From: Anaerolineae bacterium
GTDB lineage: Bacteria; Chloroflexota; Anaerolineae; Aggregatilineales; Phototrophicaceae
Direction of reading: 5' to 3'
Assembly (NCBI GenBank): GCA_022823945.1
Contig: JAJEBK010000022.1
Location: forward strand, 124,001-188,000
DNA length: 64,000 nt
The notes beneath the pieces were generated by a model. That model was given only the letters and a program-made list of their open reading frames with translations. It was not told the DNA's origin and did not search any database. Made by a program: the position numbers and the translations under genes. Shown here piece after piece: positions 1 to 64,000 of the stretch (position 1 is the stretch's first letter; each line of letters starts with the position of its first letter).

Positions 1-72
1 CCTTCTGTGAGCGACGAAACCACCTGGACACGAAAAAAAGATACCGCCTTTCTCGCCAGCGACTTGCTCTAG
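1..72 (+). CDS. Possible 3' end of an upstream gene (partial)
   Basis: Frame 1 is open from the left edge to a TAG at 70-72 and would give 23 residues rich in polar and charged amino acids. No family can be recognised from so short a tail. The 75 bases that follow, up to the acetyltransferase start at 148, show no convincing promoter or terminator. It may be only chance coding. Confidence 0.2.
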   Translation, partial: PSVSDETTWTRKKDTAFLASDLL

Positions 73-147
73 CCACCATCCGCATAGTAACTTATTGTAG
101 GGTTGAATGCCACGCATCCAGCGCGGCGGCCAGAAAGGACAACATCC

Positions 148-1035
148 ATGTCAAAGCGCGAAACAGACAAATCAGCGCTAAAAAAAGCCCTCGACAGCGA
201 CTGGCCCCAAATCCAGAAGCATCTGATAGAAAAAGCGGCTGAAGAAGCCGGGCAGGACAACCCCCACGAGCCTTATTGGACGACCGACGAAGATGGCACG
301 CGGGTGCTGAATTTTAGCCCCGACAGCTGGTGGCTGAAGCACTTCGACGAGCGAGTTGTCTTGCTCGATTTGCCGGGTGTCGCGGTGATGAATACCCAGC
401 ATTGGCATGTGGGCGCTGCGGTGAGCACAATCCACGATGCCTACAACATGGGACGCGCCGAATCGGGTGGTGAATGCTTCGCAGAGGACGATATATTGGC
501 GCATATTGAGCGCTTTGCTCGCGGGCAGTTCGTTGCCATCCGCACCAGCGGTCCAGGCGCGGGACATGCAGTCGGCATGGCGACAACAATGCGCACAACA
601 CGACCGCCCACCGCGCCCATATTGCCTTGGATCGAGGCGATTGGCGATCTGCGGCTGGCTGCGCACGAACCGTCCGGCGACTGGCTCTATGGCGCAGAGA
701 TGGCTGTGCGCCACATGTATCGACGCAAGGGCATCGGCACGGGTTTGTACCGCGTTCGCTTCGACCTGGTGCGTTCGCTCAACCTGCGCGGCTGGTATGC
801 GGTCGGCATGCTCATGGGGTACAAAGATCATGCCGACGCGATGGATGTGGTCGAATATGGCGAACGCGTCATCGCAGGCGAAATCAAAGACCCGACCGTG
901 ACGATGCAGATGAATCGCGGCTTTCGCGCTGTGTCGGTGGCAACAGCCTATGACGACGAGCCACAAGCCGGCGATGCGGGTGTGCTCATTGTATGGGAAA
1001 ATCCCGACTATGTTGAAGGCGGCGACACAGGATGA
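148..1035 (+). CDS. GNAT-family N-acetyltransferase-like protein
   Basis: Protein of 295 residues. The likely acetyl-CoA binding loop of the GNAT fold is RRKGIGTGL at residues 192-200, followed by a hydrophobic strand, which is the usual motif A arrangement. The first 170 residues are not recognisable and make the protein longer than a minimal GNAT domain (about 150 residues). The ATG at 148 was chosen over an in-frame start at 103 because an AGAAAGGA ribosome site lies just before it. Its stop overlaps the amine oxidase start by four bases (ATGA), so the two are translationally coupled. The next two genes look like amine or polyamine enzymes, so an amine substrate is plausible, but this is inference from context only. 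Confidence 0.6.
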   Translation: MSKRETDKSALKKALDSDWPQIQKHLIEKAAEEAGQDNPHEPYWTTDEDGTRVLNFSPDSWWLKHFDERVVLLDLPGVAVMNTQHWHVGAAVSTIHDAYNMGRAESGGECFAEDDILAHIERFARGQFVAIRTSGPGAGHAVGMATTMRTTRPPTAPILPWIEAIGDLRLAAHEPSGDWLYGAEMAVRHMYRRKGIGTGLYRVRFDLVRSLNLRGWYAVGMLMGYKDHADAMDVVEYGERVIAGEIKDPTVTMQMNRGFRAVSVATAYDDEPQAGDAGVLIVWENPDYVEGGDTG

Positions 1036-2324
1036 ACGCCCTGGTCATAGGCGCGGGCATGGCTGGACTTTCGGCAGCCTGGCATTTGCAAGCTGCGGGC
1101 ATCACCACGACCGTGCTGGAAGCGCGGGATCGCATCGGCGGGCGAGTCTGGACCAACCGCGACTTCGCCGATATCCCGGTCGAATTCGGCGCGGAATTGA
1201 TCCACGGGCGTGGCGCAGAAGTCAATACCTGGGACTGGATTCGCAAGCTGGGTCTGCGCACCTGGCATTGGAACAAGCTGGATGATTCCATGATCCGCAC
1301 CGAAACGGGCGACTGGCTGACCATGGGCGAGGCGCGGGCGCAGTCTCCTGAACTGGATGCGACGCGCTCTTGGGAGCTGGGCGATGTGCCCGAGCCGTGT
1401 GATGACGAAGACCTGGGCAGCTACTTGCAGCGCATCGGCTTCAGCCCAGCGCAGATGCGCTATGTGCAGCGCTCCTTCGCCAATGCAGAAGGCGATGATA
1501 TGCGTTACCTAAACGCCAAGGCGCATGCCCAAGCCATGCCTCCCCCTGATGCTTCGGGGGGACCGAGGGGGGTAGACGACGAAGATTACAGCGACCACCG
1601 CATCCTGGATGGTTATGACAGTTATTACACGCAATTGGCGGCCGAGCTGGATATACATCTACATTGCGCGGTCAGCCAAATCAATTGGGCGGGCGGTGTG
1701 CAGGCACAGGCTGTCTCGGGCGCGGTCTACGCTGCCGATGTCGCAGTGATTGCATTGCCGCTGGCGGTGCTGCAAGCTGCGCGCGTGCGGTTCGCTCCTT
1801 TGCTGCCAGCTGTCAAAAATGAAGCGCTGGCTGGCTTGCAAATGGGACCCGTGCTCAAGCTGGTTTACCTCTTCGACGCGCCCATACTCGATCGAAAAAT
1901 CGGCGCGATCTATTCGGCTGGCAGCCCGCCCATGTGGTGGTCGCCATCGCTGGGCAGGCCGGGCGGCGCGGTCGTTTGGACGGCATTTGCCACCGGCGAT
2001 TATGCGCGGGAATTGCTGCAACTGGGCGAAGCGGCGGCGCTCGAAAAAAGCCTGGCGACACTTCGTGAAGAGATTGGCCAGCCCGACCTGCAGGCCAGAA
2101 AGTCGCGCTGGGTGGCCTGGAATCACGATGAATTTGCGTTGGGCGGTTACAGCGTCTGCTTGCCCGGTCATTATGCTGCGCGTGATAAACTGGCGCAGCC
2201 CACACCGCCACTTTATTGGGCGGGAGAAGCCAGCGCGCCCCATCGTATGGCGGCTACGGTGCACGGCGCATATCATACGGGCAAACGAGCGGCGCAAGAG
2301 ATCATCAGGGAGGCACGCGCATGA
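1032..2324 (+). CDS. FAD-dependent amine oxidase, polyamine-oxidase-like
   Basis: Protein of 430 residues of the flavin monoamine/polyamine oxidase family, expected to oxidise an amine to an aldehyde or imine and release H2O2. The N-terminal dinucleotide-binding motif GAGMAG is at residues 7-12, followed by the family motif with EARDRIGGRV. The C-terminal FAD/substrate signature (WAGEAS, then ATVHGAYHTGKRAA) lies near residues 398-425 and is close to that of polyamine oxidases. It overlaps the acetyltransferase before it and the nitrilase after it by ATGA, so all three form one coupled operon. A short GC-rich repeat (1539-1572) is inserted in frame near residue 175 and adds a proline/glycine-rich loop. 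The exact substrate is unknown. Confidence 0.85.
   Translation: MNALVIGAGMAGLSAAWHLQAAGITTTVLEARDRIGGRVWTNRDFADIPVEFGAELIHGRGAEVNTWDWIRKLGLRTWHWNKLDDSMIRTETGDWLTMGEARAQSPELDATRSWELGDVPEPCDDEDLGSYLQRIGFSPAQMRYVQRSFANAEGDDMRYLNAKAHAQAMPPPDASGGPRGVDDEDYSDHRILDGYDSYYTQLAAELDIHLHCAVSQINWAGGVQAQAVSGAVYAADVAVIALPLAVLQAARVRFAPLLPAVKNEALAGLQMGPVLKLVYLFDAPILDRKIGAIYSAGSPPMWWSPSLGRPGGAVVWTAFATGDYARELLQLGEAAALEKSLATLREEIGQPDLQARKSRWVAWNHDEFALGGYSVCLPGHYAARDKLAQPTPPLYWAGEASAPHRMAATVHGAYHTGKRAAQEIIREARA
1539..1572 (+). repeat. GC-rich mini-repeat copy A, inside the amine oxidase gene
   Basis: Begins CCTCCCCC and ends with TCGGGGGGACCGAGGGGGG, so the two ends can pair as a short hairpin. The right half matches copy C (6588-6605) at 17 of 18 bases, and the layout matches copies B and D. 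Here it keeps the reading frame and encodes PPPDASGGPRG, a loop-like stretch without hydrophobic residues. Confidence 0.6.
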
Positions 2325-3223
2325 AAGACCTGCACATCGCCCTGGCGCAGGGGCACTGGACGGGGGAGCAGGCTTCAACGCAAGCGCTCTATCGCGGGCT
2401 GGTGGCACAAGCCGCCGCAACCGGCGCAACCCTGATCTGCCTGCCCGAATTCAGCATCTTGCCCTACTTCCCCGGCGTGCGCGACCGAGCAGGATTACGC
2501 TGGGCAGAAACCATCCCCGGCGGAGCATCGGAGCGCTTCTTCAGCGAGCTGGCTCAGCGGCACGGCGTGTTTCTCATTGGCAGCCTCTTTGAGCGCGATG
2601 CGGCTGGCGATTATTGGGACACAGCCACCCTCCATGACCCGGCTGGCAAGCTGAAAGGCATCACCCGCAAGGTGCATATCCCTTCTGGCGACGGCTATCA
2701 CGAGACCGACTATTTCGATGGCGCGGGGCAATATCCCGTGCACGATATCGGCGCGCTGAAGCTGGCTGCGCCGACTTGTTACGACCAGTGGTTCCCCGAG
2801 TTGGCGCGCATCTATGCTCTGGAGGGCGCGGAGTTTATATTTTATCCCACAGCGATCGGCAGCGAGCCGACTGCGCCCGACTTCGATTCTGCCGCCGCCT
2901 GGCAGTTGGTGATGCGCGGTCACGCTGTGGCGAATGGCTTGTTCATCGCCGCTTGCAACCGCACCGGGCGCGAAAATGCCGTGACATTTTATGGCAGCAG
3001 CTTCATTTGCGATCCGCTGGGCACGATATTGGCAGAAGCCAGCCGCGACAGCGACCAGGTGATAGACGCTGTGCTGCGCGCCGATGTGCGGGAACAAGTT
3101 CTTGGGCTCTTCCCATTGATGCACCAGCGCAAGCCACAGCACTATGGACGCCTGCTGCAGACCGCCACGAACCCGCCACCGCCGCGCTGGGACGAGCAAC
3201 TCGCGAAGGGGCAATCGAACTGA
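2321..3223 (+). CDS. Carbon-nitrogen hydrolase, N-carbamoylputrescine amidase-like
   Basis: Nitrilase-superfamily amidase of 300 residues. The catalytic triad is visible as E43 (LPEFS), K117 (TRKVHIP) and C153 (CYDQWFPE). The CYDQWFPE and YPTAIGSEP motifs are those of N-carbamoylputrescine amidase (AguB), which splits N-carbamoylputrescine to putrescine, CO2 and ammonia in arginine-derived polyamine synthesis. The start at 2321 has a GGGAGG ribosome site and overlaps the stop of the amine oxidase (ATGA). No agmatine deiminase gene, the usual partner, is in the window. With an oxidase and an acetyltransferase beside it the true substrate may be another carbamoylated or amide-bearing amine. Confidence 0.8.
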   Translation: MKDLHIALAQGHWTGEQASTQALYRGLVAQAAATGATLICLPEFSILPYFPGVRDRAGLRWAETIPGGASERFFSELAQRHGVFLIGSLFERDAAGDYWDTATLHDPAGKLKGITRKVHIPSGDGYHETDYFDGAGQYPVHDIGALKLAAPTCYDQWFPELARIYALEGAEFIFYPTAIGSEPTAPDFDSAAAWQLVMRGHAVANGLFIAACNRTGRENAVTFYGSSFICDPLGTILAEASRDSDQVIDAVLRADVREQVLGLFPLMHQRKPQHYGRLLQTATNPPPPRWDEQLAKGQSN

Positions 3224-3224
3224 T

Positions 3225-4103
3225 ATGGCGCAAATGGAGTTCTTCATTGTTGATGTCTTCACCATCGGGCGCAAATACACCGGCAACCAGTTGGCTGTTT
3301 ACCTGGGCAACCCACCGACAGCGCTGATGCAGCAACTGGCGAAAGAGATCAACTTTTCCGAGATCACATTCGTCACCGCCGATTCACCGGAAAATGGCGG
3401 CTATAACACACGCATCTTCATGCCCGAGGTCGAGGTCGACTTCGCTGGCCATCCCGTTTTGGGCACGGCGTATATCATCCAGCGCGAACTGATTGGCGCG
3501 CCGGTCGACGAACTGGTCTTGAACCTGCGGCTGGGGCAGATCCCAGTGACATTCGGAGCGGATGGCGTGCTGTGGATGCGCCAGAATCCGCCGCGATTTG
3601 GGCATCAATTCTCCGCGGTGGACATGGCTCGCGTGCTCAATATCGCCGCGGATGACATTGATCCGCGCTTTCCGGTCATGGAGGTATCGACAGGTTTGCC
3701 ATTCGTGCTGGTGCCGCTGGTCTCGCTGGATGCGCTGCAGCGAGCCTGGGTCAACCTCGACCGACTGCGGGCGCTGCTCGGCGCACACGAGGCGATTGGG
3801 CCGGCTGTCTTTTGCCGCGAGACGCTTCATGCCGAAAATGACATCCATGTGCGCGTTTTGGATGATGTCTATGGCGCGCCAGAAGACCCGGCCACAGGCA
3901 GCGCCGGCGGCTGCATCGCGGCTTATATGCTGGAATATGGCTATTTTGCAGGAAGTGAATTGCGGCTGCGCGCAGAGCAGGGTTATCAAATCGGCCGACC
4001 ATCGCTGTTGCATCTGCGGGCCAGCCGCGCATCGGGCGAGATTGCCATCCGCGTCGGCGGGCAGGTCGAGCTGGTGGCGCAGGGACGACTGGCATCGGAC
4101 TGA
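3225..4103 (+). CDS. PhzF-family isomerase-like protein
   Basis: Protein of 292 residues of the PhzF phenazine-biosynthesis-like family, with the diaminopimelate-epimerase fold. The catalytic glutamate is E46 in NFSEITFV; the family motifs DFAGHPVLG (72-80) and DPATGSAGG (around 221-229) are both intact. Most PhzF homologues outside phenazine clusters have no known substrate, and no other phenazine genes are present. The gene begins one base after the nitrilase stop and is read in the same operon. The start at 3225 was chosen because it follows the upstream stop directly and has AAGGGG upstream; an ATG at 3234 is an alternative. Confidence 0.8.
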   Translation: MAQMEFFIVDVFTIGRKYTGNQLAVYLGNPPTALMQQLAKEINFSEITFVTADSPENGGYNTRIFMPEVEVDFAGHPVLGTAYIIQRELIGAPVDELVLNLRLGQIPVTFGADGVLWMRQNPPRFGHQFSAVDMARVLNIAADDIDPRFPVMEVSTGLPFVLVPLVSLDALQRAWVNLDRLRALLGAHEAIGPAVFCRETLHAENDIHVRVLDDVYGAPEDPATGSAGGCIAAYMLEYGYFAGSELRLRAEQGYQIGRPSLLHLRASRASGEIAIRVGGQVELVAQGRLASD

Positions 4104-4121
4104 ACAACGAGGAGAGCGAAA

Positions 4122-5093
4122 ATGGACTACCGCATTTTGGGTCGCACAGGCGTGAAGGTATCGCCGCTTTGCTTCGGCACGATGTCCTTTGGCGATATCG
4201 CCGACGAAACCGAATCGGCGCGCATGTTCAACCGCTGCCGCGATGTCGGCATCAACTTTTTCGATTGCGCCAATGTATACGCTGGTGGTCGCTCGGAAGA
4301 GATTCTGGGCGGGCTGATCGCCGGCTGCCGTGATGATATCGTGCTGACGACCAAGGCGGTTTCCAGCACGGGGGGCGATATCAATGCGGGCGGCGCGTCG
4401 CGGCGGCATATTCAGCTGGCGGTGGAAGACAGCCTGCGTCGGCTCAATACCGATCGCATCGATGTTTACTTCTTGCACCATTATGATGCCGATACGCCTG
4501 TAGACGAGATGCTGCGCGCGCTGGACGATCTGGTTCGGCAGGGCAAGATCCTCTACCCGGCGGTCAGCAATTGGGCGGCTTGGCAGGTGATGAAAGCGCA
4601 GGGTATGGCGGCGCAATCTGGCTATGCGCGCATTGAATGCTTGCAGCCGATGTACAACCTGGTCAAGCGCCAGGCGGAAGTTGAAATCTTGCCTATGGCC
4701 GCGCAAGAGCAGATCGGCGTTATCCCCTACAGCCCGCTGGGAGGCGGCTTGCTGACCGGCAAATATGGGCGCGAAACACAACCACAATCGGGCCGTCTGA
4801 TCGAAAACAAGATGTACATCAAGCGCTATGGTCCAGCCGATTATCATCAGACTGCTGCCGACTTCGCCGCGCACGCCGCAGAACGAGGCTATGCGCCGGC
4901 CACCTTGGCAGTGGCTTGGGTGATGGCGCACCCGGGCGTGACGGCGCCTATCATCGGCGCTCGCAATCTGGCGCAGTTGGAAGACTCGCTGGCCGCGCTG
5001 GATGTGGAATTAACAACGGAGTGGTATGCGGAAATCACAGCGCTTTCTGCCACCCCACCGCCAGCGCACGACCGGCTGGAAGAGGTTCGCTAG
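4122..5093 (+). CDS. Aldo/keto reductase
   Basis: NAD(P)H-dependent oxidoreductase of 323 residues with the AKR barrel. The expected catalytic residues are D48 (FFDCANVY), Y53, K78 (LTTKAV) and H119 or H120 (FLHHYD). A conserved C-terminal stretch (APIIGARN) fits the cofactor-binding end of the barrel. GAGGAG lies 8-9 bases before the ATG. It is the last gene of the amine-type operon, 18 bases after the PhzF gene, and could reduce the aldehyde made by the amine oxidase. That role is inferred from position only. Confidence 0.85.
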   Translation: MDYRILGRTGVKVSPLCFGTMSFGDIADETESARMFNRCRDVGINFFDCANVYAGGRSEEILGGLIAGCRDDIVLTTKAVSSTGGDINAGGASRRHIQLAVEDSLRRLNTDRIDVYFLHHYDADTPVDEMLRALDDLVRQGKILYPAVSNWAAWQVMKAQGMAAQSGYARIECLQPMYNLVKRQAEVEILPMAAQEQIGVIPYSPLGGGLLTGKYGRETQPQSGRLIENKMYIKRYGPADYHQTAADFAAHAAERGYAPATLAVAWVMAHPGVTAPIIGARNLAQLEDSLAALDVELTTEWYAEITALSATPPPAHDRLEEVR

Positions 5094-5160
5094 CTGGCGC
5101 AAGCTGTGTTAGACTAGGCGATATAGCAGGTTTTTTTCCGATATCTCACAGGGGTTGCAG

Positions 5161-6015
5161 ATGAATTTTTCCAGCGCGTTACGCTATCCATTTGTTAATT
5201 TTGCCAAGGTATTCAGCATCGTGCTGGTGATGACGATCGCCATGGCGCTGTTCACCGGGCTCTTCTTCAATTCCTTCGACCTGGAAGGATTCGAGACGGC
5301 ATTTGCCAACTGGGATGGCGTCAGCCACCTGGATATGCCCGATCTTGCTCTGAGCGGGACGGCTGTCATGGGCGTGCTGGGCATGATTGCCGTGGCGGTG
5401 GTCAGCGGCTTGTGGCTGTCTGGTTACAGCGTGTCGGTGCTGCGCGCGCTGATGCAAGACGATCAGCAACTGCCAGCGATTCAACTCGGGCGCGACCTGG
5501 CAGACGGCGTTTATCTGCTCGTGGCGGCGATTGGTTATGGCTTGCTTTTTGTGGCGCTGATCATCGTCGAGGTGGCTGTGCTGGGCATCACCAGCGGTCT
5601 GGGCATCATCAATGGCCTGCTGGGCATGGCTGTGTTCTTGCTGACGATAGCTGTCGCGGCGGTGATGGGCTGGGCTTACTTCGTGGGCATGGCGCGCATG
5701 GCAGCCGAGGGGAATCATCGCGCGGCTTGGCAGCTGCGGCGCAACATGCTCATCGCGCGGCAAAATTGGCGCTGGGGCGCTTTTCTGCTGCTGTTTATGA
5801 TCTTGCTGTCGCTGGGCTATGGCGTGTTCAGTTCGCTGGCTGATAGTGTATTTGGCGGCTTGTCGGGCGCGGCTGGCGCGACGCTTTCGATCATCCTGTA
5901 CTACTTCTTCCAGTTGATGCAGCACTTTTCCACCCAGCATTTGATCGCGCAGTATGCCATGGCCATCGGCATCGGCGGCGGCAAGTCCAAAGTGGATGAA
6001 ACAATGATTGTCTAG
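5161..6015 (+). CDS. DUF4013 family membrane protein
   Basis: Integral membrane protein of 284 residues with about six to seven hydrophobic segments. The N-terminal pattern SALRYPF, the SGYSVSVLR stretch after the second membrane segment and the short polar loop with LPAIQLGRDLADG are typical of DUF4013, whose function is unknown. The ATG at 5161 follows AGGGG by six bases; an in-frame TTG at 5155 is less likely. The end overlaps the stop of the convergent SRPBCC gene by four bases. Confidence 0.75.
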   Translation: MNFSSALRYPFVNFAKVFSIVLVMTIAMALFTGLFFNSFDLEGFETAFANWDGVSHLDMPDLALSGTAVMGVLGMIAVAVVSGLWLSGYSVSVLRALMQDDQQLPAIQLGRDLADGVYLLVAAIGYGLLFVALIIVEVAVLGITSGLGIINGLLGMAVFLLTIAVAAVMGWAYFVGMARMAAEGNHRAAWQLRRNMLIARQNWRWGAFLLLFMILLSLGYGVFSSLADSVFGGLSGAAGATLSIILYYFFQLMQHFSTQHLIAQYAMAIGIGGGKSKVDETMIV

Positions 6016-6470
6016 CTGCGTTTGGACTTGGAACTCAAATCGGCGTGCGAGTCGAGCAATTGCTTCAGCGCTTCCCATTCGCGGCGCAGCACGCCTTTCA
6101 AAGACAAGTTGAAGAAAATGCCAAACCAGAAGAACCAGCGTGTGCGGATTTCCAGGGTCTCGCGTACATTGGTCTGCTGGCCGCGGTGGTCGAAAGTGAT
6201 GGTCGAAACGAAGGGGAATCCCCAGTAGGAACCCTTCAATACAATCTTCTTGTTGCGCTCGTAATCGGTTACATCGCTGTTGACGAATCCCTTGCGGCCC
6301 ATGATGCGGCGCGTCATCGCCACCATGGAGCCAGTGCGAATGGGGTCGCCGCTGGTGATGCCGACGTTGTGCACATTGCGCCAGTTCACATCGTTGTTGA
6401 AGTCGCCCACATATCGAAAAACCTGAAAGACGGGGCGATTGACCAAGACTTGCGTTTCGAACTTTGGCAT
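6012..6470 (-). CDS. SRPBCC (START-like) family protein
   Basis: Protein of 152 residues that fits the SRPBCC ligand-binding fold. It starts with a beta strand and the helix motif PVFQVFRYVGDFNND, has a hydrophobic core with repeated strand-like segments, and closes with a long C-terminal helix (REWEALKQLLDS). Members bind small hydrophobic ligands or act as cyclases; no catalytic residue can be assigned. A serine/lysine-rich tail ends the protein. It is convergent with the DUF4013 gene, the two stop codons sharing four bases. Confidence 0.7.
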   Translation of the reverse strand: MPKFETQVLVNRPVFQVFRYVGDFNNDVNWRNVHNVGITSGDPIRTGSMVAMTRRIMGRKGFVNSDVTDYERNKKIVLKGSYWGFPFVSTITFDHRGQQTNVRETLEIRTRWFFWFGIFFNLSLKGVLRREWEALKQLLDSHADLSSKSKRS

Positions 6471-6574
6471 GACAGCACCAGATTTCCTGCGTATCTAGCG
6501 TGCATTATAGCGCATCCGACAAGGCGCGACAAAGCTGTGATTCCGCAGGGCGCTATATCTCGCGCGCGTTTTGC

Positions 6575-6605
6575 CTGCTCCTGCCTGTCGGGCGGACCGA
6601 GGGGG
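6575..6605 (-). repeat. GC-rich mini-repeat copy C, directly after cdsA
   Basis: On the + strand the conserved part TCGGGCGGACCGAGGGGG (6588-6605) matches copy A at 17 of 18 bases. The left arm is degenerate. It begins at the base following the cdsA stop codon, as copy B does a few bases after the C45 gene stop. Transcribed from cdsA it would read CCCCCTCGG..., and it may act as a 3' end structure. Confidence 0.5.
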
Positions 6606-7457
6606 TTACGCTACGCTGTTGCTCAAGAGATAGAGGAAGACCCAGCTGGCCACCCACACCAGCGCGTCAATGCGGTCCAGCACGCCACCGTGTCCGGGGA
6701 AGATATTGAAACCCGCCACATAACTGTCTTTGACGCGGAAGATGCGCTTCAGCCCCGACTCGAACAGATCGCCGCCCACCGCCAGGAATGGGCCGACCAC
6801 GATCATCGGCACCAGGCGCGGCTCAAGCCTGCCAGCCACCAGCAAGATGAAAAAAGCCGGCACCCAGGCGCATAAAATGCCGCCGACAGCGCCTTCGACA
6901 GTTTTGTTGGGCGAGATAAGCGGCGCCAGCTTCGTCTTGCCGAAGACTTTTCCAAAAACATACGCGAAGGTGTCTGTGCCCCAGGTGATGGCATAGACCA
7001 CAAAGAGCCACATCAAGCCATCTTCCGGGCGATTGCGCAGGCTGACCAGAAAGGCGGTCGGGAATGCCAGGTAGAGAATGCCACACAGGGTCGTGCCCAC
7101 CTGAGCCAGCGCGCGACCGGGCTGCCGCGGCTGCCGGGCGATCTCCAGCGCCAATGTGACTGCGATGCCTGTGCCCAATGCCGCTTGCCACAGCCAGTCG
7201 ATGCCCAAAAAGAAGCCCAGCACGATCGCCAGCGCCGTGGGAATGCCCGTCAGTGAGCTGCCTTGCATGCGCGTGTCTTTTTCCATGACGAAAAATTCCA
7301 GCATGCCAATGCACATGAGGGGCAGCGCCAGGCACAAAAACAGCCAGCCGCCGGCCAGCGACGCCAGTACAGCCACCGGCACAAGCACGCTGGCCGTGAT
7401 GATACGGTCGCGCAGGTTGGTCGATTCCGCGGAGTCGGGGACGAGCCCTTCTCGCAT
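6606..7457 (-). CDS. cdsA: Phosphatidate cytidylyltransferase
   Basis: Membrane enzyme of 283 residues that makes CDP-diacylglycerol from phosphatidate and CTP, the branch point of phospholipid synthesis. About eight hydrophobic segments are followed by the CDP-diglyceride synthetase signature near the C-terminus: SGLKRIFRVKDS, then PGHGGVLDRID. The start at 7457 was chosen because GAGG lies seven bases upstream and the family begins there; an open extension to 7667 is not family-like. It is divergent from frr-uppS, whereas in many bacteria cdsA follows uppS directly. Confidence 0.93.
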   Translation of the reverse strand: MREGLVPDSAESTNLRDRIITASVLVPVAVLASLAGGWLFLCLALPLMCIGMLEFFVMEKDTRMQGSSLTGIPTALAIVLGFFLGIDWLWQAALGTGIAVTLALEIARQPRQPGRALAQVGTTLCGILYLAFPTAFLVSLRNRPEDGLMWLFVVYAITWGTDTFAYVFGKVFGKTKLAPLISPNKTVEGAVGGILCAWVPAFFILLVAGRLEPRLVPMIVVGPFLAVGGDLFESGLKRIFRVKDSYVAGFNIFPGHGGVLDRIDALVWVASWVFLYLLSNSVA

Positions 7458-7593
7458 GTCGCCCGCCTCGTAACAAGGGTTAATCCGTTCTTCATTCGGA
7501 AGTATCCGCCGAGTCGCGATTCTTGTCAAGTAAATGCGACAGACATTGCGCCATGGGCAAATTTGTTCAGTCGGGGCATCGGCTTGTTTGTCG

Positions 7594-7622
7594 CTTACAC
7601 TATCGGACAGATGCGTTATAAT
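7594..7622 (+). promoter_or_regulatory. Predicted sigma-70 promoter for frr-uppS
   Basis: CTTACA (7594-7599), a 17-base spacer and a perfect TATAAT (7617-7622). It lies in the 236-base gap between divergent cdsA and frr, about 70 bases before the frr start, and is the best -10 box in that gap. Confidence 0.6.
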
Positions 7623-7693
7623 CAGGCGGAAGTTGACGGCGCAGGCAAGCGCTGATGCTGCTGGCAAGGCAGATTTGGAAGCGGGTGGACGCC

Positions 7694-8251
7694 ATGACCG
7701 AAGACATATTGGACGAAGCCAAAGGCAAAATGAAAGCGACTCTGGCGGTTTTTCGGGACGAGCTAAGCCGCATGCGCAGTGGGCGCGCCAGCACCGCTTT
7801 GGTCGACCGTCTCACAGTCGAATATTACGGGCAAGACAGCGAATTGCGGCAACTGGCGAGCATCTCTACGCCCGAAGCCATGCAGATCCTCATCCGTCCC
7901 TACGACAAGACGGCCATCCGCAATATCGAAAAAGCCATACAGATGTCGGATATCGGCGTTAATCCCAACATCGATGGCGAAAACATCCGGCTGAATATGC
8001 CAGCGCTGACCCGCGAACGCCGCCTGGAGCTGGTCAAGTTTCTGAATCGCCGTATGGAAGATACGCGCGTGGCCATCCGCAATATCCGCCGCTCTGCCAA
8101 CAGCGACTTGCAAGACTTTGAAAAAGAAAAGCTGATATCTGAAGATGAGAAGAAACGCGGCGAGGCAGAAGTTCAAAAGCTGACCGACAACTTCATCGCG
8201 CAGATCGGGGCGCTGGGCGCGGACAAAGAGAAGGACATCATGGAAGTCTAG
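7694..8251 (+). CDS. frr: Ribosome recycling factor
   Basis: Protein of 185 residues, exactly the usual length. With EF-G it splits the post-termination ribosome. The long helical hairpin and the conserved motifs RSGRAS near residue 30, the segment TPEAMQILIRPYD and, near residue 110, LVKFLNRRMEDTRVAIRNIR match the family. The ATG at 7694 is preceded by GGGTGG and gives the standard N-terminus; an in-frame ATG at 7655 would add 13 atypical residues. It is followed by uppS in the same direction, about 100 bases on. Confidence 0.95.
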   Translation: MTEDILDEAKGKMKATLAVFRDELSRMRSGRASTALVDRLTVEYYGQDSELRQLASISTPEAMQILIRPYDKTAIRNIEKAIQMSDIGVNPNIDGENIRLNMPALTRERRLELVKFLNRRMEDTRVAIRNIRRSANSDLQDFEKEKLISEDEKKRGEAEVQKLTDNFIAQIGALGADKEKDIMEV

Positions 8252-8353
8252 CTGTGTCGCCGCTTGCTGCTAAGGTGTGAGACCCACAGTCGTGTATATG
8301 ATGGGGCGCTTGGCAGCAGCGTCACCATAAACAGCCAGCTTCGGGAAGCAAGT

Positions 8354-9157
8354 ATGACCGTATTGACGAGAGAGCCGCGGCGCACGCGCATGCGCAACAG
8401 TCTGCCAGCCCTGCAGAAGGTGCCGGCGCATGTGGCCATCATCATGGATGGCAACGGGCGCTGGGCGCGTCGGCGTGGTTTGCCGCGCGGCGAAGGTCAT
8501 CGCCAGGGCACAGAAAACTTGCGCCGCATCATCCGCGCGGCTGTTGAATTCGGCGTGCAGATCATGACGATCTATGCCTTTTCTACTGAAAATTGGTCGA
8601 GGCCCCGCCGCGAAGTCTTGCTGCTCATGCGCATCCTGGAAATGGTCATCGACCGCGAACTGGCCGAATTGCATGACGAGGGCGTGCAGATCCGGCATAT
8701 CGGCGAGCTGGACGGCGTCGACAAGCGACTGGCGCGGAAAGTGCTGGATGCTTGTGAATTCACCCGGCACAACCAGCGGCTGATCCTCAATGTGGCTTTC
8801 AACTATGGCGGACGCGATGAAATTGTGCGCGCTGTGCAGCATATCGTGCGCGATGGCATCCCGCCCGAAGCGATATCCGAAGCCACGATAAGCGATTATA
8901 TCTATACCAGCGACCTGCCCGACCCCGACTTGATCATCCGCACCAGTGGCGAATTCCGCCTGAGCAACTTTTTGATCTGGCAAGGTGCCTACAGCGAAAT
9001 CTATACCACCGAGACCTATTGGCCCGACTTTGACCGCGAGCAATTTTATCTGGCGCTGGTGGAATATGGCAATCGGCGGCGGCGCTTTGGCAAGACGGAC
9101 GAGCAGATAGATGCCGAATATCGCAACGGCAATGGAAAACGCGCGGAGCAAAGATGA
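8354..9157 (+). CDS. uppS: Isoprenyl transferase (undecaprenyl diphosphate synthase)
   Basis: cis-Prenyltransferase of 267 residues that extends farnesyl diphosphate with isopentenyl diphosphate to the undecaprenyl carrier lipid of cell-wall synthesis. The motif MDGNGRWA is at 31-38, with catalytic D32; the family blocks FSTENWSRP, NVAFNYGGR and RTSGEFRLSNFLIWQ are all present. The start at 8354 follows GGGAAG; the N-terminal 24 residues before the first conserved strand are basic. Its stop overlaps the start of the aldo/keto reductase by ATGA. Confidence 0.95.
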   Translation: MTVLTREPRRTRMRNSLPALQKVPAHVAIIMDGNGRWARRRGLPRGEGHRQGTENLRRIIRAAVEFGVQIMTIYAFSTENWSRPRREVLLLMRILEMVIDRELAELHDEGVQIRHIGELDGVDKRLARKVLDACEFTRHNQRLILNVAFNYGGRDEIVRAVQHIVRDGIPPEAISEATISDYIYTSDLPDPDLIIRTSGEFRLSNFLIWQGAYSEIYTTETYWPDFDREQFYLALVEYGNRRRRFGKTDEQIDAEYRNGNGKRAEQR

Positions 9158-10125
9158 TGCAGACAAAGCGGCTGGGGCGCACCGAATTGCAGCTGCCCAT
9201 CGTGGGCATTGGCACGGCTTTCGTCGGCATCCCCACGCAGAACAAGACCGTCCCTGAATATGAAGACGCGCCCAGCCAGGTCGACCAGGAATTGGGCGTG
9301 GCGACTCTGGTTGCGGCGATTGATGCTGGCTGCACTTTTTTTGATACCGCCGCGCTCTATGGCCGCAGCCTCAGCGAGAGTTTGCTGGGCGAGGCGCTTC
9401 GTCAGCGGCCGGCCGCCAAAGACCGCCTCGTCATCACGACCAAAGCGGGCCGAACCCACGACAGCTACGACTTCAGCTTTGCAGGTGTGCAACGCAGCGT
9501 GTACGCCAGCCTGGAGCGCATGGGCTTGCAGCGGCTGCCGATCGTCTACATCCATGATGCCATGGACCAGCCGATGGACTTCGTGCTTTCGCAGCAGGGA
9601 GCGCTGGGTGCATTGCGGGACTTGCAGAATCAAGGCGTCATCGACCATATCGGCACGGCGTCCAATGACCCGGCTACCAACCTCGGCTATATCAAAACGG
9701 GCGAATTCGACTGTGCGGTCATCGCCGATTCATGGAGTTTGATCAACCGCATCGCCGAGCGCGAGATCTTTGCCGCGGCTGCCCGGCATGATGTCGGCTT
9801 GATTGCAGCGACGCCTCTCGAGCGCGGGCTGCTCGTCACCGGACCACAAGCCAACGCGCGCTACCTCAATCGGCTCTTCAGCCAAGACTGCCTCGACCAT
9901 GTATCGCGCATTCAGCAACTTTGCGCCGACTATGCTGTGCCGATGCTGGCGGTGGCTTTGCAATATTGCGCGCGTCATCCGCAGGTTGCCTCGACCATCC
10001 CCGGCGCGCGTGTCCCGTCCGAAGCGCAATCGAGCCTGGCGGCGGCGCAACTGCAAATCCCCGAGCGGCTGTGGGGCGATTTGCAATCTCTGCTGCGGCA
10101 TTTTGATACGGCGATCAGCGTCTAG
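9154..10125 (+). CDS. Aldo/keto reductase (D-threo-aldose/pyridoxal dehydrogenase-like)
   Basis: AKR-family oxidoreductase of 323 residues, only distantly similar to the reductase at 4122. The catalytic set is D64 (FFDTAALYG), Y69, K97 (TTKAGR) and H134 (YIHDAMD). The H-D spacing and the N-terminal LGRTELQLPIVGIGTA resemble aldose or pyridoxal 4-dehydrogenases. It overlaps uppS by four bases and may be translated through coupling, though no functional link to lipid-carrier synthesis is obvious. Either of two adjacent ATGs (9154, 9157) may be used. Its end overlaps the convergent flippase gene. Confidence 0.85.
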   Translation: MMQTKRLGRTELQLPIVGIGTAFVGIPTQNKTVPEYEDAPSQVDQELGVATLVAAIDAGCTFFDTAALYGRSLSESLLGEALRQRPAAKDRLVITTKAGRTHDSYDFSFAGVQRSVYASLERMGLQRLPIVYIHDAMDQPMDFVLSQQGALGALRDLQNQGVIDHIGTASNDPATNLGYIKTGEFDCAVIADSWSLINRIAEREIFAAAARHDVGLIAATPLERGLLVTGPQANARYLNRLFSQDCLDHVSRIQQLCADYAVPMLAVALQYCARHPQVASTIPGARVPSEAQSSLAAAQLQIPERLWGDLQSLLRHFDTAISV

Positions 10126-11132
10126 GTTGCGCCTTCCATTTCACCAGCGCGGCCGATGTCTGCCCAGCTCAACCCCTGTCGCAGCAAAAAGAAGAGCCCG
10201 CCCAGCACGCCCGGCAGCCAGATCGTGATATGCGCGACAATGGCATATATGCCTGCCAGCGCCGCCGGCACGCCCAACGCGGTCAAAATCGTCACTGTGA
10301 TGAATTCATTGACGCCGACTTGCCCTGGCGAGGCCGGGATGATGCCAGCCAGGTTCAGCACGCCGCAGATCAACAACGACACCGCATAGGCATCATCCAG
10401 TCGTATGGAGAAAGCCAACATAACCACCCAATAGACGCCCGCCTCAATAGCCCAGGTGGTGAAAGAACTCAACGCCGCGCCAAGAAAATGCAGCGGATTG
10501 CGCAAGCCTTGCAAGCCCGCGATGACCTCTTCACTGAGTCGCCGCAAGCCAATGCCCAGCCGACCGGGCAGCAGCTTCGACAGGGGGGCGACCACTGCCC
10601 GCAGCAAATCGGGCTTCGCCGCCAGGAACAAGGCGAGCAACATAGCAGCCGCAAAAGCCGGCGCAGCCAGGCGCACGATCGCCTCGACTTCGCTGGATTG
10701 CAGATCGATGACGAGCAAGCCGATGAGCACGAAAGCGATCATCACACAGCCATCAAAGGCGCGTTCCAATACCACAATGGTGGTCGCGCGCACCAATGGT
10801 ACTTGATGATTCCGCCGCAGCAACACAATGCGCAAGCCATCGCCAGCCCGCAGCGGATAGACATTGTTGCCCATATAGCCGATAGCCACCAACTGGAACA
10901 GCGCGCGCAGCGGCACCAGCTTCACCGCCTGCAGCAAAAATTGCCAGCGCAGCGCGATCACCACCATCGCCAGCGCATACACCAGCATGCCAGCCAGCAC
11001 ATATTCCAACTGGATGCGGCTCAGGCTTTGCAGCATCTGCTCCACCTGCAGCCCGCGGAAAGCCAGATAGCAGAATACGCCGCTGATGCAGATGCCGCCT
11101 AAGAAGGCCAGGCGCTTCCTGTTCGAGTTCAT
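10122..11132 (-). CDS. Lysylphosphatidylglycerol synthase TM-domain/flippase-like membrane protein
   Basis: Integral membrane protein of 336 residues with about eight hydrophobic segments, fitting the UPF0104 / LPG synthase transmembrane family. The recognisable blocks are GYMGNNVYPLRAGDGLR, a mid-protein amphipathic region and, near the C-terminus, IIPASPGQVGVNEF. Members move lipids or lipid-linked intermediates across the membrane, or form the flippase half of MprF; the lysyl-transferase half is absent here. The start at 11132 gives the usual N-terminus; the frame stays open into the ald gene but that extension looks like non-coding translation. Confidence 0.8.
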   Translation of the reverse strand: MNSNRKRLAFLGGICISGVFCYLAFRGLQVEQMLQSLSRIQLEYVLAGMLVYALAMVVIALRWQFLLQAVKLVPLRALFQLVAIGYMGNNVYPLRAGDGLRIVLLRRNHQVPLVRATTIVVLERAFDGCVMIAFVLIGLLVIDLQSSEVEAIVRLAAPAFAAAMLLALFLAAKPDLLRAVVAPLSKLLPGRLGIGLRRLSEEVIAGLQGLRNPLHFLGAALSSFTTWAIEAGVYWVVMLAFSIRLDDAYAVSLLICGVLNLAGIIPASPGQVGVNEFITVTILTALGVPAALAGIYAIVAHITIWLPGVLGGLFFLLRQGLSWADIGRAGEMEGAT

Positions 11133-11251
11133 GCGCTGCTCGCTTGCGGATTTTGATTTATGACTTGGCAGCGAGTCTGACAGATTCACCAGCTCTTGAC
11201 CAGCCGCAAGCTCTTGCCATGAAAACGCGGCGGGATCCTGGCGCAGCGAGG

Positions 11252-12436
11252 CTAATGCGCCGTCAGGACTTCCGAGACAGCTTGCCGACTCGCCTCTCTG
11301 GGCTTTCGGGGTGGGCTTATCGCGGGTTGCAGCGCGCGCCACGGCTCCACATAGTCCAGCCCGAATGTCTGGGCAACAGCTGGATGCGTGCAGTGGCCAG
11401 CAGCGGTGTTGACGCCCGCGATAAGCGCCGGGTCCTTTGCCAGCACAGGCAAGCCGCCACCGGCGATCGTCAGCGCATAGGGCAGGGTGGCATTTGCCAG
11501 CGCCAGGCTGGAAGTGCGCGGCACAGCGCCGGGCATATTGGCGACGCCGTAATGCAGCACATCGTCAATGGTATAGGTGGGGTCGCTGTGCGAAGTGGGT
11601 CGTGAGGTTTCGACGCAGCCGCCTTGGTCGACAGCCACATCGACGATGACGCTGCCCGCAGGCATCAACGGCAGCATGTCGCGCGTCACCAGCAGGGGGG
11701 CCTTCGCGCCAGCAATCAGCACAGCGCCGATCAGCGCGTCCGCCGTCCGCAGCGACTCGGCGATATTGTGCCGTGTTGAATACAGCGTGGTCAGGTTACC
11801 CGTCACTACTTCGCTCAGGTAACGCAGCCGCTCGAGATTGATATCCAGCAGGCTGACGCGCGCGCCCATGCCCAGGGCGATCTTGGCGGCATTTGCGCCC
11901 ACCGTGCCCGCGCCCAGGATGACCACATGCGCCGGGGCGACGCCGGGCACGCCGCCCATCAGCACGCCCCGTCCACCATGCGGCGCTTCCAGATGATGAG
12001 AAATGACCTGCGCCGCCATCCGACCCGCGACTTCGCTCATGGGCTCCAGCAGGGGTAGCCGACCGCGGGCATCGCTTACCGTCTCATAGGCAACTGCGGT
12101 CACTTGCTTGTCCAGCAGCGCGTGGGTCAGCGCTTCCTCCGCCGCCAGGTGCAGGTAGGTGAAGAGGATTTGCTCTGGGCGCAGGCAAGTGTATTCGCTG
12201 GGCTGCGGCTCCTTGACCTTGATGATCAGGTCGGCCCGTTCCCATATTTCATCCGCCGATGCGAGCAGCGTTGCGCCGTAGCTGGCGTATTCACTGTCCA
12301 GAAAGCCGCTGCCCACTCCTGCGTCTCGCTGCACATAAACGCGATGCCCAAGTCGCACGAAGTCGCTCACTGCCGCCGGTGGTAAAGACACCCGCTTTTC
12401 GTCAGATTTGATCTCCGTCGGGATGCCGATGTTCAT
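11252..12436 (-). CDS. ald: Alanine dehydrogenase
   Basis: NAD-dependent enzyme of 394 residues that interconverts L-alanine and pyruvate plus ammonia. Substrate and catalytic residues fall at the expected places: R15, K75 (VKEPQ) and H96 (YLHLAAE); the NAD-binding motif GAGTVGANAAK follows near residue 175. About 20 residues rich in P, R and K at the C-terminus exceed the usual length of about 370. AGGAG lies a few bases before the ATG. A good promoter and a near-palindrome lie upstream (12466-12519), so it is probably transcribed alone and regulated. Confidence 0.94.
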   Translation of the reverse strand: MNIGIPTEIKSDEKRVSLPPAAVSDFVRLGHRVYVQRDAGVGSGFLDSEYASYGATLLASADEIWERADLIIKVKEPQPSEYTCLRPEQILFTYLHLAAEEALTHALLDKQVTAVAYETVSDARGRLPLLEPMSEVAGRMAAQVISHHLEAPHGGRGVLMGGVPGVAPAHVVILGAGTVGANAAKIALGMGARVSLLDINLERLRYLSEVVTGNLTTLYSTRHNIAESLRTADALIGAVLIAGAKAPLLVTRDMLPLMPAGSVIVDVAVDQGGCVETSRPTSHSDPTYTIDDVLHYGVANMPGAVPRTSSLALANATLPYALTIAGGGLPVLAKDPALIAGVNTAAGHCTHPAVAQTFGLDYVEPWRALQPAISPPRKPREASRQAVSEVLTAH

Positions 12437-12465
12437 GGCGCTGCTCCTATTCCTAGCTCATATCA

Positions 12466-12494
12466 ATATGATACACACTGTAGGAGAATGTCAA
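12466..12494 (-). promoter_or_regulatory. Predicted promoter of ald
   Basis: On the minus strand a perfect TTGACA (12489-12494) is followed by TATCAT at 15 bases (12468-12473) or TCATAT at 17 bases (12466-12471). It ends 29 bases before the ald start codon. The two overlapping -10 choices cannot be told apart by eye. Confidence 0.55.
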
Positions 12495-12500
12495 GAAATT

Positions 12501-12519
12501 TTCGTACAATATGCACGAA
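12501..12519. promoter_or_regulatory. Near-palindrome upstream of the ald promoter (possible operator)
   Basis: TTCGTACAATATGCACGAA pairs at seven of nine positions around its centre, with outer arms TTCGT/ACGAA. It sits just upstream of the -35 box of ald, an activator-like position. Alanine dehydrogenase genes are often controlled by Lrp/AsnC-type regulators, but none is encoded in the window. Confidence 0.35.
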
Positions 12520-12588
12520 TAACTCTTGACGCAGAGGCACGGCAGTAGGATCTTCCCAGCAGATTGGAAAGGGAAGTCAAAGTATCAA

Positions 12589-12636
12589 CCTCCCCCATCC
12601 TGTCCTCAGCCATCCCGACAGGGGGGGCGAGGGGGG
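12589..12636 (-). repeat. GC-rich mini-repeat copy B, hairpin after the C45 gene
   Basis: The longest copy. Read from the minus strand, the 5' arm CCTCGCCCCCCCTGTC can pair with the 3' arm GACAGGATGGGGGAGG, leaving a loop of about 12 bases and about three mismatches. It starts three bases after the TGA of the C45 gene and shares CATCCCGA plus G-runs with copy D. It could end transcription, although no U-run follows. Confidence 0.55.
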
Positions 12637-12639
12637 TGA

Positions 12640-13722
12640 TCAGATCACGAAGCGCTCGTAGCTGCCATCGGCGGGCGGACCCCAAACCGACCAGAATTCG
12701 CCGCTGGACGGGCACATGATGGCCGCGCCGCAGCTTTCTACGTGCATGGGCGGTTTCGGTCGCGCACAGATCGCCACTTCGTCGCGCGTCAGTTCCATCA
12801 GGTCGTCCAGGCTGGCCGCGGGATTATCCAGCAATTCCTGGGCGCGCCGCAGACGATTGCGCGAGCTGGCTTGCGATTCGGGCGGTCGTTCCCGCTCGAT
12901 ATCCAGATTCTGCTGGATGAGGCAGTGGTTGGTGTGGATGATGGTTTTGTCCTGCAGCGGGCGGACATGCTGGCGCGTGGACATGGCTTCGACTTCATAA
13001 CCCCGCCCTTGCTTGTCCATCAGCATATAATTGTGCGCGCCGGCCAACTTGGCTTCAGTCAGGCAAGCCAGCGCCGCTTCGATGCTCGTCTGCTGCAAGA
13101 TCTTGCGCACGACAAATACCCAGGTGACGCCGATCTGCCCGTCTGCCGCCATCAGGTTGTTGATGCCCACGCAGATGCCGGCGCTGTTCATGCCGATCAT
13201 GCCCACGCAACCGGTAATGGTGAAAGCCAGGAAGGCCGGCGCAGCTTCGGGCTTGCCGCGCAGCAAAATGACATAGGGCGTCGCCGAAGCGTGCATATCC
13301 CAGGTCTGCCCAAAGTAGCCGACTCCCACGGCGCTGCGACAGCCCGGCAGCATAAACGCCGTGCAATTGTCGGCGGCTCGCGATGTCGGCGCAGCAGTCC
13401 CGCCACAGTTGTAGACGACATCAATGAAGTCGGTGAAGCCGTTGTTGATGACCAACTCGGCCAGGCTCAGCCCAGTGGCGTCTGCCATGCCGCGCAGCTC
13501 GTCCATCAGCTCGGGCGCATAGGCGATGTGCTCTTCAACGCAGGCTTCTGCCAGGCCGAGGACAGCTTCGCGCGTTAGGCTGCGTCCCGTCCATTTGGCG
13601 TCCATGCACAGGCGCACGCGCTCTTCGGCGAACATATGAATCTCATCATGGAAGCGCTTCCCATGCGCGAAGCCCATGGCGTAGGGACTGCCGGTGAGTG
13701 TGATGAGGCGGAGTTTGTTCAT
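12640..13722 (-). CDS. C45-family peptidase / acyl-CoA:6-aminopenicillanate acyltransferase-like
   Basis: Ntn-hydrolase family protein of 360 residues. The conserved DNCTAFML motif places the probable autocatalytic nucleophile at C120, and GQTWDM follows shortly after, as in acyl-CoA:6-APA acyltransferases and related amidases. Precursor cleavage just before the cysteine would free it as N-terminal residue of the active chain. There is no signal peptide. The family covers acyltransferases and amide hydrolases, so the substrate cannot be named. It stands alone: ald lies beyond a repeat on one side and a divergent small gene on the other. Confidence 0.8.
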   Translation of the reverse strand: MNKLRLITLTGSPYAMGFAHGKRFHDEIHMFAEERVRLCMDAKWTGRSLTREAVLGLAEACVEEHIAYAPELMDELRGMADATGLSLAELVINNGFTDFIDVVYNCGGTAAPTSRAADNCTAFMLPGCRSAVGVGYFGQTWDMHASATPYVILLRGKPEAAPAFLAFTITGCVGMIGMNSAGICVGINNLMAADGQIGVTWVFVVRKILQQTSIEAALACLTEAKLAGAHNYMLMDKQGRGYEVEAMSTRQHVRPLQDKTIIHTNHCLIQQNLDIERERPPESQASSRNRLRRAQELLDNPAASLDDLMELTRDEVAICARPKPPMHVESCGAAIMCPSSGEFWSVWGPPADGSYERFVI

Positions 13723-13920
13723 GTTGGCACATTTCTTGTTTGACTTTTCGCTAGTCTAGCTATTCTTGCTCAGACCTGCGATGTGCGCTATGTTCGTTTG
13801 GACAAAGGGGCATATGCTTGATTGCGCTTGACGCGACTGGATTCTTTGACAGCCGCAGCAGCGAGCCCGTTTTTTGGGCGCAACAGGCACTGTGTCAACT
13901 GTTTCGGCGAAGGGGAGACG

Positions 13921-14043
13921 ATGGATTCGTATGTAAGTCTGGCTACTGACTGGATTCTTGATAGCGAATCCGGGCAGATGATTAGTCTCCTGATGTTTGG
14001 GATTGTTGTGGCGACTCTCTTGCTGATAATAAGGAGGCGCTAA
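13921..14043 (+). CDS. Small single-pass membrane protein (40 aa)
   Basis: Forty residues: an acidic N-terminal part (MDSYVSLATDWILDSESGQ), one hydrophobic span of about 17 residues, and the terminal basic triplet RRR. By the positive-inside rule the C-terminus is cytoplasmic. GGGGAG lies five bases before the ATG, and TTGCTC-N17-TATGTT (13766-13794) is a possible promoter. No family is recognised. It lies alone between the divergent C45 gene and the convergent chlD gene. The strong ribosome site and clean membrane span argue for a real gene. Confidence 0.55.
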   Translation: MDSYVSLATDWILDSESGQMISLLMFGIVVATLLLIIRRR

Positions 14044-14109
14044 TCGCGATAACCGGAGTCGAACTCGGCAAGTGTTGCTCGTTATATTGTCATTCCTGCC
14101 GGTAAGTCA

Positions 14110-15078
14110 CTACACCTTTTCCATCTCCGCGCGCACGGTGTCCAGCAGGTTGTCGGCGCGGATCTGCGCCAGGGTATAGCAGGGACCGCCCAACTGGTCG
14201 GCCAGGCGCTGCGCCAAGCCTTGATCAAAGGCCACATGCTCCATGTTGATGGTGACTGTGCGGATGTCGGCTTCGTGAATCCTGCGCGCGATGGAATGCG
14301 CCTCGTCCTGCGGGGAAACCGTGTCGCTGATGCTGACATTGCCAGCGCCATCGGTGAGCAGAATCATCATGGGCATGACATCGGGATTGAGATTCTTCTC
14401 GCGCATGACGGCTTCGTAGGTCATCAGCAAACCAGCCGAAAGCGGAGTCTTGCCGCCGACCGGAATATCGGACATGGCTTCCTTCGCCAGCACGACCGAA
14501 TTGGTGGGCGGCAGCACCAGCGAGGCGCGGTCTTTTTGAAACACGACCAGCCCGACCCGATCGCGCCGCTGATAGGCATCGGTCAGCAGCGACATGATAG
14601 CGCCTTTGGTGGCTTGCATGCGCTCCGACACAGCCATGCTCCACGAGGCATCGACCGTGAACATGATCAGGTTGCTGGCTTTGCGCACGCGCACTTTTTC
14701 TTGCAGGTCGCTTTTGCGCAGCGCATAGGCCATGCCGGTTTCCCGCTTTTGCTCGACGCGTTCGACCTGGTGCGGCGCGGCTGCACGCAGGGTCGCGTCA
14801 AAGGCGATGTCGCGCGGTTTTTCGCCGGCTTGTTTGGCGCGCACATAACGCCCGCGTTTGCGGTCGGTGCGAGTCGTTGAACGCCGCCCGGATTGACGAC
14901 GCGTCATCCTGTCCAACTGCGTGTTGAGCTTGCGCGTCTCAAATTCTGCCCGCGATTCGACCTGCTGCCCGCCTTCCCACCAACGCGCGTCCGATGTGGG
15001 GAAGACATCTTGCGGGGCGGCTTCGGCCTGGCTGAGGTCTTGTTCGGTCTGTTCGCCTTCGCCGCTTACCGACTCACT
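14110..15078 (-). CDS. chlD: ChlD-type chelatase subunit, C-terminal part (linker and VWA domain), read by -1 frameshift
   Basis: This frame continues the chelatase gene after a -1 shift at the A9 run (15078-15086). It encodes an acidic, Q/E-rich linker, then a basic RR-rich stretch, and then a VWA domain with an intact MIDAS site: DASWSM, the threonine of GGKTPLSAG, and TDGAGN. No ATG, GTG or TTG occurs in this frame between the A-run and a TTG at 14916, which would start inside the linker without a ribosome site. Joined to the N-terminal part the product would be 692 residues, the usual size of ChlD/BchD, with DASWSM near 513-518. ChlD-type subunits couple ATP hydrolysis to metal insertion by CobN (cobalt) or ChlH (magnesium). 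Alternatives are a simple mutation, a homopolymer error or a separate protein starting at 14916. Confidence 0.8.
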   Translation of the reverse strand, partial: SESVSGEGEQTEQDLSQAEAAPQDVFPTSDARWWEGGQQVESRAEFETRKLNTQLDRMTRRQSGRRSTTRTDRKRGRYVRAKQAGEKPRDIAFDATLRAAAPHQVERVEQKRETGMAYALRKSDLQEKVRVRKASNLIMFTVDASWSMAVSERMQATKGAIMSLLTDAYQRRDRVGLVVFQKDRASLVLPPTNSVVLAKEAMSDIPVGGKTPLSAGLLMTYEAVMREKNLNPDVMPMMILLTDGAGNVSISDTVSPQDEAHSIARRIHEADIRTVTINMEHVAFDQGLAQRLADQLGGPCYTLAQIRADNLLDTVRAEMEKV

Positions 15079-16187
15079 TTTTTTTTAGACTGCGCGGCGT
15101 TTTCGTCGGTCTCTTCGCTGAATTCGCCCGTTTCTTCGCCTTCGCCAAGTTCCTGTCGTTTTTCATCGACAGCCGATTCGACCGCGTTTAGGTCGGCCTG
15201 GGCATCATTGAAAGGACCGCGCTTGAGCCGATGCGGGATGGTGAGGCGGATGGCCAAGGTGATATCGCGGTCATTGATGGCGGTGCGACCTTCATAGGCG
15301 GCATGAGCGCGCGCAGCTTTCAAGATCACCAGGTCGGCGCGGTGGCCATCGATACGCAGATCGCTGGTGATGCTGGCGATGATGCGCAGGTCATGCGTGG
15401 TATGCGTAACTTCGTCGATAATCTTGCGGGCGGCGGCTATGCGGTCAGAAAGCTGCTGGTCGACCGGCTGCCACTCGTCCTTGAAATCCAGCGGGTCGTT
15501 TTCATAGGCGATGTGCCGCTCCAGGATTTCGATGCGTTCGCGCGCTTCTTTGATGCCGGTGACATCGACCGAAAGCGCGAAACGATCCAGCAGCTGCGGG
15601 CGCAGGTCGCCTTCTTCGGGATTCATGGTGCCAACCAGGATGAAGCGGGCTGGGTGGCTGAAGCTGATGCCCTCGCGCTCGACGATATTGACGCCCATGG
15701 CTGCGCTGTCCAGAAGCAGATCGACGATGTGGTCGTCCAGCAGGTTAATCTCGTCCACATACAAAATGCCGCGGTTGGCATTTGCCAGCACGCCGGTGTC
15801 GAAGTGCCGCTCGCCCAGCTGGATGGCTTTTTCGATGTCCAGCGTGCCCACCACGCGGTCTTCTGTGGCGCTGACTGGCAGGTCCACGAAGCTGATGCGC
15901 CGCTCTTTTGTGGGAATCTCGGCGCAGTCGGCGTACTTTTGCCGGGCAAAGTCCGACCAGCTTTCGGGCCTGGCCGGGTCGTCATTAAAGGGCGAATCGG
16001 CGATGACGCTGATCTGTGGCAGCAGGGCAGCCAGGGCGCGAGCGGCTGTCGACTTGCCGGTGCCGCGTTCGCCACGGATCAGCACGCCACCAATGCGCAT
16101 GTCGATGGCATTGAGGATCAGCGCCAGCTTCATCATGTCTTGCCCGACAATGGCGGTGAAGGGATAAACAGGCGGTCGATTGCTCAT
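15066..16187 (-). CDS. chlD: ChlD-type chelatase subunit, AAA+ part; frame-0 short product (ChlI-like)
   Basis: AAA+ ATPase of the magnesium/cobalt chelatase family, 373 residues if translated only in frame 0. Walker A GERGTGKST is at 39-47 and Walker B ILYVDEINLL at 141-150; the ChlI blocks VGTLDIEKA and VGTMNPEEGDLRPQLLDRF are intact. The frame-0 end comes ten codons after the acidic tail starts, just past KKK encoded by nine A, so the short form is essentially a free ChlI-like subunit. The start at 16187 has a near-perfect GGAGGT four to five bases upstream. A strong promoter lies at 16230-16258. No separate chlI, cobN or chlH gene is in the window. Confidence 0.9.
   Translation of the reverse strand: MSNRPPVYPFTAIVGQDMMKLALILNAIDMRIGGVLIRGERGTGKSTAARALAALLPQISVIADSPFNDDPARPESWSDFARQKYADCAEIPTKERRISFVDLPVSATEDRVVGTLDIEKAIQLGERHFDTGVLANANRGILYVDEINLLDDHIVDLLLDSAAMGVNIVEREGISFSHPARFILVGTMNPEEGDLRPQLLDRFALSVDVTGIKEARERIEILERHIAYENDPLDFKDEWQPVDQQLSDRIAAARKIIDEVTHTTHDLRIIASITSDLRIDGHRADLVILKAARAHAAYEGRTAINDRDITLAIRLTIPHRLKRGPFNDAQADLNAVESAVDEKRQELGEGEETGEFSEETDENAAQSKKKVSR
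15078..15086 (-). other. A9 slippery run: candidate -1 programmed frameshift site in chlD
   Basis: On the coding strand TCT is followed by nine A and GTG. Frame 0 reads K-K-K-V-S-R and stops at TAA (15066-15068). Slipping back one base reads K-K-K-S-E-S-V and continues through the VWA half to 14110. Frame -1 is closed directly upstream by a TAA overlapping the A-run, so the two frames meet only at this site. Transcript slippage on the A-run would have the same effect. No obvious strong stem-loop is visible just downstream. Confidence 0.7.
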
Positions 16188-16229
16188 AGCACCTCCGGTT
16201 TTTATCGCTCCAGCACAACAGAATACGCA

Positions 16230-16258
16230 ACTATAGGCGAAAGCCGCTGCGTTGGCAA
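16230..16258 (-). promoter_or_regulatory. Predicted promoter of chlD, overlapping a palindrome
   Basis: On the minus strand TTGCCA (16253-16258), a 17-base spacer and TATAGT (16230-16235); each box matches the consensus at five of six bases. The -35 box is half of the perfect 12-base palindrome TGGCAATTGCCA (16253-16264), which could be an operator shared with the divergent kinase gene. Confidence 0.6.
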
Positions 16259-16275
16259 TTGCCAGCTTTGGCGAC

Positions 16276-16304
16276 TTGACCTGTCGCGACGCTTCATTTA
16301 CGGT
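16276..16304 (+). promoter_or_regulatory. Possible promoter of the PfkB kinase gene
   Basis: TTGACC (16276-16281), a 17-base spacer and the weaker TACGGT (16299-16304), 32 bases before the start codon. It is back to back with the chlD promoter, only 17 bases separating the two -35 boxes. Confidence 0.4.
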
Positions 16305-16336
16305 TTGTCGCAGTCCAAATGCAAGAGGCAAGCCGG

Positions 16337-17287
16337 ATGCCACGCCAGACGATTATCTGCGTTACGCCCAATGTCGCGCTAGACCGCACCATGGTCGTGC
16401 CCGATTTTGCCATCGGGCGCATCTCGCGCATCCGCGGCGCGATCGCGGTGCCAGGCGGCAAGGGCTTGAATGTGCTGCGCGCGGTAGAGATTCTGGGCGG
16501 GCGGACGCTGGCCATGGGCTTGCTGGGCGGGCATACCGGGCGCATGGTTGCGGCAATGGTGGCGGAAGGTGGATATTCTGCGCAATGGACGCGCTTCGCT
16601 GGTGAGACGCGCACCTGCACCATCATTGCCAATCAAGAAGGCGTCTCGACAGTCATCAACGAGTCAGGCAGGATCGAACCCGGCGATTGGCAGGCTTTGG
16701 CTGATGACATCGTCGCGGCCGCCGCGAACGATGACACCGCAGCGGTCTGTCTCTGTGGCAGCCTGCCCGATGGCGCGCCAGACGAGGCGCCGGTCCGGCT
16801 AATTTCACGAATCAATGCCTTGGGCGTGCCGGTTTGGGTGGACAGCAGCGGGCTTTGGCTCGCCAATGCCATCCCCGCCAAACCGTATGCCATCAAGATC
16901 AACAGCGAAGAATTCGCGGCTGCCTTGGGCGAGGATTTGCCTGCCAGGCGGGACATCATCAACGCGGCGCGCAAACTGGTGCGGGGCGGGATACAACTCG
17001 TCATCATTTCGCTGGGCGCTGCTGGAGCGCTGCTCATCACGAACGAGCTGGTTGCGCAGGCTGTGCCGCCAGCGATTCAGCCGGTCGATCCTATCGCCAG
17101 CGGAGATTGTCTGCATGCGGGCGTGGTTGCAGCGCTGGCAGCTGGGGCTACTCCAGAACAAGCGCTGCGGCAGGGCGTGGCGGCCGGCACGGTCAATGCG
17201 CTGTATGCCGGTGGCGCGCAATTCCCCTACAACCACTACCAGCAAATCCTGGCGCAGACGCGATTGAACATTTTACAAAATGTTTAA
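16337..17287 (+). CDS. PfkB-family sugar kinase (1-phosphofructokinase / tagatose-6-phosphate kinase-like)
   Basis: Sugar kinase of 316 residues of the PfkB family. The N-terminal signature PGGKGLNVLRA (39-49) and the opening TPNVALDRT are those of the LacC/FruK branch, which phosphorylates fructose 1-phosphate or tagatose 6-phosphate. The C-terminal signature carries the catalytic aspartate in DPIASGDCLHAGV (around 252-264); usual members have GAGD or GSGD, so ASGD is a mild variant. No PTS or sugar-transport gene is adjacent, so the substrate is uncertain. The start at 16337 has AGAGG upstream; an ATG 18 bases earlier does not. Confidence 0.8.
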   Translation: MPRQTIICVTPNVALDRTMVVPDFAIGRISRIRGAIAVPGGKGLNVLRAVEILGGRTLAMGLLGGHTGRMVAAMVAEGGYSAQWTRFAGETRTCTIIANQEGVSTVINESGRIEPGDWQALADDIVAAAANDDTAAVCLCGSLPDGAPDEAPVRLISRINALGVPVWVDSSGLWLANAIPAKPYAIKINSEEFAAALGEDLPARRDIINAARKLVRGGIQLVIISLGAAGALLITNELVAQAVPPAIQPVDPIASGDCLHAGVVAALAAGATPEQALRQGVAAGTVNALYAGGAQFPYNHYQQILAQTRLNILQNV

Positions 17288-17376
17288 GCTCTTCCAATAG
17301 ATTTCTTATACAACGCGCCTAGACTCTTGTGTCGAGATTTTGTGGGCGCGCCAAGCGGACCGAAAGGAGCGGCCTG

Positions 17377-18291
17377 TTGATTCATGTTCAGCATATCTCC
17401 AAGTCCTATGGCGATATCGCGGCGCTGCGCGGCGTCAGTTTTCATATCCAGCCGGGCGAGATCGTTGGCTTGCTGGGACCAAACGGCGCGGGCAAATCCA
17501 CCGCTATCAAGATCATCACCGGCTTCCTGCATCCAGACGAAGGCGCAGTGGAGATCGATGGGCACAATGTATTGACCCAACTGCGCGCTGTGCAAGCCAA
17601 AATCGGCTATTTGTCGGAGAATACGCCGTTATATCCCGAGCTTTCTGTGCAAGGCTATTTACAGTTGGCCGCTCGTTTGCGCAGCTTGCCAAAGGCAGAC
17701 TTGCCGCGTCTGCTTTCGGCGGCGGTATATGGCACCGGCTTGCAGGAGTATTTGACGCGTCCGATCGCCTCATTGAGCAAGGGTTTGCGGCAGCGGCTTG
17801 GCTTGGCGCAGGCTATCTTGCACGAGCCGCGCTTTTTGATCCTGGATGAGCCCACGGTCGGGCTAGACCCCACGCAGATCGTCGAGATCCGCGCTTTGAT
17901 CAAGTCTTTGGCGCAGCAGAGCACGATCCTGTTTTCTTCGCATATCTTGTCGGAAGTCGAGGCCATCTGCGACCGCGTCATCATCATCATCAATGGCGAG
18001 CTGCGAGCCGACCAAAGCCTGCGCGCCCTCGGCCAAAGCAACGACGCCACCCTGGTCTTGCAAAGCGAGCCCGAGGGCGTGGCCGAGGCGCTGGGGTCGC
18101 TGGCTGGCATCGCCCAGGCGCAGCCGGCGCAATCGGCCGATGGCTATCCAGCCTGGCGCATCAGCGGCAGCAGCGATATTACGCCGGCCATCTTCGAGCT
18201 GGCGCGTCAACACAACTGGGCGCTGCGCGAGCTGCGGCGCGATACTGTTACGCTGGAATCCTTCTTCAATCAATTGGCGACAACTGCATAG
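17377..18291 (+). CDS. ABC transporter ATP-binding protein (GldA-like)
   Basis: ATPase of 304 residues. Walker A GPNGAGKST is at 34-42, the ABC signature is the SLSKGLRQR variant, and Walker B with the D-loop reads ILDEPTVGLDP; the switch histidine is in SSHILSEVE. A domain of about 90 residues follows the nucleotide-binding part. A TTG start at 17377 is favoured because AAGGAG lies seven bases upstream and the family begins there. It is followed ten bases later by the permease/GldG fusion, and then by a DUF4340 protein, a gene trio related to the gliding/secretion ABC modules GldA-GldF-GldG. Confidence 0.88.
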   Translation: MIHVQHISKSYGDIAALRGVSFHIQPGEIVGLLGPNGAGKSTAIKIITGFLHPDEGAVEIDGHNVLTQLRAVQAKIGYLSENTPLYPELSVQGYLQLAARLRSLPKADLPRLLSAAVYGTGLQEYLTRPIASLSKGLRQRLGLAQAILHEPRFLILDEPTVGLDPTQIVEIRALIKSLAQQSTILFSSHILSEVEAICDRVIIIINGELRADQSLRALGQSNDATLVLQSEPEGVAEALGSLAGIAQAQPAQSADGYPAWRISGSSDITPAIFELARQHNWALRELRRDTVTLESFFNQLATTA

Positions 18292-18301
18292 GGAGGCTGC
18301 C

Positions 18302-21178
18302 ATGAACAAGCTGCTGGCTGTCGCCGGTAAGGAGCTGCGCCTGTATTTTGGCTCGCCAATGGCGCTAATTTTCGTCGGCGTCTTTCTGGTCTTGACGCTC
18401 TTCGTATTCTTCTGGGTCGACAGCTTTTTCGCGCGGGGCATTGCCGATGTGCGGGCGCTGTTTGAATGGATGCCGCTGCTGATGATCTTGCTGGTGGCCG
18501 CGCAAACCATGCATCAGTGGAGCCGCGAAGAAGAAAGCGGCAACCTGCAAACCTTGCTGACCATGCCCGTGCGCTTGAGCGAGCTGGTGGCTGGCAAGTT
18601 CTTATCGGCGCTGGCGTTGGTGGCGGTGGCATTGGGCTTGACATTCTTTTTGCCTTTCACGGTGGCATCGCTGGGCAACCTGGATTGGGGGCCTGTCATC
18701 GGCGGCTATCTGGCGGCGCTGCTTTTGGCATCCAGCTATATCGCCATCGGCTTGTTCGTCTCGTCACGCACCGACAATCAACTGGTTGCGCTGATCGGCA
18801 CGGTGGTCATCTGCGGCGCATTTCAAGCGGTCGGCTCGCCTGTCATCACCGACTTTTTTGGCGCGACAGCTGGCGATCTGCTGCGGCAATTTGGCACGGG
18901 CAGCCGCTTCGAGAGCATCGAGCGCGGCGTCATCGACTTCCGCGACCTGGCTTATTATCTGTCGCTGACGATCTTCTTCCTCGCGCTGAATGTGCTGTCG
19001 CTGGACAGCAAGCGCTGGAGCACGGGCGCGCACTTGCGAGCGCATCGACTTAACGCCCGGCTGGGCATCGCTTTGGTCGGCTTGAACCTGTTGGCGCTGA
19101 ACTTGTTGATCGCCCCCGCCAGCTTCGCCCGCCTTGATTTGACTCAGCACCGCGAATACAGCTTGTCCGATGTAACTGCCAATCTGCTGACTGGCTTGCA
19201 AGAGCCGCTGCTGGTACGCGGCTACTTCAGCGAAGACAGCCATCCCGCCCTCGCGCCGCTCGTCCCGCGAATCAAAGATACCCTGCGCGAATATGAGCTG
19301 CTTTCGCGCGGCAAGCTGCAGCTGGAATTCATCGACCCGCTGACCAATCCCGAACTTGAGCGCGAGGCGACGCAGATCTATGGTATCCGCCCCACGCCCC
19401 TGCAAGTCAATGAGCGCGGCGGCGTTTCGCTCGTCAATGTCTACTTTGATGTGCTGATTGCTTATGGCGACCAGGTAGCAGCGCTCAACTTCTCTGATTT
19501 GATCGAATTTCAGGACACGGCTATGGGCGCGGAGGTGCGGCTGCGCAACCTGGAATATGACTTGACCAGCGCCATCCAGCGGGTGGTATTTGGCTTCCAG
19601 AGCCTGGACGCGGCGTTCGCCTCGCTCGACCAACCAGCGCGACTGACCCTCTATTATTCGTCCGCAACACTGCCGCCAATGATGCAAGATGTCAGCCAGA
19701 CCATGCAGGATGTCAGCCAGGAGTTGGCCGCCGACAATCCCGACAAGCTGACGCTGGAACTCATCGACATGTCATCTGCCGAAGCGAGCATCAGCGAACA
19801 GGAGCTCTTTGAGCGCTATCAGATCCAGCCAGTCGCGGCAAGCTTCTTCGCCGAAGAGACCTTTTACCTGCACCTGGTCATCGAAGCCGCCGGCGAAATC
19901 CAGGTCATTTATCCGGCCGGCGCCTTGAGCCAGGTGGAGATTCGCAACGCTATCGAGGCTTCCTTAAAACGGTCGTCTTCGGGATTCCTGCAAGTCATCG
20001 GCTTGTGGACGCCACCCGCCAGCGCGCCCGACCAGTTTGGACAGCAACTGCCCAGCTTGCAGCAATACGCCATCCTGGAAGATGTGCTGCGTGAGTCATA
20101 CGAAGTGCGCAGGCTGACGCTGGATGATGGCGAGATTCCCGCTTCCATCGATGTGTTGATCCTGCTGGCGCCGCACAGCCTGAGCGACTTGCAACGGTAT
20201 GCCATCGACCAGTACCTGATGCGCGGCGGCGCGGTCATTGTGGCGGCGGGGCAATACCGACTGGGCATCGACCCCTACAGCGGCGCGCTGCTGCTCGACC
20301 CCAACGAAGCTGGACTTTTGGACATGCTAGCCAGCTATGGCGTCCGCATCGGCGATACCCTGGTCATGGATTGGCAGAATGCGCCCTTCCCCCAGCAGGT
20401 GCAGCGCGACCTGGGCGGCATGCTCGTAACCGAGATCGTCGAGCTCCCCTATCCATACTTCGTGGATGTGCGCGGGGATGGATTGCATGCCGAAAGCGCC
20501 ATCGTCAACAGCCTGCCTCTGCTGACTGTGCCCTGGGCGTCGCCCGTCACAATTGATGCTGCGCGGCTGGACGAAACGCGCGCAAACACCTTGATCTGGT
20601 CCAGCGACAGTGCCTGGCTGACGACAGAATCCAACCCGCAGCCCGACCTGGAAATGTATCCCGATTTGGGCTTCCCGGTCGGTGATGAGTTGGGGCGTTT
20701 CCCGTTGGCGGTGAGCGCAACCGGCGCATTCGACAGCTATTTCATCGACAAGCCCTCGCCATTTGCGGCGCTCGAGGGCGAAACTGGCGAGGTTCCCGAC
20801 ACCATCGGTTTGATCGAGCGCTCGCCCGACAGCGCCCAGCTCATCGTCTTGGGCAGCAGCGAATTCGTCAATGACAATGTCTATCAGATCGCATCGAACT
20901 TCGGCGGCGACCGCTTCTTCAGCAACTTGCAGCTAATCTCCAACGCCATTGACTCGTTCACAGAAGACGCGTCGCTGGCGTCCATCCGCAGCCGTGGCAG
21001 TGTGGCGCGCATCTTGCCGCCCATCAGCGAAAGCGCGCAGAACCAGTGGGCGCTGTTCAATTACGCGGTTGCGCTCATCGGTTTGTTGGCGATCGGCATG
21101 GTCTGGCAAGTCCAGCGCCGCAGTGAAAAGCCGCTGCAGTTACCGCCGCCAGAAAGCAGTCACGGAGGTGCGGAATGA
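18302..21178 (+). CDS. Fused ABC-2 permease and GldG-like protein
   Basis: Protein of 958 residues. The first 250 or so form an ABC-2-type permease with six membrane spans and the typical EEESGNLQTLLTMPVRLSE motif between the second and third. After a seventh membrane span comes a large extracytoplasmic region of about 620 residues of the GldG / IFT52-like type (EYSLSDVT near its start, then IDPLTNPE and VGIRP-type segments), closed by a last membrane span and a short basic tail. In Bacteroidota GldF and GldG are separate chains. GGGAGG lies just before the ATG. It is co-transcribed with the ATPase and overlaps the DUF4340 gene by ATGA. Substrate unknown. Confidence 0.85.
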   Translation: MNKLLAVAGKELRLYFGSPMALIFVGVFLVLTLFVFFWVDSFFARGIADVRALFEWMPLLMILLVAAQTMHQWSREEESGNLQTLLTMPVRLSELVAGKFLSALALVAVALGLTFFLPFTVASLGNLDWGPVIGGYLAALLLASSYIAIGLFVSSRTDNQLVALIGTVVICGAFQAVGSPVITDFFGATAGDLLRQFGTGSRFESIERGVIDFRDLAYYLSLTIFFLALNVLSLDSKRWSTGAHLRAHRLNARLGIALVGLNLLALNLLIAPASFARLDLTQHREYSLSDVTANLLTGLQEPLLVRGYFSEDSHPALAPLVPRIKDTLREYELLSRGKLQLEFIDPLTNPELEREATQIYGIRPTPLQVNERGGVSLVNVYFDVLIAYGDQVAALNFSDLIEFQDTAMGAEVRLRNLEYDLTSAIQRVVFGFQSLDAAFASLDQPARLTLYYSSATLPPMMQDVSQTMQDVSQELAADNPDKLTLELIDMSSAEASISEQELFERYQIQPVAASFFAEETFYLHLVIEAAGEIQVIYPAGALSQVEIRNAIEASLKRSSSGFLQVIGLWTPPASAPDQFGQQLPSLQQYAILEDVLRESYEVRRLTLDDGEIPASIDVLILLAPHSLSDLQRYAIDQYLMRGGAVIVAAGQYRLGIDPYSGALLLDPNEAGLLDMLASYGVRIGDTLVMDWQNAPFPQQVQRDLGGMLVTEIVELPYPYFVDVRGDGLHAESAIVNSLPLLTVPWASPVTIDAARLDETRANTLIWSSDSAWLTTESNPQPDLEMYPDLGFPVGDELGRFPLAVSATGAFDSYFIDKPSPFAALEGETGEVPDTIGLIERSPDSAQLIVLGSSEFVNDNVYQIASNFGGDRFFSNLQLISNAIDSFTEDASLASIRSRGSVARILPPISESAQNQWALFNYAVALIGLLAIGMVWQVQRRSEKPLQLPPPESSHGGAE

Positions 21179-22209
21179 TCAGCCGCAGCAATGTCCTTCT
21201 CGCCAGTTTGCTCATCGCGCAGATTGTGCTGTTGGCGTTTTCGGTTGTGACCAGCGGGGGCGCAGAATCGCGGGCGATAGAGCCGCTTGTCGCGGGCATC
21301 AGCGCGTCCGAAACCGAGCGCATGACAATCACCACATCGCCCGATGACGCGGTGACTTTCATGCGAAAAGCCGGCGGCTGGGTTCTGCCCGATGCGGACG
21401 ACTTCCCTGTGGATGGCGAGAAAATGGACGAGCTGCTGGACAAGCTCCTGGCTTTGGATACGCGGCGACTGGTGGCTTCAAACCCCGTCAATTTCGCGCG
21501 GCTCGAGGTCAAGTCTGACGACTATCGGCGACGCATAGAGCTGAGCGGCGGCAACGCCAGCGCGATTATCTATCTGGGTGGCAGTGGCGGAGTCGATACC
21601 GTCTATGCCCGGCGCGCCGGCGAAAACCAGGTCTACCTGGGTCGCGGATTGAATTCGTGGGAGCTGTCGACGCAGATCGCCACTTGGGTCGATGCCAACT
21701 ATGTCAACATCGCGCAGGCCGATGTGCGACAGATCCGCGTGCGCAATGCCCAGGGCGATTTCACCCTGCTGCGCGATGACGAAAGCTGGACCTACACGGA
21801 TTTGCGCGAAGGTGAATTGTTGGAAGACACGAAGATCCCGGGCATTTTGCGCAACGCCGCTTCCATACGCCTGGTCGAGCCGCTGGGAGCGTCTGCAATG
21901 GACGACTATGGCTTGGCAGAGGAGAGCGTCTCGGTGGAAGTGCGCTATCGGCAGCTGCTAGAAACGGCAGCAAATGAAGAGGCGGGCTCCACTGATGAAG
22001 TTGTCGATGACCAGGCAGCCGAGCCGCAATACAGCGAAGAGATGTTGACGCTGGCATTTGGCGCGGCTCTGGAAGGTGGGGACATCGTCTTGAAATCCAG
22101 CCAAAGCGACTACTTCGTCTCGGTGCGCGAAACAACCTACCAGGTCTTTGCTGAGCTGAGCCGCGATGACCTGGTAAAACTGCCGGAAAGCGACGCTGGC
22201 GGAGAGTAA
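21175..22209 (+). CDS. DUF4340 domain-containing protein
   Basis: Protein of 344 residues with an N-terminal membrane anchor (residues 7-26) and a long extracytoplasmic part. The short repeated beta motifs around WVLPDADDFPVDGEKMDELL and, later, WTYTDL are typical of DUF4340, which is commonly found next to GldG-like ABC permeases. A low-complexity acidic stretch near residues 264-282 separates the last strands. It overlaps the permease gene by four bases, so the three proteins probably form one membrane complex. Confidence 0.8.
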   Translation: MISRSNVLLASLLIAQIVLLAFSVVTSGGAESRAIEPLVAGISASETERMTITTSPDDAVTFMRKAGGWVLPDADDFPVDGEKMDELLDKLLALDTRRLVASNPVNFARLEVKSDDYRRRIELSGGNASAIIYLGGSGGVDTVYARRAGENQVYLGRGLNSWELSTQIATWVDANYVNIAQADVRQIRVRNAQGDFTLLRDDESWTYTDLREGELLEDTKIPGILRNAASIRLVEPLGASAMDDYGLAEESVSVEVRYRQLLETAANEEAGSTDEVVDDQAAEPQYSEEMLTLAFGAALEGGDIVLKSSQSDYFVSVRETTYQVFAELSRDDLVKLPESDAGGE

Positions 22210-22238
22210 GCTCGACTCGCTCGCCAGCTTTGCCGCCC

Positions 22239-22268
22239 TTACGCAGTTTATGCCTGTCCGCCTATAAT
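22239..22268 (+). promoter_or_regulatory. Possible promoter of glyQS
   Basis: A perfect TATAAT (22263-22268) lies 39 bases before the chosen glyQS start. The -35 region at 18 bases, TTACGC, matches poorly, so this is supported mainly by the -10 box and by its place in the only gap before glyQS. Confidence 0.35.
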
Positions 22269-22306
22269 GCTGCGTCATGACACGGACTGGGAACGCGGGA
22301 GCATCC

Positions 22307-25300
22307 ATGCCCTTGACCTTTCAGCAAGCTATCTTGAAGCTGCACGAATACTGGGCTGCGCAAGACTGTCTGATTTGGGAGCCGTATAATTTGCAGGTTG
22401 GCGCTGGCACGGGCAACCCTGCCACCACCCTGCGCGTGCTCGGCCCCGAACCGTGGCGCGTGGCCTATGTCGAGCCATCTGTGCGCCCCGACGATGGCCG
22501 CTTCGGCGAAAATCCCAACCGCATGCAGAAGTACTATCAATACCAGGTCATCCTCAAGCCTGACCCTGGCAATCCGCAGGAGCTCTATCTGGAATCGCTG
22601 TCTGCGCTGGGCATCAACCCGCGCGAGCACGATATCCGCTTCGTCGAAGACAACTGGGAGTCGCCGGCTTTGGGGGCTTGGGGACTGGGCTGGGAAGTCT
22701 GGCTGGATGGGCAGGAGATCACGCAGTTCACCTATTTTCAGCAGGCGGGCGGGCAGACCCTCGATCCTGTCAGCGTAGAAATCACCTATGGTATTGAGCG
22801 CATCGTGCTGGCGCTGCAAGGGGCAGACACCGCCTGGTCGATTGACTGGCTGGACGGAGTCAGTTATGGCGATGTGATGTTCAGCGACGAGGTCGAACAC
22901 TGCCGCTATTATTTTGATGTCGCCGATGTCGATGCGCTGCGCACGGTTTTCAAGGTCTACGAACGCGAATATGCGCGGGCGCTGGAAGGCGATGCGCTGA
23001 TCGCTGCCTACGATTATGTACTCAAGTGCAGCCACCTCTTCAATGTGCTGGATACGCGCGGCGCGGTCGGCGTTACAGAACGCGCCAATTACTTCCGCCG
23101 CATGCGCGAAATGACGCGCCATATCGCCGCGGAATACATCGCCCGGCGCGCCCAACTGGGGCATCCGCTGATGAAGATGAGCGAGCGCTGGCGTGGCGCG
23201 CCTGTGCAAGCCTTGCCCGCCATGCCCGAGCCGCCCAGCGAAGCAGCTGACTTCTTGCTGGAAATCGGCGTGGAAGAAATGCCAGCGGCCGATGTCGAAA
23301 ATGCCACCCAGCAAGCGCGTATAGCCGCCCCAGCCCTCTTTGACGAGCTGCGCCTGGAGCATGCGGGCATCGAGGTTCATGCTACCCCGCGGCGCATTGT
23401 CGTGCATGCGCGCGATGTGATGCCGCGGCAGCTTGATGCAGAATCTGTGGCCAAGGGTCCGCCAGCCGACCGCGCTTATGATGCAGACGGGCGGCCGACT
23501 CGCGCCGCGCTGGGTTTTGCGCGTGGCAAGGGTGTCGCCGTAGAAGACCTGCGCATTGAAGACAGGGACGGTGGCCGCTATGTAACGGCGCTGGTGCGCA
23601 CCGCTGGCCGGCCCGCGACAGAAGTCCTGGCCGAGGCGCTGCCGGGATTCATCGCTGATTTGCGCTTTCCCAAGTCCATGCGCTGGAACGATAGCGGCGT
23701 GGTTTTCTCCCGTCCCATACGCTGGCTGGTCGCGCTATATGGCGGGGCGGACATCCCCTGCGCCTATGCCGGCATCGCCAGCCGACCAGCGACGCGCGGA
23801 TTGCGACCGTATGGCTCGCCGACTGCCGAACTGACCGACGTCCGCTCGTATCAGCGGTTCTGCGTTGAGCAGGGCATCTTGCTTGATGTGGCGCAGCGCA
23901 AGGCGGTCATCCGCGAACAAGTGGACGCCCTCGCGGCTAAAGTCGGCGGTAACGTTGCGGCTGATGACGATCTGTTGGGGGAAGTGGCGAATCTGGTCGA
24001 AGCGCCGAGGGCATTCCGTGGTGAATTTGAAAGCGACTTCCTGGACTTGCCGCGCGATGTGCTGGTGACCGTCATGCGCAAACACCAGCGCTACTTCGCG
24101 GTCGAGGATGTGGACGGGCGGCTTTTGCCATATTTCATCGGCGTGCGCAATGGCGACAGCCAGCATCTGGACAAAGTGATCCTGGGCAACGAGCAGGTAA
24201 TCCGCGCCCGCTTTTCCGATGCCCGCTTTTTCTACACTGCCGATACAGCCAAGCCGCTGGCCGAGCAGTTGCCGCGCCTGGACACATTAACTTTCCAGGC
24301 CGAACTGGGCTCCATGCGCCAGAAAAATGACCGCGTGGCCGCATGTGTCCATGATCTAGGCGCTCTGCTTGGATTTGAGGAATCTGATATAAGAATTGCG
24401 CACGAGGCTGCACAGATCGCCAAAGCCGATCTGGCCACCAGCATGGTGGTGGAGATGACATCATTGCAGGGCGTGATGGGCAGAGAATATGCCTTGCGCG
24501 AGGGCATCGACGTAGCTGTTGCCCAGGCGATCTTCGAGCATTGGCTGCCGCGCGGGGCGGGGGACAGGCTGCCGACGAGCGATGCCGGGCGTCTGTTGGC
24601 GCTGGCGGACAAACTGGACAGCCTGGTCGGTTTGTTTGCGGTGGGCTTAGCACCAAAATCAACCTCCGACCCCTATGGCTTGCGGCGCAGCGCATTGGGC
24701 ATCATTCAAATCTTGCTCGAACGGTCGCTTCGGGTTGACCTGCGCGAGATGATCAATCTGGTGGCGCTTGCACAGCCTGTTCCCGTCAGCGACGAAGCGC
24801 AGGCGCAAATCTTCGACTTTGCGCGCCGGCGTTTTGACAACTGGCTGAACGACGAATTCGACTATCCGCGCGATGTCATCAATGCTGTGCTGGCCGAGCA
24901 AGCGCACAACCCGTCAGACGCGCTGGCTGGCATTGAGACGCTGGCTACTTGGGTCGCGCGCGAGGAATGGGAGGCCATCCTGGATGGTTTCGCCCGCTGT
25001 GTCCGCATCACTCGCAAGGAAGCGCCGCAGTTGTTCGACCCTGCGCTGCTGGACGAACAATATGAAAAAGCGCTGTGGGCTGTCGTCCAGGACTCGACTG
25101 TCGATAATCTGCGCCCGGGCGATGTAGCGGGCTTCCTGGCGGCATTCGAAACGATGGTGCCTGCGGTTACAGATTTCTTCGATCATGTTCTGGTGCATGC
25201 CGAAGACATTTCGCTGCGCCGCAACCGCATCGCCTTGCTGCAACGCATCAGTCGCATGCAGGCCGGACGAGCGGATTTGAGCTTGCTGGCAGATTTCTAA
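22307..25300 (+). CDS. glyQS: Glycyl-tRNA synthetase, alpha and beta chains fused
   Basis: Single chain of 997 residues that charges tRNA-Gly. Residues 1-300 match the catalytic alpha subunit ([48 protein letters not shown]). After a short proline-containing linker the beta subunit starts near residue 315 with [12 protein letters not shown] and ends with the anticodon-binding region. In most bacteria with this enzyme type glyQ and glyS are separate genes. The start at 22307 has GGGAG upstream and the correct N-terminus; an ATG ten codons earlier is possible. It is followed by dnaG with its own promoter. Confidence 0.95.
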
Positions 25301-25314
25301 CGCTGCGCCAAAAG

Positions 25315-25343
25315 TTGCGAGGCTGCGTCTCGCTCAATATACT
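25315..25343 (+). promoter_or_regulatory. Predicted promoter of dnaG-rpoD
   Basis: TTGCGA (25315-25320), a 17-base spacer and TATACT (25338-25343), 30 bases before the dnaG start. It lies in the 73-base gap after glyQS. Confidence 0.6.
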
Positions 25344-25373
25344 AAACGCCAACTGAATCGTGGAAGAATCCCT

Positions 25374-27380
25374 ATGTCGGCCACCGACGACATCAAGGCT
25401 CGCATCGATATCGTCAGTTATGTGCAGCGCTATGTGCCCAGCCTGAAGAAATCCGGGCGCAACTACAAAGCCTGCTGCCCTTTCCATAATGAAAAGACGC
25501 CGTCCTTCGTTGTTAACCCCGAACGCGGCACCTGGCACTGCTTTGGCGCATGCGCAGAAGGCGGCGATATCTTCACTTTCGCCCAAAAGGTCAACGGCTG
25601 GGATTTCAAAGAGGCGCTGCGTGAGCTGGCTCTGCAGGCCGGCGTGCAACTGCGCGCGCAGACTCCGCAGCAAAAAGATGAGGACGAAAGACTGGAGCGG
25701 CTGCGTGGCCTGCTGGCGACCGCTGCTGACTATTATCATCGGCGCTTGCAGCAAGCCGATGCCCAGCCCGTCCGCGACTACATCTTCGCCGGGCGCGGCT
25801 TGCACGACGCAACAGTCAGCCGCTTCCAACTGGGTTATGCCCCGCCGGGTTGGGACTTCATGCTGAATGCGCTGCGAGGCTTGGGCTACAGCGATGAAGA
25901 GATCGTTGAAGTTGGCTTGGCAGCGCGCAATGAACGCGGGCGGATTTATGATCGATTTCGCAATCGCCTGCTGATCCCCATTCATGACCCGCGCGGACGG
26001 GTGGTGGGTTTTGGCGGACGCGCGCTCGACCCCGATGACAACATCAAGTACATCAACTCGCCACAGACGTCGCTTTTCGACAAGAGTCGACTGTTGTTTG
26101 GGCTGGATTCGGCGCGCCGGGCAATCCGCGACTCGGGCAGAGCGGTCGTTGTCGAAGGCTATTTTGATGTTATACAGGCGCACCAGGCGGGGCATCACAA
26201 TGTGGTCGCGCAGATGGGCACTTCGATGACCGAAGCGCAGTTGCGATTGCTTTCGCCTCGACTCGCCAAGCGCGTCGTTTTGGCGCTGGATACAGACGAG
26301 GCCGGCATCAACGCCACTCGCCGCAGCCTGGAAATGGCTCGGGGCATGCTCGAGCGCGATTATGCTGGCAAGCTGTCGGTCGATATTCGCATCTTGCAGG
26401 TGCCGGCTGGCAAAGACCCGGATGACTTCTTGCGCGAATCGCCGACCGATTGGCACGCGCTGCTGGAAAGCGCCCAGTCTGTTGCCGACTTTGTCATTGA
26501 GCTGGAGACGGCGCGCTTGAGCCCTGATAGCAGCCTGCTGGACAAACAAGCTGTCGCGCAGCCGATTTTGCCCATCTTGCTGGCATCGGAAAACGACCTT
26601 CTGCGGCAAGACAACATCCAGAAACTCGCTCGCCGCTTGCGCATCAGGGAAAGCGAATTGCTGGCTTGGGCAAAAGCAATCGCGCCTGCCAGCTCGCCAA
26701 CGCCGGCGCATCCGCCCGACCTGCCGCCGGAATACTTCGATGCCGAATATGCTGCGCCGCCTCCTGATATCGCCCAGCCCGAACCAGGCAAACATCTACG
26801 CCAGGGCTCCTTGCGTGCCGCTGAGGGCCATTGCCTCGGCCTTTTGTTGCGCAACCCGCATCTGCTCGCTCAGGTCAACCGCAAATTGCGCGAATTGGCT
26901 GGCGATGACCAATTGCTGCAAAGTGGACCGCTGCGCGAGCTGGGCGCCGACGATTTCAGCAGCAGCCGGTATCGCGCCTTGATGATCCACCTGCAAGAGT
27001 CGCTGCAGCAGGATGACCTTGAGCCGCTGGATTTTCTGGCGCGCAGCATCGATGCAGAACTGCATGATGAGCTTGCCGAGCTGCTGCGGGAAGAGCGTGT
27101 CGTGCTTTCACAATCGCTGCGGGGCAACTTTCAGGTCGATTTGCACGATATAGTAAAGAGTCGCCGGCCCGCGCAGCGACCAGGGCGCGATCTGCTCACT
27201 GAATTGATCAGCCGGGCGCTGCAGTTGCGCCAGGAACGCTTGACCAACGAACGGGTGGATATGCAGTACTTGCAAGAAGAAGCGCAGACTGAAGCGGACA
27301 GGCAGCTGGACGACCGCCTCGCCATAGATGTCAGGCTGTCTGTATTGGCAAAGGCGCGCATTGATCTGGCGGTCGGCTGA
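25374..27380 (+). CDS. dnaG: DNA primase
   Basis: Primase of 668 residues that makes RNA primers at the replication fork. The N-terminal zinc-binding domain has CPFHNEKTPSF and then CFGACAEGGD, with one more residue than usual between the last two cysteines. The TOPRIM core shows VVEGYFDVI and the metal-binding ALDTDEAG. A C-terminal helical part should bind the helicase. GGAAGA precedes the start. The order dnaG-rpoD is the classical macromolecular-synthesis operon, here without rpsU. Confidence 0.95.
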   Translation: MSATDDIKARIDIVSYVQRYVPSLKKSGRNYKACCPFHNEKTPSFVVNPERGTWHCFGACAEGGDIFTFAQKVNGWDFKEALRELALQAGVQLRAQTPQQKDEDERLERLRGLLATAADYYHRRLQQADAQPVRDYIFAGRGLHDATVSRFQLGYAPPGWDFMLNALRGLGYSDEEIVEVGLAARNERGRIYDRFRNRLLIPIHDPRGRVVGFGGRALDPDDNIKYINSPQTSLFDKSRLLFGLDSARRAIRDSGRAVVVEGYFDVIQAHQAGHHNVVAQMGTSMTEAQLRLLSPRLAKRVVLALDTDEAGINATRRSLEMARGMLERDYAGKLSVDIRILQVPAGKDPDDFLRESPTDWHALLESAQSVADFVIELETARLSPDSSLLDKQAVAQPILPILLASENDLLRQDNIQKLARRLRIRESELLAWAKAIAPASSPTPAHPPDLPPEYFDAEYAAPPPDIAQPEPGKHLRQGSLRAAEGHCLGLLLRNPHLLAQVNRKLRELAGDDQLLQSGPLRELGADDFSSSRYRALMIHLQESLQQDDLEPLDFLARSIDAELHDELAELLREERVVLSQSLRGNFQVDLHDIVKSRRPAQRPGRDLLTELISRALQLRQERLTNERVDMQYLQEEAQTEADRQLDDRLAIDVRLSVLAKARIDLAVG

Positions 27381-27431
27381 ATTGGGCTTCGCAAACCGCC
27401 GCGGCACTTCCTTGTGAAAGGAGCCAACCAG

Positions 27432-28997
27432 ATGGAAATGAGCACAATTGCCAGCATCCAGGCGCAGGATGGCGGCGCTGGAATGGAAACTCATGCCGGG
27501 CGCGGCACAAACGATGCGAGCGCCGAAAACCTCACCACAACAGCAATTGTTCATTCCGGCCTGGATGACAACACCCGGAGCAACGCGCGCGAAAGCCTGC
27601 CACAATCCGATGATCCCGTGCGGATGTACCTGAAAGAAATCGGCCAGGTGCCGCTGTTGGACAGCAACCGCGAAATGTGGCTGAGCACGCAGATCGCCGC
27701 CGAACGACACCTGGAAGCGCTGCAAGACGACCTGGCCAGCTTTGACAAGCAAGGACCGGTGCCGCGCGAGCCCGACCACCTGGATGTAGAGCGCTTTGCC
27801 TATTTGCGCTTGCGGGAAGATTGGCAACTCCTGCAAGAATCGGCTGCCGCGCTGGAGACCGAAGCGCCAGATTTCTTCCGCGTGCTGGCAGAAACACAAG
27901 AGACGATCGCCAACTGGGACCGCGATGGGTTTTCGTACATTCGCACCTACCTCAGCCAGCGGCGATGGGGTAAAGACGAGAAGTGGGCGGGACTGGCGCG
28001 AGCCCTCTTCGCTGTTGTGCACGCGCTGTACCTCTTTCCATACGAGCATCAGACGCGTATGCAGCGTCATTTTCGCAAAGCGCAGGAGCTGCCCAGCCCG
28101 CTGGAGTTCGATTCATGGATCGAAGACACGCTTGATCCTGTCAGCCTGGCGAAGCAGCAGCAAGAGCAGGTCGAGCAGCATGCCGCGCTTTCTTCCGAAG
28201 CCTTGACTCGGGCTAATCTGCGCCTGGTGGTCAGCGTGGCGAAGCGCTACATGGGGCGGGGCATCAGCTTTCTCGATCTGATTCAAGAAGGCAATCTGGG
28301 CTTGCTGCGCGCGGTCAACAAGTTCGACCACACCAAAGGCTACAAGTTCAGCACCTATGCCACTTGGTGGATCCGCCAGTCGATCAGCCGCGCCATCGCC
28401 GACCAAGCCCGCACCATCCGCATCCCCGTACATATGGTCGATACCATCAATCGCATGATGCGTGTGCAGCGCGACCTCATCCAAACGCTGGGCGGAGAGC
28501 CGACCACCGAACAGATCGCGCTGGAAATGGACTTCCTTTCTGATGACGAGCGCCGGTTGATCAAACAGAGCAAGAAAAATGGCGATGATCCTGACATGCG
28601 CCTGGCTCGCAAACTTCGCCGAGCCACGCAAAAAGTCCGCCGCATCATGCGCATCAGCCAAGAACCAATGAGCCTGGATATGCCGGTCGGGCAAGAAGAC
28701 AGCAGCCAGTTGGGCGATTTCATCGAGGACGAAAATGCGCCCGGTCCTGTGGATTCGGCGGGCAAGCAACTGCTGAAAGAGCAGATCCGCGCGGCGCTGG
28801 GTGTATTGAGCGAACGCGAGCGCAATGTGCTGGACTTGCGCTTTGGCTTGACGAACGGACAAGACAATACGCTGGAAGAAGTCGGCAGCTTGCTCGGCGT
28901 AACGCGCGAACGGATTCGGCAGATCGAAGCCAAAGCCCTGCGGAAGCTGCGGCACCCCACCCGCTCGCGGCAGTTGCGCGATTACCTGGAAATGTAG
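27432..28997 (+). CDS. rpoD: RNA polymerase primary sigma factor
   Basis: Sigma-70 of 521 residues. Region 1.2 starts at [11 protein letters not shown] (61-71). A non-conserved stretch runs from about 72 to 257. Region 2 includes [16 protein letters not shown], then [16 protein letters not shown] and [13 protein letters not shown]. Region 4 ends with the helix-turn-helix [20 protein letters not shown] lysine/arginine-rich insert of about 30 residues (371-400) lies in region 3, between EMDFLS and KVRRIMRIS. Region 1.1 appears short or absent. The ATG at 27432 has AGGAG eight bases upstream and follows dnaG by about 50 bases. Confidence 0.95.
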
Positions 28998-29023
28998 CCG
29001 CGGCTGCCAGAAAACTGGCTGGT

Positions 29024-29683
29024 ATGAAAATCGATGAGCTGCATAGCTGGCATCTCAGCCCCAAGGCGGCTGTGGCTCTGCAGCGCGACTTGGCGAAGCG
29101 CCTAGTCGACAATGCGCCGCTGGATTTGCAGCAGGTCCGCACAGTCGCGGGCGTGGATGTCAGTGTGCGTGGCGGCATGTCGCGAGCGGCGGTCGTCCTC
29201 ATGCGTTTGCCACAACTGACGATCGTCGAAACCGTCTGCGCAGCCGAAGAGACGCGCTTTCCCTACATCCCTGGCTTGCTGGCATTCCGCGAAGGACCCG
29301 TCGTGCTGGCGGCGCTGCGACGACTACAAATCGAGCCAGATGCTTTCCTCTTCGACGGCATGGGACAGATCCACCCGCGCAAAATGGGCATCGCGGCGCA
29401 TCTGGGCTTGTGGCTGGGGCGACCAACGATCGGCTGCGGCAAATCACATTACATCGGCGCTTATCAACTGCCCGCAGATGTCAAAGGCGCGCACAGCCGG
29501 CTAACTTATCGTGGTGAAGCGCTGGGTGTTGTTTTGCGCTCGCGTGCCAATGTCAAACCTGTCTATGTTTCGGTGGGGCATCTGGCGGATATCGAAAGCG
29601 CGGTCGAACTCACCCTGCGTTGCACAACGCGCTTTCGACTGCCCGAGCCCATCCGCGCCGCGCACAAGGCAGCCGCCCAATAA
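29024..29683 (+). CDS. nfi: Endonuclease V (deoxyinosine 3'-endonuclease)
   Basis: DNA repair nuclease of 219 residues that nicks near deoxyinosine. The family blocks are all present: AGVDVS with the catalytic aspartate near residue 44, FPYIPGLLAFREGP, DGMGQIHPRKMGIAAHLG and VSVGHLADIESA, then RLPEPIRAAH. The start lies 27 bases after rpoD. A five-base hairpin GCCAG-AAAA-CTGGC (29006-29019) sits directly before it, and no clear ribosome site is visible, so coupling to rpoD or weak translation is likely. Confidence 0.92.
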   Translation: MKIDELHSWHLSPKAAVALQRDLAKRLVDNAPLDLQQVRTVAGVDVSVRGGMSRAAVVLMRLPQLTIVETVCAAEETRFPYIPGLLAFREGPVVLAALRRLQIEPDAFLFDGMGQIHPRKMGIAAHLGLWLGRPTIGCGKSHYIGAYQLPADVKGAHSRLTYRGEALGVVLRSRANVKPVYVSVGHLADIESAVELTLRCTTRFRLPEPIRAAHKAAAQ

Positions 29684-29688
29684 CCCTG

Positions 29689-30831
29689 CTAGCTTTGGCT
29701 CAACAACTCGTGATACAGCGCGATCGTGTCCTTGCAGACGCGCGAAAGGGTGAAGCCTTCCAGCACAATCTGCCGGCCCGCCGCGCCCATGCGCCGGCAG
29801 GTTTCGGGGTCGTCCAATAGCTTCTGTACCGCCACGGTCAGCGCCTCGGTATCGCCAGGCGGCACGAGACGGCCGTTGACTCCCTCGCGCACGATTTCGC
29901 GGCAGCCAGGCGTGTCGGTGGTGACGCAGGCGCGCGCGCAGGCAGCGGCTTCGATCAAAACCTTGGGCACGCCTTCGCCATAGGTCGATGGCAAGCAGAC
30001 GAGGCGGCTTTCGGCATAAACGGCTGGCATATCTGTTTGCTTGCCTTGCCACTCAATCAGCCCTTCGTTCTGCCAGGCCACCAACTGCCTTGCGGGCACA
30101 CTCAGCGGACTGGTGGGCTCTGCATAGCCGACAACGCGGAAGATCGCTCGTCTTCGCAAACGCCGCGCCACTTCCACAAAGTCGCCCAGGCCCTTCTGCC
30201 ACAGCAAGCGCCCGGCATACAGAACCACCGGCAAATCGGCGATTGGCTCTTCCGCCGGGCAGAAGATTGTTTCGTCGACGCCCGACCCGCGGATGAGTCG
30301 TGTTCGCCCGCGGTCGACCAAGCCGCGTTGGATGAAAAGCCGTTGATCGTCCGGATTTTGAAAGATGATGCGGCTGCCAGCCCCGGCCAAAGCCAGTTTG
30401 AAAGCCGGTGCGGACAAACGGTCGATCAGCCGCGCTTTGAACCCATCGCCAGCGAACACATAGCCCAGCCCACTCATCGCATTGACTACCGCTCCCGGCT
30501 TGCAGAGTCGGGCAGCTATCCCGCCATAGAGCACCGGTTTGATGCTGACATGATGCAGCAGATCGGGCTGCAACCGCGCGTACAACCGGCACAGCGACAA
30601 CAGAGTCCGCAGCTCGTGCAGCGGGTTGGTGCCGTGCTGGCTGAAGGGCAGAGGATGAAAAGGCAGATAGGCCGCCTTGATGCGCGTTACCGATGCGGTG
30701 TCATCGCCAGAGGTCGCCACCGAGACGCGAAAGCCTGCCTCGCGCGCCGCCAGCGCCAGCTCCAGGCGATGCGACACAAAAAAGCGCGGGATATTCACCA
30801 CAAAGAGCAGGCTGGGTCGCTCGTCAGGCAA
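29689..30831 (-). CDS. Glycosyltransferase family 4 protein
   Basis: GT-B glycosyltransferase of 380 residues. The N-terminal domain begins with a Rossmann-like strand and keeps the motif HHVSIKPVLYGGIAAR. The C-terminal nucleotide-sugar domain has YAGRLLWQKGLGDFVEVARRL and the E-x7-E motif in YGEGVPKVLIEAAA. It resembles enzymes that add sugars to capsule, lipopolysaccharide-like or lipid-linked glycans. It is convergent with endonuclease V, five bases apart, and followed upstream by a small membrane protein gene on the same strand. Confidence 0.88.
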   Translation of the reverse strand: MPDERPSLLFVVNIPRFFVSHRLELALAAREAGFRVSVATSGDDTASVTRIKAAYLPFHPLPFSQHGTNPLHELRTLLSLCRLYARLQPDLLHHVSIKPVLYGGIAARLCKPGAVVNAMSGLGYVFAGDGFKARLIDRLSAPAFKLALAGAGSRIIFQNPDDQRLFIQRGLVDRGRTRLIRGSGVDETIFCPAEEPIADLPVVLYAGRLLWQKGLGDFVEVARRLRRRAIFRVVGYAEPTSPLSVPARQLVAWQNEGLIEWQGKQTDMPAVYAESRLVCLPSTYGEGVPKVLIEAAACARACVTTDTPGCREIVREGVNGRLVPPGDTEALTVAVQKLLDDPETCRRMGAAGRQIVLEGFTLSRVCKDTIALYHELLSQS

Positions 30832-30863
30832 GGCAAATCCTCTTGCTGGCTGCGCAGCCCGCG

Positions 30864-31379
30864 TCAGTCCGGCTCGTCAAAGTCGAACAACTGCACTTCG
30901 CTGGTATCATCGACGCCCGCGATGCTGCCGCTGAGCGCCTCGACCGGCGTGTGCTGGGCAAGTTTCGCGCCAGCCAGCACATACACCAGCACGCCAACCG
31001 ACGAAAGCGCAAAGCTCGCCAAAATGCCCACCATCTGCAGCTGCCCGAAGAAAAAATCGCTGGCATCATCGCGAATATGCGAGCCAAAGCCGACAATATC
31101 GGCCAAGCCCGCCATCGCCGCGAACAAGATGCCCGTGATCGCCAGACGAACGCCGATCTGTTGGCTGAGTGTGGCTGGCACGCCCAGGAAAAATATGCAC
31201 TTCAGGTAAATCATCGCGCCCAGCACCAGAAATCCGTAGCCGGCCACGATCATCAGCACCTGCACAAGACCGATGCCCGCCGCCGTCGCCGCGCCAGTTA
31301 CGCCGGGGAATAGGCCCATGAAACAGATCATCGCGCCCAAAGCGCCCAAAGCTATGCCAATCTGTGAAAATCGCCACAT
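30864..31379 (-). CDS. Four-span membrane protein of unknown function
   Basis: Protein of 171 residues with four clear hydrophobic segments (about 7-30, 38-60, 75-97 and 117-140) and an acidic C-terminus (DDTSEVQLFDFDEPD). No family is recognised. It lies six bases after the end of the M19 homologue on the same strand and 32 bases before the glycosyltransferase, so the three are probably one transcript. Confidence 0.6.
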   Translation of the reverse strand: MWRFSQIGIALGALGAMICFMGLFPGVTGAATAAGIGLVQVLMIVAGYGFLVLGAMIYLKCIFFLGVPATLSQQIGVRLAITGILFAAMAGLADIVGFGSHIRDDASDFFFGQLQMVGILASFALSSVGVLVYVLAGAKLAQHTPVEALSGSIAGVDDTSEVQLFDFDEPD

Positions 31380-31385
31380 GACTTC

Positions 31386-32453
31386 TTATCCGTCCGCCAG
31401 GCTTTCTCGCAGTTTGCGCAGCATATTGCCGCCCAGGATGGCTGCCGTCTCGTCATCAGAAAAGCCGCGTTCGCCCAAGGCATCCCGCAGCAGCCACAAA
31501 TCGCAGGTGGTATCAATCTCCGCAGGCAGCCTGCTGTAGGCATAACCGCCGTCGATGTCGCTGCCCAGGCCGACATGCGCAGCGCTGCCCACCAGTTGGC
31601 AGACATGGTCTACGGCATCGACCCAGTGCGAGAGTGTAACTCGCCGCTTGGGGTCGCTGGGATGCCAGTCGCGCCGCAGGTACCGATTATACAGCATTAT
31701 ACCCATGACGCCGTCACGCTGGCACAGTTGCTGGATCAACGCGTCGGACAGGCAACGCGGATGATCATAGATGCGCCGCGGGCTGGTGTGGCTGGCGATG
31801 ATCGCGCCTTCATATCGTTCAATGGCCGCCGCAGCCGCGCGTTCTGGCAGCCTGGCGATATCCAGCAGGATATGAAAACCCTCCAGCGCTTCCAGCAATT
31901 CGTAACCGAGCAAAGTCAGATCGCCAGCTTCTCCCGCGCCCGTCACATAACGATTGCCGCTCCAAGCCGGCGCCACGATGCGCACGCCGCGTTCCAGCCA
32001 CTCTTCAATTTGCTTCGGCTCGCTGACTGGCGCTGCGCCCTGCAGCAAAGGCACGATGCCCTGCAGTCGTCCGCCGATATCATCTTTCGCTAGCCACGAC
32101 TCCAACACCTCGTCCAGATCTTGCAAACACAAGACGAGGCGTATCTGCTGATTGTCGTCTGCCAGGCGCTGATAATGCTCCAGTTGCCAGCGCGCAATTC
32201 TTTGCGCATCAGCCTGTCCACGGCTGGTGTAGCGCGCCCAGGCTGGCAATCCCGGCGCCGCCTCGTCCCATACCTGTATGCCGCCGAAGACCAACGCCAC
32301 CCGTCCCAGCAGGTTGTCGCGCAGGCTGGTGGTCGCCGGGGGAAAAGTTGGATTCGTTTGCGCGCGGCGCTGCAGCCATGCCCAGCTGGCATAATCTCGC
32401 CCCAGCTGCAAGGCGTTTGGCGCGATATTCTGGGTGGCATCGACGATGATCAT
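31386..32453 (-). CDS. Membrane dipeptidase (M19) homologue lacking most metal ligands
   Basis: Protein of 355 residues with the overall M19 renal-dipeptidase pattern, including GLGSDIDG near residue 291 and the C-terminal GNMLRKL. The metal ligands known for the family are mostly changed: the N-terminal HxD motif reads DATQN, the central glutamate motif reads LQGAAP, and the first of the two histidines reads DIAR; only the histidine of ASHTSPR remains. The protein is therefore unlikely to be a normal zinc dipeptidase and may be a binding protein or have a different activity. It is divergent from the ABC-F gene across 78 bases. Confidence 0.75.
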   Translation of the reverse strand: MIIVDATQNIAPNALQLGRDYASWAWLQRRAQTNPTFPPATTSLRDNLLGRVALVFGGIQVWDEAAPGLPAWARYTSRGQADAQRIARWQLEHYQRLADDNQQIRLVLCLQDLDEVLESWLAKDDIGGRLQGIVPLLQGAAPVSEPKQIEEWLERGVRIVAPAWSGNRYVTGAGEAGDLTLLGYELLEALEGFHILLDIARLPERAAAAAIERYEGAIIASHTSPRRIYDHPRCLSDALIQQLCQRDGVMGIMLYNRYLRRDWHPSDPKRRVTLSHWVDAVDHVCQLVGSAAHVGLGSDIDGGYAYSRLPAEIDTTCDLWLLRDALGERGFSDDETAAILGGNMLRKLRESLADG

Positions 32454-32531
32454 GACAGCCCAAGTCTACACGGTCTGCAAAGCCTGTGGTACAAGGGACT
32501 GTATCAGCACAGCCTTGAGCCGCCAATCTTT

Positions 32532-34178
32532 ATGCGCATCATTCAGTTGCACAACGCCGGCGTCAACTTCGCCGGGCGCGAGCTATATCGTGGCATCTCG
32601 TTGGACATTAACGACCGCGATCGCATCGCCTTGGTAGGTCCCAATGGCGCGGGCAAATCCACACTCTTCAAGCTGCTGCTGGGCGAACTTGACGCCGACA
32701 GCGGGCACATCACGCGCCGGCCGCATGTGCGCATCGCCGGCTTGCCACAAGATATCGAGCTACCTGCCGAAGAGACCTTGCTGCATACCGCGCTGGTCAA
32801 ACCACCTGAGCTGGCGGCCACGGAAAAGATATTGACCGAGATAGAAACCCGGCTGGCAGACCCGGCTGTCTACAGCGATGCCTCTCGACTGGCAGCAACG
32901 TTGGAAGCGCACGAAGCCCAACTGGCGCGCTATGAACAGATGAACGGGCATCGACACGCCAGCCATGTGCGCGAGCTGCTGGCCATGCTTGGCTTTGACG
33001 AAGATGACTATGTACGGCGCAACGAAAGCTTGTCGGGCGGACAAAAGAAGCTGGTTGCGCTGACGCAGTTGGCGGTTGCCGCGCCCGATCTGCTGCTGCT
33101 GGACGAACCGGACAACCACCTCGACCTGAATGGCAAACACCAGTTGGAACAGTTCATCCACAGCTACCGCGGCGCTGTCGTCATCATTTCGCACGACCGC
33201 TATTTGTTGGACGAAGTAGCCACGCAGACCGTCGAACTGGAAGATGGCAAACTGATCACCTATCACGGCAATTATTCCTATTACATCAACGAGCGCGAAC
33301 GCCGCCGCCTGCGTCAACAGCAGCAATATGTAACGCAGCAGAAAGAGATCGCTCGCCTGGAAGAAATGATCGAGCGCTTTGAACGTTGGGCGCGCCAGGT
33401 ACTCAGCCGCAAGCACATGTTGGCAGCCCGTCAACGCCGGCGCATGCTGCAGAAAATGCACGACCGCGGCGAAATTATCGAGAAAGTGGGCGAACAAAGG
33501 TTGATGGACTTCAAGGTGGCAGGCTGGCGCGGCAGCAAAAATGTGCTGGAACTGCGCCGGCTGTGCATGGCTTTTGATGATGAGCCGCTCTTTCTGGATG
33601 CCGATCTGCTCATTCAGCATGGCGAGCGCGTCGGCATCATCGGCGGCAACGGCGCGGGCAAGACTGTCTTGCTCAAGCTCGTCCTGGGCGAACTGCAGCC
33701 GACTTTGGGCGAGGTCAGAGTGGGACCCAGCGTACGCATCGGCTATTATTCGCAAGAGCATCAGACTCTGGCTGGCTGGCTGGAAAACACGCCATTGCAA
33801 TTGATCCGCAGCATACAAAACAGCAGTGAATCCAACGCGGTGTCTTTTTTGCTGGGCATGGCATTCAGCTATCAGCAGGCGCATCAGCCCATTGGCAGCT
33901 TGTCAGGCGGCGAACGCAGTCGCCTGCAGTTGGCGCTGGTCATGCTGCAAGAGCCGAATCTGCTGTTGCTGGACGAGCCGACCAACAACCTGGATATCGC
34001 CTCGGTTGAAGTGCTGGAAGGCGCGCTGGACGAATTTGTCGGCACAGTCGTCATCGTCTCGCACGACCGCTACTTCCTCGACCAGACCGTCGACCGGCTT
34101 GTCGAACTGCGCGCGGGCGAATTGCGCGAATATCAGGGCGGCTATACCGAATACCTGCAGGCGACCGGGCGTCTGTAA
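32532..34178 (+). CDS. ABC-F family ATPase (ribosome-associated)
   Basis: Protein of 548 residues with two ABC domains and no membrane part. Both Walker A motifs are present (GPNGAGKST and GGNGAGKTV), as are both signatures (LSGGQKK and LSGGERSR) and both Walker B motifs (LLLLDEPDNHLDL and LLLLDEPTNNLDI). The linker between the domains is long, helical and very basic, as in ABC-F factors that bind the ribosomal E site. ABC-F proteins act in translation or antibiotic protection; which one cannot be told here. The start at 32532 lacks a strong ribosome site. Confidence 0.92.
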   Translation: MRIIQLHNAGVNFAGRELYRGISLDINDRDRIALVGPNGAGKSTLFKLLLGELDADSGHITRRPHVRIAGLPQDIELPAEETLLHTALVKPPELAATEKILTEIETRLADPAVYSDASRLAATLEAHEAQLARYEQMNGHRHASHVRELLAMLGFDEDDYVRRNESLSGGQKKLVALTQLAVAAPDLLLLDEPDNHLDLNGKHQLEQFIHSYRGAVVIISHDRYLLDEVATQTVELEDGKLITYHGNYSYYINERERRRLRQQQQYVTQQKEIARLEEMIERFERWARQVLSRKHMLAARQRRRMLQKMHDRGEIIEKVGEQRLMDFKVAGWRGSKNVLELRRLCMAFDDEPLFLDADLLIQHGERVGIIGGNGAGKTVLLKLVLGELQPTLGEVRVGPSVRIGYYSQEHQTLAGWLENTPLQLIRSIQNSSESNAVSFLLGMAFSYQQAHQPIGSLSGGERSRLQLALVMLQEPNLLLLDEPTNNLDIASVEVLEGALDEFVGTVVIVSHDRYFLDQTVDRLVELRAGELREYQGGYTEYLQATGRL

Positions 34179-34184
34179 CCCGAT

Positions 34185-34985
34185 TTAGAGGTCGGCGGGC
34201 CGAGCCCGGATCACCGCGCCGGGAATCGTGAAAGAGAAGTCATCGCTGCTGATCTGCGCGGGCAACCCGAAGTCCCGGCGGATGTCTGCGGACGCGCCGA
34301 CGAAGAGCGATTTGATCATGTCGCGATTGGCTCGAGATGTGCGCATGCGCCGCGTCCATGTCCCGAAGTGCAGGCTGAGCTCGAAATGTTCCAGCACCGC
34401 CGCCACGAAACCAGCCGCTCGCAGCATCGCCAGCCATTCAGAGGCGCGGTAGTCGCGGACATGTGATGGGTCGCGCAGCAATTCGATGGTCTGCAAAAAG
34501 GTATCCTGGGCATACTCCTCGCTGGCCATGATATCGCTGATGACGAAGACGCCCGTTGGCTTCAGCACGCGCCGAAACTCCACAAGCGCCCGTTCAGGTT
34601 GTTGCCAGTGGTGCGCGCTGTAACGGGTGGCGACAATGTCAAAGCTGGCGGCGGGGTAGGGCAGTTGCTCCACATCCGCTTGCTGCAGCGCCAGGTTGTC
34701 CACGCCGCGTTCACAGGCCAGCGCTTCCACCTGGTCGAGCATGGCGCGCGTAAAGTCACAGGCGAAGACCTTGCCTGCGCGCCGCGCCAAAGCCAGGGCG
34801 GTGTGTCCAGCTCCACAGCCCGCGTCCAGAGCCAGCCTGTCTGCCTGCGGGTCGGCAGCCGCGACCAGCAAATCGAGATCGGCGCCCGCGGCATGGACTT
34901 TGCTGGTGCGATAATTGGCGGCGACATCGGCGAATTGACGTTGCACATGGCTCTTTACATCCGCGACCCGTGCCGGCGGGGTCAT
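34185..34985 (-). CDS. Class I SAM-dependent methyltransferase
   Basis: Methyltransferase of 266 residues of the UbiE/Methyltransf_11 type. Motif I is LDAGCGAGHTALALA near residues 53-67; motif II is within ACDFTRAML, and the post-motif PYPAASFDIV follows. The substrate cannot be deduced. It is convergent with the ABC-F gene, six bases apart, and divergent from rpoB across the 305-base rpoB leader. Confidence 0.85.
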   Translation of the reverse strand: MTPPARVADVKSHVQRQFADVAANYRTSKVHAAGADLDLLVAAADPQADRLALDAGCGAGHTALALARRAGKVFACDFTRAMLDQVEALACERGVDNLALQQADVEQLPYPAASFDIVATRYSAHHWQQPERALVEFRRVLKPTGVFVISDIMASEEYAQDTFLQTIELLRDPSHVRDYRASEWLAMLRAAGFVAAVLEHFELSLHFGTWTRRMRTSRANRDMIKSLFVGASADIRRDFGLPAQISSDDFSFTIPGAVIRARPADL

Positions 34986-35025
34986 GGAGTGAGGTCAATT
35001 CTGCCGGTAAAAGCCAAAAAGCCCC

Positions 35026-35053
35026 TTGCCATTGTCGGCGAATGTGTTAGACT
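35026..35053 (+). promoter_or_regulatory. rpoB promoter candidate 1
   Basis: TTGCCA (35026-35031), a 16-base spacer and TAGACT (35048-35053). The sequence TGTGTTAGACTA around this -10 box also occurs before the DUF4013 gene (near 5105-5116), which supports its use as a -10 region. Confidence 0.4.
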
Positions 35054-35095
35054 ATTCACAACATCTCCTGATATCAAACAGCCTCAGGGTTTGCC

Positions 35096-35125
35096 TTGAC
35101 AACACCTTTGGTATTCTTGTACGCT
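35096..35125 (+). promoter_or_regulatory. rpoB promoter candidate 2
   Basis: A perfect TTGACA (35096-35101), an 18-base spacer and the weaker TACGCT (35120-35125). It would give a leader of about 160 bases before rpoB. Confidence 0.45.
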
Positions 35126-35290
35126 TCAGGTTTGCAGTCTTCTTGTCGTCACGCAGTTGCGGATACATGAAAACCGACCACGACAATTTGTGTTGGTTGT
35201 TTTTTCATCGTCTCACCATTCCGTGTGGCGCGATAAACGCGTCGATGCCCGCCCCCAGCCGAGTCCAGAGTCCAGCCAAGGAGCCGCGCC

Positions 35291-38200
35291 TTGAAACACT
35301 ATTATAATGTCAAGAACTACGCTCGCACGCCCGAGATCCAGGACTTGCCCCCGCTGATCGATGTCCAGCTTAAGTCGTTCGACCACTTTCTGCGTGGTGG
35401 CAAACTGCTGGAGCTCTTTGACGAGATCAACCCCATCTCGAGTTTTAATGGCAATCTGTCGCTCTACTTCCCGGGCAACGACCCGCAGGCGCAAGAATTT
35501 GGGCTGGAATTCCGCCTGGACGAGCCAAAGTACAATGAAGATGAGTGCATAGAGCGCGATATGTCTTTTTCGGCATCGCTGCACGCCAAGGTCGCCCTGG
35601 TCAATCACGAGCAGGCTGACGAGTTTATCGTGCAGGAAATCTTCCTGGGCGAATTCCCGCTGATGACCGAGAATGGCACCTTCATCATCAATGGCACCGA
35701 GCGCGTGGTGGTCAGCCAGTTGATTCGCTCGCCGGGCGTCTATTTTGATGGCGAAGAAGAACGTACGACCGGGCGCTATCTGGCCAATTGCAAGCTCATC
35801 CCCGACCGTGGCGCCTGGATGGAATTCGAGACGCGCAAGACCGACTACATCACAGTCAAGTTCAACCGCAAGCGCACCATTCCGGTGACGATCCTGCTGC
35901 GCGCGCTGGCGGCGGTGGAAGATGGCATGTCGGCTTCGCGCTCGCCTGTCAAAACGGGCGATGACGAAGAGATTCTCGCGCTCTTCAAGGATGTCGACAC
36001 GGACGAAACGCGCCGTTATATCGAGACTTGCATCGACCAGGAACCTGTCTGGGACCTGAAGAAAAAACAGACCATTGGCGAGGCCGCGCTGATCGAATTT
36101 TTCCGCCGCATCCGCCCGGGCGATCCGCCAACCCTGGACAATGCCCGCAGCTTCCTGGAAGAGCAGCTTTTTGACAAGCGCCGCTATGACCTGGAACGGG
36201 TCGGTCGTTACAAACTCAACCGGCGTTTGAGCCTGGACGAGGTCGTCCCGCGCGAACACCGCACCCTGACCAAGCACGACATCGTCAAGCTCGTGCGGCA
36301 TATGGTCGAGATCAACAATGCCGATGACCCGGCGCGACACTTTGATGACATTGATCACCTGGGCAGCCGGCGCGTCAAAACCGTCGGCGAGCTGATCGGC
36401 AACAAGCTGCGTGTCGGTTTGCGGCGTATGGAACGGGTCGTGCGCGAGCGTATGTCTATCCGCGAGGCCGACCAGTTGGCGCCCGTTTCGCTCATCAATA
36501 TCCGGCCTATCGTGGCGGCTGTGCGCGAATTTTTCGGCTCGTCGCAGCTTTCGCAATTCATGGAACAGACGAATCCGCTTTCCGAGCTGACGCACAAGCG
36601 CACCTTGTCGGCGCTGGGTCCGGGCGGTTTGCGCCGCGAACGAGCCGGCTTTGATGTGCGCGATGTGCATCACAGCCACTACGGACGCATCTGTCCCATG
36701 GAGACGCCCGAAGGACCGAACATCGGCTTGATCGGTCGCTTGGCCAGTTATGCGCGCGTCAATGACCTGGGTTTCATTGAAACGCCCTACCGCAAGGTGA
36801 TCAATAGCTTGCCGCTGGATGATGAACGCTTGCCTGGCCGCGCCTTGAATGACGATATCGAAGCCATCTTGTCGCTGCCCAAAGGCGCGGTCATAACAGA
36901 AGAAATTGTTGGCATGCTGCGCTACCACCAGATTGACACGGTGACTGTGCATGCCAGCGGCGTGCGGGAATCGGTGGAAGAACGCCCGGTTGACGAATCG
37001 CTAATTGGCATTCGCATTGGTGCCGATGTAACAGTGGGCGTGGTGCGCAGCCAGTTGAATAACCTGATCGATGCCGTACGCGACCAACTGGACAGCCGCG
37101 CTCTCAGCGAATCCCGCGAGGAATATGACGCGCTCTATGTCGATGCTGCTGGATCCATCATCAGCGCTGCCGACCTGGTCTGGAATAACCGCGACAGCCT
37201 GACACCGCAGCACCTCGAGGAATTTGACGAGGCGGTTGGCGCGCGAGCAGCGGAACTGGAAGGCACCATCTCTACTTACCTGAACGCGCGTACCGACTTG
37301 CGCAGCGCCATAGAGGCTTTGACCAGCGCCTTGGAAAAACCGCCCAGCCGCCTGCTGGATGTGCCAAAGCGCTTCGACCAGCTCTACGACGAAGCCGCAA
37401 AATACGCCGGCAAAGTCGGCGACTTCGTGCGCATGGCGGAAAAATCCATGAACGGCGAGCAATTATCCCCGCGCGAAGCCAGCCGCATCATGCAATCGGC
37501 TTACAACTGCATCCGCCTATTTCACGAGAAGATGTCCAAAGCCGACGAAGCGGTCGAACGCGCCCTCAAGCCATTGGATGACCTGCAACGGTCGGAAGTC
37601 ATGACCGAGCGGCGCATCATCGCGGCAAAAGGCGCTATCATCGACCTGGCGACGCTGCAATCCCTGCGCAGGCATGGCATGGAACGAGCGCCGGTTGTTG
37701 TTCTCGGCGATGATAGCGCATCGGAAACGCTGTCCGTGAGTGGCGACCTGGTGGGGCGCGTGCTTCACCAAGCCATCGACTCCGAAGCGCTGGTGCTGGA
37801 AGAAGGCGAGGTTATTGATGCGGACGCGCTGCAGAAATTGCGGCAGGCTGGCTTTGACGCTGCGCCGATCGCGCCTTTTGCTTCGCACGAGATCACTTAT
37901 CTTTCGGCGGACCAGGAAGATGAATACACAATCGCTCAAGCCAACGCCGTCCTGGATGAGCGCGGACAATTTGTATCCAGGCGTGTTTCAGCGCGCTTGC
38001 ATCAGCAGTTCATGTCCGTGGTGCCGCAGCGCATCGAATACATGGATGTCGCTCCCCGTCAGATCGTCGGCATCAGCGCGGCTTTGATCCCCTTCCTTTC
38101 GCATGATGCCGCCAACCGCGCCTTGATGGGCTCGAACATGCAACGTCAGGCTGTGCCGCTCATCACGCCCGATGTCTCGGTTGTCAGCACCGGCATGGAA

Positions 38201-40174
38201 CGCCAGGCGGCGTCCAGCAGTGGACAAGTGCTGGTTTCGGAAGTGGCTGGCGAGGTCATCAGCGTCCAAGGGCATCGTGTCGTCGTGCGCACACCCGATG
38301 GCGAAGAAGTGTCATTCCAGCTGCGCAAGTATGAACGGTCGAACCAGTCGACCTGCATTGACCAGCGTCCGCAAGTGCGCAAGGGCGACACGATCCAGCC
38401 AGGCGACATCATCGCCGACAGCTCATCCACCTACAACGGACACCTGGCGCTGGGGCAGGATGTGTTGACCTGCTTTCTGTCGTGGGATGGCGGCAACTAT
38501 GAAGATGCCTTGCTAGTCAGCGAAGATTTGCTGCGCAGCGACAAATTCACCAGCATCCACATCGAAAAGTATGAAATAGAGGCGCGCGATACCAAGCTGG
38601 GCGCAGAAGAGATCACCTATGACATTCCCAATGTCGGCGAAGAAGCGCTGAAGGACCTCGACCAGGACGGTATCGTGCGCATCGGCGCTGAAGTTGGACC
38701 CAACGATATCCTGGTTGGCAAGATCACACCCAAAGGCGAAAAAGAACTATCGCCCGAAGAAAAGCTGCTGCGCGCCATCTTTGGCGAACATGCGCGGGAA
38801 GTGAAAGATTCGTCGCTGCGCCTGCCCCATGGCGACCGCGGCAAAGTGATCGATGTCAAGGTCTTCAACCGCGAAGAACACCCCGACCTGCCCGCTGGCG
38901 TTGAGAAAATGGTGCGCGTCAGTGTGGCGCAGCGCCGCAAGCTCACCGTTGGCGACAAAATGGCGGGCCGCCATGGCAACAAGGGCGTCATTTCAAAGAT
39001 CGTCACGGTCGAAGATATGCCCTATGTCGACGGCGGCATCCCCTGCGAAATCATCTTGAATCCGCTGGGCGTTCCCAGCCGCATGAATATCGGCCAAATC
39101 CTTGAGTTGCATCTGGGCTGGGCGGCCGACCGGCTGGGCTTCCGCGCCATCACCCCCGTGTTTGATGGCGTGCAGGAATTGGAAATCCAGGCAGAGTTGG
39201 GCCGCGCCTGGTTGATCGACTGGGCATGGAAACTCATCACCACCCGCGCCTGGGAAAACCAAGCTCGCATGGCCGCCAGCGCTGGCATGAAGTCTGAAGA
39301 CTTCGATGACGACATGCATGTCATCTGCGCCTATCTGCTGGATCTTGTCGGCGAATCGGGCGAATATGACAACGAAAAGATCATCCTGGAGCGCCAGGCG
39401 ACTTATGTGCGCCGCGTTGCTGTGGGCCAGATCCTGCGCGAGCATGGCTATGATCCAGCCGAAATCATGGTCTACAACAACGAGGGCTTGTCTGCCGAAG
39501 TGCGCGATCTCCGCGATACCAATGCGCTGGATGTCTCGCTGCGTCTCTGGATCCAGCATTATGCGCCGGACGAAGTGAAGCTGGTGGACAACTTGAGCGC
39601 GCGCGAATTGTTTGAAATCGCCGACCGAGTCATGTTTGCCACCAACCAACCCGTCCCTCACTACGGCAAGATGACGCTCTATGATGGGCGCACAGGCGAA
39701 CCATTTGATCGTCCCGTGGCAGTCGGCTATGTGCACATGTTGAAACTGGCGCATCTGGTCGAAGACAAGGCTCACGCCCGCTCGACTGGTCCGTACAGCC
39801 TGGTTACCCAGCAGCCACTGGGCGGCAAGGCGCAATTTGGCGGGCAGCGCTTCGGCGAGATGGAGGTTTGGGCGCTGGAGGCGTATGGCGCGGCGCACAT
39901 TTTGCAAGAGATGCTGACCGTCAAGTCGGACGATGTCCAAGGGCGCGTCAAGACCTACGAAAGCATCGTCAAAGGCGAACCAATCGAAGAACCAGGCATC
40001 CCCACCAGCTTCCGCGTGCTGGTCAAGGAATTGCAGAGCCTGGGTTTGTCGGTCGAAGCCATCACTGGCACCGGCGATGTCATCCGCTTTGGCAAATATG
40101 ACGAGCAATACCGCAGACCGCAGCCAGAAACCGGTCTGTTGGGCTTGGGGGCGGCCCGCTCGGCTGAGTTTTAG
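35291..40174 (+). CDS. rpoB: RNA polymerase beta subunit with a large internal insert
   Basis: Protein of 1627 residues, much longer than the usual 1100-1350. Conserved blocks are intact: [10 protein letters not shown], the rifampicin region near residues 415-440, [29 protein letters not shown] and the C-terminal end [16 protein letters not shown]. In the rifampicin region the residues equal to E. coli D516 and R529 are E and T. An insert of about 360 residues lies between FIETPYRKV (495-503) and [13 protein letters not shown] (867 on), where E. coli has only a few residues. The start codon is TTG, with AAGGAG upstream. rpoC does not follow and ribosomal-protein genes do not precede; the next operon is nuo. 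Confidence 0.97.
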
Positions 40175-40188
40175 ACGGCGCAACCAGT

Positions 40189-40217
40189 TGGGGGCGCGCA
40201 AGAAACAGCGTCCCCCA
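40189..40217 (+). terminator. Hairpin after rpoB (possible terminator)
   Basis: TGGGGGCGC (40189-40197) can pair with GCGTCCCCCA (40208-40217) with one bulged T and a loop of ten bases. It begins 15 bases after the rpoB stop. No T-run follows, so it may pause or stabilise the 3' end rather than terminate on its own. Confidence 0.45.
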
Positions 40218-40252
40218 GCCAGCCATAATTCGCCAGAAAACGAGCCAGTCTT

Positions 40253-40426
40253 GTGCGCAAGAAGTTAGCCTTGTCAGGCGCTGCGATTGTGCTGTCTCTG
40301 CTGGCGTTGGAAGTCGGCTGGCGCTGCGTCCATTATTTGCGGAAAATGCAAGTCGCGCGCGGCATGATGCGCCCGTGGCGAAACAGACTAACCCTCAGAA
40401 TCACCTCCAGACTCGTCTTGCACTGA
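40253..40426 (+). CDS. Possible small membrane-anchored peptide or gene remnant (57 aa)
   Basis: The 316-base gap between rpoB and nuoA holds this GTG-started frame. It encodes a signal-anchor-like start (RKKLALSGAAIVLSLLALEVGW) followed by a basic tail. The pattern recalls the N-terminus of anchored hydrolases, so it could be a remnant. No ribosome site is visible. A weak promoter-like TTGGAA-N18-CATTAT (40307-40336) lies inside it and could serve nuoA; otherwise I see nothing in the gap except the hairpin after rpoB. Confidence 0.2.
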   Translation: MRKKLALSGAAIVLSLLALEVGWRCVHYLRKMQVARGMMRPWRNRLTLRITSRLVLH

Positions 40427-40490
40427 CGGGCATGCTGTGCTAGGCTTTGCGCAACTTGTTCAAAAAAGCACAAGTGCGTGGCATTCGGCG

Positions 40491-40850
40491 ATGACCATCC
40501 TCGAGTTCGGACCTGTTAGCGCCCTGCTGGTGATATCAGTCGCCCTCGCGCTGATCATCGCCAACATCTCGCGCGTCATGGGTCCGCAGCGCCCGACCTA
40601 TCGCAAGTCTGTGCCCTACGAAAGCGGCATGAAGCCGATCGGTCCCGCGACGCGCCGCCTGCCCATTAAGTTCTATCTGGTCGCGGTCTTGTTCATCATC
40701 TTTGATATTGAAGTGATTTTCTTTTTGCCCTGGGCGGTATCCATGCGCGACCTAGGCGTCTATGGGCTGACTGTCATGGCTGTCTTCACGCTGATATTGA
40801 TCGTCGGCTTCATCTATGAATGGAAGAAAGGCGGCTTGGAATGGGAGTAA
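40491..40850 (+). CDS. nuoA: NADH-quinone oxidoreductase subunit A
   Basis: Membrane subunit of 119 residues with three hydrophobic spans. The conserved loop [20 protein letters not shown] and [12 protein letters not shown] identify NuoA. It forms part of the membrane arm next to NuoH at the quinone site of complex I. No strong ribosome site precedes the ATG at 40491; a GTG 18 codons upstream is an alternative. It overlaps nuoB by ten bases and starts the 14-gene operon. Confidence 0.95.
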
Positions 40851-41323
40851 GCGAGAAGCTTGGCAACCTAGGCGTCGTCACGACGACAGTCGAGCAAGCC
40901 GTCAATTGGGCGCGCACCGGGGCGATGTGGCCCCTGCTATTCGGATTGGCTTGCTGCGCCATCGAGTACATGAGTTCGCAAGCCTCCAGCTACGATTTGT
41001 CACGATTTGGCATGGAATTGAACCGCGCCACGCCTCGTCAGGCCGATTTGCTGATCGTGTCCGGGCGGTTGACGCGCAAGATGGCACCGGTCATTCGCCA
41101 GCTCTATGACCAGATGGCAGAACCAAAGTGGGTCATCTCCATGGGCGACTGCGCTTCTTGCGGCGGCGTCTACAACAACTATGCCATTGTGCAGGGCGTT
41201 GACGAGATCATCCCGGTCGATGTGTATATCGCTGGCTGCCCGCCACGCCCCGAACAGTTGCTGCATGGCATCTTGACACTGCACGAAAAAGTCAAGGGCG
41301 AGCGCATCGCCGACTGGGCATAG
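40841..41323 (+). CDS. nuoB: NADH-quinone oxidoreductase subunit B
   Basis: Subunit of 160 residues that holds the terminal [4Fe-4S] cluster N2, the donor to quinone. The ligands are the tandem C38-C39 (GLACCAIEY), C104 (GDCASCGG) and C133 (AGCPPRP), all present. It sits at the junction of the hydrophilic and membrane arms with NuoD. The start at 40841 overlaps the nuoA end; AAGG lies upstream. Confidence 0.96.
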
Positions 41324-41352
41324 GCACAAGGCGCAAAGAAGGAAGTTTTTTG

Positions 41353-41922
41353 ATGGAGATACCAGCGGCGAGAGATCCGGTGCAAGCGGCGCGCGATGCC
41401 TTTGGCGAAGCCATTTTGCATGTCAAGCAATTTCGCGGCGAAACGACCCTGGTGGTCGAAGCGGAACGCCTGCCAGAATTGCTGGGCTTCTTCCGCGCCA
41501 GCCCGGGCCTGGTCTACAACATGCTCTCCGATGTCAGCGCGGTTGATTATTACCCGGACGATTATGGCGATGCTTACGATGGCATGCAGAGCGACTATCG
41601 CCCCGAACGGTATGGCGTCTGCTATCACATCTTGTCCATGCTCTACAACCGGCGTCTGCGCATAAAAGCTTTCGCCCCCGCCGATGATCCGCGCCTGCCG
41701 ACTGGCACGATCATCTTCCCCGCGGCGAATTGGCTGGAGCGCGAGATCGCCGACATGATGGGCATCGCTTTTGACGACCATCCCGATCCGCGGCGTTTGC
41801 TGATGCCCGAAGACTGGCACGGCCACCCCCACCGGCGCGATTATCCGCTGGGCAAGGAGACCGTGGCTTTCTCCTTCAATGTCGAAGATATCCATGCGCA
41901 CAAGCCTTTCGCCAAGGACTAG
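41353..41922 (+). CDS. nuoC: NADH-quinone oxidoreductase subunit C
   Basis: Hydrophilic subunit of 189 residues (30-kDa family). Recognisable blocks are NWLEREIADMMGIAFDDHPD and LLMPEDWHGHPHRRDYPLG. It carries no cofactor and packs against NuoD and NuoI. It is a separate chain, not fused to NuoD as in E. coli. AAGGAAG lies before the ATG at 41353. Confidence 0.95.
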   Translation: MEIPAARDPVQAARDAFGEAILHVKQFRGETTLVVEAERLPELLGFFRASPGLVYNMLSDVSAVDYYPDDYGDAYDGMQSDYRPERYGVCYHILSMLYNRRLRIKAFAPADDPRLPTGTIIFPAANWLEREIADMMGIAFDDHPDPRRLLMPEDWHGHPHRRDYPLGKETVAFSFNVEDIHAHKPFAKD

Positions 41923-41933
41923 ACGAGGTCACT

Positions 41934-43208
41934 ATGGCAGTCGCAGCACCACCACAAGAGGCATCGCTGGAAGAGCAACGCCGCTGGGAAGGCAACCTCG
42001 AACAATTGCGCGGGCTGGTTACCGAGCGCGCTGTCAGCGGCGATACCATGCTGCTGAATATGGGTCCGCACCATCCCAGCACGCATGGAGTCTTGCGCCT
42101 GCTGCTGGAGTTGGACGGCGAGCAAATCGTCACCTGCCTGCCCGATATCGGCTTCTTGCATACCGGCATCGAAAAGTCTATCGAAGACAAGAGCTACGAA
42201 AAAGCCGTCCCGCTCACCGACCGCATGGATTACCTGTCGCCCATGTCCAATAACATGGCGTATGCGGCAGCTGTCGAGAAATTGCTCGACCTCGATGTGC
42301 CCGAACGCGGGCAGATCATCCGCGTCGTCTGCCTGGAATTGGCGCGCTGTGCCAGTCACCTGGTTTGGCTGGGCACACACGCGATTGATATGGGCGCGAT
42401 GAGTGTGCTGCTCTATGCCTTCCGCGAGCGCGAGCGCATCCTCGGCATGTTCGAGATGCTCTCTGGGCAGCGCATGATGAGCAGCTACATTCGCCCCGGC
42501 GGAGTCTGGCGCGATGTGCCATCTGATTTTCTGCCGACGCTGAAGCAGTTCCTGGCAGACTTCCCCTACAAAGTCGATGATTATGAAGCATTGTTGACGC
42601 AGAACCCGATTTGGAAAGACCGCTCGCAAGGCGTTGGCGTGGTCGAGCCAGATGTCGCGCTGGCTTATGGCATGACAGGCCCAGCCCTGCGCGGCAGTGG
42701 CGTCAACTGGGATCTGCGCAAAGCCCAGCCCTATAGCGGCTATGAAACCTACGACTTCAATGTGCCGCTGGGCGAACATGGCGATGTCTATGACCGCTAC
42801 TTGATACGAATACACGAATTCCGCGAAAGTATCAAAATCTTGCAACAGGCGGTTTCTCGCTTGGAGCGGACGCAAGGACCGACCCGCTCGGAAAACCGCA
42901 AATACTGTCCGCCGCTGCGCAGTGAGCTGGGGCAGAGCATGGAAGCCGTCATCCACCACTTCAAATTGTGGACTTATGGCTATGATGCGCCGGATGACGA
43001 AATCTACAGCGCCATCGAAAGTCCGCGCGGCGAAATCGGCTGCTATATTCATGGCACAGGCGCAAACAAACCGCGCCGCGTTCATTTCAAAACGCCCTCA
43101 TTCATGCACATCAGCGCGCTGCCTGTCGTTTCGAGAGGCTATCTGCTGGCGGATATGGTTGCCATCATCGGCAGCGTGGATATTGTGCTGGGCGACTGCG
43201 ACCGCTAA
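41934..43208 (+). CDS. nuoD: NADH-quinone oxidoreductase subunit D
   Basis: Subunit of 424 residues (49-kDa family) forming the quinone pocket with NuoB. NMGPHHPSTHGVLRLLLELDGE near residue 42 includes the loop histidine near the quinone site. Other blocks are DRMDYLSPM, LARCASHLVWLG and, at the end, SFMHISALPVVSRGYLLADMVAIIGSVD. The C-terminus ends ...DCDR as usual. It lies 11 bases after nuoC. Confidence 0.96.
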   Translation: MAVAAPPQEASLEEQRRWEGNLEQLRGLVTERAVSGDTMLLNMGPHHPSTHGVLRLLLELDGEQIVTCLPDIGFLHTGIEKSIEDKSYEKAVPLTDRMDYLSPMSNNMAYAAAVEKLLDLDVPERGQIIRVVCLELARCASHLVWLGTHAIDMGAMSVLLYAFRERERILGMFEMLSGQRMMSSYIRPGGVWRDVPSDFLPTLKQFLADFPYKVDDYEALLTQNPIWKDRSQGVGVVEPDVALAYGMTGPALRGSGVNWDLRKAQPYSGYETYDFNVPLGEHGDVYDRYLIRIHEFRESIKILQQAVSRLERTQGPTRSENRKYCPPLRSELGQSMEAVIHHFKLWTYGYDAPDDEIYSAIESPRGEIGCYIHGTGANKPRRVHFKTPSFMHISALPVVSRGYLLADMVAIIGSVDIVLGDCDR

Positions 43209-43240
43209 CTGGCGCTGGAGCGACGGACGAAGGAAGGCAC

Positions 43241-43735
43241 ATGGCGATCATAGGCAACCCGAAGTACGAGCAGCGCATCGAGCGGCATCTGGCCAAATAC
43301 GAGACCAAACGCTCGGCTGTCATGCCGCTGCTCTACATCGCGCAGGAAGAATACGGCTGGGTCAATAGCGACGGCATCGGCGAGGTCGCGCAGATCCTCA
43401 ACCTCGATCCCACCCAGGTCAAATCCATCGCCGGCTTCTATACCATGTACAGCGAGAAGCCCAAAGGCAAGTATTGGCTGCAAGTTTGCACCGACCTGCC
43501 TTGCGCGCTACAAGGCGCTGATGATTTTCATGCCTGGCTGAAAGACGAACTGGGGGTTGACGAGGGCGGCACGACAGACGATGGCTTGTTCACCGTCGAG
43601 CATGTCATGTGCCTGGCAGCTTGCGACAAAGCCCCCATGTTGCAATGCAATTTTCGTTATGTAGAAGAGCTCGACCAAAACAAAATGCGCCAGCTATTGG
43701 CGAAGTGGCGCAGCGAAGCGAACGGACGCGGCTAG
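43241..43735 (+). CDS. nuoE: NADH-quinone oxidoreductase subunit E
   Basis: Thioredoxin-like subunit of 164 residues carrying the [2Fe-2S] cluster N1a beside the NADH site. The four ligands are C83, C88 (CTDLPC), C124 and C128 (CLAAC). The N-terminal helical part begins YEQRIERHLAKY. It works with NuoF, encoded 17 bases downstream. Confidence 0.95.
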   Translation: MAIIGNPKYEQRIERHLAKYETKRSAVMPLLYIAQEEYGWVNSDGIGEVAQILNLDPTQVKSIAGFYTMYSEKPKGKYWLQVCTDLPCALQGADDFHAWLKDELGVDEGGTTDDGLFTVEHVMCLAACDKAPMLQCNFRYVEELDQNKMRQLLAKWRSEANGRG

Positions 43736-43752
43736 AAGGAGCACAGCCAACC

Positions 43753-45003
43753 ATGCACATTCTCCTGCGTGGACGCGATATCCCCAATATCAAGCAGCTG
43801 GATGTCTATGAGGCGCACGGCGGTTTCGACGGGCTGCGAAAATCGCTGGCCATGACGCCGGACCAGGTCATCGATGTCGTCAAAGCCTCGGGGCTGCGCG
43901 GTCGGGGCGGGGCGGGCTTTCCCACCGGTGTCAAATGGAGCTTCATCCCTCAGCACGAACCGATCAAATATGTCACGGTCAACGCCGACGAAAGCGAAAC
44001 CGGCACCTTCAAAGACCGCGAAATCATGGAAGAGAATCCTTATCAGCTGATCGAAGGCTCGCTGATCTGCGCCTATGCCATCCAGGCCAAAGCCGTCTAC
44101 ATTTACCTGCGCGGCGAATTCTGGGATATCGGCGAGCAGTTGGATGCCTGCATCGCAGCCTTGCGGGAGGAAAACCTGGTCGGGGAAAATATCCTCGGCT
44201 CGGGCTACGATTGCGAGGTCTACACGCATCTCGGCGCGGGCGCCTATATCTGTGGCGAAGAAAGCGCCTTGCTCAACAGCCTGGAGGGCTATCTGGGGCA
44301 ACCCCGCGTGCGGCCGCCATTCCCGGCGCAGAAAGGTGGCGGCTTGTACAAAGAAGCCACCGTCGTTAATAATGTCGAGACCCTGGCCAATGTGCCCTTC
44401 ATCATGACCGAGGGCGCGCCAGCCTTCAAAGCTATCGGCACCGAGCAGAGCGCCGGCAACAAGATCTATTGCGTCAGCGGGCATGTCAAGCGACCGGGCA
44501 ATTATGAGCTGCCTATGGGCACGACCTTCCGCGAACTGCTTTATGAACAGGCTGGCGGACCCTTGCACGACGACCGCCCATTCAAAGCCATGCTGCCATC
44601 GGGCGGCTCGGGACCCATCGTGCCCTTGACCGACGAGGTGCTCGATACGCGCATGAGTTATGAAGATTGCGCGGGCATCGGCACGATAATCGGCTCAGCG
44701 TCTATCATTATCATGGATGAAACGGTCGATATGACCTGGGTCGCTTCCAAAGTGACCAAATTCTTCAAGCACGAAAGCTGCGGCAAGTGCACGCCCTGCC
44801 GCGAAGGCACTTATTGGCTTGACAAGGTGATCGACCGCATTTTGGATGGACGCGGCACAGCCGACGATGTCAAACGCATCGCCGATGTCGCTGAAAATAT
44901 GGCAGGAACGACTCTCTGCGCATTGGGCGATTTCGCCGCCAACCCGATTATCCATACCATCCGCCACTTTCCCGATGATTTTGCTCAGCATGTGCAGGCC
45001 TAA
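43753..45003 (+). CDS. nuoF: NADH-quinone oxidoreductase subunit F
   Basis: NADH- and FMN-binding subunit of 416 residues with [4Fe-4S] cluster N3. The NADH/FMN glycine-rich motif is GLRGRGGAGFPTGVKW (about residues 47-62), the FMN region includes GAYICGEESALLNS, and the cluster motif is ESCGKCTPCREG with a fourth cysteine in TTLCALGD. AAGGAG precedes the ATG at 43753 by 11 bases; the frame is open further upstream across nuoE but that stretch is not family-like. It is followed by a TPR gene rather than nuoG. Confidence 0.96.
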   Translation: MHILLRGRDIPNIKQLDVYEAHGGFDGLRKSLAMTPDQVIDVVKASGLRGRGGAGFPTGVKWSFIPQHEPIKYVTVNADESETGTFKDREIMEENPYQLIEGSLICAYAIQAKAVYIYLRGEFWDIGEQLDACIAALREENLVGENILGSGYDCEVYTHLGAGAYICGEESALLNSLEGYLGQPRVRPPFPAQKGGGLYKEATVVNNVETLANVPFIMTEGAPAFKAIGTEQSAGNKIYCVSGHVKRPGNYELPMGTTFRELLYEQAGGPLHDDRPFKAMLPSGGSGPIVPLTDEVLDTRMSYEDCAGIGTIIGSASIIIMDETVDMTWVASKVTKFFKHESCGKCTPCREGTYWLDKVIDRILDGRGTADDVKRIADVAENMAGTTLCALGDFAANPIIHTIRHFPDDFAQHVQA

Positions 45004-45006
45004 GCG

Positions 45007-45351
45007 ATGAACTTGAAGCGACTGTTGCAGGTGTTGCCGGGCGCATTGTTTCGCTCGTCTCTACAGAAGGAGCGCGACTTCTTCGGCCGTTATCGCCTGC
45101 TGTGCGAGAACATCGCCGCGGAGCCCGGAAACTTGACCTTGCGCGTTGTGCGTGGCGAGATGCTGCTGGAGCGGCGCGACTACCAGCGAGCGCGCGCCGA
45201 CTTTGAAGCTGCGCTGCGCATGAGCGAGTCGCTGGATATGCGGGCTGGCTGGCTGATTGAAGAACAGGTCATGCGCGACCGAGCGCTCTTTGGACTGGAA
45301 GTTGTGGCGCGCCATCTGCCGGCTGCGACTGCGACTCATGCGGAGGCATAA
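45007..45351 (+). CDS. Small TPR-like protein inside the nuo operon
   Basis: Soluble protein of 114 residues, not a known complex I subunit. Its central part (LRVVRGEMLLERRDYQRARADFEAALRM, about residues 45-73) fits one tetratricopeptide repeat; flanking helices may complete the fold. It starts three bases after the nuoF stop, and its own stop TAA overlaps the base before the nuoG ATG, so it is surely co-transcribed and coupled. A role in assembly or stability of the NuoEFG module is plausible but only inferred from position. Confidence 0.7.
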   Translation: MNLKRLLQVLPGALFRSSLQKERDFFGRYRLLCENIAAEPGNLTLRVVRGEMLLERRDYQRARADFEAALRMSESLDMRAGWLIEEQVMRDRALFGLEVVARHLPAATATHAEA

Positions 45352-47883
45352 ATGTCCGACACAGTGACCATCAACATTGATGGGCAAAATTATGAAGTGG
45401 CGGCTGGCGCAAATCTGGTGGATGCTGCCAAATGGCACGCCGGCAACGATATCCCGGTCTTCTGTTACCACCCGAAGATGGATCCGGTCGGCATGTGTCG
45501 CATGTGCCTGGTCGAGCTGGGTACGCCCGGGCGCGATCGCGCGACTGGCGAATTGCTGCGCAACGATGATGGCAGCCTGCAAATTCGCTATTTTCCCAAG
45601 CTGCAAACCGCTTGCACCACCACCGTCAGCGATGGCATGCACATCAAGACCAACACGCAGCAGGTCATCGACGCGCGCAACGATGTGCTGGAATTCCTGC
45701 TCAGCAGCCATCCGCTGGATTGCCCTATCTGCGACAAGGGCGGCGAATGCCCGCTGCAAAACCTGACCATGCGCCATGGTCCGCAAGCCAGCCGCATGTA
45801 TTTCGAAGACAAGCAACTGCTGGAAAAACACTATCCGCTGGGCGATCTGATCTTCCTCGACCGCGAACGTTGCATTCAGTGCGCGCGTTGTGTGCGCTTC
45901 CAGGACGAAGTGGTTGGCGACGATGTGCTGGCATTCCATGAACGCGGCCGCCGCTTGCAGATCATCACCCATTCCGATCCCGGCTTCGACACCTATTTCA
46001 GCGGCAACACCACCGATATCTGCCCGGTCGGCGCGCTGACCACCGCCGATTTTCGCTTTGGCGCGCGCCCGTGGGAGCTCAACGAAGTGCCCAGCATTTC
46101 GCCCTGGGATGCCGCTGGCGAAAATATCAGCTTGAGCATGCGTCTTGATCGCGATTTCGGCGGCAAAGCCATGATCAAACGGGTCATGCCGCGCCAGAAC
46201 GAATGGGTGAACGAGATCTGGATCACCGACAAAGCGCGTTTTGGGCATCACTTCACGCGGGCTGAAGACCGCTTGCAGCAGCCGCAAATGCGCACCGGCG
46301 GCACATTGCGAAACTCCAACTGGGAAGCAGCCATCGCGGCCATGGCGGCGACATTGCAGGGCGCGGATGGCGATGTCGCGGCGATCGCTGGCAGCGGCAT
46401 GTCCAACGAAGACCTGTGGGCGCTGCGACAATTGCTGGAAGGCGTTGGCGCTGGACGGCTGGGCGCATGGCCCCCCACGCACGACGCGGCTCCGCACTTG
46501 GAACAGGTCGGCGTCGGCGCGGGCACGAACCTGAGCGAATTGGGCAGGGGCGACGCGATTTTGGTCATCGCCTGCGACCTGGAAGAAGAAGTGCCGATCT
46601 GGCGTCTGCGCTTGAAACAGGCGCAAGACCGCGGCGCATACCTGGTGGTAGCGAATGCTCGCGACACGCGGCTGGAAGACTTTGCTGTGCAAGGCGCGCG
46701 CAATGACAAAGTCGTCGAAGGCGATGCCATCCGTTATGCGCCGGGCGAAGCCGTCTCGGTCATGCGCGACCTGCAAAAAGCGCATCCGCAAATTGCTGAA
46801 CGCTTGTCCAGAGCCGAGAATCTGGTCATTGTGGCCGGCGCGGAAGGGCTGAGCCTGGCGGGAAGCGAAGCGCTGGCAGCCGCAGCCGCCAACTTCTTGA
46901 TCGAAAGCGGACACACGGGCTCCGCTAACAACGGCTTGCTTTCGCCGCTGCCGGGCGCCAATGGCCTGGGTTTGCATTACCTCGGCTTCACCCCGCAGAC
47001 GACTCTGAACATCATGCAAGAGCCACCGCGCGTCTTGATTGTCGCGCAGGCTGAGTTGCTGGACGACGATCCGGCCGCGCAGCAATGGTTGAGCCAGGTG
47101 GAAACGATCATTTATGCCGGGCTATTTGACGATGGCATCTCCCAACGAGCCGATTTTATCTTGCCGCTGCAGTCTTTTGCCGAGCGCGATGGCAGTTTTG
47201 TCAATGGCGAGCGGCGCGTGCAACGATTCTATACCGCGCAGGGACCCATGGGACAGGCGCTGCCCGCCTGGAAGCTCTTTGGCGGCATCAGCCAGAACGC
47301 CGGCATCGCCAACCTAAAGCCCTCAGCCGCGGCTGTAATGCTGGAATTGAGCGGGTCAGTCGCTGCTTTTCAAGGCGCAAGCTATCGGGCACTATCCAGG
47401 ACCGAACGGCAATTCCCCGATGTGGGCGGCCGCGACCTGTACTATGGCGGCACGGCTTATACCAATCATGGCGGCATCGGCTTGCAAATCCCCACGGCAG
47501 CCGACCGCGGCGCTGATGTGCAGAGACGCGACATGGCCGATGTCGCAGAGTTGCGGGCTGGCGAAGGCGAGCTGCTCATCATGCCAATCACCCGCTTGTA
47601 CAATCGCCAGCGCAGTTTTCGCCCGAGCTTGCTGGTCGAGCAGCGCATACTGAATCCCTACGCGTTGATCCATCCTGACGATGCTGCCGCAGCTGGCACC
47701 ATTGACGGCGACCTCATTGAGATTGTCGCTGGCGAGTCAAAAGTACGCGTGCGCGCATCGGTCAGCAGCGAGATAGCGGCGGGCGGGGTGGCATTGCCGC
47801 GCCATTTGACCGACGCAGCTGTGCCCTTGTCCGCAAGCGTCGGCACGGTCAGCCGAGTGACAGATGCGGTGGCGGTCCGCTGA
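45352..47883 (+). CDS. nuoG: NADH-quinone oxidoreductase subunit G
   Basis: Largest hydrophilic subunit, 843 residues. The [2Fe-2S] N1b ligands are C38, C49, C52 and C88, the last further away than usual because of a polar insert (GRDRATGELLRNDDGS). N5 is H120, C124, C127 and C133; N4 is C174, C177, C180 and C224. The C-terminal molybdopterin-oxidoreductase-like part has no visible extra cluster motif (N7). CGGAGG lies five bases before the ATG. Confidence 0.95.
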   Translation: MSDTVTINIDGQNYEVAAGANLVDAAKWHAGNDIPVFCYHPKMDPVGMCRMCLVELGTPGRDRATGELLRNDDGSLQIRYFPKLQTACTTTVSDGMHIKTNTQQVIDARNDVLEFLLSSHPLDCPICDKGGECPLQNLTMRHGPQASRMYFEDKQLLEKHYPLGDLIFLDRERCIQCARCVRFQDEVVGDDVLAFHERGRRLQIITHSDPGFDTYFSGNTTDICPVGALTTADFRFGARPWELNEVPSISPWDAAGENISLSMRLDRDFGGKAMIKRVMPRQNEWVNEIWITDKARFGHHFTRAEDRLQQPQMRTGGTLRNSNWEAAIAAMAATLQGADGDVAAIAGSGMSNEDLWALRQLLEGVGAGRLGAWPPTHDAAPHLEQVGVGAGTNLSELGRGDAILVIACDLEEEVPIWRLRLKQAQDRGAYLVVANARDTRLEDFAVQGARNDKVVEGDAIRYAPGEAVSVMRDLQKAHPQIAERLSRAENLVIVAGAEGLSLAGSEALAAAAANFLIESGHTGSANNGLLSPLPGANGLGLHYLGFTPQTTLNIMQEPPRVLIVAQAELLDDDPAAQQWLSQVETIIYAGLFDDGISQRADFILPLQSFAERDGSFVNGERRVQRFYTAQGPMGQALPAWKLFGGISQNAGIANLKPSAAAVMLELSGSVAAFQGASYRALSRTERQFPDVGGRDLYYGGTAYTNHGGIGLQIPTAADRGADVQRRDMADVAELRAGEGELLIMPITRLYNRQRSFRPSLLVEQRILNPYALIHPDDAAAAGTIDGDLIEIVAGESKVRVRASVSSEIAAGGVALPRHLTDAAVPLSASVGTVSRVTDAVAVR

Positions 47884-47904
47884 TGATGGCAAAGGAATCC
47901 TAGT

Positions 47905-49485
47905 ATGAGCCTAAAAGTAAAGCTGGGCATCGCGGCAGCTGTCATCGGATTGTTGGTTACATTGCTGGTTGTTGTGTTGATTATCGTCAACCTGGGTGCC
48001 ATCGCCGACTGGGTCGGCTTTGACGAAGCGGGCAACCTGGACGGACGCCAGGGCGCGATCGGCATGCTGCTGAATCCCGAAGCCCGCGTGGGCAAAGTCA
48101 TCCAATGTGAAGACGATGCTGGCTGCTCGGGGCTTTGGCCCATCATTTTTGCGGCTGGTTTTGCTTTTGTCATCGTCACCGGCTTTGCCTATACGACGCT
48201 GCTGGAACGCCGCCTGCTGGCTTTCTTGCAGCATCGCGTGGGACCCAATCGCGTCGGTCCGCTGGGCTTCATGCAGCCGGCCGCCGATGGCGTCAAGCTG
48301 GTTTTCAAAGAAGATTTGCTGCCCGCGGGTGCCGATAAGTGGGTCTTCCGCCTCGCGCCCATGATCAAGGTCATCCCGATTTTGATGATCGCGGCTGTCA
48401 TACCCATGGGTCCCGACCTGGTGCTGCCCTGGTTCGCGCCGGAGCTGGGCGATGTCTGGTTCCAGGTGCCACAGGGATTGATTGATTCCAATGTCGGCGT
48501 GTTGTGGGTGGTCGCCATCACGAGCATCGCCACTTACGGCGTCGTCCTGGCTGGCTGGTCGAGCGACAACAAATACGCCATGCTGGGCGCGCTGCGGGCA
48601 TCGGCGCAGATGATCAGCTACGAGCTCAGTTTTGCCTTGACGCTGGCGGTGCCGGTCATGATCGTCGGCAGCATGGCGCTGGGAGATATCATCGATGCGC
48701 AGCGCAACATTTGGGACTGGTTCGTATTCCAAAATCCGCTGGCGGCCGCCGTCTTGCTGCTGGCGCTGCTGGCAGAAACCAACCGCGCTCCCTTCGACCT
48801 CACCGAAGCCGAGCAAGAACTTACGCAGGGCTACATGACCGAATACAGCGGCATGAAGTTCGCCTTGTTTATGATGGCGGAATACCTGGGCATGATTGCG
48901 GTGAGTCTGGTGGCGGTCGCGATGTTCTTCGGTGGCTATCATCTGTGGCCCATGGATGGATTGCCCATCCTTGCCCCGCTGATTTTCATCATCAAAGTCG
49001 TGCTCATGCTCTGCGGCATGATCTGGATTCGCGCGACCCTGCCACGCATACGCTATGACCGGTTGATGCAATTTGGCTGGAAGGTGATGATCCCGCTGGC
49101 GCTGCTGGCGGTGGCTTGGACGGCGGTCGCTGTTGTAGTTGGCGAGGCTCTGGGTGGCACAGCCTATCCATTCATCTCGGGCGTCGTGTTCGTGCTGGCG
49201 CTGCTGCTCGGCTATGTGGCTTTGCAACGAATGAGCCGGGAGCGAGCCAGCGATATCGCCATTCCGCTGGAGGACGACCCCGCCTACACCGGCGAAAGGC
49301 GCGGATTGGGCTGGGCGCTGGTGCATCTGGTTGGCATGCTGGTGGCGATCCCGCTGGCGCACATCCGCTTCCAGGTGCGCGCATTGGAAGGCATGGCCTC
49401 CTTCGGACGAACGCCCGACGAAGACCGCGCCCTGCAAAGCAGCGAAACAGCCATCAAACGTGCCGGCGACTACTTATCCGAATGA
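47905..49485 (+). CDS. nuoH: NADH-quinone oxidoreductase subunit H, extended
   Basis: Membrane subunit of 526 residues that forms the quinone channel with NuoB and NuoD; typical members have 320-420. Core blocks are LERRLLAFLQHRVGPNRVGPLGFMQ (100-124, given here in part), AETNRAPFDLTEAEQEL and EYSGMKFALFMMAEY. It has an extra N-terminal membrane span (7-38) and a loop with C68 and C74 before the normal first span. About 60 residues beyond the last core span end in a soluble tail. AAAGGA lies before the ATG. Confidence 0.93.
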   Translation: MSLKVKLGIAAAVIGLLVTLLVVVLIIVNLGAIADWVGFDEAGNLDGRQGAIGMLLNPEARVGKVIQCEDDAGCSGLWPIIFAAGFAFVIVTGFAYTTLLERRLLAFLQHRVGPNRVGPLGFMQPAADGVKLVFKEDLLPAGADKWVFRLAPMIKVIPILMIAAVIPMGPDLVLPWFAPELGDVWFQVPQGLIDSNVGVLWVVAITSIATYGVVLAGWSSDNKYAMLGALRASAQMISYELSFALTLAVPVMIVGSMALGDIIDAQRNIWDWFVFQNPLAAAVLLLALLAETNRAPFDLTEAEQELTQGYMTEYSGMKFALFMMAEYLGMIAVSLVAVAMFFGGYHLWPMDGLPILAPLIFIIKVVLMLCGMIWIRATLPRIRYDRLMQFGWKVMIPLALLAVAWTAVAVVVGEALGGTAYPFISGVVFVLALLLGYVALQRMSRERASDIAIPLEDDPAYTGERRGLGWALVHLVGMLVAIPLAHIRFQVRALEGMASFGRTPDEDRALQSSETAIKRAGDYLSE

Positions 49486-49522
49486 GATTTTACTCCCACA
49501 AACGACGCAAAGGTTGGCGACG

Positions 49523-50017
49523 ATGAATGTGATCAAGGGTTTCCAGACAACAGCCAAGCATCTGATGGAAGATGCCGTTACGATTCAATATCCCGAGCAG
49601 GTGCAGAAGTTTCATCAGCGCTACAAAGGGCGTCACCATTTGCGGCGCTATGAAAATGGCTTGGAAAAGTGCATCGGCTGTTCGCTGTGTGCCGCCGCAT
49701 GCCCAGCCGACGCGATCTGGGTAGAAGCCGCTGAAAACACGGACGAAGAACGGTACAGCCCCGGCGAGCGCTTCGCCAAAACCTACGAAATCAATATGCT
49801 GCGCTGCATTTTCTGTGGATATTGCGAAGATGCCTGCCCAACGGAGGCCATCCAACTGGGGCACGAACACCAGATGTCCTATACCGACCGCCGCGATGCC
49901 ATCTATACCAAGGATATGCTGATCGACGCACCAGCCGAGGGCGCAGCCAGCACACCGCAGCAGGTCGAACCCGGCGCATACAATCGCTCCATACCCGATA
50001 TGGAAGACCCGTCATAA
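49523..50017 (+). CDS. nuoI: NADH-quinone oxidoreductase subunit I
   Basis: Ferredoxin-like subunit of 164 residues with clusters N6a and N6b. Both motifs are complete: CIGCSLCAAACPAD and CIFCGYCEDACPTE. The conserved end YTKDMLI follows; a soluble tail of about 35 residues ends the chain. The ATG at 49523 has AAAGG upstream. A promoter-like sequence follows before nuoJ. Confidence 0.95.
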   Translation: MNVIKGFQTTAKHLMEDAVTIQYPEQVQKFHQRYKGRHHLRRYENGLEKCIGCSLCAAACPADAIWVEAAENTDEERYSPGERFAKTYEINMLRCIFCGYCEDACPTEAIQLGHEHQMSYTDRRDAIYTKDMLIDAPAEGAASTPQQVEPGAYNRSIPDMEDPS

Positions 50018-50035
50018 GCGCGAAGGAACTGCAAA

Positions 50036-50064
50036 TTGAAGCGCGAAATCATTCGTGCTAAAAT
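50036..50064 (+). promoter_or_regulatory. Possible internal promoter before nuoJ
   Basis: TTGAAG (50036-50041), a 17-base spacer and TAAAAT (50059-50064), 33 bases before the nuoJ start, in the longest gap inside the nuo operon (80 bases). It could raise expression of nuoJKLMN separately from nuoA-I. Confidence 0.45.
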
Positions 50065-50097
50065 GCACAATCGCATTCAGGGTGGGAACTAAATCCT

Positions 50098-51480
50098 ATG
50101 GAATGGCTGTTCTTGGTGGTGAGCATAGTGGCAGTCGTGGCGGCTGGCATGATGCTGACGCGGCAAAATGCTGTGCACAGCGCGCTCTTCCTCATTGTCA
50201 ATTTTGGCTGCGTCGCCTTTCTGTATCTGATGCTGGATGCGCCTTTTCTGGCCATGGTGCAGGTCACGGTCTACACCGGCGCCATCATGGTGCTCTTTCT
50301 GTTTGTTATCATGCTGCTGGGCGCAGAGACGACCACCGATGCCACTGGACGCATGCGCTGGCTGGGCTTGGCTGGTTCGCTGGTGGCTATCGCGCTGCTG
50401 ATGATCTTCGCCTTCCCAATCGCCTCGGACATGCTCAATGACGAGGCTGTCGATGGCGGCGATGCGCGCGCCAGCCTGCGGCTCATCAATGCCGTGCCCG
50501 GTGGCGATGAGCAGGGTTTCCGCGTGCTGGAAATGGGCTTTGAGATGCCCTTGACGGACGAAGTCGCCGCGAGCGTGAACCTGGCGGGACTGGATGATGG
50601 CAGTCCCGGCGCTTCCATAGAAGCCGTCCGTTACAACGATGAGCGAGCGCGCAGCCGCGACTATACCGATTTCCCTGCCGGCGACTACACACTCTCCGCG
50701 ACCGTCAGCGATGGCAGCTACGAATCGTCCGATGTGTTCAGCGCGACCGTCAGCCTGGCAGCCGAAAGCGCGCATACCGTGCTGCTTTATCAAAATGCTG
50801 ATGGCTTGCTGGAATACGTCCTGCTGGAAGATGACATCCATGCGCCGAGCGTGGGCACGATGCGCCTTACGCTGGTCAACGGGCTGGCGGATAAACAGGT
50901 TTCGCTGGTCGATGTCGGGCAATACACCACCATCCGCAGCTTGTGTGAGAATGGCGCATGCAGTTCGCTGCTGCCGCATCGCGTGTTGATCGACCAATTG
51001 CCGCTGGGCGACCAGATCAGCATTGAACTGGACGAGGGCGATTACAACCTGGCTTTTGTCGACCAGGACCAAACTGTGTTGCGCATCCTCGCCGACTACA
51101 AAGCCGAGCGTGGCGTCATCGAAACGCGGGTGCTGGCGCGCGAGCCAGGCGTGCCCGGCAGCCAGCCGACTTATCGAGCGGCTGTGTATCACGCTTTTGC
51201 CATCCCCGCCTTTGGCAGCCCGGAAGCGGTCGGTCAAGTGCTTTTTATAGACTATGTGCTGCCGGTGATGTTGGTCGGCGTGCTGTTGCTGGTGGCCTTG
51301 ATCGGCGTGATCGTGCTGGCGCGCCCCGATGCCCTGGCACAAGCCGAGCGCCGCCGCATTAACCGCCGCCGCAGAGTCAACCGCCCGCTGGTCAGTGTGA
51401 TCGCCCAGCAAACCGGTGCCGATGTACTCAGCGGAGAGTATATGCCCAAATTGACGCCCGGCGACGAGCCAGCCGATTAA
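50098..51480 (+). CDS. nuoJ: NADH-quinone oxidoreductase subunit J with a large extracytoplasmic insert
   Basis: Protein of 460 residues; NuoJ is usually 165-200. The first four spans (residues 1-110) include the NuoJ motif VQVTVYTGAIMVLFLFVIMLLG, and the fifth (379-408) is GQVLFIDYVLPVMLVGVLLL and onward. Between them, residues about 112-372 form an insert without membrane spans. Two segments resemble DUF4397 repeats: SLRLINAVPGGDE with FPAGDYTLSATVSDG, and TMRLTLVNGLADKQVSL with LDEGDYNLAFVD. The pair C283 and C288 (CENGAC) could form a disulfide. The basic C-terminal tail marks the cytoplasmic side, which places the insert outside the membrane. Confidence 0.9.
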   Translation: MEWLFLVVSIVAVVAAGMMLTRQNAVHSALFLIVNFGCVAFLYLMLDAPFLAMVQVTVYTGAIMVLFLFVIMLLGAETTTDATGRMRWLGLAGSLVAIALLMIFAFPIASDMLNDEAVDGGDARASLRLINAVPGGDEQGFRVLEMGFEMPLTDEVAASVNLAGLDDGSPGASIEAVRYNDERARSRDYTDFPAGDYTLSATVSDGSYESSDVFSATVSLAAESAHTVLLYQNADGLLEYVLLEDDIHAPSVGTMRLTLVNGLADKQVSLVDVGQYTTIRSLCENGACSSLLPHRVLIDQLPLGDQISIELDEGDYNLAFVDQDQTVLRILADYKAERGVIETRVLAREPGVPGSQPTYRAAVYHAFAIPAFGSPEAVGQVLFIDYVLPVMLVGVLLLVALIGVIVLARPDALAQAERRRINRRRRVNRPLVSVIAQQTGADVLSGEYMPKLTPGDEPAD

Positions 51481-51498
51481 AGGCGGGAGCAGGTGACG

Positions 51499-51807
51499 AT
51501 GAACGCAATCGGCACAGAGCCTTATATTATCCTCAGCATGGTGCTCTTTTTGATGGGCGCGCTGGGTGTTTTGATTCGGCGCAACGCTATCTTGCTTTTT
51601 ATGTCTGTCGAGCTGATGCTGAACTCGGCGAATCTTGCGCTGGTGGCATTCGCGCGGGAATGGGGACAGGTCGATGGACATGTCTTTGTCTTTTTTGTGA
51701 TGACCGTGGCGGCGGCGGAAGTGGCGATCGGCTTGGCGTTGATCGTCAATATCTTCCGCGAGCGCCAAAGCATCAATATCGATGACTTGCAGCAGATGCG
51801 TGGCTAG
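51499..51807 (+). CDS. nuoK: NADH-quinone oxidoreductase subunit K
   Basis: Membrane subunit of 102 residues with three spans. The conserved glutamates are in SVELMLNSANL and TVAAAEVAIGLAL, both needed for proton translocation in this family. The ATG at 51499 follows GGGAGCAGG; a GTG two codons earlier is possible. It lies between nuoJ and nuoL in the usual order. Confidence 0.95.
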   Translation: MNAIGTEPYIILSMVLFLMGALGVLIRRNAILLFMSVELMLNSANLALVAFAREWGQVDGHVFVFFVMTVAAAEVAIGLALIVNIFRERQSINIDDLQQMRG

Positions 51808-51838
51808 GCGCTTGTCCTAAGGAAGAGGCTGTCTGAGT

Positions 51839-54370
51839 ATGGAAAATCTGCCACTCCTGGTCCCGCTGGTCATTTTCGCCCCTGCGCTCGGGGCGGCGGT
51901 GAACTTCTTCTTTGGCGCGCGCCTGGGCGAAAAGTGGTCGGGCTATATCGGCTGCTTCGCCTCGCTCTTCGCTTTTGTGGTTTCGCTGCTGCTGCTCGTG
52001 TATGTAACCGGCACGAATGGCGCGGCCGCGGTGGTCAATCCGCCATTTCTGGATGGCTGGCTGCGCATCGAGTCTATAAACCTGGATATCGGCTGGCAGC
52101 TGCGCGTGGATTCGCTCAGCGTCACGATGATGCTGGTGGTCACGGGCGTCGGCTCGTTGATCCACTTGTATGCGCGCGGTTATATGCACGGCGACAAATG
52201 GTATCCGCGCTTCTTTGCCTATTTGAATATGTTCCTGGCTTTCATGCTGACCCTGGTGACCGCCAACAACTTCCTGATGCTGTTTGTCGGCTGGGAAGGC
52301 GTGGGTTTGTGCTCATTCTTGCTGATCGGCTTTTGGTGGGACAAAAAAGCGCCCGAAGGCTGGAAGAACAGCAATGCCGCGCGCAAAGCCTTCATCGTCA
52401 ACCGCATCGGCGATTTTGGCTTGCTGGTGGCTATGTTTTTGATCTTCTGGACATTTGGCACGCTGGATTTCTTCAAAGCCGGCGAGTTGCCAAATACCAG
52501 CGCCAAGTATCTGGTGGGCTGGCAAGAACATAACGGGCTGTTGGCGCAGGCAGATGATGACCATGACGACGCGAGCGATGACGGGCATGGCGCAAAAGCC
52601 GTCTGTGTGCCAGCCGCGCAGCGCAGCGTCGACACCCACGAATCCGCCTCTGCCGACGACGATCACAGCGCATACGACACGCACAGCGCGCCCAATCCGC
52701 TGGCATCGGACATTCGCAACCTGTATTGCGACAACCAGCATTTTGACAGCGCGATGCTGGGCGTTTTCGGACAAACTGCCGATCGCTTTGGCACAGACGC
52801 TGTGGTTGACTTCGGTGGATTCCAACTGGCTTTTGACGATGTGATCTTCCTGGCAGCTCTGTTTATGCTGCTGGGCGTGGCGGGCAAGTCGGCGCAGATA
52901 CCGCTATTTGTGTGGCTGCCCGACGCCATGGCGGGACCAACTCCCGTCAGCGCGCTCATCCACGCAGCCACTATGGTGACGGCGGGCGTCTACATGATGG
53001 TGCGAGCCAATGTCTTCTTGTGGGAACTAAATCACGCTGGCTACATCATCGGTTTGATTATCACGCTGGTCGGCGCGGGCACGGCCATCATGGCCGGCTT
53101 TATCGCGCTGGGACAGTGGGATATCAAGCGCGTGCTGGCCTATTCGACCATCTCGCAGTTGGGCTTTATGGTGGCCGCGGTGGGTATCGGCGCCTATGTC
53201 GCGGCGATGTTCCACCTGGTTACGCACGCGGTTTTCAAAGCACTGCTCTTCCTGGGCAGTGGCTCGGTGATTCACGGCGTCGAGCATGGCCATCATCATG
53301 CGCATAGCCATGATCATGGCGACGACCACCATGACGAAGTCTCCCCACATCCCGATGGGGGAACAGCGGGGGGGCATGACTTCGACCCGCAAGATATGCG
53401 CAACATGGGCGGCCTGCGGCGGCGCATGCCAATCACCTATATCACCTATCTGATTGGCACATTGGCGCTGGCGGGCATCTTCCCTTTCGCCGGGTTCTGG
53501 TCAAAAGACGAGATCCTCGCCGATGCCTGGTATGAGGGCTTCCAGCTGAACGAAGCCAGTGGTTTCATCGCCTTTGGCGTTCTGCTGATTGCGGCGGCTT
53601 TCACAGCCTTCTACATGTGGCGGCAGATTGTGCTGGTTTTCTTCGATGATGCGCGTAGCGAAGCGGCAGAGCGCGCGCCCGAAAGCAATGGCGCCATGCT
53701 GCTGCCTTTGTTGGTGTTGGCGATCTTTACGCTGCTGATTGGCTTTATCAATGTGCCCAAAGCCACGCCGCTATTCGATGGCATTTATCATGCCTATGAG
53801 TTCAAGCACTTCCTCGAGCACAGCGTATCCAGCGTCTCGAAAGGCCATGTGCTGGACTTCAACCTGTTGATCGCCGGTATTGCGCTGGCGCTGGGTATCG
53901 CATCCATCATCGCGGCGCACCGCATCTACAAGGGCAAGGGGCTGGCCAGCAACAAACGCGACCAGTTGGAGACGGGCGGCGCATCGCGGCCTCTCTTCCG
54001 CCTGGCGAATGCTCGCTTGTATTGGGACGAGATCTATGCCAGCGTAATTGAGCAGCCCTTCAATCGTGCGGCTGGCTTCCTGGCTGACCGCGTCGACTGG
54101 GCGTTCTTGCACGATTATTTTCATGACAGCCTCATCAAGCGCGGCTTCGACAGCATCGCCACGCTGCTCAGCCAGCCAATTGATCTGGGCATTGTGGATG
54201 GCGCGGTGAATGGCGTGGGAGCGCTGGTGGAGCGCGCTGCCAGTTGGATGCGCCGCTCGCAGACCGGCTATGTCCGCTTGTATGCGATCGTGCTTTTCTT
54301 TGGCGTTGCCGCGGTGATCGTGCTGATGCTGCTGCCATTTATTCAGTCCCTGCTGCAAACTGGCTCTTAA
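51839..54370 (+). CDS. nuoL: NADH-quinone oxidoreductase subunit L, with two extra loops
   Basis: Antiporter-like subunit of 843 residues; usual length is 610-680. Core blocks FVGWEGVGLCSFLLIGFWW, VGKSAQ-like AGKSAQIPLFVWLPDAM and TPVSALIHAATMVTAGVY carry the proton-channel residues. An insert at about 214-330 is rich in D and H and has C256 and C297. A second one at about 483-513 carries eleven histidines in 31 residues (start HGHHHAHSHDHGDDHHDE) and includes the in-frame mini-repeat copy D. The long amphipathic C-terminal helix region is present. Confidence 0.93.
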   Translation: MENLPLLVPLVIFAPALGAAVNFFFGARLGEKWSGYIGCFASLFAFVVSLLLLVYVTGTNGAAAVVNPPFLDGWLRIESINLDIGWQLRVDSLSVTMMLVVTGVGSLIHLYARGYMHGDKWYPRFFAYLNMFLAFMLTLVTANNFLMLFVGWEGVGLCSFLLIGFWWDKKAPEGWKNSNAARKAFIVNRIGDFGLLVAMFLIFWTFGTLDFFKAGELPNTSAKYLVGWQEHNGLLAQADDDHDDASDDGHGAKAVCVPAAQRSVDTHESASADDDHSAYDTHSAPNPLASDIRNLYCDNQHFDSAMLGVFGQTADRFGTDAVVDFGGFQLAFDDVIFLAALFMLLGVAGKSAQIPLFVWLPDAMAGPTPVSALIHAATMVTAGVYMMVRANVFLWELNHAGYIIGLIITLVGAGTAIMAGFIALGQWDIKRVLAYSTISQLGFMVAAVGIGAYVAAMFHLVTHAVFKALLFLGSGSVIHGVEHGHHHAHSHDHGDDHHDEVSPHPDGGTAGGHDFDPQDMRNMGGLRRRMPITYITYLIGTLALAGIFPFAGFWSKDEILADAWYEGFQLNEASGFIAFGVLLIAAAFTAFYMWRQIVLVFFDDARSEAAERAPESNGAMLLPLLVLAIFTLLIGFINVPKATPLFDGIYHAYEFKHFLEHSVSSVSKGHVLDFNLLIAGIALALGIASIIAAHRIYKGKGLASNKRDQLETGGASRPLFRLANARLYWDEIYASVIEQPFNRAAGFLADRVDWAFLHDYFHDSLIKRGFDSIATLLSQPIDLGIVDGAVNGVGALVERAASWMRRSQTGYVRLYAIVLFFGVAAVIVLMLLPFIQSLLQTGS
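53341..53374 (+). repeat. GC-rich mini-repeat copy D, inside nuoL
   Basis: Begins CTCCCC, then CATCCCGATGGGGG and ends in a run of seven G. It shares CATCCCGA plus two G-runs with copy B, and the layout with copy A. It encodes SPHPDGGTAGG within the histidine-rich loop and keeps the nuoL frame. Confidence 0.5.
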
Positions 54371-54385
54371 GGAGAACGCAGCCCT

Positions 54386-55423
54386 ATGGATGTAACTGGA
54401 CTCTCGCTGACGACCATCACCCTCTTCTTGCCGATGCTGGGGCTTGCCATTCTGATGTTTATGAATGGCGAAACGCAGCGGGAAAATCTCAAGTGGGTGG
54501 CTTTTGCGACCAGCCTGGTGACCTTTGTGGCATCGGTGGTGATGTGGATCAACTTCGACCCCGCCACAGCCGAGTTGCAAATGGTGCAGCGCAATACCTG
54601 GGCAGAGGTGTCGCTTGGCGACTCTGCCATCAATATCAGTTATTTTGTCGGCGTCGATGGCATAAGCATGCTGCTGGTCCTGCTGACGACCTTCATTATG
54701 CCCATCGCCATACTAGGCTCTTTCGGCAGTCATATCTTTGAAGAACGAGGACGCGAGAAGCTGTATTACATCTTCCTGATGCTGCTGGAATGGGCGATGA
54801 TCGGCGTTTTTGTCGTGCATGATTTGATCATCTTCTATGTCTTTTGGGAAGTTACCCTGGTGCCCATGTACTTCTTGATCGGCATTTGGGGCAGCGAAGA
54901 ACGCATTTACGCCGCTGTCAAATTTTTCTTGTACACGATGGCCGGCTCCATCCTGATGCTGATTGCCATTCTGTATATCGGCAACACCACTGGCACCTTC
55001 AGCACCTACAGCGCGAGCGGAGATGTCGGCGTCATCGAGATGGTCCAGTCTCACGAAGGCGCTGGCACCTATTGGGATGCCGCGGACGCCGAAGCAGAAG
55101 GCGATCCCGGCTTCCTTTTCAGCTCGGTAGAAAGTTTCCTGTTCCTGGGATTCCTGGTCGCCTTTGCCATCAAAGTGCCGATTTTCCCCTTCCACAGTTG
55201 GCTGCCCGATGCGCATGTGCAAGCGCCGACAGCCGGCTCGGTCATATTGGCTGGCGTGTTGCTGAAGATGGGCACCTATGGAATCGTGCGCTTCAACCTC
55301 AACCTGTTTCCTGAAGCGACCGTGGCCTGGGCGCCGACAATCGCCTTTTTGGGTGTGGTTGGCATCATCTACGGCGCGTGGGTCAGCTATGCGCAGAACA
55401 ATGTCAAGAAGCTGGTCGCCTAG
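54386..55423 (+). CDS. nuoM: NADH-quinone oxidoreductase subunit M, 5' part (ends at an in-frame TAG)
   Basis: First 345 residues of NuoM, an antiporter-like proton channel of the membrane arm. It contains FYVFWEVTLVPMYFLIGIWG, IKVPIFPFHSWLPDAHVQAPTAGSV (in part) and LLKMGTYGIVRFNLNLFP, all intact. The frame then stops at TAG (55421-55423) directly after KKLVA, where the family continues YSSVSHLGF. The continuation lies in the same frame (next entry). AAGGAG lies before the ATG. Alone it lacks the last spans and would not be a complete subunit. Confidence 0.9.
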   Translation: MDVTGLSLTTITLFLPMLGLAILMFMNGETQRENLKWVAFATSLVTFVASVVMWINFDPATAELQMVQRNTWAEVSLGDSAINISYFVGVDGISMLLVLLTTFIMPIAILGSFGSHIFEERGREKLYYIFLMLLEWAMIGVFVVHDLIIFYVFWEVTLVPMYFLIGIWGSEERIYAAVKFFLYTMAGSILMLIAILYIGNTTGTFSTYSASGDVGVIEMVQSHEGAGTYWDAADAEAEGDPGFLFSSVESFLFLGFLVAFAIKVPIFPFHSWLPDAHVQAPTAGSVILAGVLLKMGTYGIVRFNLNLFPEATVAWAPTIAFLGVVGIIYGAWVSYAQNNVKKLVA

Positions 55424-55429
55424 TCGTAG

Positions 55430-55990
55430 GTCAGCCACCTTGGCTTCGTCGGGCTGGGCATCTTCGCGCTCAATGCGCAGGGCTTGCAGGGCGCGACGCT
55501 GCAAATGGTCAATCACGGCATCAGCACGGGCGGCTTGTTCCTCATTGTGGGCATGCTTTATGAACGGTGGCACACCAAAGAAATGGCTGACTTTGGCGGC
55601 ATCTGGAAAGTCATGCCCGTCTTTGGCGGCATCAGCCTCGTCATTTCTTTGAGCAGCATGGGCTTGCCGGGCTTGAATGGCTTCATCGGCGAATTCACTA
55701 TCTTGCTGGGTTCGCTGGGCAGCGATTTTCTGGGCTTTGCTTTCACGCTATTTGGCACCCTGGGCGTCATTCTGGCGGCGGTCTACCTGCTGAAGATGTT
55801 CCAGCATGTGTTCATGGGCGAGTTGAAGAAGCCGCTGAAGGACGAAGAGGGCTATAAACTGCGCTGGCACGAAATCGCGGCTTTCATCCCGATTCTCATC
55901 ATGATCTTCTGGATGGGCATCCAGCCTATCGTCTTCTTCAACATGCTGGATATCTCGGTCGATAGCATCGCGGCGCTCTTCGTTCGCTAG
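55430..55990 (+). pseudogene. nuoM: NADH-quinone oxidoreductase subunit M, 3' part (same frame, after two TAG codons)
   Basis: In-frame continuation of NuoM: VSHLGFVGLGIFALNAQG, then MVNHGISTGGLFLIVGMLYERW and GMPGLNGF-like GLPGLNGFIGEF. Codons 346 and 348 are TAG (55421-55423 and 55427-55429), where Y and S are expected. Reading through both would give a normal NuoM of about 534 residues. Possible restarts are a TTG at 55484 and an ATG at 55505, neither with a good ribosome site. It is either a disrupted gene or a sequence error; suppression seems unlikely because TAG ends many genes here. Confidence 0.8.
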
Positions 55991-55998
55991 GAGATTGT

Positions 55999-57537
55999 AT
56001 GTTTGAATCGCCCACTATCGCAGAGTTCGTAACCCAGTCCAACCTGGCTTCGACGCTGCCCGGCACGTTGCTGGTGGCTTGGACACTGCTGCTGGTGCTG
56101 GTTGATCTCTTTGCTGGCGACGAGCGCGAACACTGGACGCCGCTGGGGGCTTGCCTGGGCTTGGGCGTCAGTTTTGTCGCCAACCTCTTTGTCTATGCGC
56201 CAGCTGCCGACCAACAGACCGCGCTCTATGGCATGTTCATCGCAGATGCCTTCACGGGCTTCCTGAATATCGTCATCCTGGTCGCCACGCTGCTGGCCGT
56301 GCTGATGAGCCGGGATTATCTCATGCGCGCCGGCATCCACCGCGGCGAGTATTACATTTTGACGCTGCTATCATCGGCCGGCGCTATGTTCATGGTGGCT
56401 GCTAATGATTTGATTGTCGTTTTTGTAGCGCTGGAGTTGTTAAGCATCCCTCTTTACATTCTGGCAGCATTCCGCTCTATCAAGAATGATGGCGGCGAAC
56501 TGGCGTTGAAGTCCGAAGAAAGCGGCATGAAGTACTTCATCCTGGGCGCGTTTTCCAGCGCATTCCTGGTATTTGGCGCGGCGCTGGTCTATGGCGCAAG
56601 CGGCACAACCAACATCCCGCAGATACTTGAGGTTGCCCCCGCTGTCGTCGACGCGGCATCTTCGGCGACATTCTACCTGGTGGTTGGCACGGCGCTGCTG
56701 ATTGTCGGCTTGGGATTCAAGGTGGCGGTCGTGCCTTTTCATATGTGGACGCCCGATGTCTATGAAGGCGCTCCCACACCGGTGACAGCCTTGATGAGCG
56801 TAACAGCCAAGATCGGCGGTTTTGCGGCGCTGCTGCGCATTTTGGTGACGGCGCTTTCGGTGCTGTTGCTGGTGGATGGTGGGGTGGCTGCCTGGCAAAC
56901 GACCATCTCCATTATCGCTGCGCTGACACTGGTGCTGGGCAACTTTGTGGCTATCTCACAGCGCAACCTCAAGCGCATGCTGGCTTATTCCTCAATCGCC
57001 CATGCCGGCTACATCATGGTGGCACTGGCGGCGGCTGGTACGGCTGGCTCGGCTGACTCGGCGACACAAGGCGCGCTGGTTTATATCCTCGCCTATATGT
57101 TTACCAACCTGGGCGCATTCGCAGTCGTCATGACCATTGAGCGTGTGGATGGCGGCGGCGGCAACATAGACGACATCACAGGCTTGGCGCGCTCACGCCC
57201 CCTGCTGGCGATGGCGATGACCATTTTCATGCTGAGTTTGACAGGCATCCCATTGACAGCCGGCTTCGTCGGCAAGTTCATGGTCTTTGCTGCGGCGGTG
57301 CAGGCGGGCTTGGTCGGTCTGGCAGTCATCGGCGTATTGACCAGCGTAGTCAGCGCCTTTTATTACATGCGCGTGGTCGTCAATATGTATCTGCGCGACA
57401 GCAGTGGCGAGCTGCTGCCGGCGCTGGAAACAGTCTATGTGCGCTGGGCGATCAATATCGCTCTTGCCGGCACATTGATCTTCGGCATCTTTTACCCCCT
57501 GGCCAGCAACCTCGTCAGCATGGTCAGCATCGCTTGA
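55999..57537 (+). CDS. nuoN: NADH-quinone oxidoreductase subunit N
   Basis: Antiporter-like membrane subunit of 512 residues. Key blocks are FVALELLSIPLYILAAF, the lysine-bearing FKVAVVPFHMWTPDVYEGAPTP and LKRMLAYSSIAHAGY, which shows the AYSS motif intact that is broken in nuoM. The gene ends the complex I operon. AGGAGA lies five bases before the ATG. Confidence 0.95.
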   Translation: MFESPTIAEFVTQSNLASTLPGTLLVAWTLLLVLVDLFAGDEREHWTPLGACLGLGVSFVANLFVYAPAADQQTALYGMFIADAFTGFLNIVILVATLLAVLMSRDYLMRAGIHRGEYYILTLLSSAGAMFMVAANDLIVVFVALELLSIPLYILAAFRSIKNDGGELALKSEESGMKYFILGAFSSAFLVFGAALVYGASGTTNIPQILEVAPAVVDAASSATFYLVVGTALLIVGLGFKVAVVPFHMWTPDVYEGAPTPVTALMSVTAKIGGFAALLRILVTALSVLLLVDGGVAAWQTTISIIAALTLVLGNFVAISQRNLKRMLAYSSIAHAGYIMVALAAAGTAGSADSATQGALVYILAYMFTNLGAFAVVMTIERVDGGGGNIDDITGLARSRPLLAMAMTIFMLSLTGIPLTAGFVGKFMVFAAAVQAGLVGLAVIGVLTSVVSAFYYMRVVVNMYLRDSSGELLPALETVYVRWAINIALAGTLIFGIFYPLASNLVSMVSIA

Positions 57538-57564
57538 CTGACGCGTTGACCGACTCCAGTTGTC

Positions 57565-58482
57565 ATGTCGTCTAGGGAGCGCGCCGGCATTATCTGGGTG
57601 CTGCTGGCGGCTGCTGGCTTCTCGGTCATGCCCACCCTGGTCAAGATTACCTTCGCGCATTCGACATTTTCGCCCATGGACATCGCCATCTGGCGTTTTC
57701 TGTTTGCCGTGCCGCTGATGTGGATGCTGGTGCTGGCCTCGCGCCGCAATGCCCCGCGCAAGTCCAAAAGCGATGCGCCCGTCCGACAAACCGTCTTGAT
57801 CGGCATGCTGCTTTCGGCCGCGGTGCTGCTGGCTTTCTTCGGGCTGGAACGGCTGCCGGGCAGCACATACATCGTGCTCTTCTATTCCTATCCGGCCATG
57901 GTGGTACTGCTTTCGCGCTTGTTGGGCGAACCGATTGGCGCACGTGCCTGGCTGGCGTTGGCGCTGGCTTTGACCGGCGTGGTCTTGACCGTGCCCGATT
58001 TTCAGGCGGCGGGCGGCGTCGACAAATTGGGCGTGGCGCTGGTCTTGGCGAATGCGGCGATCGTGGCGATCTATTACCTGCTTTCCAGGCGGGCGCTGGC
58101 TGGCGTGGTCGATATTTCAGGAGCGAGCGCCTGGATGATGCTGGGCACTTTGTTTGTCCTGGCGCTGCTGATTCCTCTGCGCGGCTTGCAAATGCCACCC
58201 AACGCGCTTACCCTGCTGATGCTGCTGGGCATCGCCACGCTGGGCACGGTGCTGCCTGTGTTTGGCATCAATCTGGCTATCCAGCGAATCGGCGCGGCGC
58301 AGGCTTCGTTGATCAGCACGGTCGAGCCGCCATTATCAATGCTGGTGTCGATGTTTGTGCTGGGCGAGCTCATCCTTGCGTTACAATGGGTTGGCGCGGG
58401 GCTGATCATCGGCAGCGTAGTGGTGTTGCAGTTGCGTCCGCGCAATCGGCTCGATATCAGCATCGCCCACGAAGCGGGGTAG
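57565..58482 (+). CDS. EamA/DMT-family transporter
   Basis: Drug/metabolite transporter superfamily protein of 305 residues with ten predicted spans in two EamA repeats. The second repeat ends with the typical ISTVEPPLSMLVSMFVLGE pattern, and the first has YIVLFYSYPAMVVLLSRLLGE. Members export amino acids or other small metabolites; the substrate cannot be named. It starts 27 bases after nuoN and may be read through from the nuo operon. Confidence 0.88.
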   Translation: MSSRERAGIIWVLLAAAGFSVMPTLVKITFAHSTFSPMDIAIWRFLFAVPLMWMLVLASRRNAPRKSKSDAPVRQTVLIGMLLSAAVLLAFFGLERLPGSTYIVLFYSYPAMVVLLSRLLGEPIGARAWLALALALTGVVLTVPDFQAAGGVDKLGVALVLANAAIVAIYYLLSRRALAGVVDISGASAWMMLGTLFVLALLIPLRGLQMPPNALTLLMLLGIATLGTVLPVFGINLAIQRIGAAQASLISTVEPPLSMLVSMFVLGELILALQWVGAGLIIGSVVVLQLRPRNRLDISIAHEAG

Positions 58483-58486
58483 GCGC

Positions 58487-59014
58487 ATGACAAATTTTCA
58501 TGATCTGCCAGCGGAGGTCATAACAGACTTCCAGCGCAACCGTGATGGGCGTTTGTCGTCTCGGCAGTGGATCGCGCTGATCACCGAGCCGCTTTCTGCT
58601 CTGTTGCTGCTATCGGTGCCGTTGATCCTGCTGGCGGGACGTTATGGTCCGGCGGGACGCTTGATCGTGCTGGCGCTGGTGGCAGCTTTCGCGATTACAA
58701 TTGTCATGCGCGCCTGGAAATTCGCTCGTGCCAAGCTGAACTATCGTGTGCTATTCGCCGAGCAAGTCCCCGCGCATTGGCGCTTTTGGAAAAAGACCAC
58801 CCTGATGAGCAAGTCGGGGGAACCAGTGCGATTTGAGCGGCGGCTGGGCAGCAAGCTCAAACTAGAAGCCGAACAATCGCTGCATGTGTATTACATCGAG
58901 TCGGGCGGGCGGCGCATCATGCTGAATATGCTGCCGCGCAGCCACCCACGCGCAGAAATCGCCGAGCCAACCAGCAGCTTTGAGCGCGCCGGCGGCAGGC
59001 TCTATGCCGATTAG
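58487..59014 (+). CDS. Two-span membrane protein of unknown function
   Basis: Protein of 175 residues. A short N-terminal cytoplasmic part is followed by two spans (about 32-50 and 56-75) and a soluble, basic C-terminal domain. No family is recognised. It begins four bases after the EamA gene and is surely in the same transcript. Its stop shares three bases with the stop of the convergent dioxygenase gene. Confidence 0.6.
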   Translation: MTNFHDLPAEVITDFQRNRDGRLSSRQWIALITEPLSALLLLSVPLILLAGRYGPAGRLIVLALVAAFAITIVMRAWKFARAKLNYRVLFAEQVPAHWRFWKKTTLMSKSGEPVRFERRLGSKLKLEAEQSLHVYYIESGGRRIMLNMLPRSHPRAEIAEPTSSFERAGGRLYAD

Positions 59015-59832
59015 GGCAGCGCATTCAGAGCGCCCGACATCTCCAGGACTTCGCGACCGCTCTGGTCGACCCACACACCGCATTTCCCGCCGTCCGCGCT
59101 GATAGACAGGTCGGCTGTGCCACCTTCAAAACGCAAGACCGGATGATAATACTTGGCGACCTGCACAGCATCGCCATCAATATAATGGCCGATCAAAGCG
59201 CGCCGGAAACGCGCTTGTGAGCGATTGGGGAAGCTGCCGTGAATCAACTGCCCATTGAAGAAGAAGACATCGCCCGCGCGCAGCGGCACCGGCTCCGTGT
59301 GCATATCAGCCGATAGCGGCACAGTCACATCGGTGAAGCTCTGGCTGGTATCGGCTTCGATGGGGCAAAGCAGCGGCATATTGTGGCTGCCCGGCACGAT
59401 TTGCAAACAGCCATTCTCTTCGTCGCAGTCATCCAGCGCCATCCAGGCGGCGATGCAAGTGCCTGGCTGCACGCGCAAATAATACTGGTCTTGATGCAGC
59501 GCCTGCCCACGCGCGCCAGCCGGCTTGAAGTAGAGCATGGTCTGCACAGCCAGCGGCAACTTGCCCAGCAGTTGCTCGAAGACCTCCGCCAGCCGGGCAT
59601 CCAGCATCCAGCGCAGGCTGAGCTCGTCCCAGCGGTGCATGTGAATGAGGCGGGGGTACCGTTTGAGCGGGTCTTCGCTGGTCGCATCAACCCCGGGGAA
59701 GTCACCCGGATAGCTGGAATTGTGCCGCATATCCATGAAGTGCTGCCGATATCGCGCCACCTCGTCATCGCTGAACAAGCCCGAAACTGTAACACAACCG
59801 CGTTCTTGAAAGCCCCGCACATCGACTTGCAT
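59011..59832 (-). CDS. Phytanoyl-CoA dioxygenase (PhyH) family protein
   Basis: Fe(II)/2-oxoglutarate-dependent dioxygenase of 273 residues. The iron ligands are HxD in ALHQDQYYLRV and the distal histidine in GQLIHGSFPN; the 2-oxoglutarate arginine is probably in SQARFRRALIGHY. The opening GFQERGCVTVSGLFSDDEVARYRQ fits the PhyH family. Such enzymes hydroxylate small molecules or natural products; no cluster context points to a substrate. It is divergent from the tRNA deacylase gene. Confidence 0.88.
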   Translation of the reverse strand: MQVDVRGFQERGCVTVSGLFSDDEVARYRQHFMDMRHNSSYPGDFPGVDATSEDPLKRYPRLIHMHRWDELSLRWMLDARLAEVFEQLLGKLPLAVQTMLYFKPAGARGQALHQDQYYLRVQPGTCIAAWMALDDCDEENGCLQIVPGSHNMPLLCPIEADTSQSFTDVTVPLSADMHTEPVPLRAGDVFFFNGQLIHGSFPNRSQARFRRALIGHYIDGDAVQVAKYYHPVLRFEGGTADLSISADGGKCGVWVDQSGREVLEMSGALNALP

Positions 59833-59855
59833 GGTCTCACTCCTGTTATCCGCCG

Positions 59856-59883
59856 TTGCGCAATCGCGGCAACAGCCTACAAT
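59856..59883 (+). promoter_or_regulatory. Predicted promoter of the YbaK-type gene
   Basis: TTGCGC (59856-59861), a 16-base spacer and TACAAT (59878-59883), 35 bases before the start codon. The -10 box matches five of six bases. Confidence 0.4.
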
Positions 59884-59918
59884 CTATGCGCCAAATCATA
59901 GCGCAAAGGGGCGCCGCA

Positions 59919-60419
59919 ATGCAAGAGACGGGGCAAGCAATGGGCGTGGCGGATGTGCAGGCAGCGCTGGACAATCTGGGCTTGGGCATCACCATCATTG
60001 AGTTCGAATCGTCCACCGCGACCTCGCAGCAAGCGGCGGACAATGCCGGCTGTCAATTGGGGCAGATCGTAAAAAGCCTGGGCTTTATGCTCAACAAGTC
60101 GCGGCCACTGTTGGTTTTGGCGAGCGGCGACCAGCACATAGACGATCGCAAACTGGCGCGGCGATATGGCTTCGGGCGCAAAAAAGTGCGCATGATGAAC
60201 TCGGCGCAATGCCTGGCGTTGCTGGGCTATGCGCCCGGGGGCATCCCGCCTGTCGCGCATCGCAGCAGCGACTTGCCGATTCTCATGGATGCCAGCCTGA
60301 CGCGCTTTGAGACAATTTACGCGGCCGGTGGCGCCGCCCATGCCATCTTTCCGATTCGCACAGAAACGCTGCGCGAGATCACTGGCGCTGCATATGCCGA
60401 TCTGGCGCGCGAGACCTAA
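59919..60419 (+). CDS. YbaK/EbsC-type aminoacyl-tRNA deacylase
   Basis: Protein of 166 residues that should hydrolyse mischarged aminoacyl-tRNA (prolyl-tRNA editing family, for example Cys-tRNA-Pro). The family blocks are QIVKSLGFML with the conserved lysine, LVLASGDQHIDDRKLA and GYAPGGIPPVAH, then YAAGGAAHAIFPI. AAAGGGG lies before the ATG at 59919; an upstream in-frame start at 59856 has no ribosome site. Its stop overlaps that of mfd. Confidence 0.88.
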   Translation: MQETGQAMGVADVQAALDNLGLGITIIEFESSTATSQQAADNAGCQLGQIVKSLGFMLNKSRPLLVLASGDQHIDDRKLARRYGFGRKKVRMMNSAQCLALLGYAPGGIPPVAHRSSDLPILMDASLTRFETIYAAGGAAHAIFPIRTETLREITGAAYADLARET

Positions 60420-63400
60420 ACGCCACCAACCAGCCGAACGCGCTCTTTCAGCACAGCGAGAAGCTGCAATAGACGCGCTTGCCAGTCAGCGTCGGCGGGC
60501 AAACGCAATTCGGTCCGCGTAACTTCGATCTCTTCGCCCAAAATAATCTCAAGCAGATCCCGTTTCAATGTCGCCAGATAGGGCAGCTTGATGTGAATCT
60601 GTCCGCGTCGCAGTTGCACATGGGTGGCGCGCAGCTCTTGCGCCAGCGCCTTGACGCGGATCTGATACAGCAGGCCTTCGACAGCGGCCGGCAGCGCGCC
60701 AAAGCGGTCGTTCAGCTCGTCGCGCATGGCATCGACCTCAGCCACCCGGGCGATATTGCCGATGCGGCGATACAGTTGCAAGCGCAGCGCCATCTCGGGT
60801 ATCCAGTCGGTCGGCAGATAGGCGGGCAAGGGCAGGTCGATGATGATGCGTTCGCGGGCAGAGGCTGGTGCCGGTTCATTGCGGGTCTCTGCGCCGCGCT
60901 GCTCTTGAACCGCTTGCTGGAGCATTTCTGTGTAGAGGTGCAAGCCGACGCTGGCGACATGTCCTGTCTGCCGCATGCTCAATATGTCGCCGCTGCCACG
61001 CAATTCCAGATCGCGCACGGCGATTTGGAAGCCCGCGCCCAATTGCGTATTTTCTGCCAATGTCTCGAGCCGCGCGCGCGCTTCTTCTGTCAATGAGCCG
61101 GGGCTGTGAAAGAAGTAGGCATAGGCTTGCTGTGCCGACCGTCCCACCCGTCCACGCAGTTGATACAGCTGCGAGACGCCGAAGGTATCGGCGCGGTCGA
61201 CAATCAGGGTGTTGACGCGCGGCATATCAATGCCATTTTCGATGATGGATGTAGAAAGCAGGATATCGTATTCGCCATGCGCAAACTCCGACATGACAGA
61301 TTCCAAAGTCCGCGCCGGCATCTGGCCATGCGCCACCGCGACAGACGCTTCGGGTGCCAGGCGCTCAAGCTTGTCGCGGATGCCGTATATGGAGCGGATG
61401 CGGTTGTGCACCACAAAGACCTGCCCGCCCCGGTCCAGTTCGCGGCGAATGGCCATGCGGCTCAATTTGTCGTCCCATGCGCCCACCTGGGTGATGACAG
61501 GCAGACGTTCTTCGGGCGGCGTCTGGATCATGCTGATATCGCGGATGCCGCTGAGGCTGAGGTAAAGCGTACGCGGGATGGGCGTGGCGGTGAGCGTCAA
61601 GATGTCGATGCGCGCGCGCAGTTTTTTGAAATGCTCTTTGTGCTTGACGCCAAAACGTTGCTCTTCGTCAATGATCATCAAACCCAGGTTTTTGAAGCGA
61701 ATGTCGCCGGAAAGCAGACGATGCGTGCCGATGATGATATCGACCTCGCTGTTGGCCAGGCGCGTGGCAATCTCTCTCTGTTGCGCTTTGGTGCGGAAGC
61801 GCGACATCATCTCAATGCAGACGGGGAAAGCGGCCAGGCGCGCCTTGAAATTGTCATAATGCTGTTGCGCCAACACCGTGGTCGGCACCAGAACCGCCAC
61901 CTGGACACCATCCTGCACCGCTTTGAAGGCGGCGCGCAGGGCGACTTCGGTTTTGCCAAAGCCGACATCGCCACAGACGAGCCGGTCCATCGGTTTGCGC
62001 GCGCCCATATCGGCTTTGACCTGTTGGATGACGCGCAGTTGGTCTTCGGTCTCCACGAATGGGAAAGCGGCTTCCATCTCGTGCTGCCAGGCGCTGTCGG
62101 GGCTGAAGGCGTGCCCACGGGCGGCCGCGCGCCGGCTGTAGATCTCCAGCAATTCCCTGGCTTCTGCTTCGGCATTGCGGCGGGCTTTTTCACGCGCTTT
62201 CAGCCACAGATCGGCTTTGCCCAACTGGCTGAGCTTGGGTGCTTTGCCATCTGCGCCGACATAACGCGACAGTCGATCGGCCTGGTGGATGGGCACAAAA
62301 ATCGTATCGGCATTCTGATACTCGACCATCAGGTACTCGCGCCGGGTATCGCGGATGCTGCGATGTCGCAAGCCGGCGAATCGCCCAATGCCAAAGTCGA
62401 CATGCACGACATAAGTGCCATCTTGCCAGTCTGTATAGCGAGTATCGGGCGCGCGACTGGGTTTGACATCGCGCCGTCTGCGTGGCTCGGGACGCGACCA
62501 GCCAAAGATCTCCGCATCGGTGATGAAGCGCAGACTGCCATCAGCTCCCGGCAATGTCCAACCCTCGGCCGCAGCGCCGCGAACAAAGCGCAGACTGCCC
62601 GGTGCTGGCGGCGTATCAATCTGTGTAACATTGGCGACGAAGGTCGATGCGTCTTGCTCAGCCCAGATATTTCTCAGCCGCTCGACCTGCTCGGTGAGGA
62701 CGACGATGCGCTCGTCCCGCTGGCTATAGCTGCGCAACTGGGTCAGCATCAGCCGCAATTGCCCGCCAAAACGTTCGCTCGGCGCAAACAACGCGGGCGA
62801 CTCGCCACCAACAAAGCTGCCCAAGGCAAAATGTGGCAGCTTATCCAGCCTGGCGCGCACAGCGTCCCAATCCAGGTAGGGCTTGGGATGCCCTGGGGCG
62901 ATCTGGAGAGACGACAGCGCATCTGCACGGTTGAGTTGGGCGTCCTCCGCCAGATCTGCGCAGGTCTGCTGAAGTTGCTCTGCCTCTTCAACGAGCACCA
63001 GGCAATTGTCCGGCGCGTGATCCAGCAAGCAAGCCGAGGATTCGTACACATAGGGCAGGTAATGCTCCAGGCAGGCGAAGGCGCTGCCCTGCGCAAGCGA
63101 GTCGATATCGGCGCTGATGCTGGAATAGTCGGCAGTGTCGTCAGTCAGTGTATTTGCCCAGGTCTGCAGCTGCGCCCCAACTGTTGATGTATGCCCAGGC
63201 AGCGCCTCTCGCGCCGGCACGATCCGCGCCGAAAGCAGCTTGGCTTTGCTGCGCTGGTCGCCCGGATCAAAGTGGCGCAAGCTGTCGATCTCGTCATCAA
63301 AGAAATCCACGCGCACGGGCTGCTCGCTGGCGAGCGGAAAGATATCCAAAATGCCGCCGCGCCGACTGAAAGTGCCCGGTTCCAAAACGATGGTCGCTGG

Positions 63401-63913
63401 CTCGTAACCCATGCCCAGCCAGCGCAAGATCAGCTCGTCCATGCGGTGACGCTGTCCCACGCGCAAGGTGATTGTGTTGTCGCGGAAGCGATCGGGCGGG
63501 ATGCTGGTTTGGACCAAAGCTCGTGCCGATGCCACGATGATGGGCGGCGTTTGGGAACTGGAGCGCGCCAAGGCCGCCAGAGCGCCGATGCGATTGCGGA
63601 TGACACCCACATCCCAGGCTGCGTAGTCATAGAATTGCGCGGATGGCTCGGCGAAGCGATGCAAGCGACTCGCTTCTTCCGCCAGCCAAATGGGCAACTG
63701 CTCGCTGACATTGTATGCGCGCCGCGCTGTGGTGGTGAGGTAGATGATCGGGCCAGCCCAGTCGCCTGCCAGCGTCGCCAACAGGCAAGGCCTTGCCGCG
63801 CGCACCACATTGATCTCTGCGCCCACGCTGCCATTGCCCATGCCCCTGACCAGTTGCTGATAGCCGGGGCTGCCACGCACAAGTTCAAGCAAGCCTGCAA
63901 GTTGAAGCGTCAT
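60416..63913 (-). CDS. mfd: Transcription-repair coupling factor
   Basis: Protein of 1165 residues that removes stalled RNA polymerase and recruits UvrA. The N-terminal UvrB-like part is followed by the RNA-polymerase interaction domain (YVVHVDFGIGRFAGLRH). Helicase motifs include GDVGFGKTEVALRAAF (Walker A) and IIDEEQRFGVKH (DEEQ box), TATPIPRTL, and the later IENGIDMPRVNTLIVDRAD. The C-terminal TRCF domain includes LYRRIG and LPAAVEGLLYQIRVK. Full length. The region upstream to the right edge (63914-64000) holds TATACT on the minus strand (63948-63953) without a good -35 box. Confidence 0.96.
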   Translation of the reverse strand: MTLQLAGLLELVRGSPGYQQLVRGMGNGSVGAEINVVRAARPCLLATLAGDWAGPIIYLTTTARRAYNVSEQLPIWLAEEASRLHRFAEPSAQFYDYAAWDVGVIRNRIGALAALARSSSQTPPIIVASARALVQTSIPPDRFRDNTITLRVGQRHRMDELILRWLGMGYEPATIVLEPGTFSRRGGILDIFPLASEQPVRVDFFDDEIDSLRHFDPGDQRSKAKLLSARIVPAREALPGHTSTVGAQLQTWANTLTDDTADYSSISADIDSLAQGSAFACLEHYLPYVYESSACLLDHAPDNCLVLVEEAEQLQQTCADLAEDAQLNRADALSSLQIAPGHPKPYLDWDAVRARLDKLPHFALGSFVGGESPALFAPSERFGGQLRLMLTQLRSYSQRDERIVVLTEQVERLRNIWAEQDASTFVANVTQIDTPPAPGSLRFVRGAAAEGWTLPGADGSLRFITDAEIFGWSRPEPRRRRDVKPSRAPDTRYTDWQDGTYVVHVDFGIGRFAGLRHRSIRDTRREYLMVEYQNADTIFVPIHQADRLSRYVGADGKAPKLSQLGKADLWLKAREKARRNAEAEARELLEIYSRRAAARGHAFSPDSAWQHEMEAAFPFVETEDQLRVIQQVKADMGARKPMDRLVCGDVGFGKTEVALRAAFKAVQDGVQVAVLVPTTVLAQQHYDNFKARLAAFPVCIEMMSRFRTKAQQREIATRLANSEVDIIIGTHRLLSGDIRFKNLGLMIIDEEQRFGVKHKEHFKKLRARIDILTLTATPIPRTLYLSLSGIRDISMIQTPPEERLPVITQVGAWDDKLSRMAIRRELDRGGQVFVVHNRIRSIYGIRDKLERLAPEASVAVAHGQMPARTLESVMSEFAHGEYDILLSTSIIENGIDMPRVNTLIVDRADTFGVSQLYQLRGRVGRSAQQAYAYFFHSPGSLTEEARARLETLAENTQLGAGFQIAVRDLELRGSGDILSMRQTGHVASVGLHLYTEMLQQAVQEQRGAETRNEPAPASARERIIIDLPLPAYLPTDWIPEMALRLQLYRRIGNIARVAEVDAMRDELNDRFGALPAAVEGLLYQIRVKALAQELRATHVQLRRGQIHIKLPYLATLKRDLLEIILGEEIEVTRTELRLPADADWQARLLQLLAVLKERVRLVGGV

Positions 63914-64000
63914 GAACGATTTGTCTGCGATTGATTGTGGACGCGCCAGTATAACAGCCTTGCCTGCGCCGGGCTAGACGCGGTCAACTGCGGGAGTGGT

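Follow-up and report, generated by a model that had tools for sequence, protein, structure and literature searches.

A probable tandem DUF4397 pair inserted in the complex I subunit NuoJ of an Anaerolineae bacterium and its relatives

The core subunits of respiratory complex I are highly conserved, and the bacterial enzymes represent its minimal model. In the present study, we analysed a stretch of 64,000 nucleotides from an Anaerolineae bacterium (contig JAJEBK010000022.1), called the window below, whose nuo operon encodes a NuoJ of unusual length. Spans 1-4 and span 5 of this protein align with those of NuoJ, ND6 and Nqo10 in solved structures (E. coli 3rko, T. thermophilus 4he8, M. smegmatis 8e9g and plant Nad6 7aqq). 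The matched parts run to residue 125 and resume at 139 in M. smegmatis NuoJ, and run to 124 and resume at 135 in plant Nad6, leaving 13 and 10 residues between them; these two chains agree with the preliminary description of the locus, which took short loops to be normal in NuoJ. About 260 residues lie between the same parts in the window NuoJ, so that roughly 240 of the insert residues are extra.

Core-subunit extensions and a NuoG loop of E. coli complex I have been reported to share space with the supernumerary subunits that other species possess, and to stabilise the enzyme (PMC8357420). These G-loop and C-terminal additions are lineage-specific and lie on the peripheral arm, whereas the NuoJ insert lies in the membrane arm, probably at the outer face, and represents a pair of recognised domains. 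Two tandem Ig-like domains inserted in a membrane transporter, where they are extracellular, have been described for PepT1 and PepT2 (SLC15A1/2; PMC4597091), which belong to another protein family and another kingdom; PepT binds trypsin. The insert profile matched PepT1 (5a9d) weakly, with an E-value of 0.0034 and a best single-domain i-E of 0.042, and a profile including span 4 matched PepT2 (7pmy) at 3.8e-5. A weak match to AlgF (6czt) was also observed, at 0.0077, and a PDB search with the insert sequence alone gave no match at E<=10. The likeness to PepT is a weak one and is treated as an analogy, since a domain i-E of 0.042 is too weak for a claim of homology.

The nuoJ gene and its insert

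The features of the locus are collected in Table 1. Oxidored_q3 (PF00499) matched NuoJ in Pfam with an E-value of 3e-37 and 128 bits against a cut-off of 33.2. The gene belongs to a nuo operon that also encodes NuoG, NuoH, NuoI, NuoK, NuoL, NuoM and NuoN, and it occupies the usual position between nuoI and nuoK. The NCBIfam NuoJ equivalogs also matched the protein, with scores below their cut-offs, presumably because the insert splits the alignment. Hydropathy analysis revealed five spans, four within residues 1-114 and the fifth at 377-416; residues 112-372 contained no span, the maximum of hydropathy over 19 residues being 1.17. Lys and Arg number 17 in the insert against 42 Asp and Glu, and a strongly basic stretch lies in the C-terminal tail. 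These results bore out the preliminary description, which had reported a non-membrane insert of about 260 residues with spans 1-4 and span 5 left intact. The span 4-5 loop of 261 residues departs from the short loop of an ordinary NuoJ, and the protein is therefore a variant of NuoJ. It is best read as a bona fide NuoJ of a respiratory complex I that carries a probable tandem DUF4397 pair. The insert is not a separate gene or chain, as it is read in the same open frame as NuoJ, free of stops, in 34 same-genus genomes. It is not a supernumerary (accessory) subunit, and it may work like one.

Table 1. Features of nuoJ and of the neighbouring NuoH and NuoL (window positions)
Feature	Position	Strand	Basis or remark
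nuoJ	50098..51480	+	intact open frame, 460 aa; nuoI-nuoJ-nuoK order in nuo operon
NuoJ residues 1-111, transmembrane spans 1-4 (Oxidored_q3)	50098..50430	+	Pfam, hydropathy
NuoJ residues 112-372, acidic span 4-5 loop insert, no membrane span	50431..51213	+	Pfam, hydropathy; absent from matched NuoJ of solved complexes
First DUF4397 unit, residues about 124-252	50467..50853	+	Pfam at 187-262; nearly whole unit in relatives
Second DUF4397-like unit, residues about 253-364, more constrained half	50854..51189	+	hhalign, dN/dS, 3 relatives
CENGAC, C283-X4-C288, possible disulfide	50944..50961	+	sequence, homologue counts; near homologues only
NuoJ span 5, about residues 377-411	51226..51330	+	NCBIfam match, hydropathy
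NuoJ basic C-terminal tail, expected inner face	51331..51477	+	charge pattern
NuoH Cys pair C68-X5-C74 before first canonical span, probably same outer face	48106..48126	+	sequence
NuoL loop before GKSAQ helix, greatly expanded, Asp/His-rich, probably same outer face	52475..52810	+	sequence; approximate borders

DUF4397 (PF14344) was detected by Pfam at residues 187-262 of the window NuoJ with an E-value of 1.2e-8 and 35.9 bits, and the insert used alone as query gave 2.1e-9. Both bit scores, 35.9 and 38.4, exceeded the gathering cut-off of 30.6; Pfam recognised no second copy in the window's own sequence. An alignment of 122 sequences was then split into residues 124-250 and 253-364, and hhalign of the first half against the second gave a probability of 92.8% and an E-value of 5.6e-8 (122 sequences, without a shuffled control). 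When nine insert-bearing relatives were scanned singly, DUF4397 was above the cut-off in eight, with 87.3 bits in L094, and just short of it in L028 (29.2 bits); three of the nine (L092, L093 and L098) showed two Pfam stretches. DUF4397 was further found at E<=0.01 in 26/26 diverse insert-bearing NuoJ proteins, the best E-value being 1.5e-24. Both Pfam domains were annotated in 119 of the 120 best homologues of 1814 matches, P0089 having PF00499 only, and in 120/120 of the best matches listed of 3690 in a profile search. Collectively, the Pfam match of the first unit, the hhalign result and the relatives with two stretches upheld the two DUF4397-like segments proposed earlier, and the match above the cut-off excluded the alternative, raised at the same time, that the insert has no domain similarity. 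From this homology and the weak profile leads described above, we infer that each unit is an Ig-like beta-sandwich, which would make the insert beta-rich. The insert alignment contained only three nearly invariant positions (R, G and R), so no conserved binding site is visible.

Selection on the insert was estimated by the Nei-Gojobori method from 15 non-independent pairs among six genus members. The dN/dS values were 0.18-0.35 for the insert and 0.01-0.11 for the membrane part, and the second unit was below the first in 15/15 of these non-independent pairs. The insert is thus under purifying selection in the genus, and its faster evolution relative to the membrane part is as expected if its contacts are loose or changing.

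Some other features of the operon and genome were recorded. In nuoM (window 54386-55990), two in-frame stop codons are separated by one codon; the gene reads through without a stop in 4/4 same-genus genomes examined (G003, G030, G027 and G014), and the stops reflect either a genuine interruption or a mistake in the assembly. Between nuoF and nuoG (window 45007-45351) lies a small gene of 114 aa whose likeness to TPR stays below the Pfam cut-offs. Elsewhere in the genome, COX1 is split over two adjoining open frames (G000:C9:34003-35321), possibly through an assembly error. A second complex I-like cluster (L119, G000:C42:69900-80900) encodes a NuoJ of normal length (170 aa), together with a NuoL-like frame of 1067 aa and two frames that resemble NuoM; a second, weaker NuoJ match was present in 30/34 same-genus genomes.

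Distribution and history of the insert

The surveys covered samples of the genus, order, class and phylum, all within Chloroflexota. The order was taken as Aggregatilineales from the names of homologues, namely Aggregatilineales bacterium, Ca. Thermofonsia Clade 1 and Aggregatilinea lenta. A full-length match to the insert-bearing NuoJ was found in 34/34 sampled genomes of the genus. In the order sample, 142/151 genomes had a NuoJ match at E<=1e-14, 140 of them among the matches listed. Frame length was used as a proxy for the insert, the domain itself being tested on the 26 diverse members and by database annotation. NuoJ frames of at least 380 aa occurred in 126 of the 140 listed genomes and were distributed by family as f1 88/88, f3 16/18, f4 5/5, f7 9/10 and f8 8/10; they were absent from f2 (0/6), f5 (0/1) and f6 (0/2). 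G070 and G136 lay outside the 140, and the NuoJ of G070 measured 422 aa. The insert-bearing families contained five short frames, of which four were cut by contig ends (in G058, G084 and G089 NuoJ runs off the contig after the insert has started, and in G056 the cut is judged by coordinates) and one, in G096, was a true absence.

In the class sample, 153 of 249 genomes had a match, and long frames were present in all 15 matched members of the order; outside the order there were 138 matches, and among the 135 listed the two frames over 380 aa were ordinary NuoJ lengthened by an upstream extension. The phylum sample gave a NuoJ match in 81 of 301 genomes. No DUF4397 insert in NuoJ was found outside the order among the matches listed in the class and phylum samples. 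The insert is characteristic of most of the order Aggregatilineales and is not peculiar to the genome of the window. The survey of NuoJ lengths also revealed no relative with two separate genes, and a fusion or frameshift artefact was ruled out by the same unbroken frame in 34/34 same-genus genomes. A recent foreign insert was ruled out as well, since its GC content (0.59-0.63) is near that of the surroundings (0.55-0.62) and the insert is order-wide.

Several long frames outside the order were inspected and rejected. G278 (L115) and G631 (L139) encode an ordinary NuoJ in an upstream-extended frame; L139-L142 and L144 (G631, G457, G563, G512 and G479) measure 162-168 aa from match start to stop; in L143 (G535) the loop is ordinary and it is the C-terminus that is extended; and G402 and G351 (L116 and L117) have ordinary loops. 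In G401 (L114, frame 3447-4442) and G443, from one other Chloroflexota family, this NuoJ loop also holds an insert, of about 110 residues and unrelated to the one described here. Pfam detected no DUF4397 in the insert of G401, which matched a P2 domain just under the cut-off.

Those relatives of the genus that bear names are MAGs of Chloroflexi and Anaerolineae, several of which come from sponges. Two cultured species carry the insert. Aggregatilinea lenta (P0202; G087/L092) has a NuoJ of 399 aa, and Phototrophicus methaneseepsis ZRK33 (G099/L088; PMC8941918) has one of 482 aa with a DUF4397 E-value of 2.8e-12. Upregulation of NADH-quinone oxidoreductase genes has been reported in the latter strain (PMC11005417).

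An operon tree was built from NuoI, NuoK, NuoL, NuoM and NuoN of 38 loci. The insert bearers formed one clade with a support of 0.63, a label that may have shifted on re-rooting; this clade adjoins f5 and f6, then f2, all with short loops, and the relationships of f1 were poorly resolved. L108 (G096), without the insert, was nested with other f3 loci with a support of 0.999. The distance from the end of span 3 to FGSP was 58 residues in L108 versus 253-256 in two f3 relatives; among the outgroups it was 54-58 in three f2 loci and 55 in one f6 locus. One gain early in the order and one clean loss, in G096, appears to fit both the operon tree and the loop lengths. Because L108 lacks the insert and is nested among carriers, the core presumably works without it.

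This single natural absence among carriers would also suit a neutral passenger, that is, an insertion tolerated in a permissive loop and held by folding constraint only. The same may be said of the unrelated insert of G401 and G443 and of PepT, from which the analogous domains were removed with no appreciable loss of transport (PMC4597091). We consider a passenger very unlikely, because five families retain the insert, only one of the complete frames listed for them lacks it, and its dN/dS values are well under 1.

We further compared 75 single units, comprising 26 first units, 26 second units and 23 from other proteins of the order. In the unit tree, the second units formed one group (26/26, support 0.98), and the other units intermixed slightly with the first. 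The simplest account of this tree would be a single insertion of a ready-made pair. DUF4397 places, counted as single domains and including those of NuoJ itself, were present in 56/61 order genomes, with ten or more in 29/61 and up to 26 in one (G042). A signal-like hydrophobic N-terminal segment was recognised by eye in 7/7 other DUF4397 proteins read in the order, each with at least two units; the tandem units were found with a profile built from the NuoJ units, and FAS1 or SH3 neighbours accompanied two of these proteins that were scanned by Pfam. Tandem units are thus common to the secreted-looking proteins and to the window NuoJ, but the former begin with a signal-like N-terminus and the window pair lies inside a polytopic respiratory subunit. 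No other DUF4397 match was found in the window's genome at E<=1.

The abundance of DUF4397 places in many genomes of the order, together with the appearance of the insert as a pair transplanted from signal-bearing proteins of at least two units with FAS1 or SH3 neighbours, would be consistent with an envelope anchor. The pair would bind an S-layer, matrix or other surface protein in the manner of the secreted-looking DUF4397 proteins and would tether complex I to it. We regard such an anchor as unlikely: a partner that was itself a DUF4397 protein would be missing from the window's genome, yet the NuoJ copy is still under selection in the genus.

The outer face and possible roles of the pair

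By the positive-inside rule, the basic tail of NuoJ would be inside and the span 4-5 loop outside, which agrees with the topology of E. coli NuoJ. The charge pattern and the secreted-looking relatives suggested that the DUF4397 pair is probably outside the membrane; the outer-face placement made in the preliminary description is in keeping with the acidic insert, the basic tail and the signal-like N-termini seen by eye in the seven relatives. It agrees as well with a reported link between residues 142-145 of E. coli NuoJ and the periplasmic surface (PMC8357420).

Two neighbouring subunits also depart from the ordinary form. In NuoH (window 47905-49485), the first canonical span is preceded by an additional hydrophobic segment and a CX5C loop, and NuoL has a long Asp/Glu/His-rich loop before the GKSAQ helix; by the usual topology, both the NuoH segment and the NuoL loop would face outward. 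Within the insert clade, the CX5C pair was present in 21/21 loci whose NuoH N-terminus is complete, among them L108; the clade further contains nine loci with partial NuoH and three with none. A CX3C pair was found in 3/3 loci of f5 and f6, and no Cys pair was found in f2 (0/3), nor in any of five loci from outside the order in which the span motif was located. On this tree, the NuoH pair predates the NuoJ insert and persists where the insert has been lost. In L091 (G075), the NuoH frame measures 741 aa, with the canonical first span near residue 272 and hydrophobic stretches before it. Several relatives have Glu/His-rich low-complexity repeats in the NuoL loop, a possible metal-binding stretch.

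The CENGAC cysteines of NuoJ show a narrower distribution. A CX4C pair was conserved in 120/120 near homologues (P0001-P0120, 59-97% identical) and in 0/119 more distant ones (P0138-P0256), P0121-P0137 being outside the count. The number of Cys residues in the insert of the near set was always even (two in 116 and four in four), which fits a disulfide. The CENGAC pair noted earlier lies at C283 and C288; it belongs to the near homologues only and cannot be a general function of the domain. Its constancy and even numbers in the near set, with the NuoH pair in every insert-clade locus whose NuoH N-terminus is complete, would also suit a redox or disulfide switch, built on C283-C288 and the NuoH pair, by which the cell senses its surroundings. 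We consider this highly improbable, as the distant homologues lack the NuoJ pair and a structural disulfide explains the observations more simply.

It is conceivable, and in our judgement doubtful, that the entire outer face of complex I has been remodelled in this order, the NuoJ pair, the NuoH Cys pair and the NuoL loop forming an outward platform of core subunits alone through which the enzyme is physically coupled to a partner in the envelope or the respiratory chain. If true, this would be a regulated or anchored outside contact unlike any known to us in a studied complex I. In another reading, the pair binds a bc-type complex, an oxidase or a soluble carrier at the outer face as a supercomplex or electron-carrier dock. 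The genome encodes cytochrome b (E 3.1e-37) and COX1 (E 1.5e-91), indicating that a respiratory chain is present; aerobic chains are, however, widespread in bacteria without such an insert, and we think a dock of this kind distinctly unlikely.

We are modestly inclined, largely by analogy, to the reading that the pair is an outward, non-catalytic beta-sandwich tandem with which complex I is braced or docked. According to this reading, the tandem pair would have been inserted once, early in the order, into the short outward span 4-5 loop. It would act as a non-catalytic module making contacts at the outer face of the membrane arm, which is the least certain step, and would serve either as a brace for the NuoH-NuoJ region or as a docking site for an envelope protein or an adjacent complex. 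The pair would thereby take on, in cis, a role that belongs elsewhere to separate accessory subunits of the outer face, and neither proton pumping nor quinone reduction would depend on it. Bracing or docking rests on analogy because the Pfam description gives DUF4397 no known function; the faster evolution of the insert, the genome without it (G096), the few invariant positions and the weakness of the PepT lead count against it.

In the open literature, we found no report of a NuoJ insert or of a link between DUF4397 and NADH, and no DUF4397 paper that names complex I in the title or in the opening lines of the abstract; subscription papers were mostly outside the search, so this absence is not proof. 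The combination is already in databases as Pfam annotation under plain "subunit J" names, and is undescribed in the open literature found. The pair provides a first cellular context for DUF4397. Its natural gain and natural loss can be compared, and the insert is present in two cultured species. A domain pair stably kept in a core subunit indicates that the membrane arm of complex I can be elaborated in cis, probably at its outer face.
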